In this document: positions 1-64,000 of the stretch, one piece after another
Layout: every line of letters starts with the position of its first letter
Position numbering within the stretch: the stretch's first letter is position 1
NCBI GenBank assembly: GCA_943787485.1
Contig: CALSMP010000004.1
Location: forward strand, 248,001-312,000
From: an uncultured Luminiphilus sp.
GTDB taxonomy: Bacteria; Pseudomonadota; Gammaproteobacteria; Pseudomonadales; Halieaceae
Length of the DNA: 64,000 nt
Direction of reading: 5' to 3'
Notes under the pieces: generated by a model
The model's input: only the letters and a program-made list of their open reading frames with translations
The model's database searches: none
What the model was told of the DNA's origin: nothing
Program-made: the position numbers and the translations under genes

Positions 1-374
1 GCCAGAATTTTTTCGTCACCGCTTAGTAGTACAGGGAAAAAACCCATATTGTTGGAGTGGTCAGAAACCACCAGCCAATCGAGAGGTCGGCTGAGGCGCG
101 CTGGTACGCCCGTAGTTGATGTCAGTTGGTAGCCCTTAGCGAAACGGTAAGCATCGTCGGGGAGTAGCCGTGCACCAAAGGTACCCGCGTCCATCGACAT
201 ACTGGTATGTAAATGGGAATCCCCCCAAAACACCTGATCGGGAAAGGTCCGGTTTGCATAGCTTGAGTACGCTGCGCTCGGCTCTGCCATAGTCCGCACC
301 GACAAGCAGCTGATGAGAGCGGCGAGGAATGCAACGCAACCTACTTTCGGGTTACTCATTTTTTTTAAAGACAT
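1..374 (-). CDS. DUF3604 family exported protein (N-terminus, cut by window edge)
   Basis: The minus strand from ATG at 374 is open to the window edge (124 codons seen). GGAGGT lies four bases before the ATG. The N-terminus has lysines followed by a hydrophobic stretch, suggesting a signal peptide that ends near a TMAEPSA segment. The mature part holds FWGDSHLHTSMSMDAGTFG and later DWLVVSDHSNNMG, the PHP-like metal-binding beginning of DUF3604 proteins, whose substrates are unknown. Function cannot be taken further from the fragment. Confidence 0.8.
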   Translation of the reverse strand, partial: MSLKKMSNPKVGCVAFLAALISCLSVRTMAEPSAAYSSYANRTFPDQVFWGDSHLHTSMSMDAGTFGARLLPDDAYRFAKGYQLTSTTGVPARLSRPLDWLVVSDHSNNMGFFPVLLSGDEKIL

Positions 375-451
375 GGTGACCTCCACTACCGGAGAGTGAC
401 TCGAGTAGGATCAGTCAGAATGCCCCTGGTCACTCCTCAGACCGACATCGA

Positions 452-979
452 TTACTGACAATCCCCGTCCGGACATTCTTTTGCAAGTACCGTCACGGGC
501 TCTCCGGCGATGCCGGCATACACCACTAAGATGACCGCTGGCTCATCGCCTGGATTGGCACCGGCATGCTCCTGATTCACCAGCTCTATAAGGCCATCAC
601 CCGCCGACAAAGTCCTAGATTCCCCCGTCACAGAGTGAACGACCAGCTGACCAGACAGCAGGACGCCTGCGGTCGCATGAGGGTGATAATGCATGGGAAG
701 TGCTTGCCTCGGGGGAATGGTAACCCGAACAATCGAGATCTCAGGTTGACCGGTGCTGTAGGCAGGCAACAGCGTGCCGTTCCACATGGTCGTGGATTTC
801 ACCAATACCTCTGCCCGAATCTCCTCCATAGCTGCCATGGCACTGTCGCCTTTCGCTGGTATCGCGAGCGACATAAAAAGTGGCAAGGCAACGAAGCAAG
901 CGGCAACAGCGCCGGTTGAGCCCCTGCTCCTGACACAAGTACCGTACAGGTTTTTCGAGACGTAGCGAGACCTAATCAT
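452..979 (-). CDS. Exported cupin-domain protein
   Basis: This 175-residue protein has a probable N-terminal membrane or signal segment (ACFVALPLFMSLAIPA) followed by a single cupin barrel. The first cupin motif reads PMHYHPHATAGVLLSGQL, with three histidines available for metal, but Thr stands where the usual Glu ligand is. The second motif, around NQEHAGANPGDEPA, keeps one His. The reading frame is open further upstream, but that part is an out-of-frame read of the CPXCG gene. ATG at 979 is preferred because it overlaps the stop of that gene (ATGATTAG), implying translational coupling. Substrate unknown. Confidence 0.7.
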   Translation of the reverse strand: MIRSRYVSKNLYGTCVRSRGSTGAVAACFVALPLFMSLAIPAKGDSAMAAMEEIRAEVLVKSTTMWNGTLLPAYSTGQPEISIVRVTIPPRQALPMHYHPHATAGVLLSGQLVVHSVTGESRTLSAGDGLIELVNQEHAGANPGDEPAVILVVYAGIAGEPVTVLAKECPDGDCQ

Positions 980-1171
980 TTTCAGAACGAACAGCAGCCT
1001 CAATACCACCCGTACCGTCATCCAGCAGGTGAAATTCAATCGGCCGACAGCAAACTTCACAGTCCTCGATGTAGGTCACTGCCCACCTCCTCAGGATTCA
1101 ATAATGCAGTAATTTCTTCTCCACAGTAGGGACAGTAAATATCCACCTCCCTGCAGGGTATAGCCAGTCAT
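972..1171 (-). CDS. CPXCG-motif cysteine-rich zinc-ribbon protein (frameshifted)
   Basis: Hidden by frameshifts, this short gene reads VDIYCPYCGEEITALLNPEE in one frame and YIEDCEVCCRPIEFHLLDD up to the TAG at 972-974 in the next, the two halves of the CPXCG family (about 60-65 residues, CPYCG and CxxC cysteine pairs, presumed zinc binding). The frame changes near 1080. The start is unclear: ATG at 1171 lies two bases after the monooxygenase stop but is out of frame with the CPYCG part, so a second indel probably exists near 1150. The span of 200 bases is not a multiple of three. Family function is unknown. It sits between the monooxygenase and the cupin gene. Confidence 0.65.
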
Positions 1172-1173
1172 CG

Positions 1174-2711
1174 TTAGCTTGCCTGCTGTAGCGGGGCCTG
1201 CGCTTCAGCGGTCGCTTGAGCTTCAAAGACGAGGGCTCCATCTTCGAGACCTTCATCCCTGAACATTTTTCTGTCTTTCCGATAATTTTGCGGGTTTACC
1301 CAGGGATGACGATCCCCTTGCTTCGGAAATTTTGGCAACACGCGCTGCATATACCCCGCCGAAAAGTCATCGATCCAAAGACGCCTTGGCATCGCCTCAG
1401 CCAGCTCCGCCGGAAGACGCGGCGTCACCTTGTTATAGCCTTTCGCCTTCATATGGTTCAGTACGCGGCAGACCCAGTGTGCGATGAGGTCTGCACGCAG
1501 GGTCCAGGAAGCGTTGATATAGCCAAACGTCTGCACCATATTGGGGATGTTGGTACACATCATGCCCTTGTAGGTCCACTCATTGGCAAAATCCACAGAC
1601 GCTCCATCCACCGTGAATTCAGCGCCCCCCAGAATGAGAAGTTCGATGCCCGTCGCCGACACGATGATATCTGCACTCTATATGCTCTCCCGTCTTGAGC
1701 GCAATACCGGTCTCGGTAACACGTTCGATATGCTCAGTGACAATCTCGGCTTTGCAGACTTGATCACCTCGAATAAGTCATCGTCCGGCACCAAACATAG
1801 ACGCTGGTCCCAGGGGTTATAGCGAGGGGTGAAGTGTTTCTCAACGTCTACAATATCGCCAATCTCTTGATAGACTTTTTTCAGTAACCCCCGCTTTATG
1901 ACCTTGGGCATGATCCGCGTCAGGTTGTACATGGTTTGCTGCCACATACGTGTTATGCCAGCGTATAAGCTTATAAGCCACCTGATGAGGCAGGTGTTGC
2001 ATGAGCCAATTGGCGCGAGCATCGACCGAAGGCCGCGAGATAACGTAGGTAGGCGAGCGCTGCAACATGGTTACCCTTGGCAGCGCTAGATGCCAAGTTT
2101 GGCACCAGTGTCATAGCGGTCGCGCCCGATCCAATTACCACCACTTTTTTTCCCACATAATCAAGATCATCAGGCCAAAACTGGGGGTGCACCCAGGTTC
2201 CTTTGAAATCTTCGCGACCCGAAAATTCTGGCTGATGTCCTTGGTCGTAGCTGTAGTATCCCGAACACATGAATAAGAAGCGGGTATAGTAAGTCTTCAC
2301 GCCAACTGGCGTCTCTAGGGTGAGAACCCACAGGCTTGTCTCGCTTTGCCAATTCGCGGCTATCAGCTTGTGACCAAATCGAATATGCGGCCGCACGTCA
2401 TATTCATCGGCGGTTTCGTTGACGTACTCGCGGATTGAGGGTCCATCGGCAATGGCTTTTTCCGAGGACCAGGGTTTAAAGTCATAACCCAAGGTGTACA
2501 TATCACTATCAGACCGAATGCCGGGATAACGAAAAAGATCCCAAGTACCGCCAATGGCATCTCGGCGCTCAATAATGGCGAAGTTTGTCCCGGGACAGTC
2601 TCGCTGCAAGCGAACCGCTGCACCGATCCCAGACAAGCCAGCTCCGATAATGATGACGTCAAAGGCGTCACTCCGATCGGCTTGGATCGTTGCTTTTTCA
2701 GCTATACCCAT
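1174..2711 (-). CDS. FAD-dependent Baeyer-Villiger-type monooxygenase (four frameshifts)
   Basis: The protein would use FAD and NADPH to insert oxygen into ketones or oxidise related substrates. The N-terminal Rossmann motif is IIGAGLSGIGAAVRL, the family fingerprint FxGxxxHxxxWP is exact in FKGTWVHPQFWP, and the second dinucleotide site is VVIGSGATAM. The frame then breaks near 2075 (an extra base in a C run restores KVTMLQRSPTYV), about 1955, 1753 (one base missing) and 1674 (two missing). The pieces together give about 512 residues, normal for the family, ending PLQQAS. Decay cannot be excluded, but neighbouring argG and other essential genes show the same kind of indel, so sequence error is the better reading. 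Substrate not predictable. Confidence 0.8.
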
Positions 2712-2746
2712 TGCACTTTCTCCCTAACCTGGGGGAATCAAGAGCC

Positions 2747-3966
2747 CTAGCCCTGATGTCGTCCCTTGCCTGCCGCAATTCGCATCCGCAATGCATTCAG
2801 CTTAATAAAGCCTGCGGCATCTTTTTGGTCATAAGCACCCTGATCTTCCTCAAAGGTCGCGACCGATGCGTCAAACAGCGAGTCCTCAGAGCGTCGCCGG
2901 TCACAATAACATTACCCTTATAAAGTTTCAGTCGAACATCCCCGTTGACCCAAGCCTGAGTCTCGTCGATTGCCGCCTGCATCATTCTGCGTTCTGGAGA
3001 CCACCAGTAGCCGTTGTAAATCAACTTTGCATATCGCGGCATCAGCTCATCCTTGAGATGCGCTGCCTCTCTATCGAGGGTAAGCGATTCAATCGCTCGG
3101 TGAGCACGCAACAGAATCGTGCCCCCCGGCGTTTCGTAGCAGCCGCGGGATTTCATACCGACGTAGCGGTTCTCGACAATGTCGGCCCGACCAATGCCGT
3201 GAGCGCCGCCTCGACGATTGAGCGTTTCGAGTACTTGTGCAGGAGACATGTGTTTGCCATCTACCGCGACCACGTCACCCGCGCGGAAAGTGAGCTCCAC
3301 CTCCTCGGCTTGATCCGGTGCTGCCTCAGGGCTCACCGTCCAACGCCACATGTCCTCCTCCGCTTCAATCCAGGGGTCTTCCAGAATGTCGCCCTCATAG
3401 GAAATGTGTAGCAAATTAGCATCCATCGAATACGGCGACTTCTTTTTCGCATTGGAGAAGTCCACCGGGATCTGGTGTTCTGCGCAGTAGGCCATCAGCG
3501 ACTCTCTAGACCCCAGATGCCACTCCCGCCACGGCGCGATCACCTGAATCCCGGGCTTTAACGCATAGGCACCCAGCTCGAACCGAATTTGGTCGTTACC
3601 CTTGCCGGTAGCGCCATGGGAAATTGCATCAGCGCCTGTCTCGTTAGCAATTTCAACCAGCCGCTTGGCGATAAGTGGACGCGCTATCGAGGTCCCCAAC
3701 AAATATTCGCCTTCATAGACGGTATTAGCCCGAAACATCGGAAAGACGAAGTCTCGAACAAACTCCTCCCGCAAATCCTCTATGTATATTTCCTTGATGC
3801 CCAGCGCTTCGGCCTTGGCACGCGCAGGAGCGACCTCTTCTCCCTGGCCAATATCAGCCGTAAAAGTAACCACCTCACACTGATAGGTTTCCTGCAACCA
3901 TCGCGCGATCACAGAGGTATCTAGGCCACCAGAATAGGCCAGCACTACTTTGTTTACAGAGGACAT
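2747..3966 (-). CDS. argG: Argininosuccinate synthase (one frameshift near the C-terminus)
   Basis: ArgG condenses citrulline and aspartate with ATP to argininosuccinate in cytoplasmic arginine synthesis. The ATP-loop motif [10 protein letters not shown] follows the start at 3966, and the product matches the family through [11 protein letters not shown]. There the frame is lost at about 2896-2900. Restoring one base gives [20 protein letters not shown] and the usual end [11 protein letters not shown], with TAG at 2747-2749 and a full length of 406 residues. The uncorrected frame would end at 2797 with an unrelated tail. The reading frame is also open upstream of 3966, but the family start is here. 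Single-indel sequence error is likely. Confidence 0.93.
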
Positions 3967-4077
3967 AACGAATTCCGAAAAACAGGTGAAAAGGCAAACA
4001 GCCAGTATTTTACGCCGCCAAAGGAAGATTGCCCAGTTAACCCTGCTAGAATAGTGCGCCTGAGCCTTGGATCCGCT

Positions 4078-5115
4078 ATGAAAACCCTGACAATTCTTAA
4101 GCCCGATGACTGGCACATCCATTTGCGCGACGGCAAGGCGCTTCCCAAAACCGTTAATGATGTGGCCGCATGGGCGCAGCGGGCCATCGTGATGCCAAAC
4201 CTTGTGCCACCCATCCTCGACACCAAGGCCGCTTCAGCCTACCGCCAGCGCATTCTCGCGGCACGGCTACCCCAGCATGAGGGTTTTGATCCACTCATGA
4301 CGTTGTATCTGTCAGACAAAACGACCGTTGATCAAATAATCGAGGCCGCCGAGTGCCCCTTTATTCACGGCGTCAAGCTGTATCCTGCCGGGGCTACCAC
4401 CAACTCGGAGGTCGGCGTTCGTGACCTAGCACACCTCTATCCTGTCTTTGAGGCAATGGAAAAGGTCGATCTGCCTCTTTTGATCCACGGCGAGGTCACA
4501 GACAGCGATATCGACATTTTCGATCGAGAAAAAATTTTCATTGATCGCTATTTAAGCCAGATCGTAGAGGACTTCCCGGGGCTACGCGTTGTTTTCGAAC
4601 ACATCACCACCGCCGACGCCGTCAGTTTTGTGGTCGGCGCAAGGGATGGAGTTGCGGCAACCGTGACGGCCCATCATCTGCTTTACAACCGCAATGACCT
4701 GTTAGTGGGCGGGGTGAGACCTCACTACTTCTGCCTGCCTATTCTCAAGCGCAACACCCACCAAGAAGCCCTGCGCACAGCCGTTACGTCAGGCAACTCT
4801 CGATTCTTTCTCGGCACTGATTCAGCACCCCACACCAGAGCCGCCAAAGAGAGCGCCTGTGGTTGTGCGGGCTGCTACACAGCGCATGCGGCAATCGAGC
4901 TTTATGCTGAGGTCTTTGAATCGGAAGGTGCACTGCCCTTGCTAGAGGGCTTTGCCAGTCATTTCGGTCCGGACTTTTACCGACTGCCAAGAAATAGTCA
5001 AACTGTTACGCTCACCCAACAATCTCACACAGTCCCTGAAACCTTCACCATGGGGGATGATACTTTAATCCCCCTAAGAGCCGGCGAGCAGCTGCATTGG
5101 CGATTAAGCCCGTGA
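4078..5115 (+). CDS. pyrC: Dihydroorotase
   Basis: PyrC cyclises carbamoyl-aspartate to dihydroorotate in pyrimidine synthesis. The protein has 345 residues, the size of the E. coli-type (class II) enzyme. Metal-binding DWHIHLRDG lies at residues 11-19, the lysine that is carboxylated in the family is in [11 protein letters not shown], and the catalytic Asp is in [13 protein letters not shown] at 4078 gives the usual N-terminus ([13 protein letters not shown]). The stop overlaps the GTG of the next gene, so pyrC and rnt are probably coupled. It diverges from argG with about 110 bases between the starts. Confidence 0.96.
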
Positions 5116-5762
5116 GTGAAAACATGCCTCGACAGATCAAAGATCGATTCCGAGGCTTTCTTCCAGTGGTTGTAGACATTGAAACCGGCGGCTTTCAAGC
5201 CGCGACCGATGCGCTGCTCGAAATTGCCGCCACCTTCGTCACCGTTGACGCACAAGGGTTATTGGCGCCCGGCGAAACGATTACCTTTAACGTCGAGCCA
5301 TTTGAGGGTGCAAATCTGGAGCCTTCGGCTCTCGAATTTACGGGGATAGATCCAGAAAGCCCGCTTCGCGGGGCTGTGCCCGAGGAAATTGCTCTTGGTG
5401 AGTTGTATGGCCAGGTGCGCAAAGCGGTAAAAGCAACCGGCTGCAATCGCGCCATTCTAGTGGGTCATAACGCCCATTTTGATGCTGGCTTCCTTAACGC
5501 GGCAAATGAACGCTGTGATATCAAGCGAAATCCTTTTCATCCCTTCTCTCATTTCGATACCGCGACGCTTGCCGGCTTTGCCTTCGGACACACGGTGCTC
5601 GCCCAGGCATGCAAAAGGGCCAGACTGGACTTCAGCAGCAGTGAAGCCCACTCGGCAGCCTACGATGCAGCAAAGACCGCTGAACTTTTCTGTCTGATCG
5701 TCAATCGCTGGCAACAGCTCGGGGGCTGGCAGTGGCCGGAGGGGCCTGAGGACCCCGAATAA
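5112..5762 (+). CDS. rnt: Ribonuclease T
   Basis: RNase T is a DEDD 3'-5' exoribonuclease that trims tRNA ends and other stable RNAs. The three exonuclease motifs are visible: [22 protein letters not shown] and [14 protein letters not shown], the last with the catalytic His and Asp. Length is about 216 residues, as expected. GTG at 5112 overlaps the pyrC stop and is the preferred start. TTG 5097 and ATG 5124 are in the same frame. The 3' end overlaps the convergent amidohydrolase gene by 62 bases. Confidence 0.93.
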
Positions 5763-7455
5763 GGCCTCCAGGAGTGGCGCCCTGGAAACACCCATTTTTA
5801 AACGTGACCTCGCCCGATTTAATGGTAAGTCGGTATCCAGTAGCGTCTTGTAGCAACCGCTTTCCTCCAGCCGGTAAATCATGAGCCACCCACGGGGAGT
5901 TTAGTGATAAGGACGTCATATCGATCACGTTTATGTCTGCGAGGTACCCAACTTCAATAACGCCTCGGTCATTCAAGCCGTACATGACTGCGGTGTCTGC
6001 ACACTGGCGTTTGATTGCGTTCCCGAGGGTGATGCGATGACCCTCTCTATCCCGCACCCAATGCTGCAACAAAAAGGTTGGCGCCGCCGCATCGCATATC
6101 GTGCCACAGTGGGCTCCTCCATCTGAAAGCGAGTTGATACAGTCATCAGACTCCAGGATGGATTCTAGAAAATTTAAGTTTCCGTCCGCATAGTTCAATA
6201 GAGGGAAATAAATAAATCCCTCTCCCTCATTGGACATCAAACTGTCGTAGGCAAAAGCAGCGGGGTCCTGGCCCGCTGCTGCCGCTCTTGCTGCAATCGT
6301 ATCTTCAGCAGTTGGCTCATAATTAAAGCCTTCCACCATGGGATATTGCATTTGCCAAGCAACCGTCATGAGCTCACCCAACAAACGGAGATCTGTGTCG
6401 GGAAGCTTGCTTGGCTCAGCCAGTAACCGCGCCTTGAACGCTGGATCTCGCAGCCGCTCAAGCTGTTCTTTCCATGGTAGATCGGCGATAGCCAGCCAGC
6501 TTGGTTTAAAAGAGAAGGGATGAAAAGTTGCTCGCCAACCGAGCACCAGCCCGGTGCCGCGCAGTGAAACTTGGGCTTTAATGTTGGCACCGGCCGCGTT
6601 TTCTTTACGCATGGTTGCAATTTGATCCTCGAAGGAAAGTGCCTTCAAAGGCGACTGCAAGGCGGTGAAGCTAACCGGCAAGCCGGTTTCACGGCTCAAC
6701 TTACCCATCCAGTCAAACTCATTCCACTCGGGCAATAGGTCGCTCGCCAACTCAAAAACCCCATGGCCAGCCCTCCCCATGGCGCGACCAATACCGATGA
6801 GCTCCTCTTCGGTAGCCGTAGTACCCGGCACCAACTCGCCATCGATCGACTTGTGAAGCACGGTGCGTGATGTTGAAAAACCTAGCGCACCCGCCTTCAA
6901 GCCCTCTTCCACAATAGCGGACATGCGGGCGATATCTGTCTCGGTAGGCGCCTCATTTGCTGCACCGCGATCTCCCATAACGTAGGCCCTGACAGCGCCA
7001 TGGGGCACATGAGTCGCCACGTCGACGGAGCGGGGAAGCTCTTCCAGTGCGTCTAGGTAGTCGGGAAAGGTCTCCCAGTTCCAGGGCATACCCTCAGAAA
7101 GTGCCGACCCCGGAATATCCTCAACGCCTTCCATCAAACCAATAAGCCAGTCGTGACGCTCTGGCGCGGCGGGGGCAAATCCAACGCCACAGTTTCCCAT
7201 CACCACCGTCGTGACTCCGTGCCAAGAGGAAGGCGCCATCTCCTGGTCCCATGTGGCTTGGCCATCGTAATGGGTGTGGATATCGACAAACCCTGGCGTC
7301 ACGTGACAACCCGTTGCATCAACTGTCTCTTGCGCTTCTCCAAGGTCATGACCGATCGCAGCTATCTTGTTACCCACAATTGCCACGTCAGCCGCAAACG
7401 GGTCGCCACCTCGGCCATCAACAACCGCGCCCCCTTTTATGAGTATGTCGTACAT
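5701..7455 (-). CDS. D-aminoacylase-like amidohydrolase (amidohydrolase 3 family)
   Basis: This 584-residue cytoplasmic protein belongs to the N-acyl-D-amino-acid deacylase group of zinc amidohydrolases. It begins [17 protein letters not shown], has the metal site [12 protein letters not shown] near residue 60, and a late catalytic Asp region [10 protein letters not shown]. The beta-sandwich closes with [12 protein letters not shown]. Members hydrolyse N-acylated D-amino acids or related amides, and the exact substrate is not predictable. It is the last gene of a minus-strand run behind the LON-domain gene (78-base gap). Its last 20 codons are antisense to the end of rnt. Confidence 0.85.
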
Positions 7456-7533
7456 AACCCTGCCCTCTTGTTTCCTTTTCGTTTCAGGCTCTTGACCCGC
7501 ACTGTGTCACCGTAGAGTGATCCCACACTCAAA

Positions 7534-8130
7534 TCAATGTTCACCCGAGATTTGGTTCAGCAACACATCGAGCTCGGTGACAAGAGAATCGATATCCTCA
7601 ACGCCCAGCAGCTCGTACTTAATTGATTCCTCAAATGGCAAAAGTTGAACCAAGTGATACGCGACCTCCCAGGCGTTATCGTAATCAACAGCAAGGTTCA
7701 TGCGTTGCACATGAGGGTGATTCTCAAGGCCACGCAGGACGATTTCCAACGATCGCCATTCCTCTCGCATGGCTTGCTGAACAAGCGGCGGTGCCATTTC
7801 GACATTTGCTTTCACCAGCCCCGACGGCTCTCGCCATACCTCAATGACGTCAAAACGTTCGCCGCCGGCGATAGTAATACCTAACAATCCATTGGGTAGC
7901 TGATCGAAATCGACGATGCGGGCGTAGGTGCCGTAGTCACCAAAATCGGGGGTCGCGACACTCCCACCACTGACCTCTGACCCCTGGCGCAACCACACCA
8001 CACCAAAACCCGTACCGTTCCGCATGCACTGCGCAACCAGATCGAGGTAACGCTGCTCGAAAATTTGTAACGGCATAAAGCCATGCGGCAAGAGAGTGGA
8101 AGACAAGGGGAAAAGGGGAATTTCGGTCAT
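7534..8130 (-). CDS. LON peptidase substrate-binding domain protein
   Basis: At 198 residues this is only the N-terminal (LAN/PUA-like) domain of Lon, without the AAA+ or protease parts. The typical opening IPLFPLSSTLLPHGFMPLQI and LQIFEQRYLDL are present. Family members are cytoplasmic and of undefined role. It lies 8 bases after the YkgJ-type gene in the same run, so the two are probably cotranscribed. Confidence 0.88.
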   Translation of the reverse strand: MTEIPLFPLSSTLLPHGFMPLQIFEQRYLDLVAQCMRNGTGFGVVWLRQGSEVSGGSVATPDFGDYGTYARIVDFDQLPNGLLGITIAGGERFDVIEVWREPSGLVKANVEMAPPLVQQAMREEWRSLEIVLRGLENHPHVQRMNLAVDYDNAWEVAYHLVQLLPFEESIKYELLGVEDIDSLVTELDVLLNQISGEH

Positions 8131-8138
8131 ACTGTGGC

Positions 8139-8408
8139 TTACCTCGCCAATGGAAGGCTTGCTATCTCAAGCCATGTGAGTCGCTCTAGCGCGTCCGCCC
8201 GATTGCTGCCACAGACTGCCTCCTCCGCCTGAAACGAACTGCAAACCTCAGGTCGCCGGGGATCTCCGAACAAGACACACTGGAAGTGCTCGTTTAGGTG
8301 TAAACAAGGTTCACCCGCTGCTTTGCCCGCCGGCATGCCATAAAAAGGGGTATTGATCCCGGGCGCAATGCAACACGCCCCGCAGCCTTGACGACACGCC
8401 GTCGTCAC
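8139..8408 (-). CDS. YkgJ-family cysteine-cluster protein
   Basis: This 89-residue protein has an N-terminal CRQGCGACC motif followed by a CLHL cysteine, CVLFGDPRRPEVC and a late VCG, the CxxxCxxCC layout of the YkgJ/UPF0153 zinc or iron-sulfur cluster proteins. Function is unknown. Its start overlaps the stop of the RND gene by four bases, so it is translationally coupled to that transporter. Confidence 0.88.
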   Translation of the reverse strand: MTTACRQGCGACCIAPGINTPFYGMPAGKAAGEPCLHLNEHFQCVLFGDPRRPEVCSSFQAEEAVCGSNRADALERLTWLEIASLPLAR

Positions 8409-10981
8409 CTCCCTACTCCCTCTGGTCCCAACGGTTTGAATACCAAAAGCAATTTGGGAAGCAACAATAAGGCACCGGCTACCGCTGCCATCATCGCTAT
8501 ATCTGTGAGCACACCAAAATAGAGACTGGGGTTAAAGTTAGACAGGGTTAGCAGTGAAAAACCCACCATGACGGTGAGGGTGGTGTAGTACATCGCTCGT
8601 CCAATACTGCCGTGACTTCGGTGCATCGCTGCACGATAGTTTTTGTCCACGTCAAATTCCTCCCGAAAGCGATAAATGTAGTGAATGCAGTCATCAACAC
8701 CAATACCCACAACGATCGCTGCAATCGTAATGGTCATGATATCGAGGGGGATACCAGCAAGCCCCATGATCCCCAACACCAACCCGGCGGCCAGCAGGTT
8801 GGGGGCTAGCGCCAGCAATGCCAGCGACAGAGAACGAAACAACACCCAAAACATCGCACCAATAGCGATGAAGACCACAGCTAGCGTCAGAATTTGTGAC
8901 TTGAACAAACTCTGCAGGACGTTGTTGTAGAGCACGAGTAAGGACGTGAACTGTACACGCTCGGGCTCTATAGCAAGCTCTGAAATTAGCGTCTGACGCA
9001 ACTCCCGCAAAAATTGATCTCGTCGCAAAGCCTTACTGGTTTCCATCGCCCGCACCGAAATCCTCGCTTGATCCGCGTCGGCATTGAAGTAAGGAGAAAC
9101 CAATGTGTCATTCACGTCCTCTGGCATGCTGTTCTGGACCAGCGCCAATTCAATGGCACCCAGCGGAGCACCATAAAGCCCATCCATCACTTCAAAAGCG
9201 GTGGACAACGACAGCACTTTGCCTGTTTCCTCACGGGCTTCGACCAGCTGGTGGGCCCGATCAAGTAGTTGCCGGCCAACGGGTGTAAACCAAAAAGCAG
9301 GACGGCTGCTGCCGTCGCTGGCAAAAATATCGGCATCGCCAAAAGGATCGTCTTCCAAAAACTCATCCGAGAAGGGATCCTCACCCAAATCTTCGGACGG
9401 AAACACGTCAGACTTTCCGTTATCCATCGCTGTCGACGAAGCATCGGCTGGCGTCGCGTCGCCAGCTGAGAGCCCCTGATCAGGCGCATAAAGAATAATA
9501 TCGAGTGGGATGGTGCCACCAAGCTTTGAATCGAGAAGTTCCATGCCCTGGTATATTTCGGTGCTGTCTTTGAAGTAATCGATAAAACGATTTTCCACTT
9601 CCAGCCGTGAGATACCCACCGCCGTAGCAATTGCAAGCACCGCGGTGATTCCGAGAACGCCATTACCATAGCGCTCAACCCATCCGGAGAAGACCAGCGT
9701 CAGAGAACGCTCAGTCGCCAAAGTCCGCTTACCTGTGGGCTCAGGCATTACTGACATCAGGCTCGGCACCACTAAAAAGGTGCACAAAAAGCCCACGATA
9801 ATACCGAGACTCATCATCAGTCCAAAATCGATGACCGGCTGAATGCCGGCAACCAGAAGTGACGCAAATGCCACAAGCGTGGTGAGCGCGGTATAAAGAC
9901 AGGGAATGGCCATCAGTCGAGCCGCCTCTGCCGCGCGCTCCCCGCGTTGCTGGGCGGGAGAGACCCGCTCAAGTTCCCGGTATCGGACGATCAAATGGAG
10001 CGACAGTGACAGGACAACGATGAGCAGTACCGCGACAAAATTGGAGCTTATGACGGTCATACGCCAATCCGTCCACGCCAAAAACCCCAACATTAGGGTG
10101 GCTGTCAGGGAGCAATTGATCAATGGTGCAACAACCCAGCGCCAGTCTTTAAAAATAACCGCCAGCACCAACATCATAATTCCAAGTATCGCCGCCCCAA
10201 AGGTTACAAGGTCAGCTTTTACAAAAGCAATCATATCGGCCGCAATCATGGGGACACCGCCCACAAAGATTTTGGCGTAGGGCCGATAACGATCGGCGAC
10301 CGCCCTGACGGCGGCAACAACCGCTGCACGCTCATCGCTCTCCGCGGCTACTAATTCATCGTAGGCCGTCTCGACCTCGGCCAGTCGAGTCCTCGCATCA
10401 CCAATATCCCCACGCTGTTCTTGCAAACGCAACAACTCGCGTTCATCTAACAACGTCTGTAACAGCGGGTTGCTCTCCAGCGTCACCTGCACTGCCGTGA
10501 CATCACCGGATTCTCCGACCAACAGATTTCGATACACAGGGCTTGTGGTCAGCTCGTCAAAAGCCAACGAGCGATCAACCTCTGGATCGGACAAGGTGGG
10601 TAAAGCGTCGGCTTTGGCGAGATCGGAGAGCGATAGCGGCGGACTTTCAAGCAACGGCACGTCGAGCAAACTTGTTACACCCTGAATACCGGGAATTCGC
10701 CGCAGCTCTTCGGTCATCCCTTTTAGGGGCTCTAGGGAGTCGGGGGACAGCAAAGCACCGGGGGGCTGCCACGTCAGTATCAGGAACTCGCTGGAGGAAT
10801 AGTTTTTACTGGTTTCACGGAAGTAGGCTAAGTCGGGGTCTCCCTGAAGCAAAAGCGCATCGGAGGACGCATCGAGCCGCGTTTTATCGACTTGGCTGAG
10901 GGCGGCAAGGCCGAGCAGACCGAGCAACACCAACAGGGGTATGGCTCGATCCACAACTAATCGTTTGTACAAATCAACCAT
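8405..10981 (-). CDS. RND-superfamily (MMPL-type) exporter
   Basis: An 858-residue inner-membrane protein with two RND/MMPL halves. One transmembrane helix lies near residues 13-30, followed by a periplasmic loop, a five- to six-helix bundle (about 255-415), a second loop and a second bundle (about 690-850). GIGVDDCIHYIYRF in the second bundle is a typical MMPL membrane motif with the proton-relay acidic pair. The second periplasmic loop carries an unusual Asp/Glu-rich stretch around residues 505-560. Such proteins move lipids or hydrophobic compounds, here unknown. It is 24 bases after mpl, and its stop overlaps the YkgJ-type gene. Confidence 0.88.
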   Translation of the reverse strand: MVDLYKRLVVDRAIPLLVLLGLLGLAALSQVDKTRLDASSDALLLQGDPDLAYFRETSKNYSSSEFLILTWQPPGALLSPDSLEPLKGMTEELRRIPGIQGVTSLLDVPLLESPPLSLSDLAKADALPTLSDPEVDRSLAFDELTTSPVYRNLLVGESGDVTAVQVTLESNPLLQTLLDERELLRLQEQRGDIGDARTRLAEVETAYDELVAAESDERAAVVAAVRAVADRYRPYAKIFVGGVPMIAADMIAFVKADLVTFGAAILGIMMLVLAVIFKDWRWVVAPLINCSLTATLMLGFLAWTDWRMTVISSNFVAVLLIVVLSLSLHLIVRYRELERVSPAQQRGERAAEAARLMAIPCLYTALTTLVAFASLLVAGIQPVIDFGLMMSLGIIVGFLCTFLVVPSLMSVMPEPTGKRTLATERSLTLVFSGWVERYGNGVLGITAVLAIATAVGISRLEVENRFIDYFKDSTEIYQGMELLDSKLGGTIPLDIILYAPDQGLSAGDATPADASSTAMDNGKSDVFPSEDLGEDPFSDEFLEDDPFGDADIFASDGSSRPAFWFTPVGRQLLDRAHQLVEAREETGKVLSLSTAFEVMDGLYGAPLGAIELALVQNSMPEDVNDTLVSPYFNADADQARISVRAMETSKALRRDQFLRELRQTLISELAIEPERVQFTSLLVLYNNVLQSLFKSQILTLAVVFIAIGAMFWVLFRSLSLALLALAPNLLAAGLVLGIMGLAGIPLDIMTITIAAIVVGIGVDDCIHYIYRFREEFDVDKNYRAAMHRSHGSIGRAMYYTTLTVMVGFSLLTLSNFNPSLYFGVLTDIAMMAAVAGALLLLPKLLLVFKPLGPEGVGR

Positions 10982-11005
10982 GCCGGTCTCCGGGAAATGG
11001 GGGGC

Positions 11006-12370
11006 TTAATGCGCCTCCAGATAGGCGAGCAACCGCTCGTGGAATCGATCAAAACCCCCATTACTCATAATAACGACTGCATCGCCGGGGGATGCGGCCC
11101 CGGCAGTCGCCACCAGAAGCTCGTCAATGCTGCCAATTACCTGCGTCGGCTTAGTAGCGGCCTCGATCACCTCATCAATCGCCCAAGGTAACCCGGATGG
11201 TTGATACCAAAATACCTGATCCGCCGACTCTGTGGCGGCCGCCAATCGATCCGCATGCACACCCATACGCATCGTGTTTGACCTCGGCTCTATGACGGCG
11301 ATAAGGCGTGTTCCTGGTTGATGGCGCCGAACGGCCTCGAGCGTACTTTGGATGGCGGTCGGATGATGTGCGAAGTCATCGTAGACAGCCACCCCATTTG
11401 GGCAACCCCTCAATTCCAGGCGGCGTTTGACTCCCTGAAAAGAAGCGATAGCCTCGACACTCTTCTTCACCGGCACGCCAACATGATGAGCCGCGGCAAT
11501 GGCCGCACAGGCGTTGCTCAAATTATGGTCACCTAACTGTGACCAGTTAAAGTCGGTGGTGCCGCCTGAGGGGTCGTGAATAGAGAAGTCGGTGCCATCA
11601 GGCTTATTTTTGTTGATTACCCAATCATTGTCGCTCCCGCCTCCAAGCGTTTGCTGGGGCGTCCAACAGCCTCGGGCAATCACGCGATCAATCGCGTCGC
11701 CCCCGGGTCTTATAATCAGCCCCGAGGCCGGCACACAGCGAATCAAGTGATGAAATTGCGTTTCTATGGCCGCCAGATCAGGAAAAATATCGGCGTGATC
11801 AAACTCCAAGTTGCCGATAACTAAGGTGCGAGGCCGGTAATGGACAAATTTTGATCGTTTATCGAAAAACGCAGTGTCATATTCATCGGCTTCAATCACA
11901 AAAAAATCGGATTCACCGAGCCGCGCAGACAGCCCGAAGTTTTGCGGCACGCCGCCGATCAAAAATCCTGGCGCCAGGCGAGCCTGATCAAGCAACCAAG
12001 CTAGCAGGCTAGCGGTAGAGGTCTTGCCGTGGGTCCCAGATACAGCCAGCACCCAGCGGCCCTGCAAGACGTGCTCGCCAAGCCACTGGGGCCCCGAGAC
12101 GTAGGGCAGCCCCTGATCCAAAATGGCCTCAACCTCCGGGTTACCTCGGGACAACGCATTCCCGATCACCACAAGGTCGGGTCGGGTCCCCAGATTGTCC
12201 CCAGAATAGCCTTCCATGAGTCCGATGCCAGCAGACTCCAATTGGGTACTCATCGGCGGGTAAACGTTGGCATCTGAGCCGGTGACTCGATAACCGAGCT
12301 CTCTGGCAAGCAAGGCAAGCCCACCCATGAACGTACCGCAAATCCCCAAAATGTGTATGTGCTGTGCCAC
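11006..12370 (-). CDS. mpl: UDP-N-acetylmuramate:L-Ala-gamma-D-Glu-meso-DAP ligase
   Basis: Mpl reattaches recycled murein tripeptide to UDP-MurNAc with ATP. At 454 residues it has the normal size. N-terminal HIHILGICGTFMGGLALLA is the Mpl Rossmann motif, SGTHGKTSTASLLAW is the Mur-ligase P-loop, and VYDDFAHHPTAI and the central EADEYDTAFFDKRSKF segment are diagnostic of Mpl. It heads the minus-strand run mpl - RND - YkgJ - LON - amidohydrolase and diverges from the phosphofructokinase gene. Confidence 0.95.
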   Translation of the reverse strand: MAQHIHILGICGTFMGGLALLARELGYRVTGSDANVYPPMSTQLESAGIGLMEGYSGDNLGTRPDLVVIGNALSRGNPEVEAILDQGLPYVSGPQWLGEHVLQGRWVLAVSGTHGKTSTASLLAWLLDQARLAPGFLIGGVPQNFGLSARLGESDFFVIEADEYDTAFFDKRSKFVHYRPRTLVIGNLEFDHADIFPDLAAIETQFHHLIRCVPASGLIIRPGGDAIDRVIARGCWTPQQTLGGGSDNDWVINKNKPDGTDFSIHDPSGGTTDFNWSQLGDHNLSNACAAIAAAHHVGVPVKKSVEAIASFQGVKRRLELRGCPNGVAVYDDFAHHPTAIQSTLEAVRRHQPGTRLIAVIEPRSNTMRMGVHADRLAAATESADQVFWYQPSGLPWAIDEVIEAATKPTQVIGSIDELLVATAGAASPGDAVVIMSNGGFDRFHERLLAYLEAH

Positions 12371-12497
12371 TCAGAAGCTCTCTCGGCTGAGACCTTGAGC
12401 TTATCATGTCAGCACTGAGCGCCGGGGTTTGCATCTCACTTAATTCGCGTCTAACGTATCCCGCTGCTGAGTGTTTACCCCCCCAAGAGAACGCCGC

Positions 12498-13751
12498 ATG
12501 TCAAAAGCCAATGCCTTCTACGCCCAAAGTGGTGGCGTCACCGCTGTCATCAACGCCTCGGCCTGCGGCGTCATTGAAACCGCCAGGCACCACAAGCAAC
12601 AGATTGGCAAGCTCTATGCCGGCCGCAACGGTATCCTCGGCGCCCTGCACGAAGAGTTAATTGATACCTCTAAAGAGTCCGATCGGGCCATTCGCGGCCT
12701 CGCCTCCACTCCCTCGGGCGCCTTTGGATCCTGTCGTTACAAACTTCGGGGTATTGAAGAAAATCGAGTCGAGTATGCGCGCTTAATCGACGTATTTAAG
12801 GCGCACAACATCCGTTATTTTTTCTACAACGGCGGCGGCGATTCCGCCGATACCTGCCTCAAAGTGTCCCAGCTATCGAAGACCATGGGTTATGACCTAA
12901 TAGCAATCCACGTACCAAAAACCATTGATAATGACCTACCGATCACCGATAACAGCCCGGGATTTGGTTCGGTAGCTAAATACGTTGCCATTTCGACGCG
13001 AGAAGCCGCCATGGACGTGGCCTCCATGTGTGAAACCTCCACTAAGGTTTTCATTCTTGAGGTGATGGGGCGTCATGCGGGGTGGATCGCCGGAGCCGCT
13101 GGCTTGGCAGCAAACCAGCGAGGCGCGGCTCCGCATGTCATTCTGTTCCCTGAGGTCGCCTTCGACCGCGCCGCCTTTTTGAGCAAGGTGAAATCCACAG
13201 TAGAGCGGATCGGTTACTGCGTTATTGTCGCCTCGGAGGGTGCGCAAACCGCAGATGGTAGATTTCTCAGTGACAGCGGCGTTAGAGATGCTTTTGGTCA
13301 CGCTCAGCTCGGCGGCGTTGCCCCCACCCTAGCGGCAATGATCAACTCCGAGTTGGGCTACAAATATCACTGGGCCGTCTCTGACTACCTCCAGCGTGCT
13401 GCACGACACATCGCCAGCCAGGTCGATGTCGATCAAGCTTATGCCGTCGGCAAAGCCGCGGTAGAAATGGCGCTAGCAGGTAAGAATGGCGTCATGCCTG
13501 CGATTCATCGAAAGGCCGGCGCGCGTTATCGCTGGGAGATCATCGAGGCAGACCTTCGTAAGGTGGCCAACCGCGAGAAAAAAATGCCGCGGCGCTTCAT
13601 TAGCCGGGACGGCTTCGGCATCACAGAAACAGCGCGCCGTTACTTCGAGCCCCTCATCCAGGGCGAGGCCTACCCTGACTATCACCTCGGACTTCCCCAA
13701 TACGTTCAGCTTAAGAATCAACTCGTTCCTAAGCGCCTGCCACCTTTTTAG
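12498..13751 (+). CDS. Pyrophosphate-dependent 6-phosphofructokinase
   Basis: This enzyme reversibly phosphorylates fructose-6-phosphate, and probably uses PPi as donor. The 417-residue protein starts AFYAQSGGVTAVINASACGV, a long-PFK opening. The phosphodonor region is YNGGGDSADTC: Asp after GGG is the PPi-type signature, where ATP enzymes have Gly. PKTIDNDLPITDNSPGFGS and EVMGRHAGWIAG are the substrate motifs. An in-frame upstream codon exists, but ATG at 12498 (MSKANAFYAQ) is better. The pyrophosphatase gene follows on the same strand. An 8-bp inverted repeat (13736-13743 and 13751-13758) spans the stop codon without a T-run. Confidence 0.92.
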   Translation: MSKANAFYAQSGGVTAVINASACGVIETARHHKQQIGKLYAGRNGILGALHEELIDTSKESDRAIRGLASTPSGAFGSCRYKLRGIEENRVEYARLIDVFKAHNIRYFFYNGGGDSADTCLKVSQLSKTMGYDLIAIHVPKTIDNDLPITDNSPGFGSVAKYVAISTREAAMDVASMCETSTKVFILEVMGRHAGWIAGAAGLAANQRGAAPHVILFPEVAFDRAAFLSKVKSTVERIGYCVIVASEGAQTADGRFLSDSGVRDAFGHAQLGGVAPTLAAMINSELGYKYHWAVSDYLQRAARHIASQVDVDQAYAVGKAAVEMALAGKNGVMPAIHRKAGARYRWEIIEADLRKVANREKKMPRRFISRDGFGITETARRYFEPLIQGEAYPDYHLGLPQYVQLKNQLVPKRLPPF

Positions 13752-13885
13752 TGGCAGGAATTCGGCAAATCCACCGTTCTTCATTGGCCGTAGATCCCGG
13801 GTTACTTTAGAATCCCGCGCCTCCGGCAGTTCGTGCGCTGATCGGACCAAGACAACTCACCCAGACTCTAGCTGGAGACGATAGG

Positions 13886-14524
13886 ATGTACCGCGACGAA
13901 CCTTTTTCAGCCTACAGACGCCATCCGTGGCACGGACTGGAGCCGTTCCCCGACGGCGGCGCTGAGACAGGGACCGTCCAGGCGTATATCGAGATGCTTC
14001 CCAGCGATACCGTAAAGTACGAGCTCGATAAAAATACGGGGTTTCTTGTCGTCGACCGACCTCAGCGAACAACAGCAACGCCGCCGGCGCTGTACGGATT
14101 TATTCCTAGAACCTACTGCGCGGAAGAAGTCGCCAAGCGATGCGAACACGCGGAGGTGGCCGACGGAGATCCACTGGATATCTGTGTGTTTTCAGAGCGG
14201 CTTATCACTCGAGCTGACATCCTGCTGAACGCGCGGGTGGTTGGTGGCATTCAAATGATCGATGGCGGCGAGGCAGACGATAAGATCATCGCTGTCCTCG
14301 AAGGCGATAATATTTGGGGCGGAGTCGATGATATTACCGACTTGCCCCCGATCAAAACCGAGCGGTTACAACACTACTTTTCCACCTACAAGATGGTCCC
14401 TGGCAAAGACATCAATATTCGGGTAGATCATGTTTATGGCCGATCGGAGGCGCTGAAAGTTATTGAGGCCGCAAGAGCCGACTATGAAACCCACTACGGC
14501 GCCCTGCTTCGCGAGACCGATTAA
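13886..14524 (+). CDS. ppa: Inorganic pyrophosphatase (family I)
   Basis: The enzyme hydrolyses PPi to two phosphates. The 212-residue protein has IEMLPSDTVKYELDKNTGFL, VDRPQ, LYGFIPRTYC and the metal-binding DGDPLDICVFSE with its Asp cluster, then GGEADDKIIAVLEGD. It is somewhat longer at the N-terminus (FSAYRRHPWHGL) than the roughly 175-residue E. coli enzyme, resembling the soluble PPases of some marine gammaproteobacteria. It lies 134 bases after the PPi-phosphofructokinase gene, so the two enzymes compete for the same metabolite. Confidence 0.9.
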   Translation: MYRDEPFSAYRRHPWHGLEPFPDGGAETGTVQAYIEMLPSDTVKYELDKNTGFLVVDRPQRTTATPPALYGFIPRTYCAEEVAKRCEHAEVADGDPLDICVFSERLITRADILLNARVVGGIQMIDGGEADDKIIAVLEGDNIWGGVDDITDLPPIKTERLQHYFSTYKMVPGKDINIRVDHVYGRSEALKVIEAARADYETHYGALLRETD

Positions 14525-14582
14525 AAAAACCTCACATCACGGTTTCTCTGCGCGGCAACAGCAGAATCGGGCAGCCGTGACG

Positions 14583-15332
14583 CTACGACAGGCTAGCTCT
14601 CGAGGGGTCGGCAATGACGACATAGCGCTCGATCAACTCGCCCAGATTCGCCAGCACAAGCGAGGCCAATTCCATGGGCGGAAAAATCTGATCGACGCCG
14701 GGCAGGGTCCCCTCACGCCAGAGCGTGGCGAGCGTCTCACACTGCTCAGGAATTGACGCCCGCGGCCTCGCCTCCCGATGACTGATGTGCCACGGCTCGG
14801 GGGCCACCCCGCCCGTATCTATGACATAAGGTCTAAAAAAACCCTCGCTTTGATTAAGCGCCTCGCGCTCGCTCAACCAGGCGTTAAGGTGATGGAAGGG
14901 ACCACCTGAGAGATACTCGGCGGTCACCAAGCCGAGGCTGTAGTCTTTGGGCACCGCGGCGGCATCCCACACATCAAAGTCCGTTCCCCAATGGTGCCGT
15001 GAAAGGCCCGGCAAGGCTGAATAGCGCAAAATAGCCCTCAACCAACCCAAATCGTCGTGATCACCTCGTTTCAAGCAAACACCGCTACTGGAAAGAACGG
15101 GGCGCTCGCCCCTAGCCTTTGCGTTGAAGATAGCCAGCTGTCGGCCGTAATCCCGGTAGCCCGAAGCGATTCTCAAATCAATCCCCGCGGCACGCGCAGC
15201 AGTAGCCAAACGGCAAAAGGCATTAGCAGCCGCTCGAGTGCCCAACACTGCCTCGTCCACAGGCTTAAGATGCGTCGCATCAAGCCCGATCGCCTGAAGG
15301 ATTTCCTTAGATTGCACATGCTCGAAGGTCAT
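14583..15332 (-). CDS. M15-family (VanY-like) D-Ala-D-Ala carboxypeptidase homologue
   Basis: A 249-residue zinc peptidase of the M15B/LAS type. The zinc site appears as LSRHHWGTDFDVWD (HxxxxxxD), and the catalytic Glu and last zinc His appear in PEPWHISHRE; an upstream SGYRDYGRQLAIFN matches the substrate-binding SxxR region. These enzymes trim murein peptides. No signal peptide is obvious from the preferred ATG at 15332, which overlaps the sfsA stop (a longer frame begins at 15353). The location of its activity is therefore open. Confidence 0.85.
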   Translation of the reverse strand: MTFEHVQSKEILQAIGLDATHLKPVDEAVLGTRAAANAFCRLATAARAAGIDLRIASGYRDYGRQLAIFNAKARGERPVLSSSGVCLKRGDHDDLGWLRAILRYSALPGLSRHHWGTDFDVWDAAAVPKDYSLGLVTAEYLSGGPFHHLNAWLSEREALNQSEGFFRPYVIDTGGVAPEPWHISHREARPRASIPEQCETLATLWREGTLPGVDQIFPPMELASLVLANLGELIERYVVIADPSRASLS

Positions 15333-16045
15333 GGGTCGGGCGCGTCCTCCCATAAGCTGACAGGCACTTGTCCGCTGGGTTCTAGCCCGTGCAGATTAAT
15401 ATCAACGCCCAATCCATAGATCTCTAGGCCCTCCGCTACGGCATCTCTCACCGTATCAGCATAGATCGGATGGACAGAGGCAGCCGGCGCAATGCGGCCG
15501 ATTGCGCTATGCAGCGCGCAGTACACCAAAGCCGCGCGACCGCCCGATCGCACGACATCTACCAACGCATGCACGTGCTTCAACGCACGCTGACTGGGTG
15601 TATCGGGAAAGATGCCAAGACCCCTCGCGGTCACGAGCGTCACCGCTTTCACTTCAATCATGATAGACGAGGATCCCGATGTCAGGCTGAAATCGGCGCG
15701 CGACCCCTCGCCGAACGGCACCTCGCGCTTGAGCTCTCCGTCCTCCGGTAAAGCGTCCAACACACGCTTTCCGATCGCTTCCTCAACGACTTTATTGGCC
15801 AAAGCCGAATGGATACATGCAAGCCCGGCACCCGTATCGACAAGCTCCCAGGTCCATGCCAGCTTGCGTTTTGGATCTGCGTGATGGGAGAGCCATACAG
15901 GCATTCCCAACTCAGCACAGCCCGTCATGGCCCCGGTATTGGGACAGTGGACCGTCACCTCGCGACCATCCGGAAACCTAACATCGGCAAGAAAGCGCTT
16001 ATAACGCTTGATTAAGGTAGCAGATTGAAGCTCGCTGAAATCCAT
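15329..16045 (-). CDS. sfsA: DNA-binding protein SfsA
   Basis: The 238-residue protein matches the SfsA family, with RYKRFLADVRFPDGREVTVH, CPNTGAMTGCAE and VEVKAVTL (here MIEVKAVTLV). SfsA is described as a sugar-fermentation stimulation protein with nuclease-like fold and DNA binding. Its molecular role is not settled. In Pseudomonas-type gammaproteobacteria sfsA lies near dksA, as it does here, divergent from dksA with 218 bases between them. Confidence 0.93.
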   Translation of the reverse strand: MDFSELQSATLIKRYKRFLADVRFPDGREVTVHCPNTGAMTGCAELGMPVWLSHHADPKRKLAWTWELVDTGAGLACIHSALANKVVEEAIGKRVLDALPEDGELKREVPFGEGSRADFSLTSGSSSIMIEVKAVTLVTARGLGIFPDTPSQRALKHVHALVDVVRSGGRAALVYCALHSAIGRIAPAASVHPIYADTVRDAVAEGLEIYGLGVDINLHGLEPSGQVPVSLWEDAPDP

Positions 16046-16263
16046 AGTGCCTCCACTCCCTATGTTAGCAAGCTACACCCTGGAAAAACGAGGACCCACT
16101 CCTCCCCGTGAGACCCGAGTGGCCACCTCGCGAAAAGAGCGCTGGCGCAAGATAAACTTATCTGGTAGCTTGCCTGCCGCGAGCGCTGGGGATCCTCCCT
16201 CCGGGGCTAAACGGCGGTACTGATATTCGGGCGTCTCTGCGCCACTTTTCTCAGGAAATCGAC

Positions 16264-17361
16264 ATGCCAACGAAAAAAACTCAGGCAAAAAAACCGGTAC
16301 AAAAGGCAAAAGCCACCGCGAAAAAGCCAGCTAAGGCATCGCCAAAGAAAAAGCCTGCGGCCAAAAAAATCGCAGCGAAAAAGACGACCACCAAGAAACC
16401 CGTTGTAAAGAAGAAGACGCCTGTGAAAAAAGCAGCATCGAAAAAAGCACCCGCCAAGAAGGCTCCGGCCAAAAAGGCAGCGGCTAAAAAAACACCCGCA
16501 AAAAAAGCTGTCGCCAAGAAAGCACCGGCTAAAAAGGTAGCGGCTAAAAAAACGCCCGCGAAAAAAGCTGTCGCCAAGAAAGCACCGGCCAAAAAGGCAG
16601 CCGCTAAAAAAACGCCCGCAAAAAAAGCTGTTGCCAAGAAAGCACCGGCCAAAAAGGTAGCGGCTAAGAAAACACCCGCAAAAAAAGCTGTCGCCAAGAA
16701 AGCACCGGCCAAAAAGGTAGCGGCTAAGAAAACACCCGCAAAAAAAGCTGTCGCCAAGAAAGCACCGGCCAAAAAGGTAGCGGCTAAAAAAACACCCGCA
16801 AAAAAAGCTGTCGCCAAGAAAGCACCGGCTAAAAAGGTAGCGGCTAAAAAAACACCCGCGAAAAAAGCTGTCGCCAAGAAGGCTCCGGCTGCTCCAAAAC
16901 GTCGAAGAAAGGACGATAAAAAGGTCGCACGAGCCGTCGGGGAGCTACAGCGTTTCGATGACTTCAAACCCTACAAACCCTCCCGTGGCGAGTCCTACAT
17001 GAACGACGAGCAGCTTGAGCATTTCAAGCAATTGCTGTACGTCTGGCGCGCGGAACTCGTGGAAGAAATGACACGGACGGTCTCCCACATGAAGGATGAG
17101 GCGGCCAACTTCCCAGATCCCGCCGATCGGGCGACACAGGAAGAGGAATTTAGCCTCGAGCTCCGCACCCGTGACCGGGAGCGGAAACTCATCAAAAAGA
17201 TCGACGGCACCCTCGAGCGGATCAAAATTGACGATTACGGTTACTGTGACGCCTGCGGCATTGAAATAGGTATTCACCGACTCGAAGCGCGTCCTACCGC
17301 AACACTGTGCATTGACTGCAAGACGTTAGCCGAAATCAAGGAACGTCAAGAACTCGGTTAG
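16264..17361 (+). CDS. dksA: DksA with long lysine-rich histone-H1-like N-terminal tail
   Basis: Residues about 225-365 are a complete DksA: the coiled-coil tip [14 protein letters not shown] with the DxxDxA acidic motif that enters the RNA polymerase secondary channel, then the four-cysteine zinc finger (CDAC and CIDC) and [11 protein letters not shown]. Ahead of it lie about 209 residues of Lys/Ala/Pro repeats ([16 protein letters not shown]), like histone H1 or Pseudomonas AlgP, encoded by 60-bp tandem repeats. E. coli DksA has 151 residues and no tail. The tail probably binds DNA or RNA non-specifically (inference). The RBS-like AGGAAATCGAC precedes the ATG. gluQ follows directly, as in E. 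coli and Pseudomonas. Confidence 0.93.
16441..16889 (+). repeat. 60-bp tandem repeats (about 7.5 copies) inside dksA
   Basis: The sequence repeats with an exact 60-base period, each unit coding 20 residues of the type [20 protein letters not shown]. Copies differ mostly at third positions (gcc/gct, acg/aca, aaa/aag), so the protein repeat is under selection or recently homogenised. Copy number is expected to vary among strains and is also vulnerable to assembly collapse. Confidence 0.95.
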
Positions 17362-17388
17362 GTCTGTATCAAGGCTGAAGCAATAAGC

Positions 17389-18243
17389 ATTGAAAACTAC
17401 TATCGGGGACGGTTTGCTCCCTCCCCGACCGGCCCTTTACACATGGGGTCTTTGGTTGCGGCACTCGCCAGCTTTCTTGATGCAAAAGCAAACGAGGGCG
17501 CCTGGCTTGTTCGTATTGACGACATCGATCCCCCTCGTGAAGTGGCGGGGGCCAAAGCGCAAATCCTTGCAACCCTCCATGCCCATGGCATGTCGGGGGA
17601 TGAGGAGCTCATCCTGCAAAGCAGCCATCATGCTGCCTATGAGACAGCGCTTGAAAAGCTCTGGCAGCAGGGTCTTCTCTTCGTTTGTTCATGCACCCGT
17701 GCCACCCTTGGTCCAACAGGGTGCTGCATACGAGATTGCCGCGACCAAGCCCGACCACAGACGGTGGAGGGGAGCTTGCGTATTCATGTTCCCACGGGGA
17801 CTCATATTGAATTTACTGATCTCGTGCTGGGGCCTCAGAATGTGGATCTAGCCTCTCAACTCAGTAATTTTATTGTTCGACGACGTGATGGGCTTTACGC
17901 CTATCAACTTGCCGCAGCGGTCGACGACTTTTCCCCCCACATCACTCACGTTATTAGAGGCGCCGACCTACTAGAATCAACGCCGCGCCAGATGTTCTTG
18001 CGACGGATGTTGGCATTGCCCGACCCTCTCTATGGGCATACACCGGTCTTGACCGACGCACTCGGAACGAAGCTCAGCAAGCAAACTGGCGCGGCGCCCG
18101 TCAACAACCGGTTAGCGCTCGACAACCTCCGGTTCGCGCTCGCTTTTTTAGGCCAGCCGAAGCCCGATAGCCACGTTAGCAATGTGCCCGACCTGCTGAG
18201 ATCGGCTGTCGCCAACTGGCGGCGCGCGTGCCTGCCCAAGTAA
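17389..18243 (+). CDS. gluQ: Glutamyl-Q tRNA(Asp) synthetase
   Basis: GluQ charges glutamate onto queuosine at the wobble base of tRNA-Asp. The HIGH-like motif FAPSPTGPLHMGSL is at the N-terminus, the class I fold continues with VRIDDIDPPRE, and the KMSKS-like loop is TKLSKQTG. CSCTR and CCIRDC supply cysteines of the zinc site. There is no tRNA-binding domain, as usual. The protein clearly starts before the ATG at 17443 (YYRGRFAPSPTGP precedes it). The only start-like codon in frame there is ATT at 17389, since no ATG, GTG or TTG occurs between it and the dksA stop. Either ATT is used or a start base is miscalled. Confidence 0.88.
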   Translation: MENYYRGRFAPSPTGPLHMGSLVAALASFLDAKANEGAWLVRIDDIDPPREVAGAKAQILATLHAHGMSGDEELILQSSHHAAYETALEKLWQQGLLFVCSCTRATLGPTGCCIRDCRDQARPQTVEGSLRIHVPTGTHIEFTDLVLGPQNVDLASQLSNFIVRRRDGLYAYQLAAAVDDFSPHITHVIRGADLLESTPRQMFLRRMLALPDPLYGHTPVLTDALGTKLSKQTGAAPVNNRLALDNLRFALAFLGQPKPDSHVSNVPDLLRSAVANWRRACLPK

Positions 18244-18258
18244 CAATATTGCCGTTTT

Positions 18259-18304
18259 TGTTACTGTTACTTTTAAGTTAACGTGCTAGTGTAGAAAAGT
18301 AACA
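18259..18304 (+). promoter_or_regulatory. TGTTAC/GTAACA half-sites upstream of cbrB
   Basis: TGTTAC occurs twice in tandem (18259-18264 and 18265-18270) and GTAACA at 18299-18304, in the 94-base gap between gluQ and cbrB. The same half-sites occur after cbrB in front of the sRNA promoter. As I recall, published CbrB sites in Pseudomonas are inverted TGTTAC/GTAACA pairs. The spacing here (28 bases) is wider than the roughly 14 I remember. Autoregulation is the inference. Confidence 0.5.
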
Positions 18305-18337
18305 AAATGACGCGAACATCCTCAGGGAAAAGCGAGC

Positions 18338-19738
18338 ATGCCCCACATTCTTCTTGTCGATGATGAGCCCTCCCAACGACAGAGCTTTCGGAAAACGCTG
18401 GAAAGCCATGATTTCAAGGTCGCAGAAGCCACCAGTGTCCTAGAAGCAGAGGGTAAATTCTCTCTGTCCGACTTCGATTTAATTGTTACCGAGCTTAGGT
18501 TACCCGGGGTTGCGGGCAGTGACCTGATCAAGCTAGCAGAACCGGTCCCCGTCATCGTGATGACAAATTACGCCAGTCTGCGCTCGGCGATCGACTCGAT
18601 GAAGCTCGGGGCCGTTGATTATTTAGCCAAGCCCTGCTCTGCCGAAGATTTGCTGTCGGTGGTTCGGGCTGCCATCGCCGACTTCCCACGGATTGACAGT
18701 AAGGAATCGGAAAAAGTCGCAGGGGCGCAATCAATTTTTGAGGGGAATTGTGAGGCGCTTTTGCAACTGCAACGAAAGATTACCAAGGTTGCGGCCAGCG
18801 AGATGACCGTTCTCATTAACGGTGAGACAGGCACCGGCAAAGAGATAGCGGCCAAACAAGTTCACAGCTTAAGCGCTAGGCGGGATAAACCAATGGTCGC
18901 CGTAAACTGCGCAGCGATTCCCGACACCCTGATCGAGTCAGAACTCTTCGGTTATGAGAAAGGGGCTTTTACCGGCGCGACCACCAGCCGCATCGGCCTG
19001 ATCGAAGCCGCTCACGGTGGCACGCTGTTTCTGGACGAAATTGGCGAGCTACCGCTGGCCGCCCAGGCACGTCTGCTGCGCTTTATTCAGGAAGGAGAGA
19101 TTCGGCGTATCGGTTCAGTAGCAACAAGACGGGTCAATGTTAGGTTAATCTGCGCCACCCACCGGGACTTGGCGACCCTAGCAAAGGACCAGGAGTTCCG
19201 CCAGGACCTGTACTATCGAATTAACGTCCTGCAGCTTGATATACCCCCCCTCCGAGACCGCGGGGAAGATATTCGCAGCATGATTCTGTGGTTTCTCGAG
19301 GCTGCAAACCGGCGCCTCCCCGGGCGAGAAAAGTCAATAAGTGAGCACACACTTACCGCAATGACCCGATATCGTTGGCCCGGTAACGTCAGGGAACTTG
19401 AGCATGCGATCGAGCGGGCCGTCATTATGGCCGAAGGATCTAACATAGAGACCGCGGATTTGGGTCTGGCCAGCGCGTCGACCCATGGGCAACGCGCGGC
19501 AGAACCTGCGCCCCAGGCCAATTCGCGAGTCCAAGCAATCAGCGCATCCACCGATGCTGAAGCCGAGCCCGAGCTGTCCCTAGAGGATTACTTTCAGCGC
19601 TTCGTCCTGGAGCACCAGGGCGCCATGAATGAGACAGAATTAGCGCAAAAGCTGGGTATTAGTCGAAAATGCCTATGGGAAAGACGCCAACGATTCAATC
19701 TGCCACGCCGCAAGCCTAGTCGACGCACAAGCGCCTGA
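18338..19738 (+). CDS. cbrB: CbrB-type sigma-54-dependent response regulator with Glu at the phosphoacceptor site
   Basis: The 466-residue protein has a receiver domain (1-120), a sigma-54 AAA+ domain (about 135-370) and a Fis-type helix-turn-helix (about 430-460, TELAQKLGISRKCLWERRQR). Walker A is GETGTGKE (162-169), the sigma-54 loop GAFTGA (209-214) and Walker B TLFLDEIGE. The receiver keeps the acidic pair D8-D9, T76 and K98, but the phosphorylated Asp is Glu 52 (VTELRLPG, codon 18491-18493). The segment NYASLRSAIDSMKLGAVDY is CbrB-like. Gene order gluQ-cbrB-(sRNA)-pcnB matches Pseudomonas except that cbrA is absent. CbrB activates crcZ and carbon/nitrogen catabolic genes there. Constitutive activity is inferred, not shown. 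Confidence 0.85.
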   Translation: MPHILLVDDEPSQRQSFRKTLESHDFKVAEATSVLEAEGKFSLSDFDLIVTELRLPGVAGSDLIKLAEPVPVIVMTNYASLRSAIDSMKLGAVDYLAKPCSAEDLLSVVRAAIADFPRIDSKESEKVAGAQSIFEGNCEALLQLQRKITKVAASEMTVLINGETGTGKEIAAKQVHSLSARRDKPMVAVNCAAIPDTLIESELFGYEKGAFTGATTSRIGLIEAAHGGTLFLDEIGELPLAAQARLLRFIQEGEIRRIGSVATRRVNVRLICATHRDLATLAKDQEFRQDLYYRINVLQLDIPPLRDRGEDIRSMILWFLEAANRRLPGREKSISEHTLTAMTRYRWPGNVRELEHAIERAVIMAEGSNIETADLGLASASTHGQRAAEPAPQANSRVQAISASTDAEAEPELSLEDYFQRFVLEHQGAMNETELAQKLGISRKCLWERRQRFNLPRRKPSRRTSA

Positions 19739-19762
19739 ACCTCTGGGTTTGCGTAGAAAAAC

Positions 19763-19789
19763 GTAACAGTGGAGTGTTAAAAAGTAACA
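19763..19789 (+). promoter_or_regulatory. Candidate CbrB upstream activating sites for the sRNA
   Basis: GTAACA (19763-19768), TGTTAA (19775-19780) and GTAACA (19784-19789) sit about 80-100 bases before the sigma-54 promoter, a usual enhancer distance. The flank GTAGAAAA before the first site is shared with the cbrB upstream region (18291-18298). Confidence 0.55.
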
Positions 19790-19862
19790 TAACCTGGGGC
19801 GAACCAAGCCAAACAAAGGCTGGTCAGCCCTTAACCTACTGTTTTAAATAGAAAACTTATTG

Positions 19863-19879
19863 TTGGCACGTGACCTGCA
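19863..19879 (+). promoter_or_regulatory. Sigma-54 (-24/-12) promoter
   Basis: TTGGCACGTGACCTGCA matches the RpoN consensus TTGGCACG-N4-TTGCW at all but one position, with invariant GG (19865-19866) and GC (19877-19878) separated by exactly ten bases. Transcription would start near 19890. It lies just downstream of a gene for a sigma-54 activator. Confidence 0.8.
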
Positions 19880-19889
19880 AATCATCGGG

Positions 19890-19979
19890 TAGAGCCGAAA
19901 TAACAATAAATGGCCCAAGAACAATAAAAAACGCAAACGGACCTGGATGGGGAAGGAGACTTCCCCATGTTTGTTTTTA
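19890..19979 (+). ncRNA. crcZ: Candidate CrcZ-like small RNA (about 90 nt)
   Basis: A predicted transcript runs from the sigma-54 promoter to a strong terminator, with no coding frame of note. It contains two A-rich AAN repeats, AATAACAATAAA (19899-19910) and AAGAACAATAAAAAAC (19917-19932). These fit the CA motif that Hfq and Crc bind in Pseudomonas CrcZ, the RNA that lifts catabolite repression by sequestering them. The locus lies between cbrB and pcnB, the same place as crcZ. P. aeruginosa CrcZ is about 400 nt with more motifs, so this would be a miniature form. Boundaries are predictions and homology is positional and motif-based, not by alignment. Confidence 0.65.
19947..19978 (+). terminator. 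Rho-independent terminator of the sRNA
   Basis: A perfect 9-bp stem, ATGGGGAAG (19947-19955) and CTTCCCCAT (19960-19968), closes a GAGA tetraloop and is followed by a T-rich run with a single G (19970-19978). It would also isolate pcnB from upstream transcription. Confidence 0.88.
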
Positions 19980-20071
19980 GTTCCTCCTTTTGACTAATCC
20001 CATCCTAAAGCACACGTTAACCGCCGGAGATAGTACACTCCGCGACTACCACTTTTTCTTGAGGGCACCCC

Positions 20072-21352
20072 TTGCAAGCCATCCCCAAGGCGGAACATGG
20101 CATTGACCCGGCGTTGGTTAGCCCTGCCGCAGTCCGGATTGTCCACAAGCTTTGCGAGGCAGGCTTCGAGGCCTATATTGTCGGCGGTGCCGTCAGAGAT
20201 CTGCTCCTCGGTGCCCACCCCAAAGACTTCGACGTCGCGACCAATGCAACGCCCGAACAGGTCAAAGGCCTGTTCCGCAGCGCAAGGATCATCGGCCGTC
20301 GCTTTCAGATAGTTCACGTGCGTGATGGCCGCGAGGTAATAGAGGTCACCACCTACCGCGGGCATCACGGTAGCGAGGGAGCGCAACCCGCCACGAGCAA
20401 GCAGTCTGATAAGGGGCTGCTTCTTAGAGACAATGTCTACGGCACCCTCGAGGAGGATGCGGCGAGACGAGACCTCACAATTAACGCCATGTATTACGAC
20501 CCCGAGCGAGAGGTCGTGTTGGATCAGCTCGCGGGAACCGAGGATTTACAGGCCCGATTGGTGCGCGTTATTGGAGATCCATGGGCTCGATATCGCGAGG
20601 ATCCTGTCCGCATGCTGCGGGTTGCGCGCTTCGCCGCAAAACTTCAGTTCGACCTTGAGCCCACGACAGAAGAGGCCATCGCTGACTGCGCCCCGCTTTT
20701 AAGAGAAATCCCTCCTGCTCGCCTGTTCGATGAGTTTTTGAAGCTGTTTATGGCGGGCTTCGGTAAACCTACCTTCCTTCTACTCCTGCAGCACGACCTG
20801 CTGTCCTGCCTCTGCCCCGCCGCTACCGAATCGATCAACGCTCAGACCAGCCACAGACACCTCGTCTCGATGGCCATGGGCAACACTGATCAACGGGTAA
20901 AGGACGGGAGACCCGTCACCCCCGCTTTTCTGCTAGCGGCACTGCTCTGGCCGGCAGTGACCACACGGTCAGGTCAACTTTTGCAGGAGGGCATGCCCCC
21001 CGCTCAGGCTATCAACAGTGCTGGACAGCAGCTTACGGCCGAAACCTGCCAACACATGGCAATACCTAAGCGCTTTTCAATCCCCATGCGCGAAATCTGG
21101 GAGCTCCAGCCCAAATTGGAGCGCCAGCAAAAGCGGCGGGTGCCGGACATCCTGTCGGGTCGTCGCTTTCGAGCTGCCTATGACCTTCTTTTACTGCGAG
21201 ATCAGGCCGGGCCAGACCTCGAGCAGGCGGTGCAGTTCTGGACTGAGCAACAGCGACTTAATCCCGAACTCGTCGGTAGCGCACCGAGGACCGACGATGA
21301 GCGCCCAGCCTCTAAGCGCCGGCGGCCGCGTCGACGCAAGCCTGCACCGTGA
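20072..21352 (+). CDS. pcnB: Poly(A) polymerase I
   Basis: PcnB adds 3' poly(A) tails that promote RNA decay. The 426-residue protein has the nucleotidyltransferase signature VGGAVRDLLLGAHPKDFDVATN, the RRF region GRRFQIVHV, the DxD-like RRDLTINAMYYDP, and a basic C-terminus KRRRPRRRKP that fits RNA binding. TTG at 20072 follows GAGGG at good spacing, and no ATG gives the full N-terminus. The stop overlaps the GTG of folK (GTGA). Confidence 0.93.
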   Translation: MQAIPKAEHGIDPALVSPAAVRIVHKLCEAGFEAYIVGGAVRDLLLGAHPKDFDVATNATPEQVKGLFRSARIIGRRFQIVHVRDGREVIEVTTYRGHHGSEGAQPATSKQSDKGLLLRDNVYGTLEEDAARRDLTINAMYYDPEREVVLDQLAGTEDLQARLVRVIGDPWARYREDPVRMLRVARFAAKLQFDLEPTTEEAIADCAPLLREIPPARLFDEFLKLFMAGFGKPTFLLLLQHDLLSCLCPAATESINAQTSHRHLVSMAMGNTDQRVKDGRPVTPAFLLAALLWPAVTTRSGQLLQEGMPPAQAINSAGQQLTAETCQHMAIPKRFSIPMREIWELQPKLERQQKRRVPDILSGRRFRAAYDLLLLRDQAGPDLEQAVQFWTEQQRLNPELVGSAPRTDDERPASKRRRPRRRKPAP

Positions 21353-21876
21353 GGGACGCCTTCGTGGGGCTTGGCGCCAACATTGACCAACCGGCTGCCC
21401 AGCTGCAGGTTGCCTGCCAATACCTCAGGGAGATAGAGTCCTCCGCGCTCATCGGGCTATCGCGGATCTATCAATCCTCCCCCCTGGGGCCCCAGGATCA
21501 ACCTGACTTCTTCAATGCCTGTGCCCATTTGCAAACGACCCTGACCCCAGAAGCGCTACTGGAATCCCTCCAGCAGATCGAGCAGCGGATGGGCAAACGG
21601 CGGGTGCGCCATTGGGGAGAGCGATGCATTGACCTCGATTTGCTACTCTGCGCCGATCAGCGCCGCGACACTAAAGCCCTACAACTACCCCACCCTGGAG
21701 TTTACGATCGCGCCTTTGTTCTGCGCCCGCTCGCGGACCTGGTAGGCCTCGATTATGTAATGCCTAATGGGGACGATATTGCTACATTACTCGCTCAGAT
21801 AGGTGACCAGCAGGTAACCGTCACATCGATTAACCCAGACGCGGGGAGCCACTCTGGAACTATTGGTGAACAGTAA
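21349..21876 (+). CDS. folK: 2-amino-4-hydroxy-6-hydroxymethyldihydropteridine pyrophosphokinase
   Basis: FolK transfers pyrophosphate from ATP to the pterin, the step before dihydropteroate synthase (folP, at 41069-41956 here). The 175-residue protein has FVGLGANIDQPAAQL, YQSSPLGPQDQPDFFNA and the family signature GERCIDLDLLLCAD. The GTG start overlaps the pcnB stop and the 3' end overlaps the next gene. Confidence 0.94.
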   Translation: MRDAFVGLGANIDQPAAQLQVACQYLREIESSALIGLSRIYQSSPLGPQDQPDFFNACAHLQTTLTPEALLESLQQIEQRMGKRRVRHWGERCIDLDLLLCADQRRDTKALQLPHPGVYDRAFVLRPLADLVGLDYVMPNGDDIATLLAQIGDQQVTVTSINPDAGSHSGTIGEQ

Positions 21877-22561
21877 CGACGCGAACGGCGAGGGCCGCCT
21901 CGTTTTTGATTTGAAGGGCCGAAAGCCCCCGGGGTACATCGCGGTTGAAGGCCCGATCGGCGTGGGTAAAACGACCCTCGCAAAACGGCTGGCCGAGGTC
22001 TTCAACTACCAGATACTTCTGGAGGATGCACATGAAAATCCGTTTCTCGAGCGCTTTTATCAAAACAGGAAGCAAGCCGCGCTGGCTACCCAGCTGTTTT
22101 TCCTTTTCCAGCGCACCCAAAAAATTGGCGATCTTAAACAGCGGGATATTTTCGAGCCAGTTCGAGTTTCTGATTTTCTTATTGAAAAAGATCCGTTGTT
22201 TGCCCGTATCAACTTAGATGCCGACGAGTTCCAACTCTACGAGCGCGTCTACCAACAGCTCACCATTGATGCGCCGACACCCGACCTAGTGATTTATCTG
22301 CAGGCGAGCCCCGATCGGCTTTTAGACCGAATAGAACGAAGGGGTATATCAAGTGAGCGCCAAATTAAAAAAGAGTACCTAGAGCAAATTAACGAGGTAT
22401 ACAGCGAGTTCTTTCTCTACTACGATGCGGCCCCTTTACTGATCGTAAACGCCAATGAAATTGATCTTTCCCGCGGAGACAGGGATTTTTTTCATTTGGT
22501 AGACTACTTACTCGATATAAAAAGTGGGCGTCACTATTTCAATCCCACGTTCTTCGGGTAA
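21866..22561 (+). CDS. Deoxynucleoside kinase family protein
   Basis: The P-loop VEGPIGVGKTTLAKRLAE is near residue 30, with the dNK-type DR-like segment FEPVRVSDFLIEKD and the LID arginines DRIERRGISSERQIKKEYL. The family phosphorylates deoxynucleosides for salvage, and the preferred base is not predictable. It is inserted between folK and panB. In Pseudomonas those two are adjacent, but this kinase gene is common at this place in marine gammaproteobacteria, as I recall. Start is GTG 21866 or TTG 21863, both overlapping the folK end. Confidence 0.85.
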   Translation: MNSNDANGEGRLVFDLKGRKPPGYIAVEGPIGVGKTTLAKRLAEVFNYQILLEDAHENPFLERFYQNRKQAALATQLFFLFQRTQKIGDLKQRDIFEPVRVSDFLIEKDPLFARINLDADEFQLYERVYQQLTIDAPTPDLVIYLQASPDRLLDRIERRGISSERQIKKEYLEQINEVYSEFFLYYDAAPLLIVNANEIDLSRGDRDFFHLVDYLLDIKSGRHYFNPTFFG

Positions 22562-22610
22562 CCTAGCCAACCTGCTAACCGATTGATGCAAGGACGTTTG
22601 GACTGCTAGC

Positions 22611-23405
22611 ATGGATAAACGGGTAACAATCAGCACGCTCAACAAAATGAAGTCCGAGCGTGAGAAGTTTGTGATGATGACAGCGTACGACTCTACGTTC
22701 GCACGCCTCATCAGCGAAGCCGGCGCTGAGACAATTCTGGTCGGTGACTCTCTTGGCATGGTGCTCCAAGGACATGACAACACCATTCCGGTTGGCATCG
22801 ACGACATGGTTTATCACACCGCCTGCGTTTGCAGGGGTCGTCCTCACTCGTTGGTGGTTGCTGACTTACCTTTCATGAGTTACGACACCACCGAAAAGGC
22901 GCTGCAGTCGGGCATGTTGCTGATGCAAGCGGGGGCGCAGATGGTAAAGATGGAGGGCGGCGTCTGGCTCAGCGACAGCATTCATCAACTTGTTGAACGT
23001 GGCATCCCGGTGTGTGCGCACCTCGGTCTTACCCCTCAGTCGGTTAACGTATTTGGGGGCTATCGTGTACAGGGCAGGACGCCGAAAGAAGCCAAATCTA
23101 TCCTCGCGGATGCGGTTGAAATTCAAGATGCTGGCGCCAGCCTGTTGGTGCTCGAATGCATTCCGGCCGACCTCGCCGCTGACATCAGCTCCAAACTCGA
23201 TATTCCTGTTATTGGCATTGGTGCTGGCGCTGGCACGGACGCCCAAGTACTGGTGTTGCACGACATGCTCGGCCTCACCGAAAACCCGCCGAAGTTTGTA
23301 GAAAACTTCATGACCGGCTCAGAAACGGTACAGGGTGCACTCGCCGCTTTTGTAGAAGCTGTGAAGACCGGCGCGTATCCCCGAGAAGAACACACTTACT
23401 CCTGA
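22611..23405 (+). CDS. panB: 3-methyl-2-oxobutanoate hydroxymethyltransferase
   Basis: PanB makes ketopantoate, the first committed step of pantothenate synthesis. The 264-residue protein has MMTAYDSTFARLISEAGAE, the metal site VGDSLGMVLQGHD, KMEGGVWL and ECIPADLA with the catalytic Glu. panC follows after 15 bases. Confidence 0.96.
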   Translation: MDKRVTISTLNKMKSEREKFVMMTAYDSTFARLISEAGAETILVGDSLGMVLQGHDNTIPVGIDDMVYHTACVCRGRPHSLVVADLPFMSYDTTEKALQSGMLLMQAGAQMVKMEGGVWLSDSIHQLVERGIPVCAHLGLTPQSVNVFGGYRVQGRTPKEAKSILADAVEIQDAGASLLVLECIPADLAADISSKLDIPVIGIGAGAGTDAQVLVLHDMLGLTENPPKFVENFMTGSETVQGALAAFVEAVKTGAYPREEHTYS

Positions 23406-23420
23406 AGGCAATGTCCAGTT

Positions 23421-24272
23421 ATGGATACCTTTGATCAGTCCGATGGTCTCCGTGAGCACCTCCACAGCGAAAGGGCCCTAGGAAAACGGGTAGGCTTTGT
23501 TCCCACCATGGGCGGCTTACACGAAGGCCACCTAGCCCTCGTGCAACACGCATTAAGCTTGACCGACACTGTTGTGGTTTCAATCTTTGTTAACCCGCTC
23601 CAGTTCGGGGCCAACGAAGATCTCGATGCCTATCCCAGAAGACTCGCAGCCGACCTCACCTTGTTGGAGGAGGCCGGGGCACACGCGGTATTTACACCAT
23701 CCTCGGACGTTATGTATCCAGACGGCTTAGCGGCACAAACCAAAGTTCTGGTTCCTGAGCTCACTAACGTACTGTGTGGCGCTTCGAGGCCCGGTCACTT
23801 TGACGGCGTCTCCACCGTCGTGTGCAAACTTTTTAATATGGTGGCGCCAGATATCGCAGTTTTTGGACAGAAAGACCTGCAACAGCTTTTGATTATCCGG
23901 CGAATGGTTGCTGACCTTGCCCTTCCCATTGTGGTCGTGGGGCACCCAACAACGCGTGATACCGACGGCCTGGCCATGAGCTCCCGTAATACCTACCTAG
24001 ACGATGTTCAGAGGGCAATCGCGCCACTTCTCTTTCAAACCCTTTCCGAGATAGCTACGGCGGTAAGAGACGGTTCTCGCGAATACGTCGCCCTTGAAAA
24101 ACGCGCTTTATCAACTTTAGAAGGCGCCGGCTTCGATCCGGACTACGTAGAAATCCGACGTCCATATGACTTGGCTAAAGCCACCGCAACGGACAAAGAA
24201 GTCGCCATCTTTGGCGCAGCCCGCCTAGGCGAAACCCGGTTGATTGACAATGTTGTGGTTGCTGCCGGCTAG
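23421..24272 (+). CDS. panC: Pantothenate synthetase
   Basis: PanC ligates pantoate and beta-alanine using ATP. The 283-residue protein has the HIGH-like FVPTMGGLHEGHLALV, the substrate motif FVNPLQFGANEDLDAYPR, FGQKDLQQLLIIRRM and the KMSKS-like LAMSSRNTYLD. It completes the panBC operon and overlaps the convergent unknown gene by 4 bases. Confidence 0.96.
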   Translation: MDTFDQSDGLREHLHSERALGKRVGFVPTMGGLHEGHLALVQHALSLTDTVVVSIFVNPLQFGANEDLDAYPRRLAADLTLLEEAGAHAVFTPSSDVMYPDGLAAQTKVLVPELTNVLCGASRPGHFDGVSTVVCKLFNMVAPDIAVFGQKDLQQLLIIRRMVADLALPIVVVGHPTTRDTDGLAMSSRNTYLDDVQRAIAPLLFQTLSEIATAVRDGSREYVALEKRALSTLEGAGFDPDYVEIRRPYDLAKATATDKEVAIFGAARLGETRLIDNVVVAAG

Positions 24273-24736
24273 TCGCCGGCTCTCAAAAAAATCAGCGAGG
24301 CCTCCCCAAACCACGTAGATTCCCCGATGACGGCAACAATCCGAAGTCGGTCCTCCACATCGGGCATGCCCCCGAACTCAAACACCCACCTGTCCCTGGT
24401 CTCGGCATCAACAGGGGACGCAACATCAGGTTGCTGGTTACCTGAAGAAGCCAAGCCCACCAACACATAATCTAGGGGCTGTGAAGAGCGCAGCCTCAGC
24501 TGACCCGCTGGCGTAATGCTAAAAGCAACTTTGAAGTCTTGGTTGTATAAACCACATTGCCCCCCAGCCTCACTGCAGGTGGGAAGTTCCATCAGAGCAA
24601 AAGAACTGACGCCCTCCACCCCTTCTGGGCTCTGTGCATCCACCTCGCTAGGAAAACTCAGAAAAATCATGAGCATGACTGCTATCAGTGGCGCCGTTGC
24701 AATCAACCATACCGTTCGCGGACTTTGCATTTCCAA
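24269..24736 (-). CDS. Exported or membrane-anchored protein of unknown function
   Basis: The 155-residue product has one N-terminal hydrophobic helix (VWLIATAPLIAVMLMIFLSF) and an extracytoplasmic domain with two cysteines (PTCSEAGGQCG) that could form a disulfide. The C-terminal part looks beta-rich, with SSQPLDYVLVGLASSG and RLRIVAVIGESTWFGEASL. I do not recognise the family. The start may be the second Met at 24730. It lies between panC and the symporter genes. Confidence 0.6.
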   Translation of the reverse strand: MEMQSPRTVWLIATAPLIAVMLMIFLSFPSEVDAQSPEGVEGVSSFALMELPTCSEAGGQCGLYNQDFKVAFSITPAGQLRLRSSQPLDYVLVGLASSGNQQPDVASPVDAETRDRWVFEFGGMPDVEDRLRIVAVIGESTWFGEASLIFLRAGD

Positions 24737-24856
24737 ATTTCCTCTGCGTAATTTACAGCCGCTTCAAAGCAGCACATTAATCTCTCTACTGAGTACAGTA
24801 GACCTCAACATCATAGCGCCCTCTCGCTAGAGTTAACTCCTACACTAGATCAAACG

Positions 24857-26566
24857 CTAGGGAAGGCGAATACCCTCCACCAGCGACTGAATCGATGCGG
24901 GCGGCTCTCTGGTGACTGCACTGACTGCTATGGCCACAAGGAAGTTAAGACCAGCACCAATACACCCAAAGGCGTTGGGCTCAATGCCAAAGAACCACCG
25001 CTCCCCCAAACCAGTCAAGTACCGCCAGTCCGACACAAACATAATGCCCTTATGCTGGAAGACATAAAACAAGGTGACACCCAGCCCGCAAAGCATCCCA
25101 GCAATGGCGCCCTCTCGGGTAATCCGTGTTGAGAATATACCCATCACCAGCGCAGGAAAAATGGAGGACGCGGCCAACCCAAATGCCAATGCAACAGTAC
25201 CTGCTGCAAAACCAGGAGGATTCAATCCCAAGTAGCCAGCGCCAAAGACCGCCAGCGCCATCGCGCCACGGGACGCATTAAGTTCCCCTCGCTCGGAGAT
25301 AGAGGGCATAAAAGTACGCTTTAACAGGTCATGAGAAATTGCCGAGGAAATAGCGAGCAACAGGCCCGCAGCGGTTGATAGAGCGGCGGCCAACCCCCCT
25401 GCTGCGACCAGCGCGATGACCCAATTCGGCAGCCGGGCAATTTCCGGATTAGCGAGCACCAGAATATCGTTGTCGAGCGTAACCAGCTCGTTCTCTGTGG
25501 GGTCGGCACGATACTGAAGCTTGCCATCGCCGTTTTTATCTTCAATCGCCAGCAACCCGGTTTGCTCCCAGGTCTTAAACCACTCGGGTCGGTCCGCAAT
25601 GGTCATAGGCGAGTTCGGGGCAGGCTCTATCGTTTGCATAATATTCAAGCGCGCCATAGCAGCTACCGCCGGCGCTGTGGTATACAAAATCGCTATAAAC
25701 ACCAATGCCCACCCAGCCGACCGTCTAGCATCACTGGCTTTCGGGACGGTGAAAAAGCGAATAATGACGTGGGGAAGCCCTGCCGTCCCGATCATTAAAG
25801 ACGCTGTAAAGGCGACCATGTTCAGCGTGCTGTAACGGAGTGTGGTCGTATACTCTTTGAACCCGGTATCGAGCAGGATTTGATCCAGTTTATCGAGGAG
25901 ATAGGTATCCCCCCCTTGAAGTGTCGAGCCGAGACCCAGCTGAGGTATCGGGTTACCCGTCAGTTGCAGGCTAATGAAAATAGCCGGAACGGTATAAGCG
26001 GTAATTAATACGACGTACTGAGCAATTTGGGTGTAAGTGATGCCCTTCATACCGCCTAGGACAGCGTAGAAAAAGACAATCACCATGCCGGTATAAAGAC
26101 CGGTCTCGTAGTCTGTCTCTAGAAAGCGGGAAAAAGCCACCCCGATGCCCTTCATTTGACCAATCACATAAGTCACGGAACAAAGCACCAGACACAATAC
26201 AGCGACAACACGAGCAGCGTCTGAGTAGTAACGATCGCCGATAAACTCCGGCACCGTAAACTTCCCGTACTTTCTCAGATAGGGCGCTACAAGCATCGCG
26301 AGAATCACGTAGCCCCCGGTCCAACCCATCAAAAATACCGATCCACCATAGCCGTTATAGGAAATACCAATGAGTCCAGCCATGGAAATAAAAGACGCGG
26401 CGGACATCCAGTCAGCTGCTGTCGCCATCCCGTTGGCAACCGGATTTATCCCTCCGCCAGCCACATAGAATTCTTGCGTGGAATCGGCACGAGCCCAGAT
26501 CGCAATAACAATGTAGAGCGCAAAGCTGCACCCCACCACCAAATACGTAATTTGCGCCAGGTCCAT
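24857..26566 (-). CDS. Sodium:solute symporter large subunit (SLC5/SSS family, VC_2705 type)
   Basis: The 569-residue inner-membrane protein has about 12-13 helices of the SSS fold. The opening YLVVGCSFALYIVIAIWARA and the GGGINPVANGMATAADWMSA segment are typical, as is an extra polar insert around residues 320-375 (ENGDGKLQYRADPTEN-like, here EDKNGDGKLQYRADP) in the VC_2705 subfamily. Members co-occur with a small subunit, encoded immediately upstream with a one-base overlap. The divergent acs gene makes acetate or another short carboxylate a plausible substrate (inference). Confidence 0.9.
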   Translation of the reverse strand: MDLAQITYLVVGCSFALYIVIAIWARADSTQEFYVAGGGINPVANGMATAADWMSAASFISMAGLIGISYNGYGGSVFLMGWTGGYVILAMLVAPYLRKYGKFTVPEFIGDRYYSDAARVVAVLCLVLCSVTYVIGQMKGIGVAFSRFLETDYETGLYTGMVIVFFYAVLGGMKGITYTQIAQYVVLITAYTVPAIFISLQLTGNPIPQLGLGSTLQGGDTYLLDKLDQILLDTGFKEYTTTLRYSTLNMVAFTASLMIGTAGLPHVIIRFFTVPKASDARRSAGWALVFIAILYTTAPAVAAMARLNIMQTIEPAPNSPMTIADRPEWFKTWEQTGLLAIEDKNGDGKLQYRADPTENELVTLDNDILVLANPEIARLPNWVIALVAAGGLAAALSTAAGLLLAISSAISHDLLKRTFMPSISERGELNASRGAMALAVFGAGYLGLNPPGFAAGTVALAFGLAASSIFPALVMGIFSTRITREGAIAGMLCGLGVTLFYVFQHKGIMFVSDWRYLTGLGERWFFGIEPNAFGCIGAGLNFLVAIAVSAVTREPPASIQSLVEGIRLP

Positions 26567-26832
26567 TATTCCGCGTCCAATCCAAATTCTTTATCAAGTT
26601 TCCTCATGGCTCGCACGTAATAAAAAATGAGCGCGATAAACACGTAGATAGAGCCTTGTTGGGCGAACCAGAATCCAAGCTTGTAGCCCCCCCAGCGAAT
26701 GAGGTTTAGCTGATCAACAAGGAGGATGCCGAAAATAAAGCTGACCAAAAACCAGATCACCATCAATTTCATCATCAAATTGCGATTACGCCGCCAATAG
26801 GCTGCTCGCTGCACTGGTGTCAAAGGCGTCAC
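26566..26832 (-). CDS. Symporter small subunit (DUF4212)
   Basis: The 88-residue protein has two membrane helices and the family core LGFWFAQQGSIYVFIALIFYY, seen in small partners of VC_2705-type symporters. GTG at 26832 has GGAGG six bases upstream. An ATG at 26836 is out of frame. The first base of the large-subunit ATG is shared with its stop region, so the pair is coupled. Confidence 0.9.
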   Translation of the reverse strand: MTPLTPVQRAAYWRRNRNLMMKLMVIWFLVSFIFGILLVDQLNLIRWGGYKLGFWFAQQGSIYVFIALIFYYVRAMRKLDKEFGLDAE

Positions 26833-26838
26833 ACATCA

Positions 26839-26854
26839 CCTCCACGTTGTTTTT
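26839..26854 (-). promoter_or_regulatory. A-rich (CA-motif-like) element next to the symporter Shine-Dalgarno
   Basis: On the minus strand the leader reads AAAAACAACGTGGAGG: three AAN units (AAA AAC AAC) two bases before the GGAGG that serves the GTG at 26832. In Pseudomonas, Hfq with Crc represses mRNAs through such motifs beside the ribosome site. Short A-rich leaders also occur by chance, so this is suggestive only. Confidence 0.4.
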
Positions 26855-27064
26855 ATCGATTTTCTCTTCCCGGGGCGCCGAGGCTCCCGGCGATCTCGCG
26901 TTTTGGCATTCACCGAGCACATACTAGCTTATAACGCTGGCAGTACGCTAAACGCGCCCAGGAATTTTGGCGCACTGCAAAGCTTGATCGCAGATTCCAC
27001 TTGCGTCACAAGTTGGGTGATTTAGTATCGGTAATCCATCTTGGAGGGTAATTCGGAAGACACG

Positions 27065-28999
27065 ATGTCGACGCAAAACAGCTATCCCATTCCCGATAAT
27101 TTCAGCGACTCACATGTGACCCCTAGTCAGTATGCCGACTGGTATCGTCAGTCTCTAGAGGATCCTGACTTGTTCTGGGCCACCAAGGCAACGGAGTTCC
27201 TGCAATGGGATGTTCCCTTTAGCAAAGTCAGTGACTGTGATTTTGAGCAGGGTAAGGCTCGCTGGTTTATTGATGGCAAACTCAACGTCTCTGTGAACTG
27301 CATCGATAGACACCTGCCCGAGCGCGCCGACCAAACGGCGCTGCTGTGGGAGGGCGACGCGCCGCAAGATCAGCGCGCAATCACCTATCAAGAATTAAAA
27401 GATCAAGTTTGCCGCCTTGCCAATGTGCTCAAATCCCGCGGTGTCAGTAAGGGAGATCGAGTGTGTATCTACATGCCCATGATCCCGGAAGCAGCTTATG
27501 CGATGCTGGCCTGCGCTCGGATAGGAGCCATTCACTCTGTCGTCTTTGGCGGCTTTTCGCCGGAAGCACTGCAATCGCGTATTCAGGATGCTGACTGCCG
27601 CCTAGTGATCACCGCCGACGAGGGCGTGCGAGGGGGCAAGACGGTACCCCTGAAAAACAACGTTGATCGTGCGCTGAGCGAATGCCCATCAGTGGATACA
27701 GTGGTCGTAGTTTCGAGAACCTCGGCAGACATCCCCTGGCAGGCCGGCCGGGACGTTTGGTACCACGAAGCGTGCGAGTCGGCGTCTGCCACCTGTGAAC
27801 CCGAACTCATGGACGCTGAAGATCCACTCTTTATTTTGTATACATCCGGTTCCACGGGAAAACCTAAGGGAGTGTTACACACGACCGGAGGCTATCTTCT
27901 ACAGGCCGCCATGACTTTCAAATACGTGTTCGATTATCGCGACGGCGAGGTGTGGTGGTGCACCGCTGATGTCGGTTGGGTCACTGGACATACCTATATC
28001 GTGTATGGGCCACTCGCCAATGCTGCCACCTCACTGCTTTTTGAGGGTGTGCCCACCTACCCCGACGCCAGTCGGTTCTGGCAGGTCATAGACAAGCACA
28101 AGGTCAATTTGTTCTTTACCGCACCCACTGCCATTCGAGCACTACAGGCCCTCGGCGACGATTGGGTAATGAAATCTAGCCGTCGCTCATTACGACTGAT
28201 CGGCTCGGTGGGTGAGCCTATCAATCCTGAGGCTTGGGAGTGGTACCACCGGGTTGTAGGAGACGGCCGATGCCCTATTGTGGACACCTGGTGGCAGACA
28301 GAAACCGGGGGCGTGATGATCTCCCCACTGCCGGGCGCTCACGCCCTGAAGCCGGGCTATGCGAGCTTTCCCTTCTTCGGAGTAGAGCCGGTCCTTCTTG
28401 ATGAACAGGGACAAGAACTCGCCGGAGAGGCCCAAGGCTACTTGGCCATCAAACGCTCCTGGCCCGCGCAAATTCGAACGGTCTATGGCGATCATCAGCG
28501 AATGGTGGACACCTATTTTAGTACCTACAAGGGCTATTACTTTACGGGGGATGGCGCCTCGCGCGATGGCGACGGGTATTATCGAATCACAGGGCGAGTC
28601 GATGACGTCCTGAATGTCTCGGGCCACCGGATGGGCACAGCCGAAGTCGAAAGTGCCATCACCGAACATGAGTTAATCGCTGAAGCCGCTGTCGTGGGGT
28701 TTCCCCACGACATCAAAGGCCAGGGGATTTACGCCTACGTGACACCCATGGCGGGCACCGAACCCTCGGACGCGCTGCGTGAGGAAGTCATCGGGGTCTG
28801 CGTGTCAGAGATTGGGCCGATTGCCAAACCCGATGTCATCCAGTGGGCGCCAGGCTTACCCAAAACGCGCTCCGGAAAAATTATGCGGCGTATCCTTCGC
28901 AAGATCGCCGAGGGAGATATCGACAACCTCGGTGACACATCCACGCTGGCTGATCCCAGTGTTGTTGATCACCTGATCGAGAACCGAGCTCGACGATAA
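27065..28999 (+). CDS. acs: Acetyl-CoA synthetase
   Basis: Acs activates acetate to acetyl-CoA through acetyl-AMP. The 644-residue protein has the AMP motif [44 protein letters not shown] and the C-terminal catalytic and acetylation-site lysine region [11 protein letters not shown]. An upstream in-frame Met exists at 27041, but ATG at 27065 behind GGAAG gives the usual N-terminus. It diverges from the symporter operon across a 232-base region. Confidence 0.96.
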
Positions 29000-29069
29000 T
29001 AGTGACCATCAATCCGAATTAGCCGATTACTAATGGCGTGTGATTCAGAGACGGCTCGCCAGAGCAAAA

Positions 29070-29097
29070 AAAAAGCCGCGTGTAACGCGGCTTTTTT
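29070..29097. terminator. Bidirectional terminator between acs and pnp
   Basis: GCCGCG and CGCGGC flank a TGTAA loop, with an A-run before and a T-run after, so the hairpin works for both convergent genes. Confidence 0.92.
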
Positions 29098-29113
29098 ACA
29101 TCACCTAAGAGCA

Positions 29114-31255
29114 TTAAGCATCTTCTGAAATGGCTTCGTCGTTCTCCAAGCCAGCGTCAACGCCAGCAGCGCCACCCTCGTCCACTTCCTTCATCGACAG
29201 CTTGATACGCCCACGCTGATCGACGTCGAGCACCTTGACCCGGACCTGCTGACCTTCCGACAGGTAATCGGTCACGTTCTCAACGCGCTCCTCGGCAATC
29301 TGGGAAATATGTACCAAACCATCTTTCCCCGGAAGGATCGTGACAAAAGCACCAAAATCGACGATTCGGGCCACGGTACCTTCGTAGATCTCACCCACTT
29401 CCGCTTCCGCCGTGATCGCCATTATCATGTCGACCGCCTTATCGCGGGATTCCTTGGTCACACCAAAGACTTTCACCGTACCGTCGTCCTCAATGTCAAC
29501 CGTCGCGCCAGACTCTTCGGTAATGGAGCGAATGGTTGCACCGCCTTTACCAATGATATCGCGAATCTTGTCAGAATCGATCTTCATCTGAACCATACTG
29601 GGCGCGTTCTCTGATACGATCTCGCGAGGTGCATCAAGAACCGCATTCATCTGACCCAAGATATGCAAGCGAGCTTGCATCGCCTGCTCCAGCGCAATCT
29701 CCATGATCTGCTCGTTAATACCTTCGATCTTGATATCCATTTGCAGCGCGGTGACGCCACTTGCGGTACCTGCAACCTTAAAGTCCATGTCACCGAGGTG
29801 ATCTTCATCGCCCAGGATGTCGGTCAGAACGGCAAACTGATTGCCCTCCTTCACCAGACCCATCGCGATACCGGCCACAGGCGCCTTGACCGGAACACCG
29901 GCTGCCATCAGTGCAAGAGACCCAACGCACACTGATGCCATCGAGCTTGAACCATTCGACTCGGTGATTTCAGAAACCACCCGAACCGTGTAGGGAAACT
30001 CCTCCTCGTTCGGGAGCGTCGCGGCCAAACCGCGGCGGGCAAGGCGGCCGTGGCCTACTTCACGCCGGCCAGTCGCGCCAATACGGCCCGCCTCGCCCAC
30101 TGAATAGGGCGGAAAGTTATAGTGCAACATAAAGGGATCGCGACGCTCGCCTTCAAGCGCGTCAATAATCTGGGCATCGCGGGATGAACCGAGGGTCACC
30201 GCACCAATTGCCTGAGTTTCACCCCGAGTAAAGAGCGCTGATCCGTGGGCCTTGGTCAGTACGTCAACCTCGCAGGATATCGCCCGCACAGTGCGGTTAT
30301 CGCGGCCATCAATTCGTGGCTCGCCGCTGATAATTCGCTGTCGCACGATCGATTTCTCGAGTGACTTGAACAGATCTTTTACATCTTCAGGGGCCGGACC
30401 GCCCTCTACTGCCAGCTTAGCGATGACCGCCTCGCGAATCTCGCCAACACGCTCGTAGCGCGCCGCTTTTTCGGTAATACGATACGCTTCACCCAAGGCC
30501 GCTTTGGCCTCTGCCTCAACCGCCGCTTTCAACTCTTCGTTGACAGGCGCAGCTGACCACTCCCAACGGGGGCTTCCTGCTTCTTCAACCAATTCATTGA
30601 TGGCCTTGATCACCGTTTGCATTTCCTGATGCGCAAACAGCACAGCGCCCAACATTTGGTCTTCGGTAAGCTCTTGTGCCTCAGACTCCACCATCAGGAC
30701 AGCATCTGAGGTGCCGGCAACAACCATATCCAGCTTGCTCTCTTTGAGTGCGCTGTAGCTTGGGTTGAGAACATACCCTTGCGCTTCATTGAAGCCTACT
30801 CGGGCACCACCAATGGGACCATTGAACGGGCAGCCCGAGATCGCAAGTGCCGCTGACGTGCCGATCATTGCCGGGATATCCGGATCGGTATTCTTGTCCG
30901 CGGACATAACGGTACAGATAACCTGCACTTCATTCATGAAGCCGTCGGGAAACAGCGGGCGAATAGGGCGATCAATCAAACGCGAGGTCAGCGTTTCTTT
31001 CTCGCTGGGCCGCGCTTCGCGCTTGAAGAATCCGCCCGGAATTTTGCCGACTGAGTAGGTCTTTTCGATGTAATGAACGGAAAGAGGGAAGAAGTCCTGG
31101 CCTGCTTTGGCTGAACGATTTGCTACTACGGTACACAGAACACTGGTATTCCCCATTGAAACCATCACCGCACCACTCGCTTGGCGCGCGATCCGGCCTG
31201 TCTCCAGGGTGATCTCATGGTCACCGTACTGGAATGTTTTTCTAACTACACTCAC
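29114..31255 (-). CDS. pnp: Polyribonucleotide nucleotidyltransferase (PNPase)
   Basis: PNPase is the phosphorolytic 3'-5' exoribonuclease of the degradosome. The 713-residue protein has two RNase PH cores ([11 protein letters not shown], and [18 protein letters not shown] with [20 protein letters not shown]), a KH domain ([21 protein letters not shown] reads across about residues 560-580) and an S1 domain ([20 protein letters not shown]). It ends with an acidic tail. It is last in the rimP-to-pnp operon, behind a hairpin after rpsO. Confidence 0.97.
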
Positions 31256-31278
31256 TGTGTTTCTCCAATAAATGAAAC

Positions 31279-31296
31279 GGCCGGCATAAGCCGGCC
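31279..31296 (-). terminator. rpsO-pnp intergenic hairpin
   Basis: GGCCGGC and GCCGGCC close a TTAT loop on the minus strand in the 54-base gap. The following bases are only weakly T-rich, so it may act as a partial terminator or RNase site. E. coli has an attenuator and RNase III site in the same gap. Confidence 0.6.
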
Positions 31297-31309
31297 AAAA
31301 ATAAGGTCG

Positions 31310-31579
31310 TTACCGACGCAAACCCAAACGCTTAATCAAATCTCCATAGCGTCCAGTATCTTTGCCTTTGAGGTAATCCAGCAGTTTTCTGCGCTGGTTG
31401 ACCATACGGATGAGGCCTCGCCGAGAATGATGATCCTGGGCGTGAGCCTTAAAATGCGATTGCAATTGCTCGATATTAGCCGTCAACAGGGCAACTTGAA
31501 CCTCCGGCGAACCGGTGTCTCCCTCTGACTGTTGATAATCTTTTACGATTTGAGCTTTAGTGGCTGCATCAAGTGCCAT
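31310..31579 (-). CDS. rpsO: 30S ribosomal protein S15
   Basis: S15 binds 16S rRNA helices 20-22 early in 30S assembly. The start at 31579 gives 89 residues, the family length. Typical segments are [37 protein letters not shown] and the terminal [10 protein letters not shown] longer upstream reading (MEKVT) is not conserved. Confidence 0.97.
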
Positions 31580-31669
31580 TGTTACTTTCTCCAACCTGCT
31601 TGTTAAGTCGGGCGCTGTCCGTGCAGGTTTACAGACATGTCCGGTTTGCTAGTGACTAAGTCGCCTGGA

Positions 31670-32590
31670 TCAGTGATTCACCAACCGTCTCGGCGCTACG
31701 CGGCCGTCCTCGAGCATTTCACCAATACCGAGAAAGGAGTCACCCCCCGAGTAGACGCGCACCATACCATCTCGCGGGCCATTTGGCACCAATACCGGCT
31801 GACCCTGTTTCAGGTAAAAACTCGCAGATTCTCCCAATTCCACTCGATTTAGGCTCATTAGCGGCGTATCCATCGGTGCCAACACGCTGTCGAGGGTCGC
31901 TTCTCCTTGCTCGGCGATAACTCGCAGTTGCTCAAGGGTTATCGACCCCGAAAGCCGATAGGGCCCCGCTTCGGTGCGCCTGAGCGCGCTGACATGGGCA
32001 GGGACGCCCAAAAGCTCTCCGAGAGACTCCGCGAGGCTACGCACATAGGTTCCCTTGCTACAGCCAATCGACACATCGGCTTCCGCTGTCTCACCCTGCC
32101 GAAAGTCATCACAAACCAGTTGGTGGATCACCACGGCGCGGGGCTTACGCTCCACCTCCAACCCCTGACGGGCGAGCTTGTAAAGCGGCTGCCCGTCGCG
32201 CTTTAGTGCTGAATACATGGGAGGTAACTGAGAAAGCGGCCCTCTCAAGCGGGCGATTGCGGCCTCAACCTGTTCGCGATTGATATGGCTCGCGTCAGCG
32301 CGGGAAACCTCCTCGCCCTCGGCATCCAAGGTATCTGTTCCAACACCCAGTCGGATGGTGGCGTCATACCCTTTGTCGGCATCGAGCACATACTGAGAAA
32401 ATTTTGTGGCCTCCCCAAAACAGATGGGTAACACACCCGTGGCGAGCGGATCGAGACTCCCGGTGTGGCCTGCTTTGGCTGCGTCAAATAGCCGTTTGGC
32501 CTGCTGCAATGCGCCGTTGGAGGTCATGCCCGAGGGTTTATCCAGAACGAGGATCCCGCTCACTTCGCGGCCCTTTCTGCGCCTAGCCAT
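31670..32590 (-). CDS. truB: tRNA pseudouridine-55 synthase
   Basis: TruB makes the universal pseudouridine 55 in the tRNA T-loop. The 306-residue protein has GILVLDKPSGMTSNGALQQA, the catalytic Asp in GHTGSLDPLATGVLPI, the Tyr in DKGYDATIRLG and a C-terminal PUA-like part. ATG at 32590 lies just after the TGA (32594) that a frame-corrected rbfA would use. Confidence 0.96.
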   Translation of the reverse strand: MARRRKGREVSGILVLDKPSGMTSNGALQQAKRLFDAAKAGHTGSLDPLATGVLPICFGEATKFSQYVLDADKGYDATIRLGVGTDTLDAEGEEVSRADASHINREQVEAAIARLRGPLSQLPPMYSALKRDGQPLYKLARQGLEVERKPRAVVIHQLVCDDFRQGETAEADVSIGCSKGTYVRSLAESLGELLGVPAHVSALRRTEAGPYRLSGSITLEQLRVIAEQGEATLDSVLAPMDTPLMSLNRVELGESASFYLKQGQPVLVPNGPRDGMVRVYSGGDSFLGIGEMLEDGRVAPRRLVNH

Positions 32591-32684
32591 TGTTCAGTCG
32601 CTCTCGGCGCCATCCATACCGGCGCCCGCTATGCCAGCATCCGGTCGTTCGCCATCTTCACTGATCAAGCCACTGTCCGCGGCT

Positions 32685-33032
32685 TTAACGTTTTTCAGAG
32701 AGTGCCTCCATGTCACGTCCTCGGCCCACACTTTCGTCAAAGCGGAAATGAAGCTTGGGGACTGTCCTCATGGTTGATGCACGCGCAATTTCTGAACGAA
32801 TAAAACCTGAGGCGCGGTTAAGCACCTCCGCACTCTTGGCTCCCTCGGCCTTATCGTCAACACCTAGCTGGGTAAAAAAAACCTTCGCATGCGCAAGGTC
32901 ACGGCTCACGTCAACGCCGGTAATGCTGACAAGCTTCAAACGAGGATCGCGCAATTCCAATTGAACGAGTCGCGCGACCTCCTGCTGCAGGTAGTCGCCG
33001 ACTCGTTGAGTACGACTGTAGTCTTTAACCAC
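32685..33032 (-). CDS. rbfA: Ribosome-binding factor A (C-terminus probably frameshifted)
   Basis: RbfA helps mature the 16S 5' end on the 30S subunit. The KH-fold core is intact: RTQRVGDYLQQEVARLVQLE, DPRLKLVSITGVDVSRDLAHAKVFF and VPKLHFRFDESVGRG. As read it stops at 32685 after 115 residues. One frame over, a charged tail (LKNVKAADSGLISEDGE and more) runs to TGA 32594, four bases before the truB start. That contiguity suggests one indel near 32697 and a true length of about 145 residues. Confidence 0.9.
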   Translation of the reverse strand: MVKDYSRTQRVGDYLQQEVARLVQLELRDPRLKLVSITGVDVSRDLAHAKVFFTQLGVDDKAEGAKSAEVLNRASGFIRSEIARASTMRTVPKLHFRFDESVGRGRDMEALSEKR

Positions 33033-33037
33033 TGTCG

Positions 33038-35692
33038 TTAAAGACTTCGAGCTATTTCGTTGACGTCGAACACTTCAATGAGATCGCCCACCTTAACGTC
33101 GTTGTAGTTCTTCACGCCGATACCGCACTCGGTGCCGTTGCGAACTTCGTTGGCATCATCTTTAAATCGTCGCAAGGATTCGAGCTCACCCTCGTAGATG
33201 ACGACGTTGTCGCGCAATACGCGAATCGGCTTCGCTCGAAATACAGTGCCCTCGATAACCATACAACCGGCGATGAGGCCAAATTTTGGCGATCGGAATA
33301 CATCCCGCACTTCGGCAATCCCGACAATCTCTTCCCGTAGCTCGGGAGAAAGCATGCCGCTAAGTGCCGCCTTAACGTCGTCAATCAAATCATAGATGAC
33401 GTTGTAATAACGCACCTCAACGCCTTCCTGCTCTGACAAACGACGGGCACCGGAATCAGCCCGCACATTGAAGCCGATGATGATGGCCTCCGAGGTGATT
33501 GCCAGCGTAACGTCCGACTCGGTCAAGCCACCGACGCCGCCTGAGACCACATTCACCTTGACCTCATCGTTACCGAGGTCCGCCAATGAACCCTGAAGCG
33601 CCTCCAGCGACCCTCTAACATCGGCCTTGATAACGAGGTTGAGAACTTTACGATCTCCCGCCGTCATCGACTCGAACATATTGTCAAGCTTAGCTGCCTG
33701 CTGGCGCGCCAGACGATTGGTACGCAGCTTCTCGGCGCGAAAGTCTGCAATTTCTCGCGCACGCTTCTCGCTTTCCACCACAACAAACAAATCTCCGGCA
33801 TCGGGAGTTCCATCTAGACCCAAGATTTCCACAGGAATACTTGGACCGGCTGTCTCGATTTGTTCACCATTCTCGTCGAGCATCGCGCGCACGCGCCCGT
33901 ATTGCAGACCGGCCAGGACGATATCCCCTTGACTCAAGGTGCCTTGCTGAATGAGAAGCGACGCGACTGAACCGCGCCCTTTATCGAGACGAGACTCAAT
34001 AACAATACCCTGCGCGGGCACATCAATTGCTGCTTGTAGCTCAAGTAACTCTGACTGTAATAGCAGAGCATCCAACAACTCGTCGATGCCTTCCCCTGTG
34101 TGCGCTGACACGGGAATGAACTGGGTATCTCCGCCCCAGTCCTCGGGGATTACGTCCTTAGCCGCCAGCTCATTCTTGACCCGATCGGGGTCCGCCGCCT
34201 CTTTATCGATCTTGTTAACCGCTACCACCAAGGGCACCTCAGCGGCTCTCGCGTGCTGGATGGCTTCCTCGGTTTGAGGCATCACGCCGTCATCTGCCGC
34301 GACCACAAGGATCACAATATCCGTGGATTTTGCGCCGCGGGCACGCATGGAGGTAAATGCTGCGTGTCCGGGGGTATCCAAGAAGGTGATCATGCCGCGA
34401 TCAGTCTCTACATGATAAGCGCCGATATGCTGGGTAATACCCCCAGCTTCACCGCTGGCGACCCGTGACTTCCGGATGTAATCCAGAAGCGAGGTCTTGC
34501 CATGATCGACGTGACCCATAACAGTGACAACAGGCGAGCGAGGCTCCGGCGTGCCCTCCTGCCCGGCCATTGTCTCTTCGAGCTGTTCCTCGAGCTTATC
34601 ATCGCTCACCAATCTGATTCGGTGGCCAAGCTCTTCTACTACGAGGGACGCCGTGTCCTGATCAATCATTTGGTTAATGGTGGCCATGACGCCAAGTTTC
34701 ATCAACTCTTTAATCACCACACCCGCCTTGACAGCCATCTGTTGCGACAGATCACCGACCGAGATGTTCTCGGGTAAGTTAACGTCATAAACGATCTTTT
34801 CGGTCGGCTGCTCAAAGCCGTGTTTGGTGTGCTCTTCGTGGGCCCTCTTGCGCTTACCACCCCGTCGGCGCGCAATGCCAGCTTCCGCCGCCTCAATATC
34901 CGTCAACGACAAATTGTGACCACGCTGCTTGCCACGCGATCCGGGCAAGGAGCCCCGCTCAAGGCGGGCTCTGCCCGGCTTGCGCTTCTCCGCATCCTCT
35001 CTCCCAGGACGCGCCGCTGGGGCATCATGCAACCGCTTTGGCTTTCTGTCGGCATCAGCACCGGCTGGCGCTGTTCGTCTATCTGCCGCGCGAGCTCTCT
35101 CTTCTTCAGCTCGCTGCGCCTCTTCCAACTTGCGAGCTTCTACAGCAGCTTCAAGCTCACGCTGGCGATTTTCCTCTTCGGCTTTACGTCTCGCCGCTGC
35201 ACGCTGGCGCAACACTTCAGGGTCACTGGAATCAATCTCTTCGTCGACTTCAACAAAAGTTCCAGTGTCTTTCGCAGCGGCTTCTGAAGTAGCCTCTGGC
35301 ACCCCGTCAGCCGGCGCAGTGCCTGACACCTCAGCCGCGACATCATCTGCCACCGCCTCCAATAGCTCATCTGTCGCGGTCGAATCGGCGTCCTCACGCT
35401 TGACGTAGGTCCGCTTTTTTCCGCACCTCGACATTGACGGTTCGCTTGCCCGCGCCACCGCTTCCTGTCGGAGAGTGCTGACCTGCTTGCGCTTCAGAGT
35501 AATCTTTCTTGGGCGCCGCCGCGCTCTCACCATGACTCGCTTTAGAGGACGCGAGCAGCGTTTGCTTATCCTCTTCCGACACAGCCTCATCGGCCGCGGC
35601 GTGGGGCAAGCCCGCCTCTTTCATTTGCGACAGCAACCGGTCGACGGATGCTCCCACCGTCTTCGCTAGTTGTTCTACTGTCCTTGCGCCAT
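33038..35692 (-). CDS. infB: Translation initiation factor IF-2 (four cancelling frameshifts near the N-terminus)
   Basis: IF-2 places fMet-tRNA on the 30S subunit with GTP. The G domain is intact: [14 protein letters not shown] (G1), [15 protein letters not shown] (G3), VAVNKIDK (G4), followed by domains II-IV and the end [18 protein letters not shown]. The first 100 codons change frame four times (about 35685, 35512, 35470 and 35418). Corrected, they read [34 protein letters not shown] and [18 protein letters not shown], all typical IF-2. Two bases are missing and two extra, so the span 33038-35692 stays a multiple of three (884 codons). Sequence error is near certain. Confidence 0.95.
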
Positions 35693-35696
35693 GTCT

Positions 35697-37249
35697 CTAC
35701 TCCCTGATCCGCTCAGCGTTGCGTGCGTTAGATTGCGCCTGACTCAATTCAGGCGCCTCTTCCTCCTCCGCAAACCAAGGGGCGCGCGCTGTCATTATGA
35801 GCTCGGCCGCACGCTCTTCAGTCATGTCTTCAATCATCAAGAATATCGTCAACGCCCTGCTCCGCAAGGTCTTCCATGGTGACAATCCCACGACTCGCAA
35901 GGACATAAGCAAGATGCCGATCCATCCCGTCCATCGTCAGCAGATCCTCGGCGGGTTCGCGAGCATCGAGCTCCTCCTCAGAGGCAATCGCCAGCGTCAA
36001 CAGCGCGTCCTTGGCACGGGCTCGAAGTTCTTCAGAGATTTCTTCATCGAAACCCTCGATGCGCATCATCTCTTCCAGCGGCACGTAGGCGACTTCTTCG
36101 AGCGTCGTAAAGCCTTCCTCAACCAGCACCGTAGCGACGTCCTCGTCGATATCCAGTGCAGTCATGAAGCGTTTCAATCACCTCTCCCGCCTCTGTCTCC
36201 TGCTTTTCGATCGCCTCATCCACGCTCATCACGTTGATAGTCCAGCCGGTCAGATCGACGCCAAGCCTGACATTCTGACCGCCACGGCCGATCGCCTGAG
36301 CGAGGTTATCTTCCGCGACCGCCACTTCCATGGTGGAGTTATCTTCATCGACGACGATGGATTCGACCTCGGCCGGAGACATCGCGTTGATCACCAGCTG
36401 GGCCGCGTTATCGTCCCACAGAATGATATCGACACGCTCATTATCGAGTTCGTTGGAGACGGCCTGCACGCGCGAACCTCGCATGCCGACGCAGGCACCC
36501 ACCGGGTCGATACGCTGGTCGCCCGTTTTGACCGCAATCTTTGCGCGGGACCCCGGATCTCTGGCGGCGGCACTGAATCTGAATAACGCCCTCAGAAATT
36601 TCCGGCACCTCAATCTTGAACAGCTCCACCAGCATTTCCTGGCAGATGCGCGACAGAATGAGCTGCGGGCCACGGGCCTCGGTATTGATCTCGCTGAGGA
36701 TCGCCCGCACCCGATCGTTGATACGAAACGTCTCGCGCCCGACCAGTTCGCCCCGGGGCAGCAGGCCTTCGGCGTTGTTGCCAAGATCGACGATGATATT
36801 GTCGCGCGTCACTTTCTTCACGATTCCCGCCAGCAGCTCGCCACTCGCGTCCGATACTCGTCGACGATCTGGGCGCGCTCAGCATCTCGGACGCGCTGGA
36901 CAATAACCTGCTTCGCCGTCTGCGCCGCGATACGACCAAAATCGACGTTCTCGACCGTCTCTTCATGTACATCGCCAGGCTTCAGGTGGGATCGACTTCA
37001 GCGGCTTCCTCGGTCGTGAACTGAGTCCCCAACAGAGCGAGCTCTGTGTCAGGCACGACCAGCCAGCGCGATTGGTGACGTAATCTACCTGCTCTCCGAT
37101 CGATGCTGACTTCGAATTCGGCCTCTTCGTCGTAGCGCTTTTTGGTGGCTGTCGCCAAGGCCAGCTCAATCGCCTCAAAGATGATATCTTCCGCTACGCA
37201 CCTTTTCCGCTGAAACCGCCTCAGCCACCATCAAAATTTCTCTGTTCAT
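35697..37249 (-). CDS. nusA: Transcription elongation/termination factor NusA (multiple frameshifts)
   Basis: NusA binds RNA polymerase and RNA and tunes pausing, termination and antitermination. The start [16 protein letters not shown] is at 37249. The N-terminal domain, S1, KH ([19 protein letters not shown], reading 36460-36520) and the acidic C-terminal repeats ([20 protein letters not shown], and [18 protein letters not shown]) are all present, but in different frames. Breaks lie near 37195, 36985, 36850, 36590, 36165 and 35835. The end is RIRE at 35697, five bases before the infB start. NusA is essential in most bacteria, so these are taken as sequence errors. The span would encode about 500 residues. 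Confidence 0.9.
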
Positions 37250-37313
37250 CTTTTCGCTCTCACTTTTCTGGACAGCCTCATCGTTATCGGGCTTCCCTCA
37301 AGGTGGTACCACA

Positions 37314-37770
37314 TCACTTTTTCCCTGACTGATTTCCAGCCTGGGATGTGCCTTGCGCTTATCTATCTGTTCGCATGGGCAACTCGAATTCATGGTCATC
37401 GACACGCACAACGATCATCTCGTTATCATGCCCGAAAGCCAAGGCCCTTTAAAGCGCCTTCTGCCGTCTACCGGCAATCTCAGCCGAATATCATTATGGC
37501 TCCCCACATACGGCCAGATAATGCTCGGGCGTGAACAACAGCCGATCCACCCCTGGCGAAGACACCTCTAAGGTGTACTCACCCTGAATGGGATCCTCTA
37601 CATCCAACACCGCAGCTCACGTGACGACTCACGTTGCGCCAGTCGTCAACGGTCACACCGCTCTCACCCTCGATGTATAACCGAAGCGTGGGCGTCGATT
37701 GGGGGAAATCAGTTCAACCCCCAGAGCTGAAAACCCATCGAACCTATCGTCGGCGCAAGCAGCTGATCAT
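37314..37770 (-). CDS. rimP: Ribosome maturation factor RimP (multiple frameshifts)
   Basis: RimP assists 30S maturation and conventionally precedes nusA. The reading is broken into short pieces, but [55 protein letters not shown] and LFTPEHY follow in the right order and match RimP. ATG at 37770 follows AAGGAG. The end is probably the TGA at 37314-37316 after SQGKK. At least five indels occur in about 450 bases, the densest cluster of the window. No single open frame supports it. Confidence 0.75.
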
Positions 37771-37837
37771 GTCGACTCCTTCCCTGCCATAGCTGTCTAT
37801 CTCCCTCAATGCCACCGCATTTTCTGCGGATACGAAA

Positions 37838-37856
37838 AAGCCCCAATAAGGGGCTT
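37838..37856 (-). terminator. Terminator/attenuator after tRNA-fMet
   Basis: On the minus strand AAGCCCC, loop TTATT, GGGGCTT and a T-run follow the tRNA gene and precede rimP. This resembles the metY arrangement of E. coli, where termination separates tRNA and nusA operon expression. Confidence 0.85.
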
Positions 37857-37893
37857 CCACGATGGTCAGTCGAGCAACAAGCTGCCATCGATT

Positions 37894-37970
<77 letters not shown>

Positions 37971-38156
37971 TCAAAACTCTTAGTGACCGCCCCCTTAGCG
38001 CCACGACACCGAGGTGCCCTACCGCTGGCTGTCACACTGATTAAGCGCAAGCGCCGGATCAGAGGCGCAGAAGTATAGGGATGGCCCCCTCCCGCGTCAA
38101 CTCAAGGCATTTCGCCCACTTTACCCCCTACAAAACACCGTTTGAGGGTATGAAAG

Positions 38157-38265
38157 AGGCCACGGATGGCCGAGAGCGATCCAGGGACAAGTCCTGCGTG
38201 CTGTTCACTGGCTCCAGACACAACAAAGCCCCGATATCCGGGGCTCTGATTATGTTTGGTGCGGA
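38157..38265. repeat. 109-bp direct repeat, copy 1
   Basis: This copy differs from copy 2 (38293-38401) at two positions only. It contains the last nine bases of tRNA-Leu (TCCGCACCA on the minus strand) and its terminator, but no tRNA body. Confidence 0.95.
38227..38245 (-). terminator. Duplicated tRNA-Leu terminator (copy 1)
   Basis: The hairpin AGCCCCG/CGGGGCT is identical to the one directly after tRNA-Leu and lies 136 bases further along. It now follows the tRNA-tail fragment rather than a full gene. Confidence 0.75.
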
Positions 38266-38284
38266 CGCCAACACGACGTTGGCG
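38266..38284. repeat. Inverted repeat between the two 109-bp copies
   Basis: CGCCAAC and GTTGGCG flank ACGAC, a perfect 7-bp hairpin at the joint where the tRNA body would be expected. Apart from these elements and the repeats, nothing coding is visible between 37971 and 38392. Confidence 0.7.
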
Positions 38285-38292
38285 GATCGCGA

Positions 38293-38401
38293 AGGCCACG
38301 GATGGCCGAGAGCGATCCAGGGACAAGTCCCGCGTGCCGTTCACTGGCTCCAGACACAACAAAGCCCCGATATCCGGGGCTCTGATTATGTTTGGTGCGG
38401 A
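38293..38401. repeat. 109-bp direct repeat, copy 2
   Basis: This is the tRNA-Leu 3' end with its terminator and downstream flank. The period to copy 1 is 136 bases. Confidence 0.95.
38363..38381 (-). terminator. Terminator of tRNA-Leu
   Basis: On the minus strand AGCCCCG, loop GATAT, CGGGGCT is followed by TTGTTGTG, 12 bases past the tRNA CCA. Confidence 0.85.
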
Positions 38402-38478
38402 AGGCGGGACTTGAACCCGCACAGCCATAGGCCACTACCCCCTCAAGATAGCGTGTCTACCAATTCCACCACTTCCGC
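38393..38478 (-). tRNA. tRNA-Leu (GAG)
   Basis: The 86-nt gene has a GCGGAAG/CTTCCGC acceptor stem, the anticodon loop TTGAGGG (GAG), a long variable arm, GGTTCAAGT and an encoded CCA. It lies six bases after secG on the same strand, the usual gammaproteobacterial arrangement. Confidence 0.95.
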
Positions 38479-38484
38479 AATTCT

Positions 38485-38901
38485 TTAACCTTCTGGTAGC
38501 TCGTCGTTAGCCGCGCCGTCTTCTATCACGGGCACATCATCGACCGCCTCAAAGGATACCTCAGGGATGTCTCCCGCGGGCAGCTCGGATTCTACCGATA
38601 TTTCTGCCCCGGGGGCAGTTACTTCCGCGGCCATAGGCAGATCAAAGCCCAGGTCTTCATCACCCGCCGTTCGGCTATCGGCGATAATGGCCAACCCAAA
38701 GCTGGTCGCGAAAAACGCTGCTGCCAACCACGCCGTGCCCCGGGTCAAGACGTTGGCACTACCGACGCTACCGAACAGCGTTTGCGAACCGCCGGCGCCA
38801 AACGACGCACCGATATCCGCCCCCTTACCCTGCTGCATCATGATCAAACCAATGATCGACAACGCAATAAGCAGATGTCCGACTAAAATAATTTGCTCCA
38901 C
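38485..38901 (-). CDS. secG: Preprotein translocase subunit SecG
   Basis: SecG is the small accessory part of SecYEG. The core has two membrane helices (LVGHLLIALSIIGLIMMQQG and ALAAAFF-like AWLAAAFFATSFGLAIIA) joined by the conserved GKGADIGASFGAGGSQTLFG. A long acidic tail brings it to 138 residues. The GTG start shares one base with the tpiA stop. Confidence 0.95.
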   Translation of the reverse strand: MEQIILVGHLLIALSIIGLIMMQQGKGADIGASFGAGGSQTLFGSVGSANVLTRGTAWLAAAFFATSFGLAIIADSRTAGDEDLGFDLPMAAEVTAPGAEISVESELPAGDIPEVSFEAVDDVPVIEDGAANDELPEG

Positions 38902-39644
38902 TACTGACTCCCAGCACTTGCTGCCTGTGCAATTTTCCAGAAGCTCTCGGCCTCCAGCGATGCGCCCCCAACCAGGGCTCCATCAATCTCGTCGCAGGCA
39001 AATAGCTCTCCTGCATTGTCCGCTTTGACGCTACCCCCGTAAATCACCCTCACCTGAGAGGACTCACGACCGTACATGTCATGCAACCCCGCACGAATTA
39101 CGCCGTGCATCTGATTTGCCTGATCGGCAGAGGCCGTCACCCCCGTGCCGATAGCCCAAATAGGCTCATAGGCCACCACCAGTTTCTCGGGGTCCACGGC
39201 GTCCAACGACGCCCTCAACTGCTCCGATACAACCTGCTCATGGTTGCCCTGATCACGATCGGCCAGTGCTTCACCGACACAGACCACCGGATTAAGCCCC
39301 AGCGATGCCACCGCCGACGCCTTTGCTGCAACCGACTGATTGGACTCCCCGTGATACGTCCTCCGCTCGGAGTGTCCAACAATCGCCCACTGGCACCCCA
39401 AATCACGAAGCATCTCGGCCGAGACCTCGCCCGTAAAGGCTCCCACCCCATGGGCTGAGACATCCTGCGCCCCTAAGCCCATCGCTGGCATGGCCGCCGC
39501 CACCGCGGATAAATAAGGCGCGGGGGGGCAAATAACCGTTTCTACGCCCGTCAACGCGGGCATGCCGTGCCACTTGTCGGCAAACACTTTTACCGCCGCC
39601 GATGACGCGTTCATCTTCCAGTTGGCGATGACTAAACCCGTCAT
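38901..39644 (-). CDS. tpiA: Triosephosphate isomerase
   Basis: TpiA interconverts DHAP and glyceraldehyde-3-phosphate. The 247-residue protein has NWKMNAS with the catalytic Lys, GHSERRTYHGE with the catalytic His, YEPIWAIGTG with the catalytic Glu, and the phosphate-binding YGGSVKADN and GGASLEAESFW. Confidence 0.96.
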   Translation of the reverse strand: MTGLVIANWKMNASSAAVKVFADKWHGMPALTGVETVICPPAPYLSAVAAAMPAMGLGAQDVSAHGVGAFTGEVSAEMLRDLGCQWAIVGHSERRTYHGESNQSVAAKASAVASLGLNPVVCVGEALADRDQGNHEQVVSEQLRASLDAVDPEKLVVAYEPIWAIGTGVTASADQANQMHGVIRAGLHDMYGRESSQVRVIYGGSVKADNAGELFACDEIDGALVGGASLEAESFWKIAQAASAGSQ

Positions 39645-39728
39645 TTGGTCGTCGACCCCAGCTCTAACAGGCGCGCGAGGATAGCGAAAGGGGTGCTTCT
39701 CCGCAAGGCAGAATTACCGGCTCGAACC

Positions 39729-41072
39729 TCAGCCCGCCATGCGAATGGCATCTGCCACCTGTTCGGCCAGCTTGTGTATTTCAGCCTCGTCTTCTCCCTC
39801 CACCATAACTCTTATCACAGGCTCGGTGCCGGAGGGCCGCAACAATAAACGCCCCCTCCCCGCCAGCGTCGCCTCGACCTCCTGGCAAATCTGTAAGATG
39901 TCAGTCCCCTCATCCAATCTCCAGCCTGACGGCGGGGTGGGCACATTGATCATAATTTGCGGCAGCGGCTTCATACCGGAGCGAAGTTCAGCCAACGACT
40001 TACCGCTAGCAATCATCGCCGACAACACCTGAAGAGCCGCGACGATACCGTCTCCGGTGGTGGTGACATCACTGCAGATGATATGTCCTGATGATTCTCC
40101 GCCGAGGCGCCACTTATTCGCTTGCATCAGCTCTTTGACGTAACGATCACCGACCTTGGCGCGCTGCAGCTGGAGGCCCTGATCTGCGAGAGCTAACTCC
40201 AGGCCCATGTTGCTCATCTGTGTGCCCACGACACCCGCATCAGCGCGGCCCGTTGCCACCCGATGCATGGCGAGCACATAGAGCAATTCGTCGCCATCAA
40301 CGAGTGCGCCAGTGGCATCCACCATCAGCACCCTATCGCCATCACCATCGAGGGCAATACCGACATCTGCGCTTTGTTTTGTCACCTCAGCTCGCAACGC
40401 ATCCATCGCGGTGGACCCGACGCCATCGTTAATATTGAATCCGTCGGGATTTGCGCCAATGACCTCAACCTGTGCGCCCAGCTCGATAAAAACCTGCGGG
40501 GCGATGTGATAGGTCGCGCCATGAGCACAATCGAGCACAACCTTTAAACCACGCAGGGAGCGCCCCTCCGGGAAGGTCGCTTTGCAGTACTCAATGTAAC
40601 GGCCCGCGGCATCCACCACCCGGGTGGCTTTGCCCAATGCTCTCGAATCCACCGTAAGCAAGGGTTCGTCGATCATGGCTTCGATAGCCAGTTCTGTGTC
40701 GTCAGAGAGCTTCGCCCCTTGATCACAAAAAAACTTGATGCCGTTATCGTAAAACGGATTGTGGGATGCACTGATTACAATGCCCGCTGCGGCGTTCTGA
40801 TTGCGGGTCATCAGGGCCACGGCAGGTGTTGGCATCGGACCCAATAACTTGACGTCGACACCGGCGGCAACTAGACCTGCCTCAAGGGCCGATTCAAACA
40901 TGTAGCCCGACACCCGCGTATCCTTACCAATCAGCACTGTGGCTTTACCCTGCCACTGTTCGGTGAAGACCCGGCCGCAGGCCCAACCCAGCTTCAACAC
41001 AAAATCAGGCGTGATAGGTGGCTCGCCCACTCTCCCACGGATGCCATCGGTACCAAAATAGCGCTTAGTCAT
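39729..41072 (-). CDS. glmM: Phosphoglucosamine mutase
   Basis: GlmM converts glucosamine-6-P to glucosamine-1-P for UDP-GlcNAc. The 447-residue protein begins [20 protein letters not shown], has the phosphoserine loop [18 protein letters not shown], the metal loop [13 protein letters not shown], the sugar loop GGESSGHI and the phosphate site [14 protein letters not shown]. It overlaps the folP stop by four bases. Confidence 0.96.
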
Positions 41073-41956
41073 CGAGCATATCTCTCGGTCGCAGCCACCA
41101 TCGCCAACGCATCCACGGTCTCTCTCACATCGTGAACACGCAGGATTCGGGCGCCCTTTGAAGCTGCCAGTGTGGCGAGGGCCAGGCTCGCGGGCAAGCG
41201 CCGATCCATGTTTCTGTGAATTTCTGCGGCAATCATGGACTTTCTCGATAAACCAGCTAGCACGGGCTGACCGATACCAATGATGTCCTGCAGCTGCGCT
41301 AGCAAGGCGTAGTTGTGAGCGGCGGTTTTGCCGAAGCCGAAGCCCGGATCGAGTAGGATGCGCGCCCGCGGGATACCCGCCTCCATGCAGTCTTCCAGGC
41401 GCTGCCTGAGAAACACCACCACCTCGTCGACCACGTCCTCGTAACGCGGGTGGTCCTGCATCGTGGCCGGCTCCTCGGCCATATGCATCAAACAGACGGG
41501 CAAGCCGGAGGCGAGCGCTGCCTGCAGGGCGCCCTCACGTCGCAGGGCTCGCACATCATTGATAAGACCGGCGCCCGCCACGGTCGCGGCCTCCATCACG
41601 GTGGGAGTGCTTGTATCAACAGAGAGGATGGTGTCGAAGCGAGCCCTCAACGCCTCGATCGCCGGGATAACACGATCGAGTTCTTCGACTGGAGAAACAG
41701 GCGTCGCACCCGGACGGGTGGATTCTCCGCCGACATCGAGAATGGTCGCACCCGAGGCCACCATGAACTCGGCTTGCTCAAGCACCTTGTCGAGCGAAAG
41801 CCGCCCATCATCGAACAGTGCACCGCCGTCTGAAAAGGAGTCGGGCGTTACATTGAGAATGCCCATCACTTGGGGCCGGGACAGATCGAGCCACTGACCT
41901 GCGCAGTCTATGCCCGCGCCATCCGCCCCCGCGCCAATCTCGGCGTGCGTTGTCAC
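41069..41956 (-). CDS. folP: Dihydropteroate synthase
   Basis: FolP joins the pterin pyrophosphate made by FolK to para-aminobenzoate and is the sulfonamide target. The 295-residue protein has [15 protein letters not shown], the pterin-binding [12 protein letters not shown] and [15 protein letters not shown]. The start is GTG at 41956, nine bases past the ftsH stop. Confidence 0.96.
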
Positions 41957-41965
41957 GGCGGCGGC

Positions 41966-43885
41966 TTAGTGCTCGCTGGCAGGCCCGCCAATTGGTCCGG
42001 GAGACTCGGCCTCGTCGACAACCGCAGCTCCGCCAGACGGGTTACCGGTGCCCGAATCATTCCATCCGGCAGGAGGCCGAGGGGCTGATCCCGCCATGAT
42101 GTCACCGATCTGCTCGGCATCGATGGTTTCATACTGCATCAGCGCATCGGCCATCATGTCGAGCTTGTCTCGATTGTCTTCAAGCAATCTTCACTGCCTT
42201 GGCGTAGCACTCATCAATGATGCTGCGCACTTCCTTGTCAATCGCCCGCGCGGTCTCGTCAGACATCGCCTTAGCAGGCTGTGCCGCGCTGCGGCCCAGG
42301 AAGACTTCCTCTCCCCCCTCGTCATACATGAGGGGCCCATCGTCTCGGACAGCCCCACTTGGTCACCATATTGCGGGCAATTTCTGTTGCCCGCTGAATA
42401 TCGTTAGAGGCGCCCGTCGTGATGCCGTCTTCACCCAGCGTCATCTCCTCGGCAACACGCCCACCGAACAGCTGGTGATCTGCTGACGATATGCCGCCGG
42501 CTGTGGCTGTAGCGATCTTCCTCGGGCAGGAACATGGTCACACCCAGCGCCCGGCCTCGCGGGATAATCGATACCTTGTAGACCGGGTCATGCTCCGGCA
42601 TGAGACGGCCGACAATCGCGTGCCCTGCCTCGTGGATAAGCCGTATTGCGCTTCTCTGTCTCGGACATCACCATCGAGCGACGCTCGGCCCCCATCATGA
42701 TTTTATCTTTGGCCAGCTCGAACTGCTGCATGCCCACCAGTCGCACACCGGCTCCGGCCGCAAACAACGCCGCCTCATTGACCAAGTTGGCCAAGATCAG
42801 CACCCGAGAATCCGGGCGTGCCTCGCGCGATTTTCGACGGCTCGACATCCTCAGCGAGCGGAACTTTGCGCATATGCACCTTAAGAATTTGCTCGCGTCC
42901 GCGAATATCCGGCAGCCCAACCACTACCTGCCGATCAAAACGGCCGGGACGCAGCAAGGCTGGGTCCAGCACATCGGGGCGGTTGGTGGCCGCGATCACG
43001 ATCACGCCATCGTTCATCTCGAAACCATCCATCTCGACCAGCAGCTGGTTCAGTGTTTGCTCTCGCTCGTCATGACCCCCGCCCAAGCCCGCGCCACGGT
43101 GTCGACCCACGGCATCGATTTCGTCGATGAAAATGATGCAGGGGGCCTGTTTTTTCGCCTGCTCAAACATATCGCGGACTCGGGAGGCGCCCACACCGAC
43201 GAACATCTCAACAAAGTCTGATCCCGAAATCGAGAAAAACGGCACCTTCGCCTCGCCGGCAATCGCCTTCGCCAACAGCGTCTTACCCGTACCGGGCTGG
43301 CCTACCATCAGCACACGCCCGGGGTATTCTGCCCTCCGAGCTTCTGGAACCGACCGGGGTCTCGCAAAAACTCCACCAGTTCCTGCACGTCCTCCTTGGC
43401 TTCCTCGACGCCGGCCACATCGGCAAAGGTCGTGGTAATCTGGTCCTCGCCCAGAAGCTTAGCCTTGCTCTTGCCAAAGCTCATCGGGCCGCCACGGCCG
43501 CCGCCGCCACCCTGCATCTGGCGCATGAAGAACATAAACACAGCAATGATGATCAGAATGGGGAAACTGGCGACCAACAGCTGCGTCCAGACGCTCTGCT
43601 GTTCAGGGCTTACGACCCTCAACCACGATCGTTGTGCTGAGAAGAGTCATCCATCAATTTGGGATCTTCAACCATCGGCCGGATCGTTTCGAAGGTGGAT
43701 CCATCATAACGCTCTGCCGTAATGGTCAATCCATCCACGACCACTTTCCGGACTCTGTCGTCATTCACTTCCTCAACAAAGTCGGAGTAGCCGACCTGCT
43801 GGGTGGCACCCTGCATGTTGAAGTTGTTGAATACCGACAAAAGCACTGCGGCAATGACTAACCACAGCAATAAATTTTTCGCCAT
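41966..43885 (-). CDS. ftsH: ATP-dependent zinc metalloprotease FtsH (at least seven frameshifts)
   Basis: FtsH is the essential membrane AAA+ protease. It starts [20 protein letters not shown] at 43885 (first helix). The pieces in order are a periplasmic segment, a second helix ([19 protein letters not shown]), [18 protein letters not shown] (Walker A), [17 protein letters not shown] (Walker B), the SRH region [19 protein letters not shown], the zinc motif [17 protein letters not shown] and the end GGPASEH. Breaks lie near 43621, 43320, 42790, 42635, 42490, 42365 and 42185. Every domain is recoverable, so sequence error is the likely cause, not loss. Confidence 0.92.
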
Positions 43886-44047
43886 ATTGTTCACATCCAA
43901 ATCCTCTAGGGCGCAGCGCTTTTCGCAGGGCCAGACATTATATAGGGTTTACGTGATGCCTCCAGCGCCGGATTTCAAGGGCCTGCACGCGGTAAAATCG
44001 GGTTTTTCCTTGGAAAAGGGCGCGAATACGGTGGAAAAAGCGCTTAT

Positions 44048-44671
44048 CTAGCCGGTAAACCCTGATGCCACCAGATAAACTTCCCTAGAACGCGGGCGAG
44101 AAGCTTCGGGTTTGCGGGTTAGCACCTTGCCAAAATGGCGCCGAGCCTCTGTCATTAAGGGTTCAAAACCCTCGCCGTGGAACACCTTAGCAACAAAAGC
44201 CCCGCCCGGGGCAAGCACTCGGCACGCCAGATCAAGACCCAGCTCCACCAGATACATGGCCCGAGGCTGATCCACCGCGTTGAGCCCACTCATATTGGGC
44301 GCCATATCAGAGAGCACGACATCTACTGGCGCATCACCCACTAAATTCAGGAGCTGATCGAACACCGCTTCCTCCGTGAAATCACCTTGGATAAATTCCA
44401 CGCCAGCAAGGCTGTCCATAGGCAAAATGTCACTCGCCACAATCCGGCCATTACTCCCAACAAGCTCGGCTGCTATCTGTGACCACCCGCCGGGGGCAGA
44501 GCCCAAATCAAGGACCGTCATTCCCGGCCGGATCACCCTATCCTTGTCATTAATCTCCAACAGTTTGTAACACGCTCGGGAGCGATATCCGTCTTTGTGC
44601 GCCCGCTGGACATAGGGATCCTCACGGTGCTCTTTCAGCCAGGCGCGGCTTGAGGAACGTTTTTTAGGCAT
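44048..44671 (-). CDS. rlmE: 23S rRNA (uridine-2552-2'-O)-methyltransferase
   Basis: RlmE (FtsJ/RrmJ) methylates U2552 of 23S rRNA. From ATG 44671 it has 207 residues with [17 protein letters not shown], the SAM motif [15 protein letters not shown], catalytic [11 protein letters not shown] and AKVFHGEG. An open extension upstream to 44842 is not conserved. It precedes ftsH and diverges from yhbY. Confidence 0.95.
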
Positions 44672-44753
44672 GGACAGCGACTCTTGGCGCAAGCTCGAGT
44701 AAACTACGATACCAAGTTTACCGCCAGCCGGCACATCAGTGGCTCCTATCACC

Positions 44754-45083
44754 ATGTCAAATCTTACGAAAACAGGCGCACTCAAAAATAGTGAGCTCAA
44801 ACAGTTCCGCGCCATCGCCCACAAACTCAACCCCGTCGTCATGGTGGGCAGCCACGGTATTAGTGACGGCGTGATCGGCGAGCTGGACCGAGCGCTCCAC
44901 GATCACGAACTGATTAAACTCAAGATAGCGGTAGGTGACAGGGACTTGCGGGACACGTTGCTGGCTGAGCTTTGTCATCGCGCTGGCGCGACCCTGGTCC
45001 AGCGCATTGGTAACACGGCGACTTTGCTGCGTCGCAGTGCCACTCCTGATCCGCGCAAGTCAAACTTACTACGAGCTCTTTAA
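44754..45083 (+). CDS. yhbY: CRM-domain RNA-binding protein YhbY
   Basis: This 109-residue KH-like CRM protein binds pre-50S ribosomes. Family motifs are [28 protein letters not shown] and [17 protein letters not shown] at 44754 is preferred over 44739. It is divergent from rlmE. Confidence 0.93.
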
Positions 45084-45089
45084 TCCCCC

Positions 45090-45452
45090 GTGGCGAAGGT
45101 TCTCGAATTTCCCTCGCAGGAGACCCGAGCCTACGCCTTCCTCGAGCGAGAGCTTCGCACCTTGCTGACGCGCAAGGGGGCTGATGAAACGCTTATTGAT
45201 TACGCTGTCGATGCCTTGACCTCTGTTTACCGAGATATGACGGACGCGGAGCGCTTTTCGTTTCAGGTTGATCTACCGACGTCGCTGTCACCCGAAGAAG
45301 TTGCGAAGCTAGACGAGCAAATAAGCGCCGGCATTGAAGAGCTGCGCTCCCACCACCACACGCTCGCGCTGAAGTTGGCGGCCAGGCTGGTGCTGACCGA
45401 GATGAAATTATTTCAGCACGAACGAGAAGACACGACATCCCTCAACGACTAA
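45090..45452 (+). CDS. Small cytoplasmic protein of unknown function
   Basis: The 120-residue product starts at GTG 45090, six bases after yhbY, so it is probably cotranscribed. It begins MAKVLEFPSQETR, is mostly charged and alpha-helical, and has no membrane segment, cysteine cluster or known motif. The 3' end overlaps the convergent feoB stop by four bases. I do not recognise the family. Confidence 0.7.
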   Translation: MAKVLEFPSQETRAYAFLERELRTLLTRKGADETLIDYAVDALTSVYRDMTDAERFSFQVDLPTSLSPEEVAKLDEQISAGIEELRSHHHTLALKLAARLVLTEMKLFQHEREDTTSLND

Positions 45453-47278
45453 ACCAATGCCTCAACCACGTTGAACGTCAGCAAAGCTAGCAAGTAGGCT
45501 GTCACCAGGTACCCCACCAGCATACGAGACGCCAAGCGGAAAGAACCCTCTTTTGACAGAATGGCAACCGTAGAGACGCACTGAAGGGCGATGGCGAAGA
45601 ACACAAGGAGCGCAATGCCTGAACCCAAGGGTAGACCGCTCCCCTGAATCTGCTCAACCAAAGGCAGCATGTTGTCGTCAGCCCCCTCGATGCCGAAAAT
45701 AGTGCCCAAGGTGCCGACAAATACCTCGCGCGCAAGAAAGCTCGAGAGGATAGCCACCCCGTAGCGCCAATCAAGACCCATGGGTTCAAACAGCGGCTGG
45801 ATCCAATGACCGAGCATCCCCAGCCAAGAGGTGCCTAGGTCTGTCCCGCCATTGGGGAAATAACCGAGGACCCATACAGCAATGGTCACGGCCAAGATGA
45901 CCTTCCCCGCCTTAGTAACAAAGTGCTTACTGCGGTTGATCGCCATACGCAGAATAGGTCGAATACTGGGTAGACGATACGGTGGCAACTCCAGTACGAA
46001 CGGCAGTTCACTCTTTGCGCCGGAAGCGAAACGACTGACGACGCCCGTAATGACAAGCGCCGCAAACATGCCAAAAAAATAAATGAGAAACAGTGCTAAC
46101 CCCTGCCATCCCACCAAGCCCAACAGGGCAGTCTCATCGGGAATAAATACGGCAATTAACAGCGTATACACCGGCAATCGCGCCGAGCACGGCATTAACG
46201 GAATAGCGAGGTAGGTCATGACACGCTGCCAGGGTGAGTCGACGGCTCGCGCAGCGTAAATGGCCGGAATAGCGCAGGCCACGCCCGAAAGCATTGGGAT
46301 AAAACTTTTACCCGTCAGCCCAAATACCTTCAACGGTCGATGGCAGATCAGCGCCGCGCGCGCCAGATAGCCTGAATCTTCCAACACACCAATCACCAAC
46401 GTCAGGACAAAAATTTGCGGAACAAACACAAGAAATGCGCCAACGCCGCCAAACAGGGCATCCGCGACGAAATCAGCAATGACTTGATTGGATATAAGAG
46501 GCACCAGTGTGGCGCCCATCCCCATGACTACGGTTTCGACGGCGTCCATCACCGGCGCCGACCAGGTAAAGATCGATTGGAACAGCAAAAACATGATGCA
46601 GAAAAAAGCGACCCCCCCGAGCCCGGTGTTGAGAAAAAAACTGTCCAGGCGCAGCTGTGACTGAACCAGCACATCGCCTCGAGGACCGAACCGCTGAGCC
46701 AATTGATGCGCGCTACCGCGCAGCAGTTCATCGGGTGTTTCAGACCAGCGCGAGGATACCGCTGGCTGGGAAATCAACTTTTGCCGGAGTTCGGAAAGCA
46801 GTAAATCAATTCCCAGGCCTTGACGGGCTGACACCAGCAACACCGGTGCACCTATGGCATCCGCCAGTCCAGCGTGATCAAAGGCTAGATCGTTCACGGC
46901 GAGGACGTCCGCCATGTTCGCCAATACCGACACCGGTTTTCCACGCTTCTGACATTCGCGAATGACCTGCAAAGTAAAGTACAAACTTTTCTCTAGGCGG
47001 GTCGCGTCGACCACGCAGAGCACATGCCGAACTTCAGGGTCGGTTAGGGCCCGCTGGAAAAATTCGACCGCGACTGCCTCCTCACCTGAGATCGGCTGCA
47101 GCGAATAAGTGCCCGGAAAATCAACCAGTTCGACATCCGGCATTCCTGCAAAGGGACCCGAAGCCACATCAACGGTGATACCCGGAAAATTAGCGACCCG
47201 CTGATTAAGGCCGGTCAGGCGATTGAATAGCGAACTCTTGCCGGAATTGGGGCTGCCTATCAGTAATACCCGATTCAT
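45449..47278 (-). CDS. feoB: Ferrous iron transporter FeoB
   Basis: FeoB imports Fe2+. The N-terminal G protein has LIGSPNSGKSSLFNRLTG (G1), the switch VANFPGITVDVASG and VDFPGTYSL (G3). The G4 segment is LANMADV, where NxxD is usual. The membrane part has the gate motifs GVACAIPAIYAAR and LIPLMPCSARLPVY, with the Cys-containing core conserved. At 609 residues it is shorter than E. coli FeoB (773), as in several marine bacteria. It overlaps feoA by four bases. Confidence 0.95.
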   Translation of the reverse strand: MNRVLLIGSPNSGKSSLFNRLTGLNQRVANFPGITVDVASGPFAGMPDVELVDFPGTYSLQPISGEEAVAVEFFQRALTDPEVRHVLCVVDATRLEKSLYFTLQVIRECQKRGKPVSVLANMADVLAVNDLAFDHAGLADAIGAPVLLVSARQGLGIDLLLSELRQKLISQPAVSSRWSETPDELLRGSAHQLAQRFGPRGDVLVQSQLRLDSFFLNTGLGGVAFFCIMFLLFQSIFTWSAPVMDAVETVVMGMGATLVPLISNQVIADFVADALFGGVGAFLVFVPQIFVLTLVIGVLEDSGYLARAALICHRPLKVFGLTGKSFIPMLSGVACAIPAIYAARAVDSPWQRVMTYLAIPLMPCSARLPVYTLLIAVFIPDETALLGLVGWQGLALFLIYFFGMFAALVITGVVSRFASGAKSELPFVLELPPYRLPSIRPILRMAINRSKHFVTKAGKVILAVTIAVWVLGYFPNGGTDLGTSWLGMLGHWIQPLFEPMGLDWRYGVAILSSFLAREVFVGTLGTIFGIEGADDNMLPLVEQIQGSGLPLGSGIALLVFFAIALQCVSTVAILSKEGSFRLASRMLVGYLVTAYLLALLTFNVVEALV

Positions 47279-47541
47279 GCGGAGCCCAATTCAGACTGCT
47301 CTACGAAGACAAAGCGTGCGATCTCGACGTCGAGGGAAAACACCGTATTACTGACGCGATACACGCGCGGCGCACCAAACCCCGGTCGGAGCAAACAGGT
47401 CACCGCCTCGCCTTGATGGAAACCAAATTCCATAAGCCTAATGCGGTAAGGCTCTGGCAACGCCTCATCAAAGCCCAGGACAGCGCATGTTTCACCCTTG
47501 GACAGCGCCCACAGGGATCTAGGTGATTGGGCGGGGTGCAT
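47275..47541 (-). CDS. feoA: FeoA-family protein
   Basis: The 88-residue SH3-like partner of FeoB has VLGFDEALPEPYRIRLMEFG and GEAVTCLLRPGFGAPRVYRV. A Fur-box-like site lies 45 bases upstream of the start, and feoB is coupled behind it. Confidence 0.9.
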   Translation of the reverse strand: MHPAQSPRSLWALSKGETCAVLGFDEALPEPYRIRLMEFGFHQGEAVTCLLRPGFGAPRVYRVSNTVFSLDVEIARFVFVEQSELGSA

Positions 47542-47585
47542 TAGCGCATCTCGGAGTACTTTTCAGCCGCGCAGACTAGCCGGAA

Positions 47586-47600
47586 TGAGAATTATTTTCA
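47586..47600 (-). promoter_or_regulatory. Fur box upstream of feoAB
   Basis: TGAAAATAATTCTCA on the minus strand matches 12 of the 14 defined positions of the 7-1-7 Fur inverted repeat (TGATAAT-N-ATTATCA). Position and gene function agree, so iron repression of feoAB is expected. Confidence 0.75.
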
Positions 47601-47612
47601 AATAGAACAGAC

Positions 47613-48089
47613 TTAGGCGTGTCGGACTGCTTCTATCTCGTAATGAATATCGCCTCCAGGCGCGTTCACCGTCACCTCATCGCCCTCGCTTTTGCCCACG
47701 AGTGCCCGAGCGATGGGTGAATTGACCGATATCAGGTTGGCTTTGACATCGGCCTCATCCTCGCCAACGATACGGTATGTCACCTGACTATCGTCCTCAA
47801 CGTTGATCAGATCGACCGTGGTGCCGAAGATGACCTTGCCAGTGTGAGGTATGGACGAGACATCGATGACCTGCGCGTGCGAAAGCTTGTGCTCAATGTC
47901 TTTGATCCGCCCCTCGGCAAAACTCTGCTGCTCGCGCGCAGCGTGGTACTCGGCGTTCTCTTTCAGATCGCCATGCTCGCGGGCTTCTGCTATTGCCTGA
48001 GTAATTCTGGGTCTGTCCACTTTCTTTAACCGTTCAAGCTCCTCTCTCAACGCGCGTTCGCCCGCCACGGTCATTGGCACCTTATTCAT
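47613..48089 (-). CDS. greA: Transcription elongation factor GreA
   Basis: GreA rescues backtracked RNA polymerase by stimulating transcript cleavage. The 158-residue protein starts [18 protein letters not shown]. The coiled-coil tip with the catalytic acids is [20 protein letters not shown] (DxxE near residue 41). The ATG overlaps the carB stop. Confidence 0.96.
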
Positions 48090-51000
48090 GACTGAATACT
48101 CTCGTGTAAGTCCTGCAATCTGCGGACTGTAACATCGGTTTCCTGTTCCAGCGCCATGCACACAGCCTCAGCCGCTGCCAATGTTGTCGTGTAATAAACG
48201 TTATGTTGCTCGGCGCTGGCACGGATCGGGGCTGAGTCGACAATCGCGGTTCGTCCCTCGGTGGTATTGACGATAATGCTGGCTTCATCGTTTTTGATCA
48301 AATCGACAATATGCGGCCGGCCCTCGCGCACTTTATTGACGCGCCTGACCTCCAGACCCGCCGATTCCAGTGCCGATGCAGTCCCGCCCGTTGCAGCCAA
48401 AGTAAAGCCACGCGCCACCAGTCGGCGGGCTACATCGATGGCACCCGGCTTGTCAGAATCGCGGACGCTGAACAAGGCAAGGCCGGACTCGGGCGGAACA
48501 TCGCCCGCTCCAATCTGCGCGCGAGCAAATGCCGCTGCAAAAGTATCGCCGGTCCCCATAACCTCGCCCGTGGATTTCATTTCCGGGCCAAGGATGGGGT
48601 CGATGCCTGGGAATTTGTTAAAGGGGAGCACGGCCTCTTTGACCGAATAGAAGGGTGGCACGACTTCCTTTTCGACTCCTTGGTCGGCGAGGGACTGCCC
48701 CGCCATACAGCGAGCAGCGATTTTAGCCAAAGAGACGCCCACCGCCTTCGACACAAAAGGTACCGTGCGCGAAGCTCTCGGATTCACTTCGATAACATAA
48801 ATTTCGCCGTCTTGATAAGCGAGCTGGACGTTCATCAATCCGCAAACACCCAACTCGATGGCCATTGCCCTAACCACGTCGCGCATCTGGTCCTGCACCT
48901 CAGCCGGCAAGCTGTAGGGCGGAAGTGAACAGGCGGAATCTCCTGAGTGGATACCCGCCTGTTCGATGTGCTGCATGATAGCGCCAATCACGACCGCACT
49001 GCCGTCGCTCACCGCATCGATGTCAACCTCGATGGCCGCACTCAGGAAGCTATCGAGGAGCACGGGGGAATCATCAGACACCCGAACTGCATCGCGCATG
49101 TAGCGGAGCAAGTCTTCCTCGCGATAGACAATTTCCATGGCTCGGCCACCGAGCACATAGGAGGGACGGACTACTAAGGGGTAGCCAATACGACTTGCTG
49201 CTTCAACCGCTTCGTCGACACTTCTCACCGTGGTGTTCTCGGGCTGGCGCAGCGCCAGCTTGTTAATCATCTGCTGGAAGCGTTCACGGTCCTCGGCTCG
49301 ATCAATTTGGTCCGGGGTGGTGCCGATAATAGGTACACCCGCCTGCTCGAGTGCTCGCGCAAGCTTGAGCGGGGTTTGCCCACCAAACTGAACAATCACT
49401 CCCTCGGGCTTTTCGAGGTCGATAATTTCGAGAACGTCCTCCAGGGCGACAGGCTCAAAGTACAGCCGGTCGGAGGTATCGTAATCGGTAGACACGGTCT
49501 CGGGGTTGCAGTTGACCATAATGGTTTCGTAACCATCTTCGCGCATGGCGAGCACCGCATGTACGCAGCAGTAGTCAAACTCGATACCCTGACCGATCCG
49601 GTTTGGTCCGCCACCGAGCACGACGATCTTGCGTCGGTCGCTCGGGGCCGCCTCACACTCATCTTCATAAGTCGAGTACATATAGGCTGTCGAGGTAGCA
49701 AACTCCGCTGCACAGGTATCAACGCGTTTGTATACGGGTCGTAATCCAAGTTGATGTCGATGTTCACGCACCGCGGCCTCGGGAACACCCAGTAGGTACC
49801 CGATACGCGCGTCGGCAAACCCCTTGCGCTTCAATCGTCTAAGCTCGGCGTGCTCGAGGCTCTGTAGGCCGCGTCCTATAAGTTTCGCCTCGTGCTCAAC
49901 CAAATCTGACAGCTGCACCAAGAACCAAGGATCGATACCCGAGTAGCCGGCCACCTCTTCAAGAGAAAAGCCGGCTCTAAAAGCGTCGGCGACATACCAG
50001 ATCCGATCAGCGCCAGGGTTCGTCAGCTTGTCGATAAGTTCAGCACGGGTATCCACATCCACCACGGTGATTTTTGATTCTAGGCCCGCGGATCCGACCT
50101 CAAGTCCACGCAAGGCTTTCTGTAGCGACTCCTGAAAGGTCCTGCCAATGGCCATAACTTCACCCACCGATTTCATTTGCGTGGTGAGGCGCGCATCCGC
50201 CGTGGCAAATTTCTCAAAGGCAAAGCGCGGGATTTTGGTAACGACGTAATCGATAGCGGGCTCGAAAGATGCCGGGGTTTTGCCTCCGGTAATGTCGTTG
50301 TCTAATTCGTCGAGTGTGTAGCCCACCGCGAGCTTGGCCGCAATCTTGGCGATGGGAAACCCCGTGGCCTTGGAGGCCAGCGCGGAGGACCGAGATACCC
50401 GCGGATTCATCTCAATAACAACCATACGACCGGTATCGGGACACAGCCCAAACTGCACATTTGACCCGCCTGTTTCGACACCAATTTCACGCAGGACCGC
50501 CAGCGAGGCATCGCGCATTATTTGGTATTCCTTGTCTGTCAGGGTTTGCGCGGGGGCCACTGTGATTGAATCGCCCGTGTGCACGCCCATGGCATCAAAG
50601 TTTTCTATTGAACAGATGATGATGCAGTTATCGTTGCGATCGCGCACGACCTCCATCTCGTATTCCTTCCAACCAATCAGCGACTCGTCGATCAGCAGTT
50701 CATTGGTGGGTGATAAATCGAGCCCTCGCGTGCAAATGGTCTCAAACTCTTCACGGTTATAGGCAATGCCACCACCAGAACCACCCATCGTAAAAGAGGG
50801 TCGTATGATGCAGGGGAAACCGATGTCATCGAGAATCAAAAACGCTTCTTCTAAAGAGTGGGCGAGTTTGGCGCGAGGGGTTTCTAACCCAATTCGCTTC
50901 ATCGCCTGATCGAACAGCTCTCTATCTTCAGCCTTGTCGATAGCCTCTTTGGTGGCGCCGATCATCTCGACATTGAATTTTTCCAGCACACCCTCTGCGT

Positions 51001-51307
51001 CCAGCTTGAGCGCGCAGTTGAGTGCAGTCTGCCCTCCCATAGTGGGCAGGATGGCGTCGGGCCGCTCACGCTCAATGATCCTCGTCACGGTTTGCCATTC
51101 CACGGGCTCGATATAGGTGGCGTCGGCCATAGCGGGGTCGGTCATAATCGTCGCGGGATTCGAGTTCACCAGAATGACCCGATAACCCTCTTCACGCAGC
51201 GCCTTACAGGCCTGTGCTCCCGAGTAATCAAACTCACAGGCCTGGCCAATGACGATGGGGCCCGCGCCTAAAATAAGAATGCTTTTAATATCGGTACGCT
51301 TTGGCAT
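48086..51307 (-). CDS. carB: Carbamoyl-phosphate synthase large subunit
   Basis: CarB makes carbamoyl phosphate for arginine and pyrimidine synthesis, feeding argG and pyrC also in this window. At 1073 residues it has the two duplicated ATP-grasp halves ([20 protein letters not shown] and [19 protein letters not shown]), [28 protein letters not shown] and the allosteric MGS-like C-terminus. The frame is intact. Confidence 0.97.
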
Positions 51308-52458
51308 CAGGCAGCTCCTCCGGATTGAGCGCCTTGATGCTCTCGCATGGCAATAATAAAGGGGTCGAAAAGCGCGTCCGCATCATGCGGCCCGGGACTG
51401 GCCTCGGGATGACCTTGGAAACTGTATGCCGGTACGTCTTTGCGCTTGATCCCCTGAATCGTGCCATCAAATAGCGACCGATGAGTCACCGTCAGACTTT
51501 CAGGCAGATTGTCCTCAGCGACAGAAAAGCCGTGGTTTTGGCTCGTTACCATGACGGTTCCATCTGCCAGACACTGAACCGGGTGATTGGCTCCGTGATG
51601 CCCGAACTTCATTTTTTCGGTAGCTGCCCCGCTCGCAAGCGCCATTATCTGGTGGCCCAGACAGATACCAAACAAAGGCAGGCGTCGAGCCATGATCTCT
51701 CTGGCGAGCTCGATAGCATAGGTGCAGGGCTCAGGATCACCGGGCCCGTTGGAGAGGAATACCCCGTCGGGTTGGTAGCCAAGCACCGTCTCAAATGAGG
51801 ACTCTGCGGGCACTACAGTGACATCGCAGCCGCGATCAACCAGCATGCGCAAAATATTGCGCTTTACGCCGAAGTCCAGCGCGACAACCCGAAACTCGGC
51901 GTTGACACCCGATGAGTGCCCCTGCTCTAGTTTCCAGGTCCCCTCTTGCCATTTAAAGGCATTGGGGGTGGTGACCTCTTTGGCGAGATCCATACCTTTA
52001 AGGCCCGCAAAACTGCGCGCAGCCGCCAACGCATCGGCCTCTGACACCGAGGCGCCCGCTATAATGCAGCCACTCTGTGCGCCTTTGTCGCGCAACAGGC
52101 GTGTGAGCTTGCGGGTATCAATTTCGGCAATCGCCACGGTATGTTGATCGCGAAGATACGCGTCCAACGCCTGCTCACTACGCCAATTGCTGTGCACAAG
52201 TGGCAGATCTCGGATGACCAAACCAGCGGCCATGACGCCTTGGGATTCTTCATCTTCCCCGTTCACACCCGTGTTGCCGATGTGCGGGTAAGTTAGCGTA
52301 ACGATCTGTTTGGCGTAGGAGGGGTCTGTAAGGATCTCCTGATAACCCGTCATGGCCGTGTTAAACACAACCTCACCGACAGTCGATCCGTCAGCACCAA
52401 TGGACAGGCCGTGAAATACGGTGCCATCTTCGAGAGCGAGGATAGCTGGCTTGGACAC
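51307..52458 (-). CDS. carA: Carbamoyl-phosphate synthase small subunit
   Basis: CarA is the glutaminase that supplies ammonia to CarB. The 383-residue protein has the N-terminal [17 protein letters not shown] and the class I amidotransferase domain with [12 protein letters not shown], the nucleophile in [14 protein letters not shown], and the His/Glu pair near [14 protein letters not shown]. The start is GTG at 52458 behind GGAGG. It is first in carA-carB-greA; dapB, often upstream, is not here. The 246 bases before it show no ArgR or PyrR element I can defend. Confidence 0.96.
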
Positions 52459-52704
52459 ATTGACCTCCCAGTCGGCGTTGCCCTCCGTCTCTCGCAGTCA
52501 TACTAAGCACCGCGGGGGGCACGGTGAGCGAGAAAAGTAGGCTGTGATTAGTCGACCCGGCATGGCTCAGCAGCCGGCTGCAAGGTCTGTACAGGCTGGG
52601 ACGATAGTCTATTCGAAGGCAATCGGAGTGTCCAATAAAACCCGTCATGAATTGCCTTTCAAGCCCGTTCGTCTAGGATGCGCAGTCCATAGCGTAGGAA
52701 CCCC

Positions 52705-53916
52705 ATGACCAACCTAACACCTCCCACCGCAGACGTCCGCAAGCTGAGCGCCCGCCAGTTCAACCTCTTGGTGCTGGGATTGCTGACCGTCGCGGTGGGC
52801 CAATCGTTTGTCTTCGCCATTCTGCCGCCACTGGGACGCGAGGTAGGTCTCAGCGTGGTTGAGATCAACGTGATGATTGCCTGCTCGGCACTGGTATTCA
52901 GCTTCGCCTCGCCTAGCTGGGGCCGCCTCTCCGACCGGCTTGGCCGCAAACCCGTGATCGTCACCGGGCTTGCCGGGTACGCCGTAGGTAATCTCATTTT
53001 CGCCCTCGCCTTCGAGGTCGCCTTGGAGCGGTGGATCACCGGAACAGGGTTATTTGCCCTGCTTCTAGCCGTACGCTGTGCGCAGTCACTCGTCATGTCC
53101 GGCACCAATCCCGGCTGTACCGCCTACACCGCCGATCACAGTGCCCCGCAATATCGAACCCGCGCCCTCGCGCGGTTGGGCACCGCCAGTAGCATCGGCA
53201 TGATCATCGGGCCAGTCCTCGCCGGCGCCTTGGCTGGCCTTGGCTTACTGTTTCCTCTGTACTGCGCGACAGGGCTCGCCGCCCTTGCTGCCTACATTGT
53301 CTGGCGTTATCTTCCGCCTTCCGCCGCGGTCTCGCCTCATCAGAAAACCCGACGCAAACTGAGCGTCTTTGATCCCAGGCTACGACTCTACTTATTTTGC
53401 TCCTTTGCGGGCTTCACGGGGTTTGCAGGCATCCAGCAAACCCTCGCCTTCCGGGTTCAAGATATGCTGAGCCTCTCCGGCACCCAAACCGCCCAGTACA
53501 CGGGACTTGCCCTCATGGTAACGGCGCTTTGTACCCTGACCATGCAGCTCACGGTCGCCCAGCGATTTCAGGGGCCACCGATGACACTGATTCGCGCGGG
53601 CTTGGTGTTTTTATTGGTGGGGCCGCTACTGATTGCCATCCCCGGCGGTTTCGCATTAGTGGTCGTGGGGATGGGGTGCCTCGGCACAGGATTAGGGCTC
53701 GCGGTGCCCGCGATCGCCGCCGCCGCCTCATTGGCGGTTGGGCCCGAGGAACAGGGCGGTGCCGCTGGGTTGATTACGGCGTGTCCGGCTGCCGGCTTCG
53801 TGATTGGGCCCGTCGTGTGCGGCATCCTTTATGAAGTCGATCCTACGCTGTCAGCGATCGGGGCCGCCCTGATTCTGGTGTCCGTTGTGGTAACCGCTTT
53901 TCGACCCATGCGCTAG
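52705..53916 (+). CDS. Major facilitator superfamily transporter
   Basis: The 403-residue protein has about 12 hydrophobic segments and the MFS motif A after helix 2 as WGRLSDRLGRKPVIVTG, typical of drug-proton antiporters. RTRALARLGTASSIGMIIGPVLAG resembles antiporter motif C (GPxxGG region). The substrate is unknown. It stands alone, divergent from carA and convergent to the thioesterase gene. Confidence 0.88.
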   Translation: MTNLTPPTADVRKLSARQFNLLVLGLLTVAVGQSFVFAILPPLGREVGLSVVEINVMIACSALVFSFASPSWGRLSDRLGRKPVIVTGLAGYAVGNLIFALAFEVALERWITGTGLFALLLAVRCAQSLVMSGTNPGCTAYTADHSAPQYRTRALARLGTASSIGMIIGPVLAGALAGLGLLFPLYCATGLAALAAYIVWRYLPPSAAVSPHQKTRRKLSVFDPRLRLYLFCSFAGFTGFAGIQQTLAFRVQDMLSLSGTQTAQYTGLALMVTALCTLTMQLTVAQRFQGPPMTLIRAGLVFLLVGPLLIAIPGGFALVVVGMGCLGTGLGLAVPAIAAAASLAVGPEEQGGAAGLITACPAAGFVIGPVVCGILYEVDPTLSAIGAALILVSVVVTAFRPMR

Positions 53917-53955
53917 ACCGATCGCATCGACCGTTACCCGACAAGCAAAAGCGCG

Positions 53956-54396
53956 CTAGGGCGCGGTAGGTAGGGCCTCAACTGCACGACGGATCCCTGC
54001 AGGTATCTCGGCGGACCCGCCCGTTACACGATCGACGAAAGCATGGGTAAACCGCCCGAGCGCAGCAGATGTGTCACTGCCCGCAGAAAAGACGCCGATC
54101 TCCCAGGTCACCGACTTAGATCCCAATCTTGTGACCCGCAGCCCCAGCTCAAGCTCTTCGGGATAGGTCACCGGCGCAAAGTACTCACAGCTGGAGGACA
54201 CCACATAACCCACTACGGTATCCACACCGGGCGTCATGCCGCCTTCTTCAATCAAAAATCGATTTACCACTGTGTCGAACCACGCGTAATACACCACATT
54301 GTTCGCGTGACCGTAAATATCGTTGTCCGCCCATCGCGTTGGCACGGTGTAAAAAATTGAAAAACGCTGTTTTGCCTCCGGCGCAGCGCGAGACAT
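53956..54396 (-). CDS. Acyl-CoA thioesterase (4HBT hot-dog family)
   Basis: The 146-residue hot-dog protein carries TRWADNDIYGHANNVVYYAW, the 4HBT active-site region with the catalytic Asp in RWADNDIYGHANN. It would release free acid and CoA from an acyl-CoA. ATG at 54396 overlaps the stop of the alcohol dehydrogenase gene, so it ends the fatty-acid operon. Confidence 0.88.
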   Translation of the reverse strand: MSRAAPEAKQRFSIFYTVPTRWADNDIYGHANNVVYYAWFDTVVNRFLIEEGGMTPGVDTVVGYVVSSSCEYFAPVTYPEELELGLRVTRLGSKSVTWEIGVFSAGSDTSAALGRFTHAFVDRVTGGSAEIPAGIRRAVEALPTAP

Positions 54397-55544
54397 CAGT
54401 GCGCACCCCATGCCGTTTGGTAGAGCTGTAGGGCATCCGCCTCCTCCACCGGCACCGGATTATTCACCAACAGCCGCTGCTGCTGCATGGCGTCCGCGGC
54501 CAGCATGGCGAGATCCTTTTCGGGCACCTGTGCCTCGGACAGCGTCCCGGGCAAACCAGAATCGGCAATCAGCGCGACTAGCCAGTTAATGAGGGACGCT
54601 GAGCTCGGGGCGATGTTGCCCGGCAGCGACCGACACAAATCCGCATAATACTGCTCGGCCTCTCTTGCATTAAAGGCAAGCACCGTCGGCAGCATCAGCG
54701 AATTACTGAGCCCGTGGGGAATGTGGTAATGCCCCCCCAGTGGATAAGCCAAGGCATGCACAGCACCCACAGGTGCATTGGCAAATGCCTGACCGGCCAT
54801 CATCGAGCCCAGCAGCATTGCCTCACGCGCCTCGAGGTCAGTGGGATCCTCCAGCACGCGCCTCAGGTGATGAGAAAGCAGCTTCAATGCCCGCTGCGCC
54901 AACATATCGGACAGCGGATTTTTCTTGATGCGCGAGGTATAGGCTTCGATGGCGTGAACCATGGCATCGATCCCAGTCATGGCAGTGACCGCTGCTGGCA
55001 GCCCAACGGTGAGCTCAGCGTCCAGCACAGCAATATCGGGGAGCAGTACCCGCGAACTGACGCCCGCTTTTGTGGTGGCACCGGTTGTAATAACAGCTAC
55101 CGGCGTCACTTCCGATCCGGTTCCGGCGGTGGTCGGCACCAAAATCAAAGGCAGTCGATCGCCCTGGACCTGGTCTACCCCGTACATCGACGCCAAGGAC
55201 TGCGTCCCCTTGAGCAACACAGACACCACCTTGGCCACATCCATCGAGCTACCGCCACCGACAGCAATGACGCCTTCAACGGCATTTTCGCTAGCGATAT
55301 CAGCGGCTTCAGCCACGACGGAATCAGCGGGATCGGCGGTAACACCATCGAACACCACCAGCGCATCTAAGCTTTCTTTAAGCGCGTCTGCGACCGGGGC
55401 GATCAACCCCGCCGCCACCAGACCAGGGTCGGTGACCAGTAATACACGACGCATGTTTAACTGCCGGCAGTACTCTCCCAAGTCTCCGGCTGCGCCGCTG
55501 GAAACAACCACTTGAGCCACCGTGTTGAAGGAGAAGCCGCTCAT
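54396..55544 (-). CDS. Iron-containing alcohol dehydrogenase
   Basis: A group III (Fe-dependent) alcohol or maleylacetate-type dehydrogenase of 382 residues. NAD-binding GGGSSMDVAKVVSVLL and the PTTAGTGSEVTP signature are present, as are the metal ligands (Asp in TGIDAMVHAIEAY and His in PLGGHYHIPHGLSNSLMLP). It probably oxidises an alcohol or semialdehyde derived from the same pathway. Spacing to the oxidoreductase gene is one base. Confidence 0.9.
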   Translation of the reverse strand: MSGFSFNTVAQVVVSSGAAGDLGEYCRQLNMRRVLLVTDPGLVAAGLIAPVADALKESLDALVVFDGVTADPADSVVAEAADIASENAVEGVIAVGGGSSMDVAKVVSVLLKGTQSLASMYGVDQVQGDRLPLILVPTTAGTGSEVTPVAVITTGATTKAGVSSRVLLPDIAVLDAELTVGLPAAVTAMTGIDAMVHAIEAYTSRIKKNPLSDMLAQRALKLLSHHLRRVLEDPTDLEAREAMLLGSMMAGQAFANAPVGAVHALAYPLGGHYHIPHGLSNSLMLPTVLAFNAREAEQYYADLCRSLPGNIAPSSASLINWLVALIADSGLPGTLSEAQVPEKDLAMLAADAMQQQRLLVNNPVPVEEADALQLYQTAWGAH

Positions 55545-55545
55545 A

Positions 55546-56526
55546 TCAGAACGTGAAGATCACCTTGCCTTTCGCTCGGCGCTCCATCATGGCCGCGTAA
55601 CCGGCCTCATAGCTTTCTATCGGGAACACATCGGTCACCACCGGCTTGATCTTGCCGGCCTCAAACCACTCCCACAATGTCGCTATATTTTGCTGGTGGA
55701 CCTCAGGCTCTTCACCCACAAAACGACCCCAAAACACCCCTACGATCTGGCAACCTTTCAACAGCGTGAGATTCAGCGGGATGCTGGGTATCGGCCCGCT
55801 AGCGAATCCAATGACCAGAAAGCGACCCTTCCACGCCATGCTACGAACCGCGGCCTCACTAAAATCTCCACCGACAGGATCATAGACAACATCGACACCG
55901 CGACCACCGGTCAACTCCTTGACCCGGGCCTTTAAATCCTCGGTGCCATAGTTAATCACGTCGTCAGCGCCCAACTGTCGGCAAAGCGCTAACTTATCGT
56001 CGCTACTCGCCGCCGCGATCACGTGAGCTCCCAACGCCTTACCCAACTCTACCGCTGTGCTGCCGACACCCCCCGCCGCGCCGAGAACCAACAGCGTCTC
56101 ACCGGGCTGAATATTCGCCCGCTGAACGAGGGCGTGATAAGAGGTGAAATAGGTAATACCGATGCCCGCAGCCTCGGTCATCGAGAGGGCTTTTGGCTTT
56201 GATAATAAAGCGTGCTCATTTACGACAATCTGCTCACTGAAGGCACCGGATCCGCCCATTTGCAGGACTTCGTCCCCGACCTGCCATCGCGTTACGTCAG
56301 CACCAACTGCCTCTACCACCCCAGCACTTTCCCCACCGGGAATAAAAGGTAAGTCGGGCTGAAACTGGTATTTGCCTTGGATAATCAGCACATCCGGAAA
56401 ATTTAGGCCGGCCGCCTGAGTCCTGACCAGAACGTCGTTGGGCTGGAGCTCGGGCACGGGCCAGTCAGCCGTCAAATCAAGTTTGTCGGGAAGGCCATGC
56501 TCTCTGCAAACAAGTGCACGCGTCAT
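55546..56526 (-). CDS. NADPH:quinone reductase-like MDR oxidoreductase
   Basis: The 326-residue zinc-free medium-chain reductase has AAGLNFPDVLIIQGKYQF, FIPGGESAGVVEAVG and the nucleotide loop LVLGAAGGVGSTAVELGKAL. Related enzymes reduce quinones or enoyl-CoA double bonds. In this operon an enoyl-CoA reductase role is possible (inference). ATG 56526 comes one base after the thiolase stop. Confidence 0.88.
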   Translation of the reverse strand: MTRALVCREHGLPDKLDLTADWPVPELQPNDVLVRTQAAGLNFPDVLIIQGKYQFQPDLPFIPGGESAGVVEAVGADVTRWQVGDEVLQMGGSGAFSEQIVVNEHALLSKPKALSMTEAAGIGITYFTSYHALVQRANIQPGETLLVLGAAGGVGSTAVELGKALGAHVIAAASSDDKLALCRQLGADDVINYGTEDLKARVKELTGGRGVDVVYDPVGGDFSEAAVRSMAWKGRFLVIGFASGPIPSIPLNLTLLKGCQIVGVFWGRFVGEEPEVHQQNIATLWEWFEAGKIKPVVTDVFPIESYEAGYAAMMERRAKGKVIFTF

Positions 56527-56527
56527 G

Positions 56528-57706
56528 TTATAAGACCTCAAATAAGCCGGCAGCACCTTGACCGCCGCCCACACACATCGTAATCACCACGTATTTAACA
56601 CCGCGGCGCTTACCTTCAAGCAGCGCATGGCCAATCATGCGTGATCCACTCATTCCGTAAGGATGACCCACGGCAATGGCGCCCCCATTAACATTCAGCT
56701 TGTCATTGTCGATACCAAGCTGATCCCGACAATACAGCACCTGCACCGCAAAGGCTTCGTTCAGCTCCCACAAACCAATGTCATCTACGCTGAGGCCATG
56801 CTGCTTCAGGAGTTTTGGCACGGCGAACACGGGGCCGATACCCATTTCGTCAGGCTCGCAACCAGCCACAGCCATACCGCGATAGGCTCCCAGGGGTTGC
56901 AGACCCAGCTGCGAGGCGAGCTTCGCCTCCATCACTACTTGCGCGGACGCGCCATCTGACAGCTGGGACGCGTTACCGGCGGTGATAGTTCCACCTTCAA
57001 TGACGGTCTTAAGTCCTTGCACGCCCTCCAGCGTGGAAGGTCGGACCCCCTCATCTGCCGCCACCGTTACCTCGGCTTCCGAGGCCTCACCGGTCTCTTT
57101 GTCCCACACGATTCGTGTGCTGGTGACCGGAATGATTTCATCGGCATACTTGCCAGCCTCATAAGCCGCAGCAACACGCTGCTGGGACTGAAGGCCATAT
57201 TCATCCATCACATCCCGCGCGATGTTGTAGCGCTTGGCTACTACCTCCGCGGTTTGCAGCATTGGCATATAGATATCCTGGTGCATCGCAACCAACTGTT
57301 CGTCGACGATACGATGCATGTTCATGTGTTCATTCTGAACGAGGGAAATCGATTCCACCCCGCCCCCAACAACGACATCCATGCCATCGTGCAGGATTTG
57401 CTTCGCCGCCGTCGCCACAGCCATCAACCCCGATGAGCACTGGCGGTCAATCGTCATGCCCGCAACCGAAACCGGAAGCCCAGCGCGCAGCGCAACGTTC
57501 CGCGCCACATTCAAAGATTGTGTGCCCTGAGGCATCGCGCTACCGATGATGCAGTCTTCAACCCGATCGCCTTCGATACCGGCACGCTCAACCGCGGCCT
57601 TTACCGCATGGCCAGCTAAGGTTGGGGATGCGGTGTTGTTGAAACCGCCACGGTACGCTTTACCGATGGGTGTTCGAGCTGTCGAGACAATCACTGCTTC
57701 ACGCAT
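56528..57706 (-). CDS. Acetyl-CoA C-acyltransferase (thiolase)
   Basis: The 392-residue thiolase has the acyl-enzyme Cys in [15 protein letters not shown], the HGGx region in [16 protein letters not shown], and the second catalytic Cys in [16 protein letters not shown]. It would cleave 3-ketoacyl-CoA in the last beta-oxidation step. Substrate length unknown. Confidence 0.94.
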
Positions 57707-57768
57707 AATAAATTCCTTGATCCTTTGTCGTTCATGTTGGTCACGAAGGGGTTACTCGCCTTTCTCAC

Positions 57769-58689
57769 TCACCCTTCAAGTTTGATTCCCAGGCCCTCGG
57801 CAGCTTTACCGACCATTCGAAAGGTCTGCTCAAAGCCGGCTTTCAGCTGGGTTTCCGCCCCGCCGGAAATTTGATCCCAATGCGCCGCAATACCCTCAGG
57901 TGTTTGCTCTTCGATGGGCAGCCAAACCGCGTCAGTTTCGACAATCTTGGCCACGGCGTACGCGCCGGCACCCGCCGCCAGAATGGTGTGGGTTGGCGCA
58001 TCCTCATTCACCAGATAGAGCACCGCCGGTGTAACGGTTTCGGGCGTCAGCAAATTAAACGCCTGCTCCGACATCAGGCCCTCTGTCATTCGAGTACCCG
58101 CTGTCGGGGCCAATGCATTCACGCGAATGTTGTATTTAGCCCCCTCCTGAGCAAGGGTATTCATGAACCCAACGACGCCAAGTTTGGCAGCCCCGTAATT
58201 GCTCTGCCCAAAGTTGCCATAAAGCCCACTGGAGGACGAAGTCATCACGATTCTGCCGTACTCTTGGTTCTTCATGATTTCCCAGACGGCCTTAGTGCAA
58301 TTAACGCTACCCATTAAATGAACATCGAGCACCAATTTGAAATCAGCCATGTCCATTTTGATGAAACTTTTATCGCGCAAAATCCCCGCGTTGTTGACGA
58401 GAATATCGATACGCCCCCAAGCGTCCATCGTCTTGGCGACCATGTCCTCCACGTCTTCCATTACCGCCACGTTGGCTGGGTGCGCTATCGCCTCTCCACC
58501 TAACGCTTCAATCTCCGCAACCACCGCCAGCGCCGCATCACTGTTCTGCCCTTCACCGCTGACCGATCCTCCCAGATCATTGACCACCACTTTGGCACCG
58601 CGCTTAGCCAATTCAATAGCGTGACTGCGCCCGAGGCCTCCTCCCGCGCCGGTCACTATTGCCACCTTACCGTCGTAACGAATCGTCAT
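57769..58689 (-). CDS. SDR dehydrogenase related to peroxisomal (3R)-hydroxyacyl-CoA dehydrogenase
   Basis: The 306-residue short-chain dehydrogenase has the cofactor motif VTGAGGGLGRSHAIELAKRG and VVNDLGGSVSGEG, NNAGILRDKSF and the catalytic YGAAK. The GRSHAxELAxRGAxVVVND pattern and length resemble the dehydrogenase domain of 17-beta-HSD4 (multifunctional enzyme 2), which acts on (3R)-hydroxyacyl-CoA. It follows the MaoC-type hydratase, which makes that isomer. ATG 58689 is preferred. Confidence 0.88.
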   Translation of the reverse strand: MTIRYDGKVAIVTGAGGGLGRSHAIELAKRGAKVVVNDLGGSVSGEGQNSDAALAVVAEIEALGGEAIAHPANVAVMEDVEDMVAKTMDAWGRIDILVNNAGILRDKSFIKMDMADFKLVLDVHLMGSVNCTKAVWEIMKNQEYGRIVMTSSSSGLYGNFGQSNYGAAKLGVVGFMNTLAQEGAKYNIRVNALAPTAGTRMTEGLMSEQAFNLLTPETVTPAVLYLVNEDAPTHTILAAGAGAYAVAKIVETDAVWLPIEEQTPEGIAAHWDQISGGAETQLKAGFEQTFRMVGKAAEGLGIKLEG

Positions 58690-58716
58690 AATTTTCTCCA
58701 AAGAAGTAGAAATCGA

Positions 58717-59181
58717 TTAGGCAATGAAGGACATGCCAAGCCATTCAGCATAGAGTGCGGGGGTATCGACACCCTCGATCTCTACCGTGATATTTTGCTG
58801 CGTCAAAAACCGATTGGCGTCTTTCTGCTCGACGCTCGCAAGTTCGACATGGGCCCGGACGCGACCACCGGCAGGAACCGGCGCCAAAAATCTGACTTTG
58901 TTGAGACCATAATTGACGCCCATGACTAACCCCTCGGGGTGCACAGCAACGCTCTCACACAATTTGACCAGCATCGACAGGGTCAAAAACCCGTGTGCGA
59001 TCGTGCCGCCAAAAGGCGTTTTGGCGGCGGCTTCCTGATCAATGTGGATGAACTGATGGTCTTCGGTGCAATCGGCGAAATTATTGATGCGCTGCTGGTC
59101 GAGGGTAATCCAATCACTGGTACCTAAACTGGTACCGACCAACGCTTTAAGTTCATCAGGAGTTACTGTTTTGAAGGCCAT
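58717..59181 (-). CDS. MaoC-family (R)-specific enoyl-CoA hydratase
   Basis: The 154-residue hot-dog protein has the hydratase 2 motif NNFADCTEDHQFIHID (catalytic Asp and His) and GTIAHGFLTLSML. It would hydrate trans-2-enoyl-CoA to the (3R)-hydroxyacyl-CoA used by the next gene's product. Confidence 0.9.
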   Translation of the reverse strand: MAFKTVTPDELKALVGTSLGTSDWITLDQQRINNFADCTEDHQFIHIDQEAAAKTPFGGTIAHGFLTLSMLVKLCESVAVHPEGLVMGVNYGLNKVRFLAPVPAGGRVRAHVELASVEQKDANRFLTQQNITVEIEGVDTPALYAEWLGMSFIA

Positions 59182-59280
59182 CGTTTATTCCTCTTCGTCT
59201 AATAGTGATCGAGCAGTCAATGTGGGTGGAAGCTCCCCTGCCCGATGATCGGGTTTAACCCGGCGGGAGGCACCCAGGAA

Positions 59281-60537
59281 TTAACCGTCGCGGAAAGTCC
59301 CGGTCGGTTCGTCGGCGCGGGCAATATATTTTTTAAGTTCGTTACGTCCAACCACCATACGGTGCACGGCATCGGGCCCATCGGCCAGGCGGAGGGTTCT
59401 CTGGCCTGACCACATAGCCGCGAGCGGCGTGTCCTGAGAAATACCAATTCCCCCATGCATTTGAATGGCCTCATCAACCACCTTCAGCGTCATGTTGGGC
59501 ACCACCGTCTTGATCATTGAGATCCATATTCGGGCCTCTTTAGCATCGACGTTGTCCATCATCCACGCGGTTTTTAATGTCAGCAATCTCGCTTGCTCAA
59601 TATTCATTCGGGCATCGGCAATAATGTCGATATTGCCGCCTAGCCGGGCAAGGGGTTTGCCAAACGCTTCGCGGCTGGTAGCCCGCTCACACAGCAGTTG
59701 CAAAGCTCGCTCCGCTGCGCCAATCGAGCGCATGCAGTGATGGATGCGGCCCGGACCTAGCCGGCCCTGGGAAATTTCAAACCCCCTGCCCTCACCCAAA
59801 ATGATGTTGTCCTTGGGAACACGCACATCATTGAGCTTTAAGTGCATATGACCATGGGGCGCATCATCCATATTGAAGACCGTTAGGTGCCTCAGAATCT
59901 CGAGACCGGGTGAATCTAAGGGCACCAAAATCTGAGATTGCTGTTGGTGCTTTGGCGCATCAGGACTGGTTTTGACCATGCAGATCATGATCTTGCAGCG
60001 TGGGTCTCCCGCTCCTGAGATCCAGTGCTTCTCGCCGTTGATGACCCACTCGTCGCCATCAAGCACGGCACGGGTGGAAATGTTGGTGGCGTCAGATGAG
60101 GCGACACCCGGTTCGGTCATGCCAAAGCAAGATCGGATTTCACCGCGCATCAGGGGGTCAAGCCACTGCTTTTTCTGCGCCTCGCTACCATATTTGTGCA
60201 GCACTTCCATGTTGCCGGTATCGGGTGCCGAACAGTTGAAGACTTCGGCGCCCAGGTGGCATTTACCCATTTCCTCGGCAAGATGGGCGTAGTCAACCGT
60301 ATTGAGTCCGGAACCGTGCTCGCCGTCACCGGTAAGAAAGAAGTTCCACAGACCCCGCTCTCTGGCTCCCGCTTTGATTTGTTGGAGAATCTCGGTCTGT
60401 CTCGCCGTAAATTCCCAGGGGCTACCCTGGCGGATCTCGGCAAAAAATTCGTGCTCAACGGGTACGACGTGGTCGGCAATATAAGTGCGCACCTGCTCGA
60501 GGAGCGGGGCCACGCGATCAGAGATACCTAAATCCAT
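59281..60537 (-). CDS. Acyl-CoA dehydrogenase (ACAD10/11-like)
   Basis: The 418-residue flavoprotein has GMTEPGVASSDATNISTRA, EKHWISGAGDPRCKI, the FAD region RIHHCMRSIGAAERALQLL and MHGGIGISQDTPLA. Its layout (VVPVEHEFFAE near the N-terminus) is that of the ACAD10/11-like group, often acting on longer or branched acyl-CoA. It is first in the operon, behind AGGAGGTG and a repeated operator-like element, and catalyses the first beta-oxidation step. Confidence 0.93.
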   Translation of the reverse strand: MDLGISDRVAPLLEQVRTYIADHVVPVEHEFFAEIRQGSPWEFTARQTEILQQIKAGARERGLWNFFLTGDGEHGSGLNTVDYAHLAEEMGKCHLGAEVFNCSAPDTGNMEVLHKYGSEAQKKQWLDPLMRGEIRSCFGMTEPGVASSDATNISTRAVLDGDEWVINGEKHWISGAGDPRCKIMICMVKTSPDAPKHQQQSQILVPLDSPGLEILRHLTVFNMDDAPHGHMHLKLNDVRVPKDNIILGEGRGFEISQGRLGPGRIHHCMRSIGAAERALQLLCERATSREAFGKPLARLGGNIDIIADARMNIEQARLLTLKTAWMMDNVDAKEARIWISMIKTVVPNMTLKVVDEAIQMHGGIGISQDTPLAAMWSGQRTLRLADGPDAVHRMVVGRNELKKYIARADEPTGTFRDG

Positions 60538-60615
60538 AAGGGGTCACCTCCTAGGGCTAGATTTTGCAAGACGAAGACGCTGGGAGAAGCTCACTTCCCG
60601 AGCGTTTGAACTTAC

Positions 60616-60645
60616 AGTATGTTTTTTTGACTTTCAAGTATGTTT
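60616..60645 (-). promoter_or_regulatory. Candidate operator of the fatty-acid operon (21-bp-spaced direct repeat)
   Basis: On the minus strand AAACATACT occurs twice with a period of exactly 21 bases (two helical turns), about 80-110 bases upstream of the acyl-CoA dehydrogenase start. The spacer begins with an ACTT-GA-AAGT palindrome. The regulator is not in the window. Confidence 0.4.
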
Positions 60646-60694
60646 GGCGGCCTAGCCCCGGCTCCCCAACCACCCGACATCGGCGTTGACGCCA

Positions 60695-61609
60695 TTAAAG
60701 ATCGAGCGCCATTTGGTCAAATGCCACCTCAATACCCTCCGCTTCAACCGCTCTGCGCTCCGGGGAATCCTCGATCAAAATGGGATTGGTGTTGTTTATG
60801 TGGATGAGGATCTTTCGAGGTCCGTCCAGTCGGCGTAGCCACGTCAACATGCCCTCATCCCCGCTCTGCGGTAGGTGGCCCATTTCACTGGCTAATTTGG
60901 TGCCGACGCCAGCACGCTGCATTTCATCCTCGGCCCAAAAAGTGCCGTCAACCATGACGCAATCAGCAGACTGCATGATAGACAGTAAACCCTCGGACAT
61001 TTGGCCGAGCCCGGGCGCATAAAACAGGGATGCCTGCGCGACTGTGTCTTCGATTAAATAGCCGACGTTATCGCCCAGATGTGGATCGAATCGATGGGGA
61101 GAGTATGGGGGCGCTTTACCATCAAGCGGCACCGCTGTTATCGAAAGACCGTCGATGCCCGCCACCTGAAAAGCACTGCCGTCGACGGGCACCTGCGTGT
61201 GCTGCACACCGCCGTCCCAACTCTCGAGCATCACAAAGATGGGGAAACCCGTGCTCAGGTCCTGCGCGACCATATCGGTGCAGTAAACCCTCAGCGGGCA
61301 ACCCTCCCGCAGGAACAGCAAACCCGTCGTATGATCAATCTGGCTATCGGCGAGCACCACCGCGTGAATGCCCGTATCGCGATTGCCGGCTTTAGGTTGT
61401 AGCGGCGGGTTAGCCTCCAGCTGCGCCCGAATGTCCGGAGATGCATTGAACAAAATCCACTGCTCGCCACTCACCGACACCGCGATTGACGACTGGGTTC
61501 TCGGCAACGCGTCGACCGACCCCTCGCGCACACCACGGCAATTACGACAGTTGCAATTCCATTGCGGAAAACCGCCGCCCGCTGCCGATCCAAGAACCCT
61601 AACCTTCAT
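60695..61609 (-). CDS. pqqB: Pyrroloquinoline quinone biosynthesis protein PqqB
   Basis: PqqB is a metallo-beta-lactamase-fold oxygenase acting on the PQQ precursor. The 304-residue protein starts [19 protein letters not shown], has the cysteine-rich [10 protein letters not shown] characteristic of Pqq[18 protein letters not shown] and [14 protein letters not shown] 61609 is the family start. pqqC, pqqD and pqqE do not follow; the next gene is acyl-CoA dehydrogenase. Confidence 0.95.
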
Positions 61610-61669
61610 CGCACCACCCCAGACCTGCTTAATCCTGTGCACAACACCGACGCGCGTAAACGCGAGACA

Positions 61670-61694
61670 AAAAAAATCCGCCCAATCAGGCGGA
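61670..61694 (-). terminator. Attenuator-type terminator between pqqA and pqqB
   Basis: On the minus strand TCCGCC, loop TGATTG, GGCGGA is followed by a run of T. It lies 20 bases past the pqqA stop, so most transcripts would encode only PqqA, the peptide precursor needed in excess. Confidence 0.85.
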
Positions 61695-61714
61695 CTTTGG
61701 CATCACGTGGCGAA

Positions 61715-61786
61715 TCAACGCACGCTGAAGTACATGGTGACTTCAAAACCTACACGCAAATCAACGTACTCGGGTTTGGTCCACAT
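61715..61786 (-). CDS. pqqA: PQQ precursor peptide PqqA
   Basis: A 23-residue peptide, [20 protein letters not shown] followed by SVR. The conserved Glu and Tyr of the EVTMY core are the residues fused into PQQ. AAGGAG lies six bases before the ATG. It is cotranscribed with pqqB through a leaky terminator. Confidence 0.95.

Positions 61787-64000
<2,214 letters not shown>

Follow-up and report, generated by a model that had tools for sequence, protein, structure and literature searches.

How does a regulator work once the gene for its kinase is gone? A locus in the window (the whole 64,000-nucleotide stretch that was analysed) raises this question, since a switch thought to decide food preference has seemingly lost its sensor kinase and phosphate chemistry there and kept its regulator, DNA sites and small RNA. 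On the forward strand the order is gluQ, cbrB, a sigma-54 promoter with two CbrB boxes, a predicted A-rich RNA of ~90 nt and pcnB; the usual order in the relatives whose loci were fetched is gluQ-cbrA-cbrB-RNA-pcnB. We consider it probable that the locus is a CbrB-CrcZ-type catabolite-control module that has lost its input half and in which CbrB would be active without phosphorylation.

A gluQ-cbrB locus without cbrA

The gene for tRNA glutamyl-Q synthetase, gluQ (17443..18243, +), was identified with NCBIfam NF004314 at 279.8 bits (cut-off 256); the profile alignment begins at profile position 21, 17443 is the first ATG of the reading frame, and the true start probably lies upstream. A gap of 94 nt separates it from cbrB (18338..19738, +), which encodes a sigma-54-dependent activator of 466 aa (Pfam Response_reg 77 bits, Sigma54_activat 235 bits) and adjoins no partner kinase gene. 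Orthologues of cbrB are present throughout the order, and the window's gene was assigned to them by a strong match and by its gluQ...cbrB...pcnB neighbourhood. The downstream border is pcnB, for poly(A) polymerase (20072..21352, +; TIGR01942, 485 bits). An earlier sequence-only reading had described this layout, and each of its parts was recovered here: the gap, Glu52, the promoter, the predicted A-rich RNA and pcnB.

CbrA was matched at 1e-70 in none of the 57 genomes of the window's genus, compared with 75 of 83 other genomes of the family. In the window's own genome only the kinase half of a CbrA query was matched (best 1.3e-32); the cbrA position is empty, as had been proposed. The search of related genomes that the same reading had called for agreed with this, gluQ and cbrB being adjacent in all 48 of the 49 genus loci that have both in view. 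It is hardly credible that cbrA was relocated or missed through incomplete genomes: the window's genome is 89.7% complete, but some of the 57 are 98-100% complete, and the adjacency of gluQ and cbrB and the lack of any match contradict the idea at that threshold. We infer that cbrA was lost here rather than gained elsewhere because of the spread of loci that carry it; the count of changes alone cannot distinguish the two. Many members of the genus have small genomes. For cbrB, one match per genome at 1e-110 was obtained in 49 of the 57, and we did not accept that the other eight had lost it: G215, G188 and G216 have the RNA, an end of CbrB lies at a contig edge in G215, and the other five are 54-83% complete.

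Receiver states with and without the kinase

The receiver domain of the window's CbrB (aa 1-113; 18338..18676, +) retains D8, D9, T76 and K98 in a residue alignment and has Cys at K+2. Codon 52 (18491..18493, +) is GAG, placing Glu where the phosphoacceptor Asp would stand, and the earlier reading was right on this point. The genus loci in the window's subgroup all share this Glu (13/13), which makes a sequencing error unlikely. With E52 and no cbrA, the protein has neither the phosphorylatable Asp52 nor the partner kinase CbrA. E52 was the residue considered when the definition of a pseudo-receiver in a section of a review (PMC12632262) was applied.

Three receiver states, which are three clades, were found within the genus. 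Subgroup A (13 loci) has the locked Glu52; subgroup B (17 loci) has Asp52 without Thr76 and retains D8, D9, D52 and K98; subgroup C (19 loci) has Gly52 and Arg98, and its receiver is missed by Pfam. Receiver identity to family members with cbrA drops to 53, 31 and 18% over these states; across the same states the identity of the AAA+ domain is 62-65% and that of the helix-turn-helix 80-85%.

Beyond the genus, all five phosphorylation residues are intact in 55/55 loci with cbrA, and at least one of the five is missing in 59/60 loci without it (four loci could not be scored); thus, in this sample, receiver chemistry was lost only where the kinase was gone. The exception, L138 (family f41), has no cbrA and an intact receiver with all five residues. 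The K+2 position is F or Y in 55/55 loci with cbrA and is changed in 57/60 without, to Ala, Ile, Leu or Val in 39 and to Cys (as in the window), Thr or Met in 18; a section of the review reports that Phe at K+2 favours the inactive state and that Ala, Ile, Leu and Val are activating (PMC12632262). On a supported tree of 79 rows, which omitted L208, L209, L139 and L103 (long branches or unclear context) and thinned the genus to 13 of 49, we counted five changes of cbrA state and four of receiver state, with four of the cbrA changes accompanied by a broken receiver. A lineage-level sign test on this tree (four pairs agreeing, one without difference; p = 0.125) has too few pairs for significance, and an earlier quick tree of 119 rows gave six cbrA changes, five receiver changes and only two supported independent pairs. 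That receiver decay tracks kinase loss is consistent with the proposal that activation no longer depends on phosphorylation. The wider claim, that four or more losses of the kinase were matched by decay of the receiver and that the orphaned regulator became a small-RNA activator controlled by dosage or ligand, we put at a little under an even chance.

Could another histidine kinase have taken over CbrB, the altered residues still permitting phosphorylation-like control? The window's genome holds 12 matches to the CbrA kinase half at 1e-5, and a PAS kinase ~50 kb away (L189) has no response regulator gene within the 5 kb examined. Subgroup B might be phosphorylated by another kinase since it keeps Asp52 and Lys98 (with D8 and D9 as well), and L138 has all five residues without cbrA. 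However, Glu is normally no phosphate acceptor, subgroup C has Gly52 and Arg98, and with all 55 cbrA-associated receivers intact the chemistry was lost only without the kinase, so we regard a takeover as improbable.

It is also conceivable, though we think it unlikely, that the pseudo-receiver now acts as a sensor in its own right, with a ligand or partner protein in place of the phosphate and the conserved Glu52 pocket of subgroup A as part of the switch. Subgroup A receivers are 77% identical, like the AAA+ domain (75%), their D8, D9, E52, T76 and K98 are invariant in 13/13, and of five pairs the two whose dS could be measured gave dN/dS values of 0.009 and 0.026; a domain under such tight constraint does something. 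The predicted structure of the subgroup C receiver is still a receiver fold (pLDDT 89.5), and 8/125 columns, the start Met among them, are invariant in the 14 aligned receivers of 19. On the other hand, the pocket varies among lineages, leaving no common ligand site visible, and a structural function in dimerisation or oligomerisation accounts for the constraint equally well. We know of no ligand or partner for the CbrB pseudo-receiver.

Output domains, promoter and small RNA

The window's CbrB has a sigma-54-contacting AAA+ domain (18740..19453, +; Pfam and motifs), with Walker A GETGTGKE, the GAFTGA loop and Walker B, and a DNA-binding helix-turn-helix (19589..19717, +) for which the alignment of subgroup A to family members with cbrA gave a mean identity of 84%. 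The ATPase, DNA-binding domain, boxes, promoter, RNA and terminator are retained in 49/49 genus loci. This retention, together with a single RNA copy in 52/57 genus genomes by RNA model search and an AAA+ dN/dS that stays at 0.02-0.11 in measurable genus pairs, makes it very improbable that CbrB and the RNA are mere remnants about to disappear as the genomes shrink, even though evolution is faster in the receivers of subgroup C (dN/dS 0.13-0.39 across six pairs versus 0.004-0.094 in five cbrA-carrying pairs) and the small relatives g86 and g90 gave neither a cbrB match at 1e-110 nor a cbrA match.

A pattern search placed CbrB boxes before cbrB (18259..18304, +) at 18259 (TGTTAC), 18265 (TGTTAC) and 18299 (GTAACA), with an extra GTAACA at 18240. 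Wherever gluQ is in view in the genus (48/48 loci), boxes precede cbrB (76 observed versus 3.0 expected from shuffles), and in 47/49 a TGTTAC begins 64-80 nt ahead of the gene. They lend circumstantial weight to the suggestion that control has moved to the level of CbrB, where it perhaps lies; because loci with cbrA are enriched in boxes before cbrB too, the boxes are not new in the kinase-less genus.

Downstream of cbrB, the same search found an upstream activating site (19763..19789, +) with GTAACA at 19763 and 19784; its spacing of 21 recurs in 27/49 genus loci, and the site lies 79-81 from the promoter in 36/49. The predicted sigma-54 promoter TGGCACGTGACCTGCA (GG-N10-GC; 19864..19879, +) was found in 49/49 genus loci. 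Its pattern has five matches in the window, and only this one has CbrB-box cores within 160 nt upstream. As expected of CrcZ, a predicted sigma-54 promoter accompanied by CbrB boxes thus follows cbrB.

The CrcZ-like small RNA (19890..19978, +; ends predicted, ~89 nt) was recognised by conservation, fold and a sub-threshold Rfam CrcZ match, with a start near 19890 and a fold z of -3.0 against 200 shuffles. Two A-rich stretches (19899..19927, +) hold four overlapping AANAAYAA (CA) motifs by motif count, versus 0.13 expected from 300 dinucleotide shuffles, and thus the several A-rich CA motifs of a CrcZ; the genus total is 120 versus 5.8 expected. A section of PMC5429807 gives the CA motif as AAnAAnAA. 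A terminator hairpin, GGGGAAG-GAGA-CTTCCCC (19949..19966, +; fold), is followed by a T-rich run. The unit is present in 49/49 genus cbrB loci at a mean column identity of 86% (38 aligned), and the sequence is too conserved for covariation to be demonstrable, 0/10 predicted pairs having changes on both sides. Rfam CrcZ RF01675 covers 19755-20003 at 20.7 bits, far under the gathering score of 95, and a locus with cbrA from another family (L133) likewise falls under it at 66.9. The length agrees with the earlier estimate of about 90 rather than about 400 nt (the Rfam model has 398), but a miniature CrcZ as part of a kinase-less design was rejected: a unit of ~90-110 nt, single or tandem, occurs in family members with cbrA, and of 20 family loci (eight with one unit, 12 with two) 19 have cbrA.

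The window's genome has rpoN, hfq and a Crc-like gene, the latter two having been named earlier as genes to check. The closest solved relatives of the Crc-like protein, 4jg3 (207.5 bits) and 4f1r (207.0), are both Crc, with a small margin because the exodeoxyribonuclease III chain 2myi comes next at 197.6. The gene sits between pyrE and rph (neighbours read by eye). Among 17 good-quality genus genomes, RpoN was not found in two and Hfq not in one.

A proposed mechanism and its known counterparts

At the level of sequence, cbrA is absent, the receiver chemistry is lost and the output parts persist. Under our preferred reading of a module active without phosphorylation, an ancestor with gluQ-cbrA-cbrB-RNA-pcnB would have lost cbrA in this genus, and the receiver would have ceased to be a phosphorylation switch. 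CbrB, its ATPase and DNA-binding domains kept, would bind GTAACA/TGTTAC boxes while unphosphorylated and drive the ~90-nt A-rich RNA from the sigma-54 promoter, and this RNA would bind Hfq/Crc, titrating Hfq (with Crc) off A-rich target mRNAs. Output would then depend on the amount of CbrB, adjusted through the boxes in front of cbrB itself, and on how much RpoN and Hfq/Crc the cell contains. In favour of this reading, P. putida CbrB is 40% active in vitro when unphosphorylated, according to a passage of PMC8871633; against it, a passage of PMC6591292 describes three CbrB targets in P. putida as strictly CbrA-dependent, except for basal activity on glucose. The intact receiver of L138, the retained Asp52 and Lys98 of subgroup B, the few independent lineages, the non-peculiar cbrB boxes and the RpoN and Hfq gaps also count against it.

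The locus resembles the CbrA-CbrB-CrcZ system with Hfq/Crc of Pseudomonas and Azotobacter in its cbrB-RNA order, CbrB boxes, sigma-54 promoter and A-rich RNA, in the presence of hfq, and in a crc-like gene flanked by pyrE and rph. It differs in lacking cbrA, in a receiver that cannot work by Asp phosphorylation and in a predicted RNA far shorter than the CrcZ model, with 1-4 AANAAYAA motifs. In the LuxO-Qrr system of vibrios an NtrC-type sigma-54 activator likewise drives small RNAs, although the RNA here is, judged by its motifs, of the Hfq-titrating kind. The laboratory allele LuxO D47E, with Glu for Asp, is described in part of PMC2680268 as constitutively active, whereas the Glu here occurs in nature and has become fixed across subgroup A, and the kinase gene is gone.

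Bacterial pseudo-receivers (ChxR, HP1043, FleQ and others) are mostly orphans, with D to E, T to A and K to R as common changes, and their switching is called a mystery in a section of a 2025 review (PMC12632262). Unlike ChxR, HP1043 and FleQ, CbrB has a known ancestral kinase partner, and its change can be traced among close relatives from intact to unrecognised by Pfam. The genus offers a lost kinase, intact relatives, graded receiver states and a simple readout in the small RNA; if the reading is true, it would show three stages in the birth of a pseudo-receiver within one genus, beginning with a natural "locked-on" Glu and ending in a receiver seen only by profile comparison and structure. 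Finally, a passage of a 2022 review (PMC8871633) confines CbrAB to Pseudomonadaceae, but CbrA was matched at 1e-70 in 87/115 genomes drawn from the order, which suggests that cbrA-cbrB and a CrcZ-like RNA extend well beyond that family.

Kinase content and gene order of the locus

In the window, gluQ (ending at 18243), cbrB (18338-19738) and pcnB (from 20072) lie on the same strand, and the coordinates of the sequence-only reading proved correct to within a few bases. Two of its observations also hold: the cbrA position is empty, with 94 nt between gluQ and cbrB, and the phosphoacceptor site carries Glu (codon 52, GAG), beside which D8, D9, T76 and K98 are retained. By eye, gluQ has no in-frame ATG, GTG or TTG upstream of 17443 (window 17362-17443), and its conserved N-terminus (YRGRFAPSPTGPLHMG) begins upstream of that position; window 16264-17361 encodes a DksA-like protein whose N-terminus is extended by a long repeated stretch rich in Lys and Ala.

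Protein searches found a CbrB match at 1e-60 in 114 of 115 order genomes, where the weaker matches are probably other NtrC-type regulators, and at 1e-110 in 126/140 family genomes and 49/57 genus genomes. The analysis covered one locus from each of 119 genomes: the full set of 49 from the genus, 22 from the family and 48 from the remaining order. Sampling was non-random, since ten loci (8 order, 2 family) were chosen for apparent cbrA absence. The usual order in relatives is gluQ-cbrA-cbrB-RNA-pcnB. The family CbrA matches the solved histidine-kinase chain 10ed, which we take to be the CbrA transceptor, with 520.7 bits over residues 16-612. With a family CbrA protein as query and a threshold of 1e-70, matches were found in 75 of 140 family genomes, all 75 among the 83 outside the window's genus, and in none of the 57 genus genomes; the window's own genome (GCA_943787485.1) gave kinase-half matches only (best 1.3e-32). 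A CbrA match occurs in 87/115 order genomes. The search for related gluQ-cbrB loci lacking cbrA, proposed in the same reading, was productive: gluQ adjoins cbrB in 48 of 49 genus loci, and at the remaining one (L092) the contig ends with gluQ out of view.

At locus L149 (genome G126; 4792-5919 in cbrB orientation), gluQ and cbrB flank a gene for a PAS-kinase protein of 375 aa, a CbrA without its transporter half beside an intact CbrB receiver; CbrA match ranges are similar in genomes G125, G127 and G128. Such a half CbrA could be a halfway stage between the full protein and its absence. Four small-genome relatives, G120-G122 (g86) and G129 (g90), have neither a cbrA match nor a CbrB match at 1e-110, and a CrcZ-like RNA was not found in three of them and matched marginally in G121. 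Loss of the whole module is possible in these genomes, all 60-88% complete.

Receiver decay alongside kinase loss

We defined an intact receiver as acidic residues at 8 and 9, Asp52, Thr or Ser76 and Lys98. It is present in 55/55 loci with cbrA (L149 included), in 1/60 without it and in two of four loci that could not be assigned a cbrA state. A Fisher value on these counts treats relatives as independent and is unusable. A 79-row tree built from the CbrB ATPase and DNA-binding domains alone requires five cbrA-state and four receiver-state changes. Five independent pairs gave four concordant, none opposite and one without difference (p = 0.125); with fewer than six such pairs, p = 0.05 is unreachable. 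The sole exception is L138 (G078, family f41), where cbrA is absent yet the receiver fully intact; possible reasons are a different kinase or a recent loss of cbrA. Kinase-less L208 (G039, f40), excluded from the tree for its long branch, has a broken receiver as well. Its CbrB also lacks the GAFTGA loop and may no longer work with sigma-54, and just 63 nt precede the pcnB match, scant room for an RNA.

Three clades inside one supported genus clade differ in receiver grade. Subgroup A (n = 13, window included) has invariant D8, D9, E52, T76 and K98; subgroup B (n = 17) retains D52 with T76 replaced by Ala; subgroup C (n = 19) has Gly52, Arg98 and further changes. Receiver identity to family members with cbrA falls from 53% (A) to 31% (B) and 18% (C), whereas AAA+ identity is 64%, 65% and 62% and HTH identity 84%, 80% and 85%; among themselves, those family members share 83%, 81% and 92% in the three domains. 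The Pfam receiver model (cut-off 30.2) scored the window's CbrB at 77 bits and one B protein at 32, and gave no match at 0.01 to one C protein. Profile comparison nevertheless related the C receiver to intact CbrB receivers (E 9e-8, probability 94%), and structure prediction gave it alternating strands and helices in a receiver-like fold (pLDDT 89.5). Receiver dN/dS was 0.009 and 0.026 in A (two pairs), 0.026-0.155 in B (three) and 0.126-0.387 in C (six), compared with 0.004-0.094 in the family with cbrA (five); four more genus pairs, three A and one B, were saturated. These values indicate that A is tightly constrained and C loosely, though not neutrally.

The output half and CbrB boxes

In the 333-nt cbrB-pcnB spacer of the window, a pair of GTAACA boxes spaced by 21 nt is followed by a sigma-54 promoter, which lies 80 nt from the second box. 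The RNA predicted next is 89 nt long and carries four AANAAYAA motifs, which overlap, as well as a terminator hairpin. All 49 genus loci have the promoter, the RNA and the terminator. From 38 of these loci we built a covariance model, which found one copy in 52/57 genus genomes, where members used match by construction, and matched 74 of the 83 family genomes outside the genus, which indicates that the RNA unit is older than the kinase loss. Of 20 family loci, 12 show the hairpins of two units and eight those of one; covariation support for the RNA structure was sought and none was found. GACCTGG (window 19940-19946), located 5′ of the terminator hairpin, shows no variation across the 38 genus RNAs aligned and also occurs in RNAs from the family and in some from the order. 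Hfq is present in 53/57 and RpoN in 50/57 genus genomes (16 and 15 of the 17 of good quality). A check for hfq and crc in the window's genome found Hfq and, between pyrE and rph, a Crc-like gene; RpoN is also present.

The sequence-only reading had suggested that control may have moved to the level of CbrB or to RpoN. The gluQ-cbrB spacer of 48 genus loci holds 76 CbrB boxes against 3.0 expected from shuffles, and the gluQ-cbrA spacer holds 2 in 18 family loci (1.5 expected) and 4 in 30 order loci (4.0 expected). However, the cbrA 3′ end plus spacer holds 15 in 19 family loci, where 2.2 are expected, and 39 in 35 order loci, where 5.9 are expected, so boxes before cbrB are not new. Many family boxes lie at −10 of cbrB, which may reflect common descent rather than function. 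A box lies within 160 nt before cbrB in 29 of 55 loci with cbrA, at scattered positions, whereas TGTTAC begins 64-80 nt upstream of cbrB in 47/49 genus loci; the difference is one of constancy of placement. This constancy suggests that CbrB acts on its own promoter, as activator or repressor. Many gluQ-cbrA spacers among L142-L161 contain, by eye, a small ORF that opens like ATGTAYATYAAYCG, runs toward cbrA and resembles the cbrX reported in Pseudomonas.

Proposed CbrB activity without phosphorylation

PMC8871633 describes CbrAB as confined to Pseudomonadaceae, and PMC5073097 reports cbrAB transcripts from Atlantic sea water. Titles and abstract openings on CbrB/CrcZ in other groups and on CbrB phosphorylation or phosphomimetics, with subscription journals mostly outside this scope, did not describe a kinase-less CbrB variant. 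We conclude from sequence that the CbrB-CrcZ module occurs here as a real and ordered variant, of which we found no description and whose function we infer. In our model, three steps are seen in the sequence, namely that the kinase is absent, that the receiver has lost its chemistry and that the downstream parts are maintained, and unphosphorylated CbrB would be active. This last step is helped by the 40% activity in vitro reported for unphosphorylated CbrB (PMC8871633) and by loss of the Phe two positions after the conserved Lys (K+2) in 57/60 kinase-less loci. In 39 of the 57, the new residue is one that PMC12632262 lists among the activating ones at K+2; the window's subgroup has Cys there. 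Contrary to unphosphorylated activity, CbrA dependence is strict in P. putida (PMC6591292). The natural Glu52 of subgroup A recalls the Glu of LuxO D47E, which is constitutive (PMC2680268), but the residue at the D position as source of activity is disproved in some pseudo-receivers according to PMC12632262, and subgroups B and C do without Glu.
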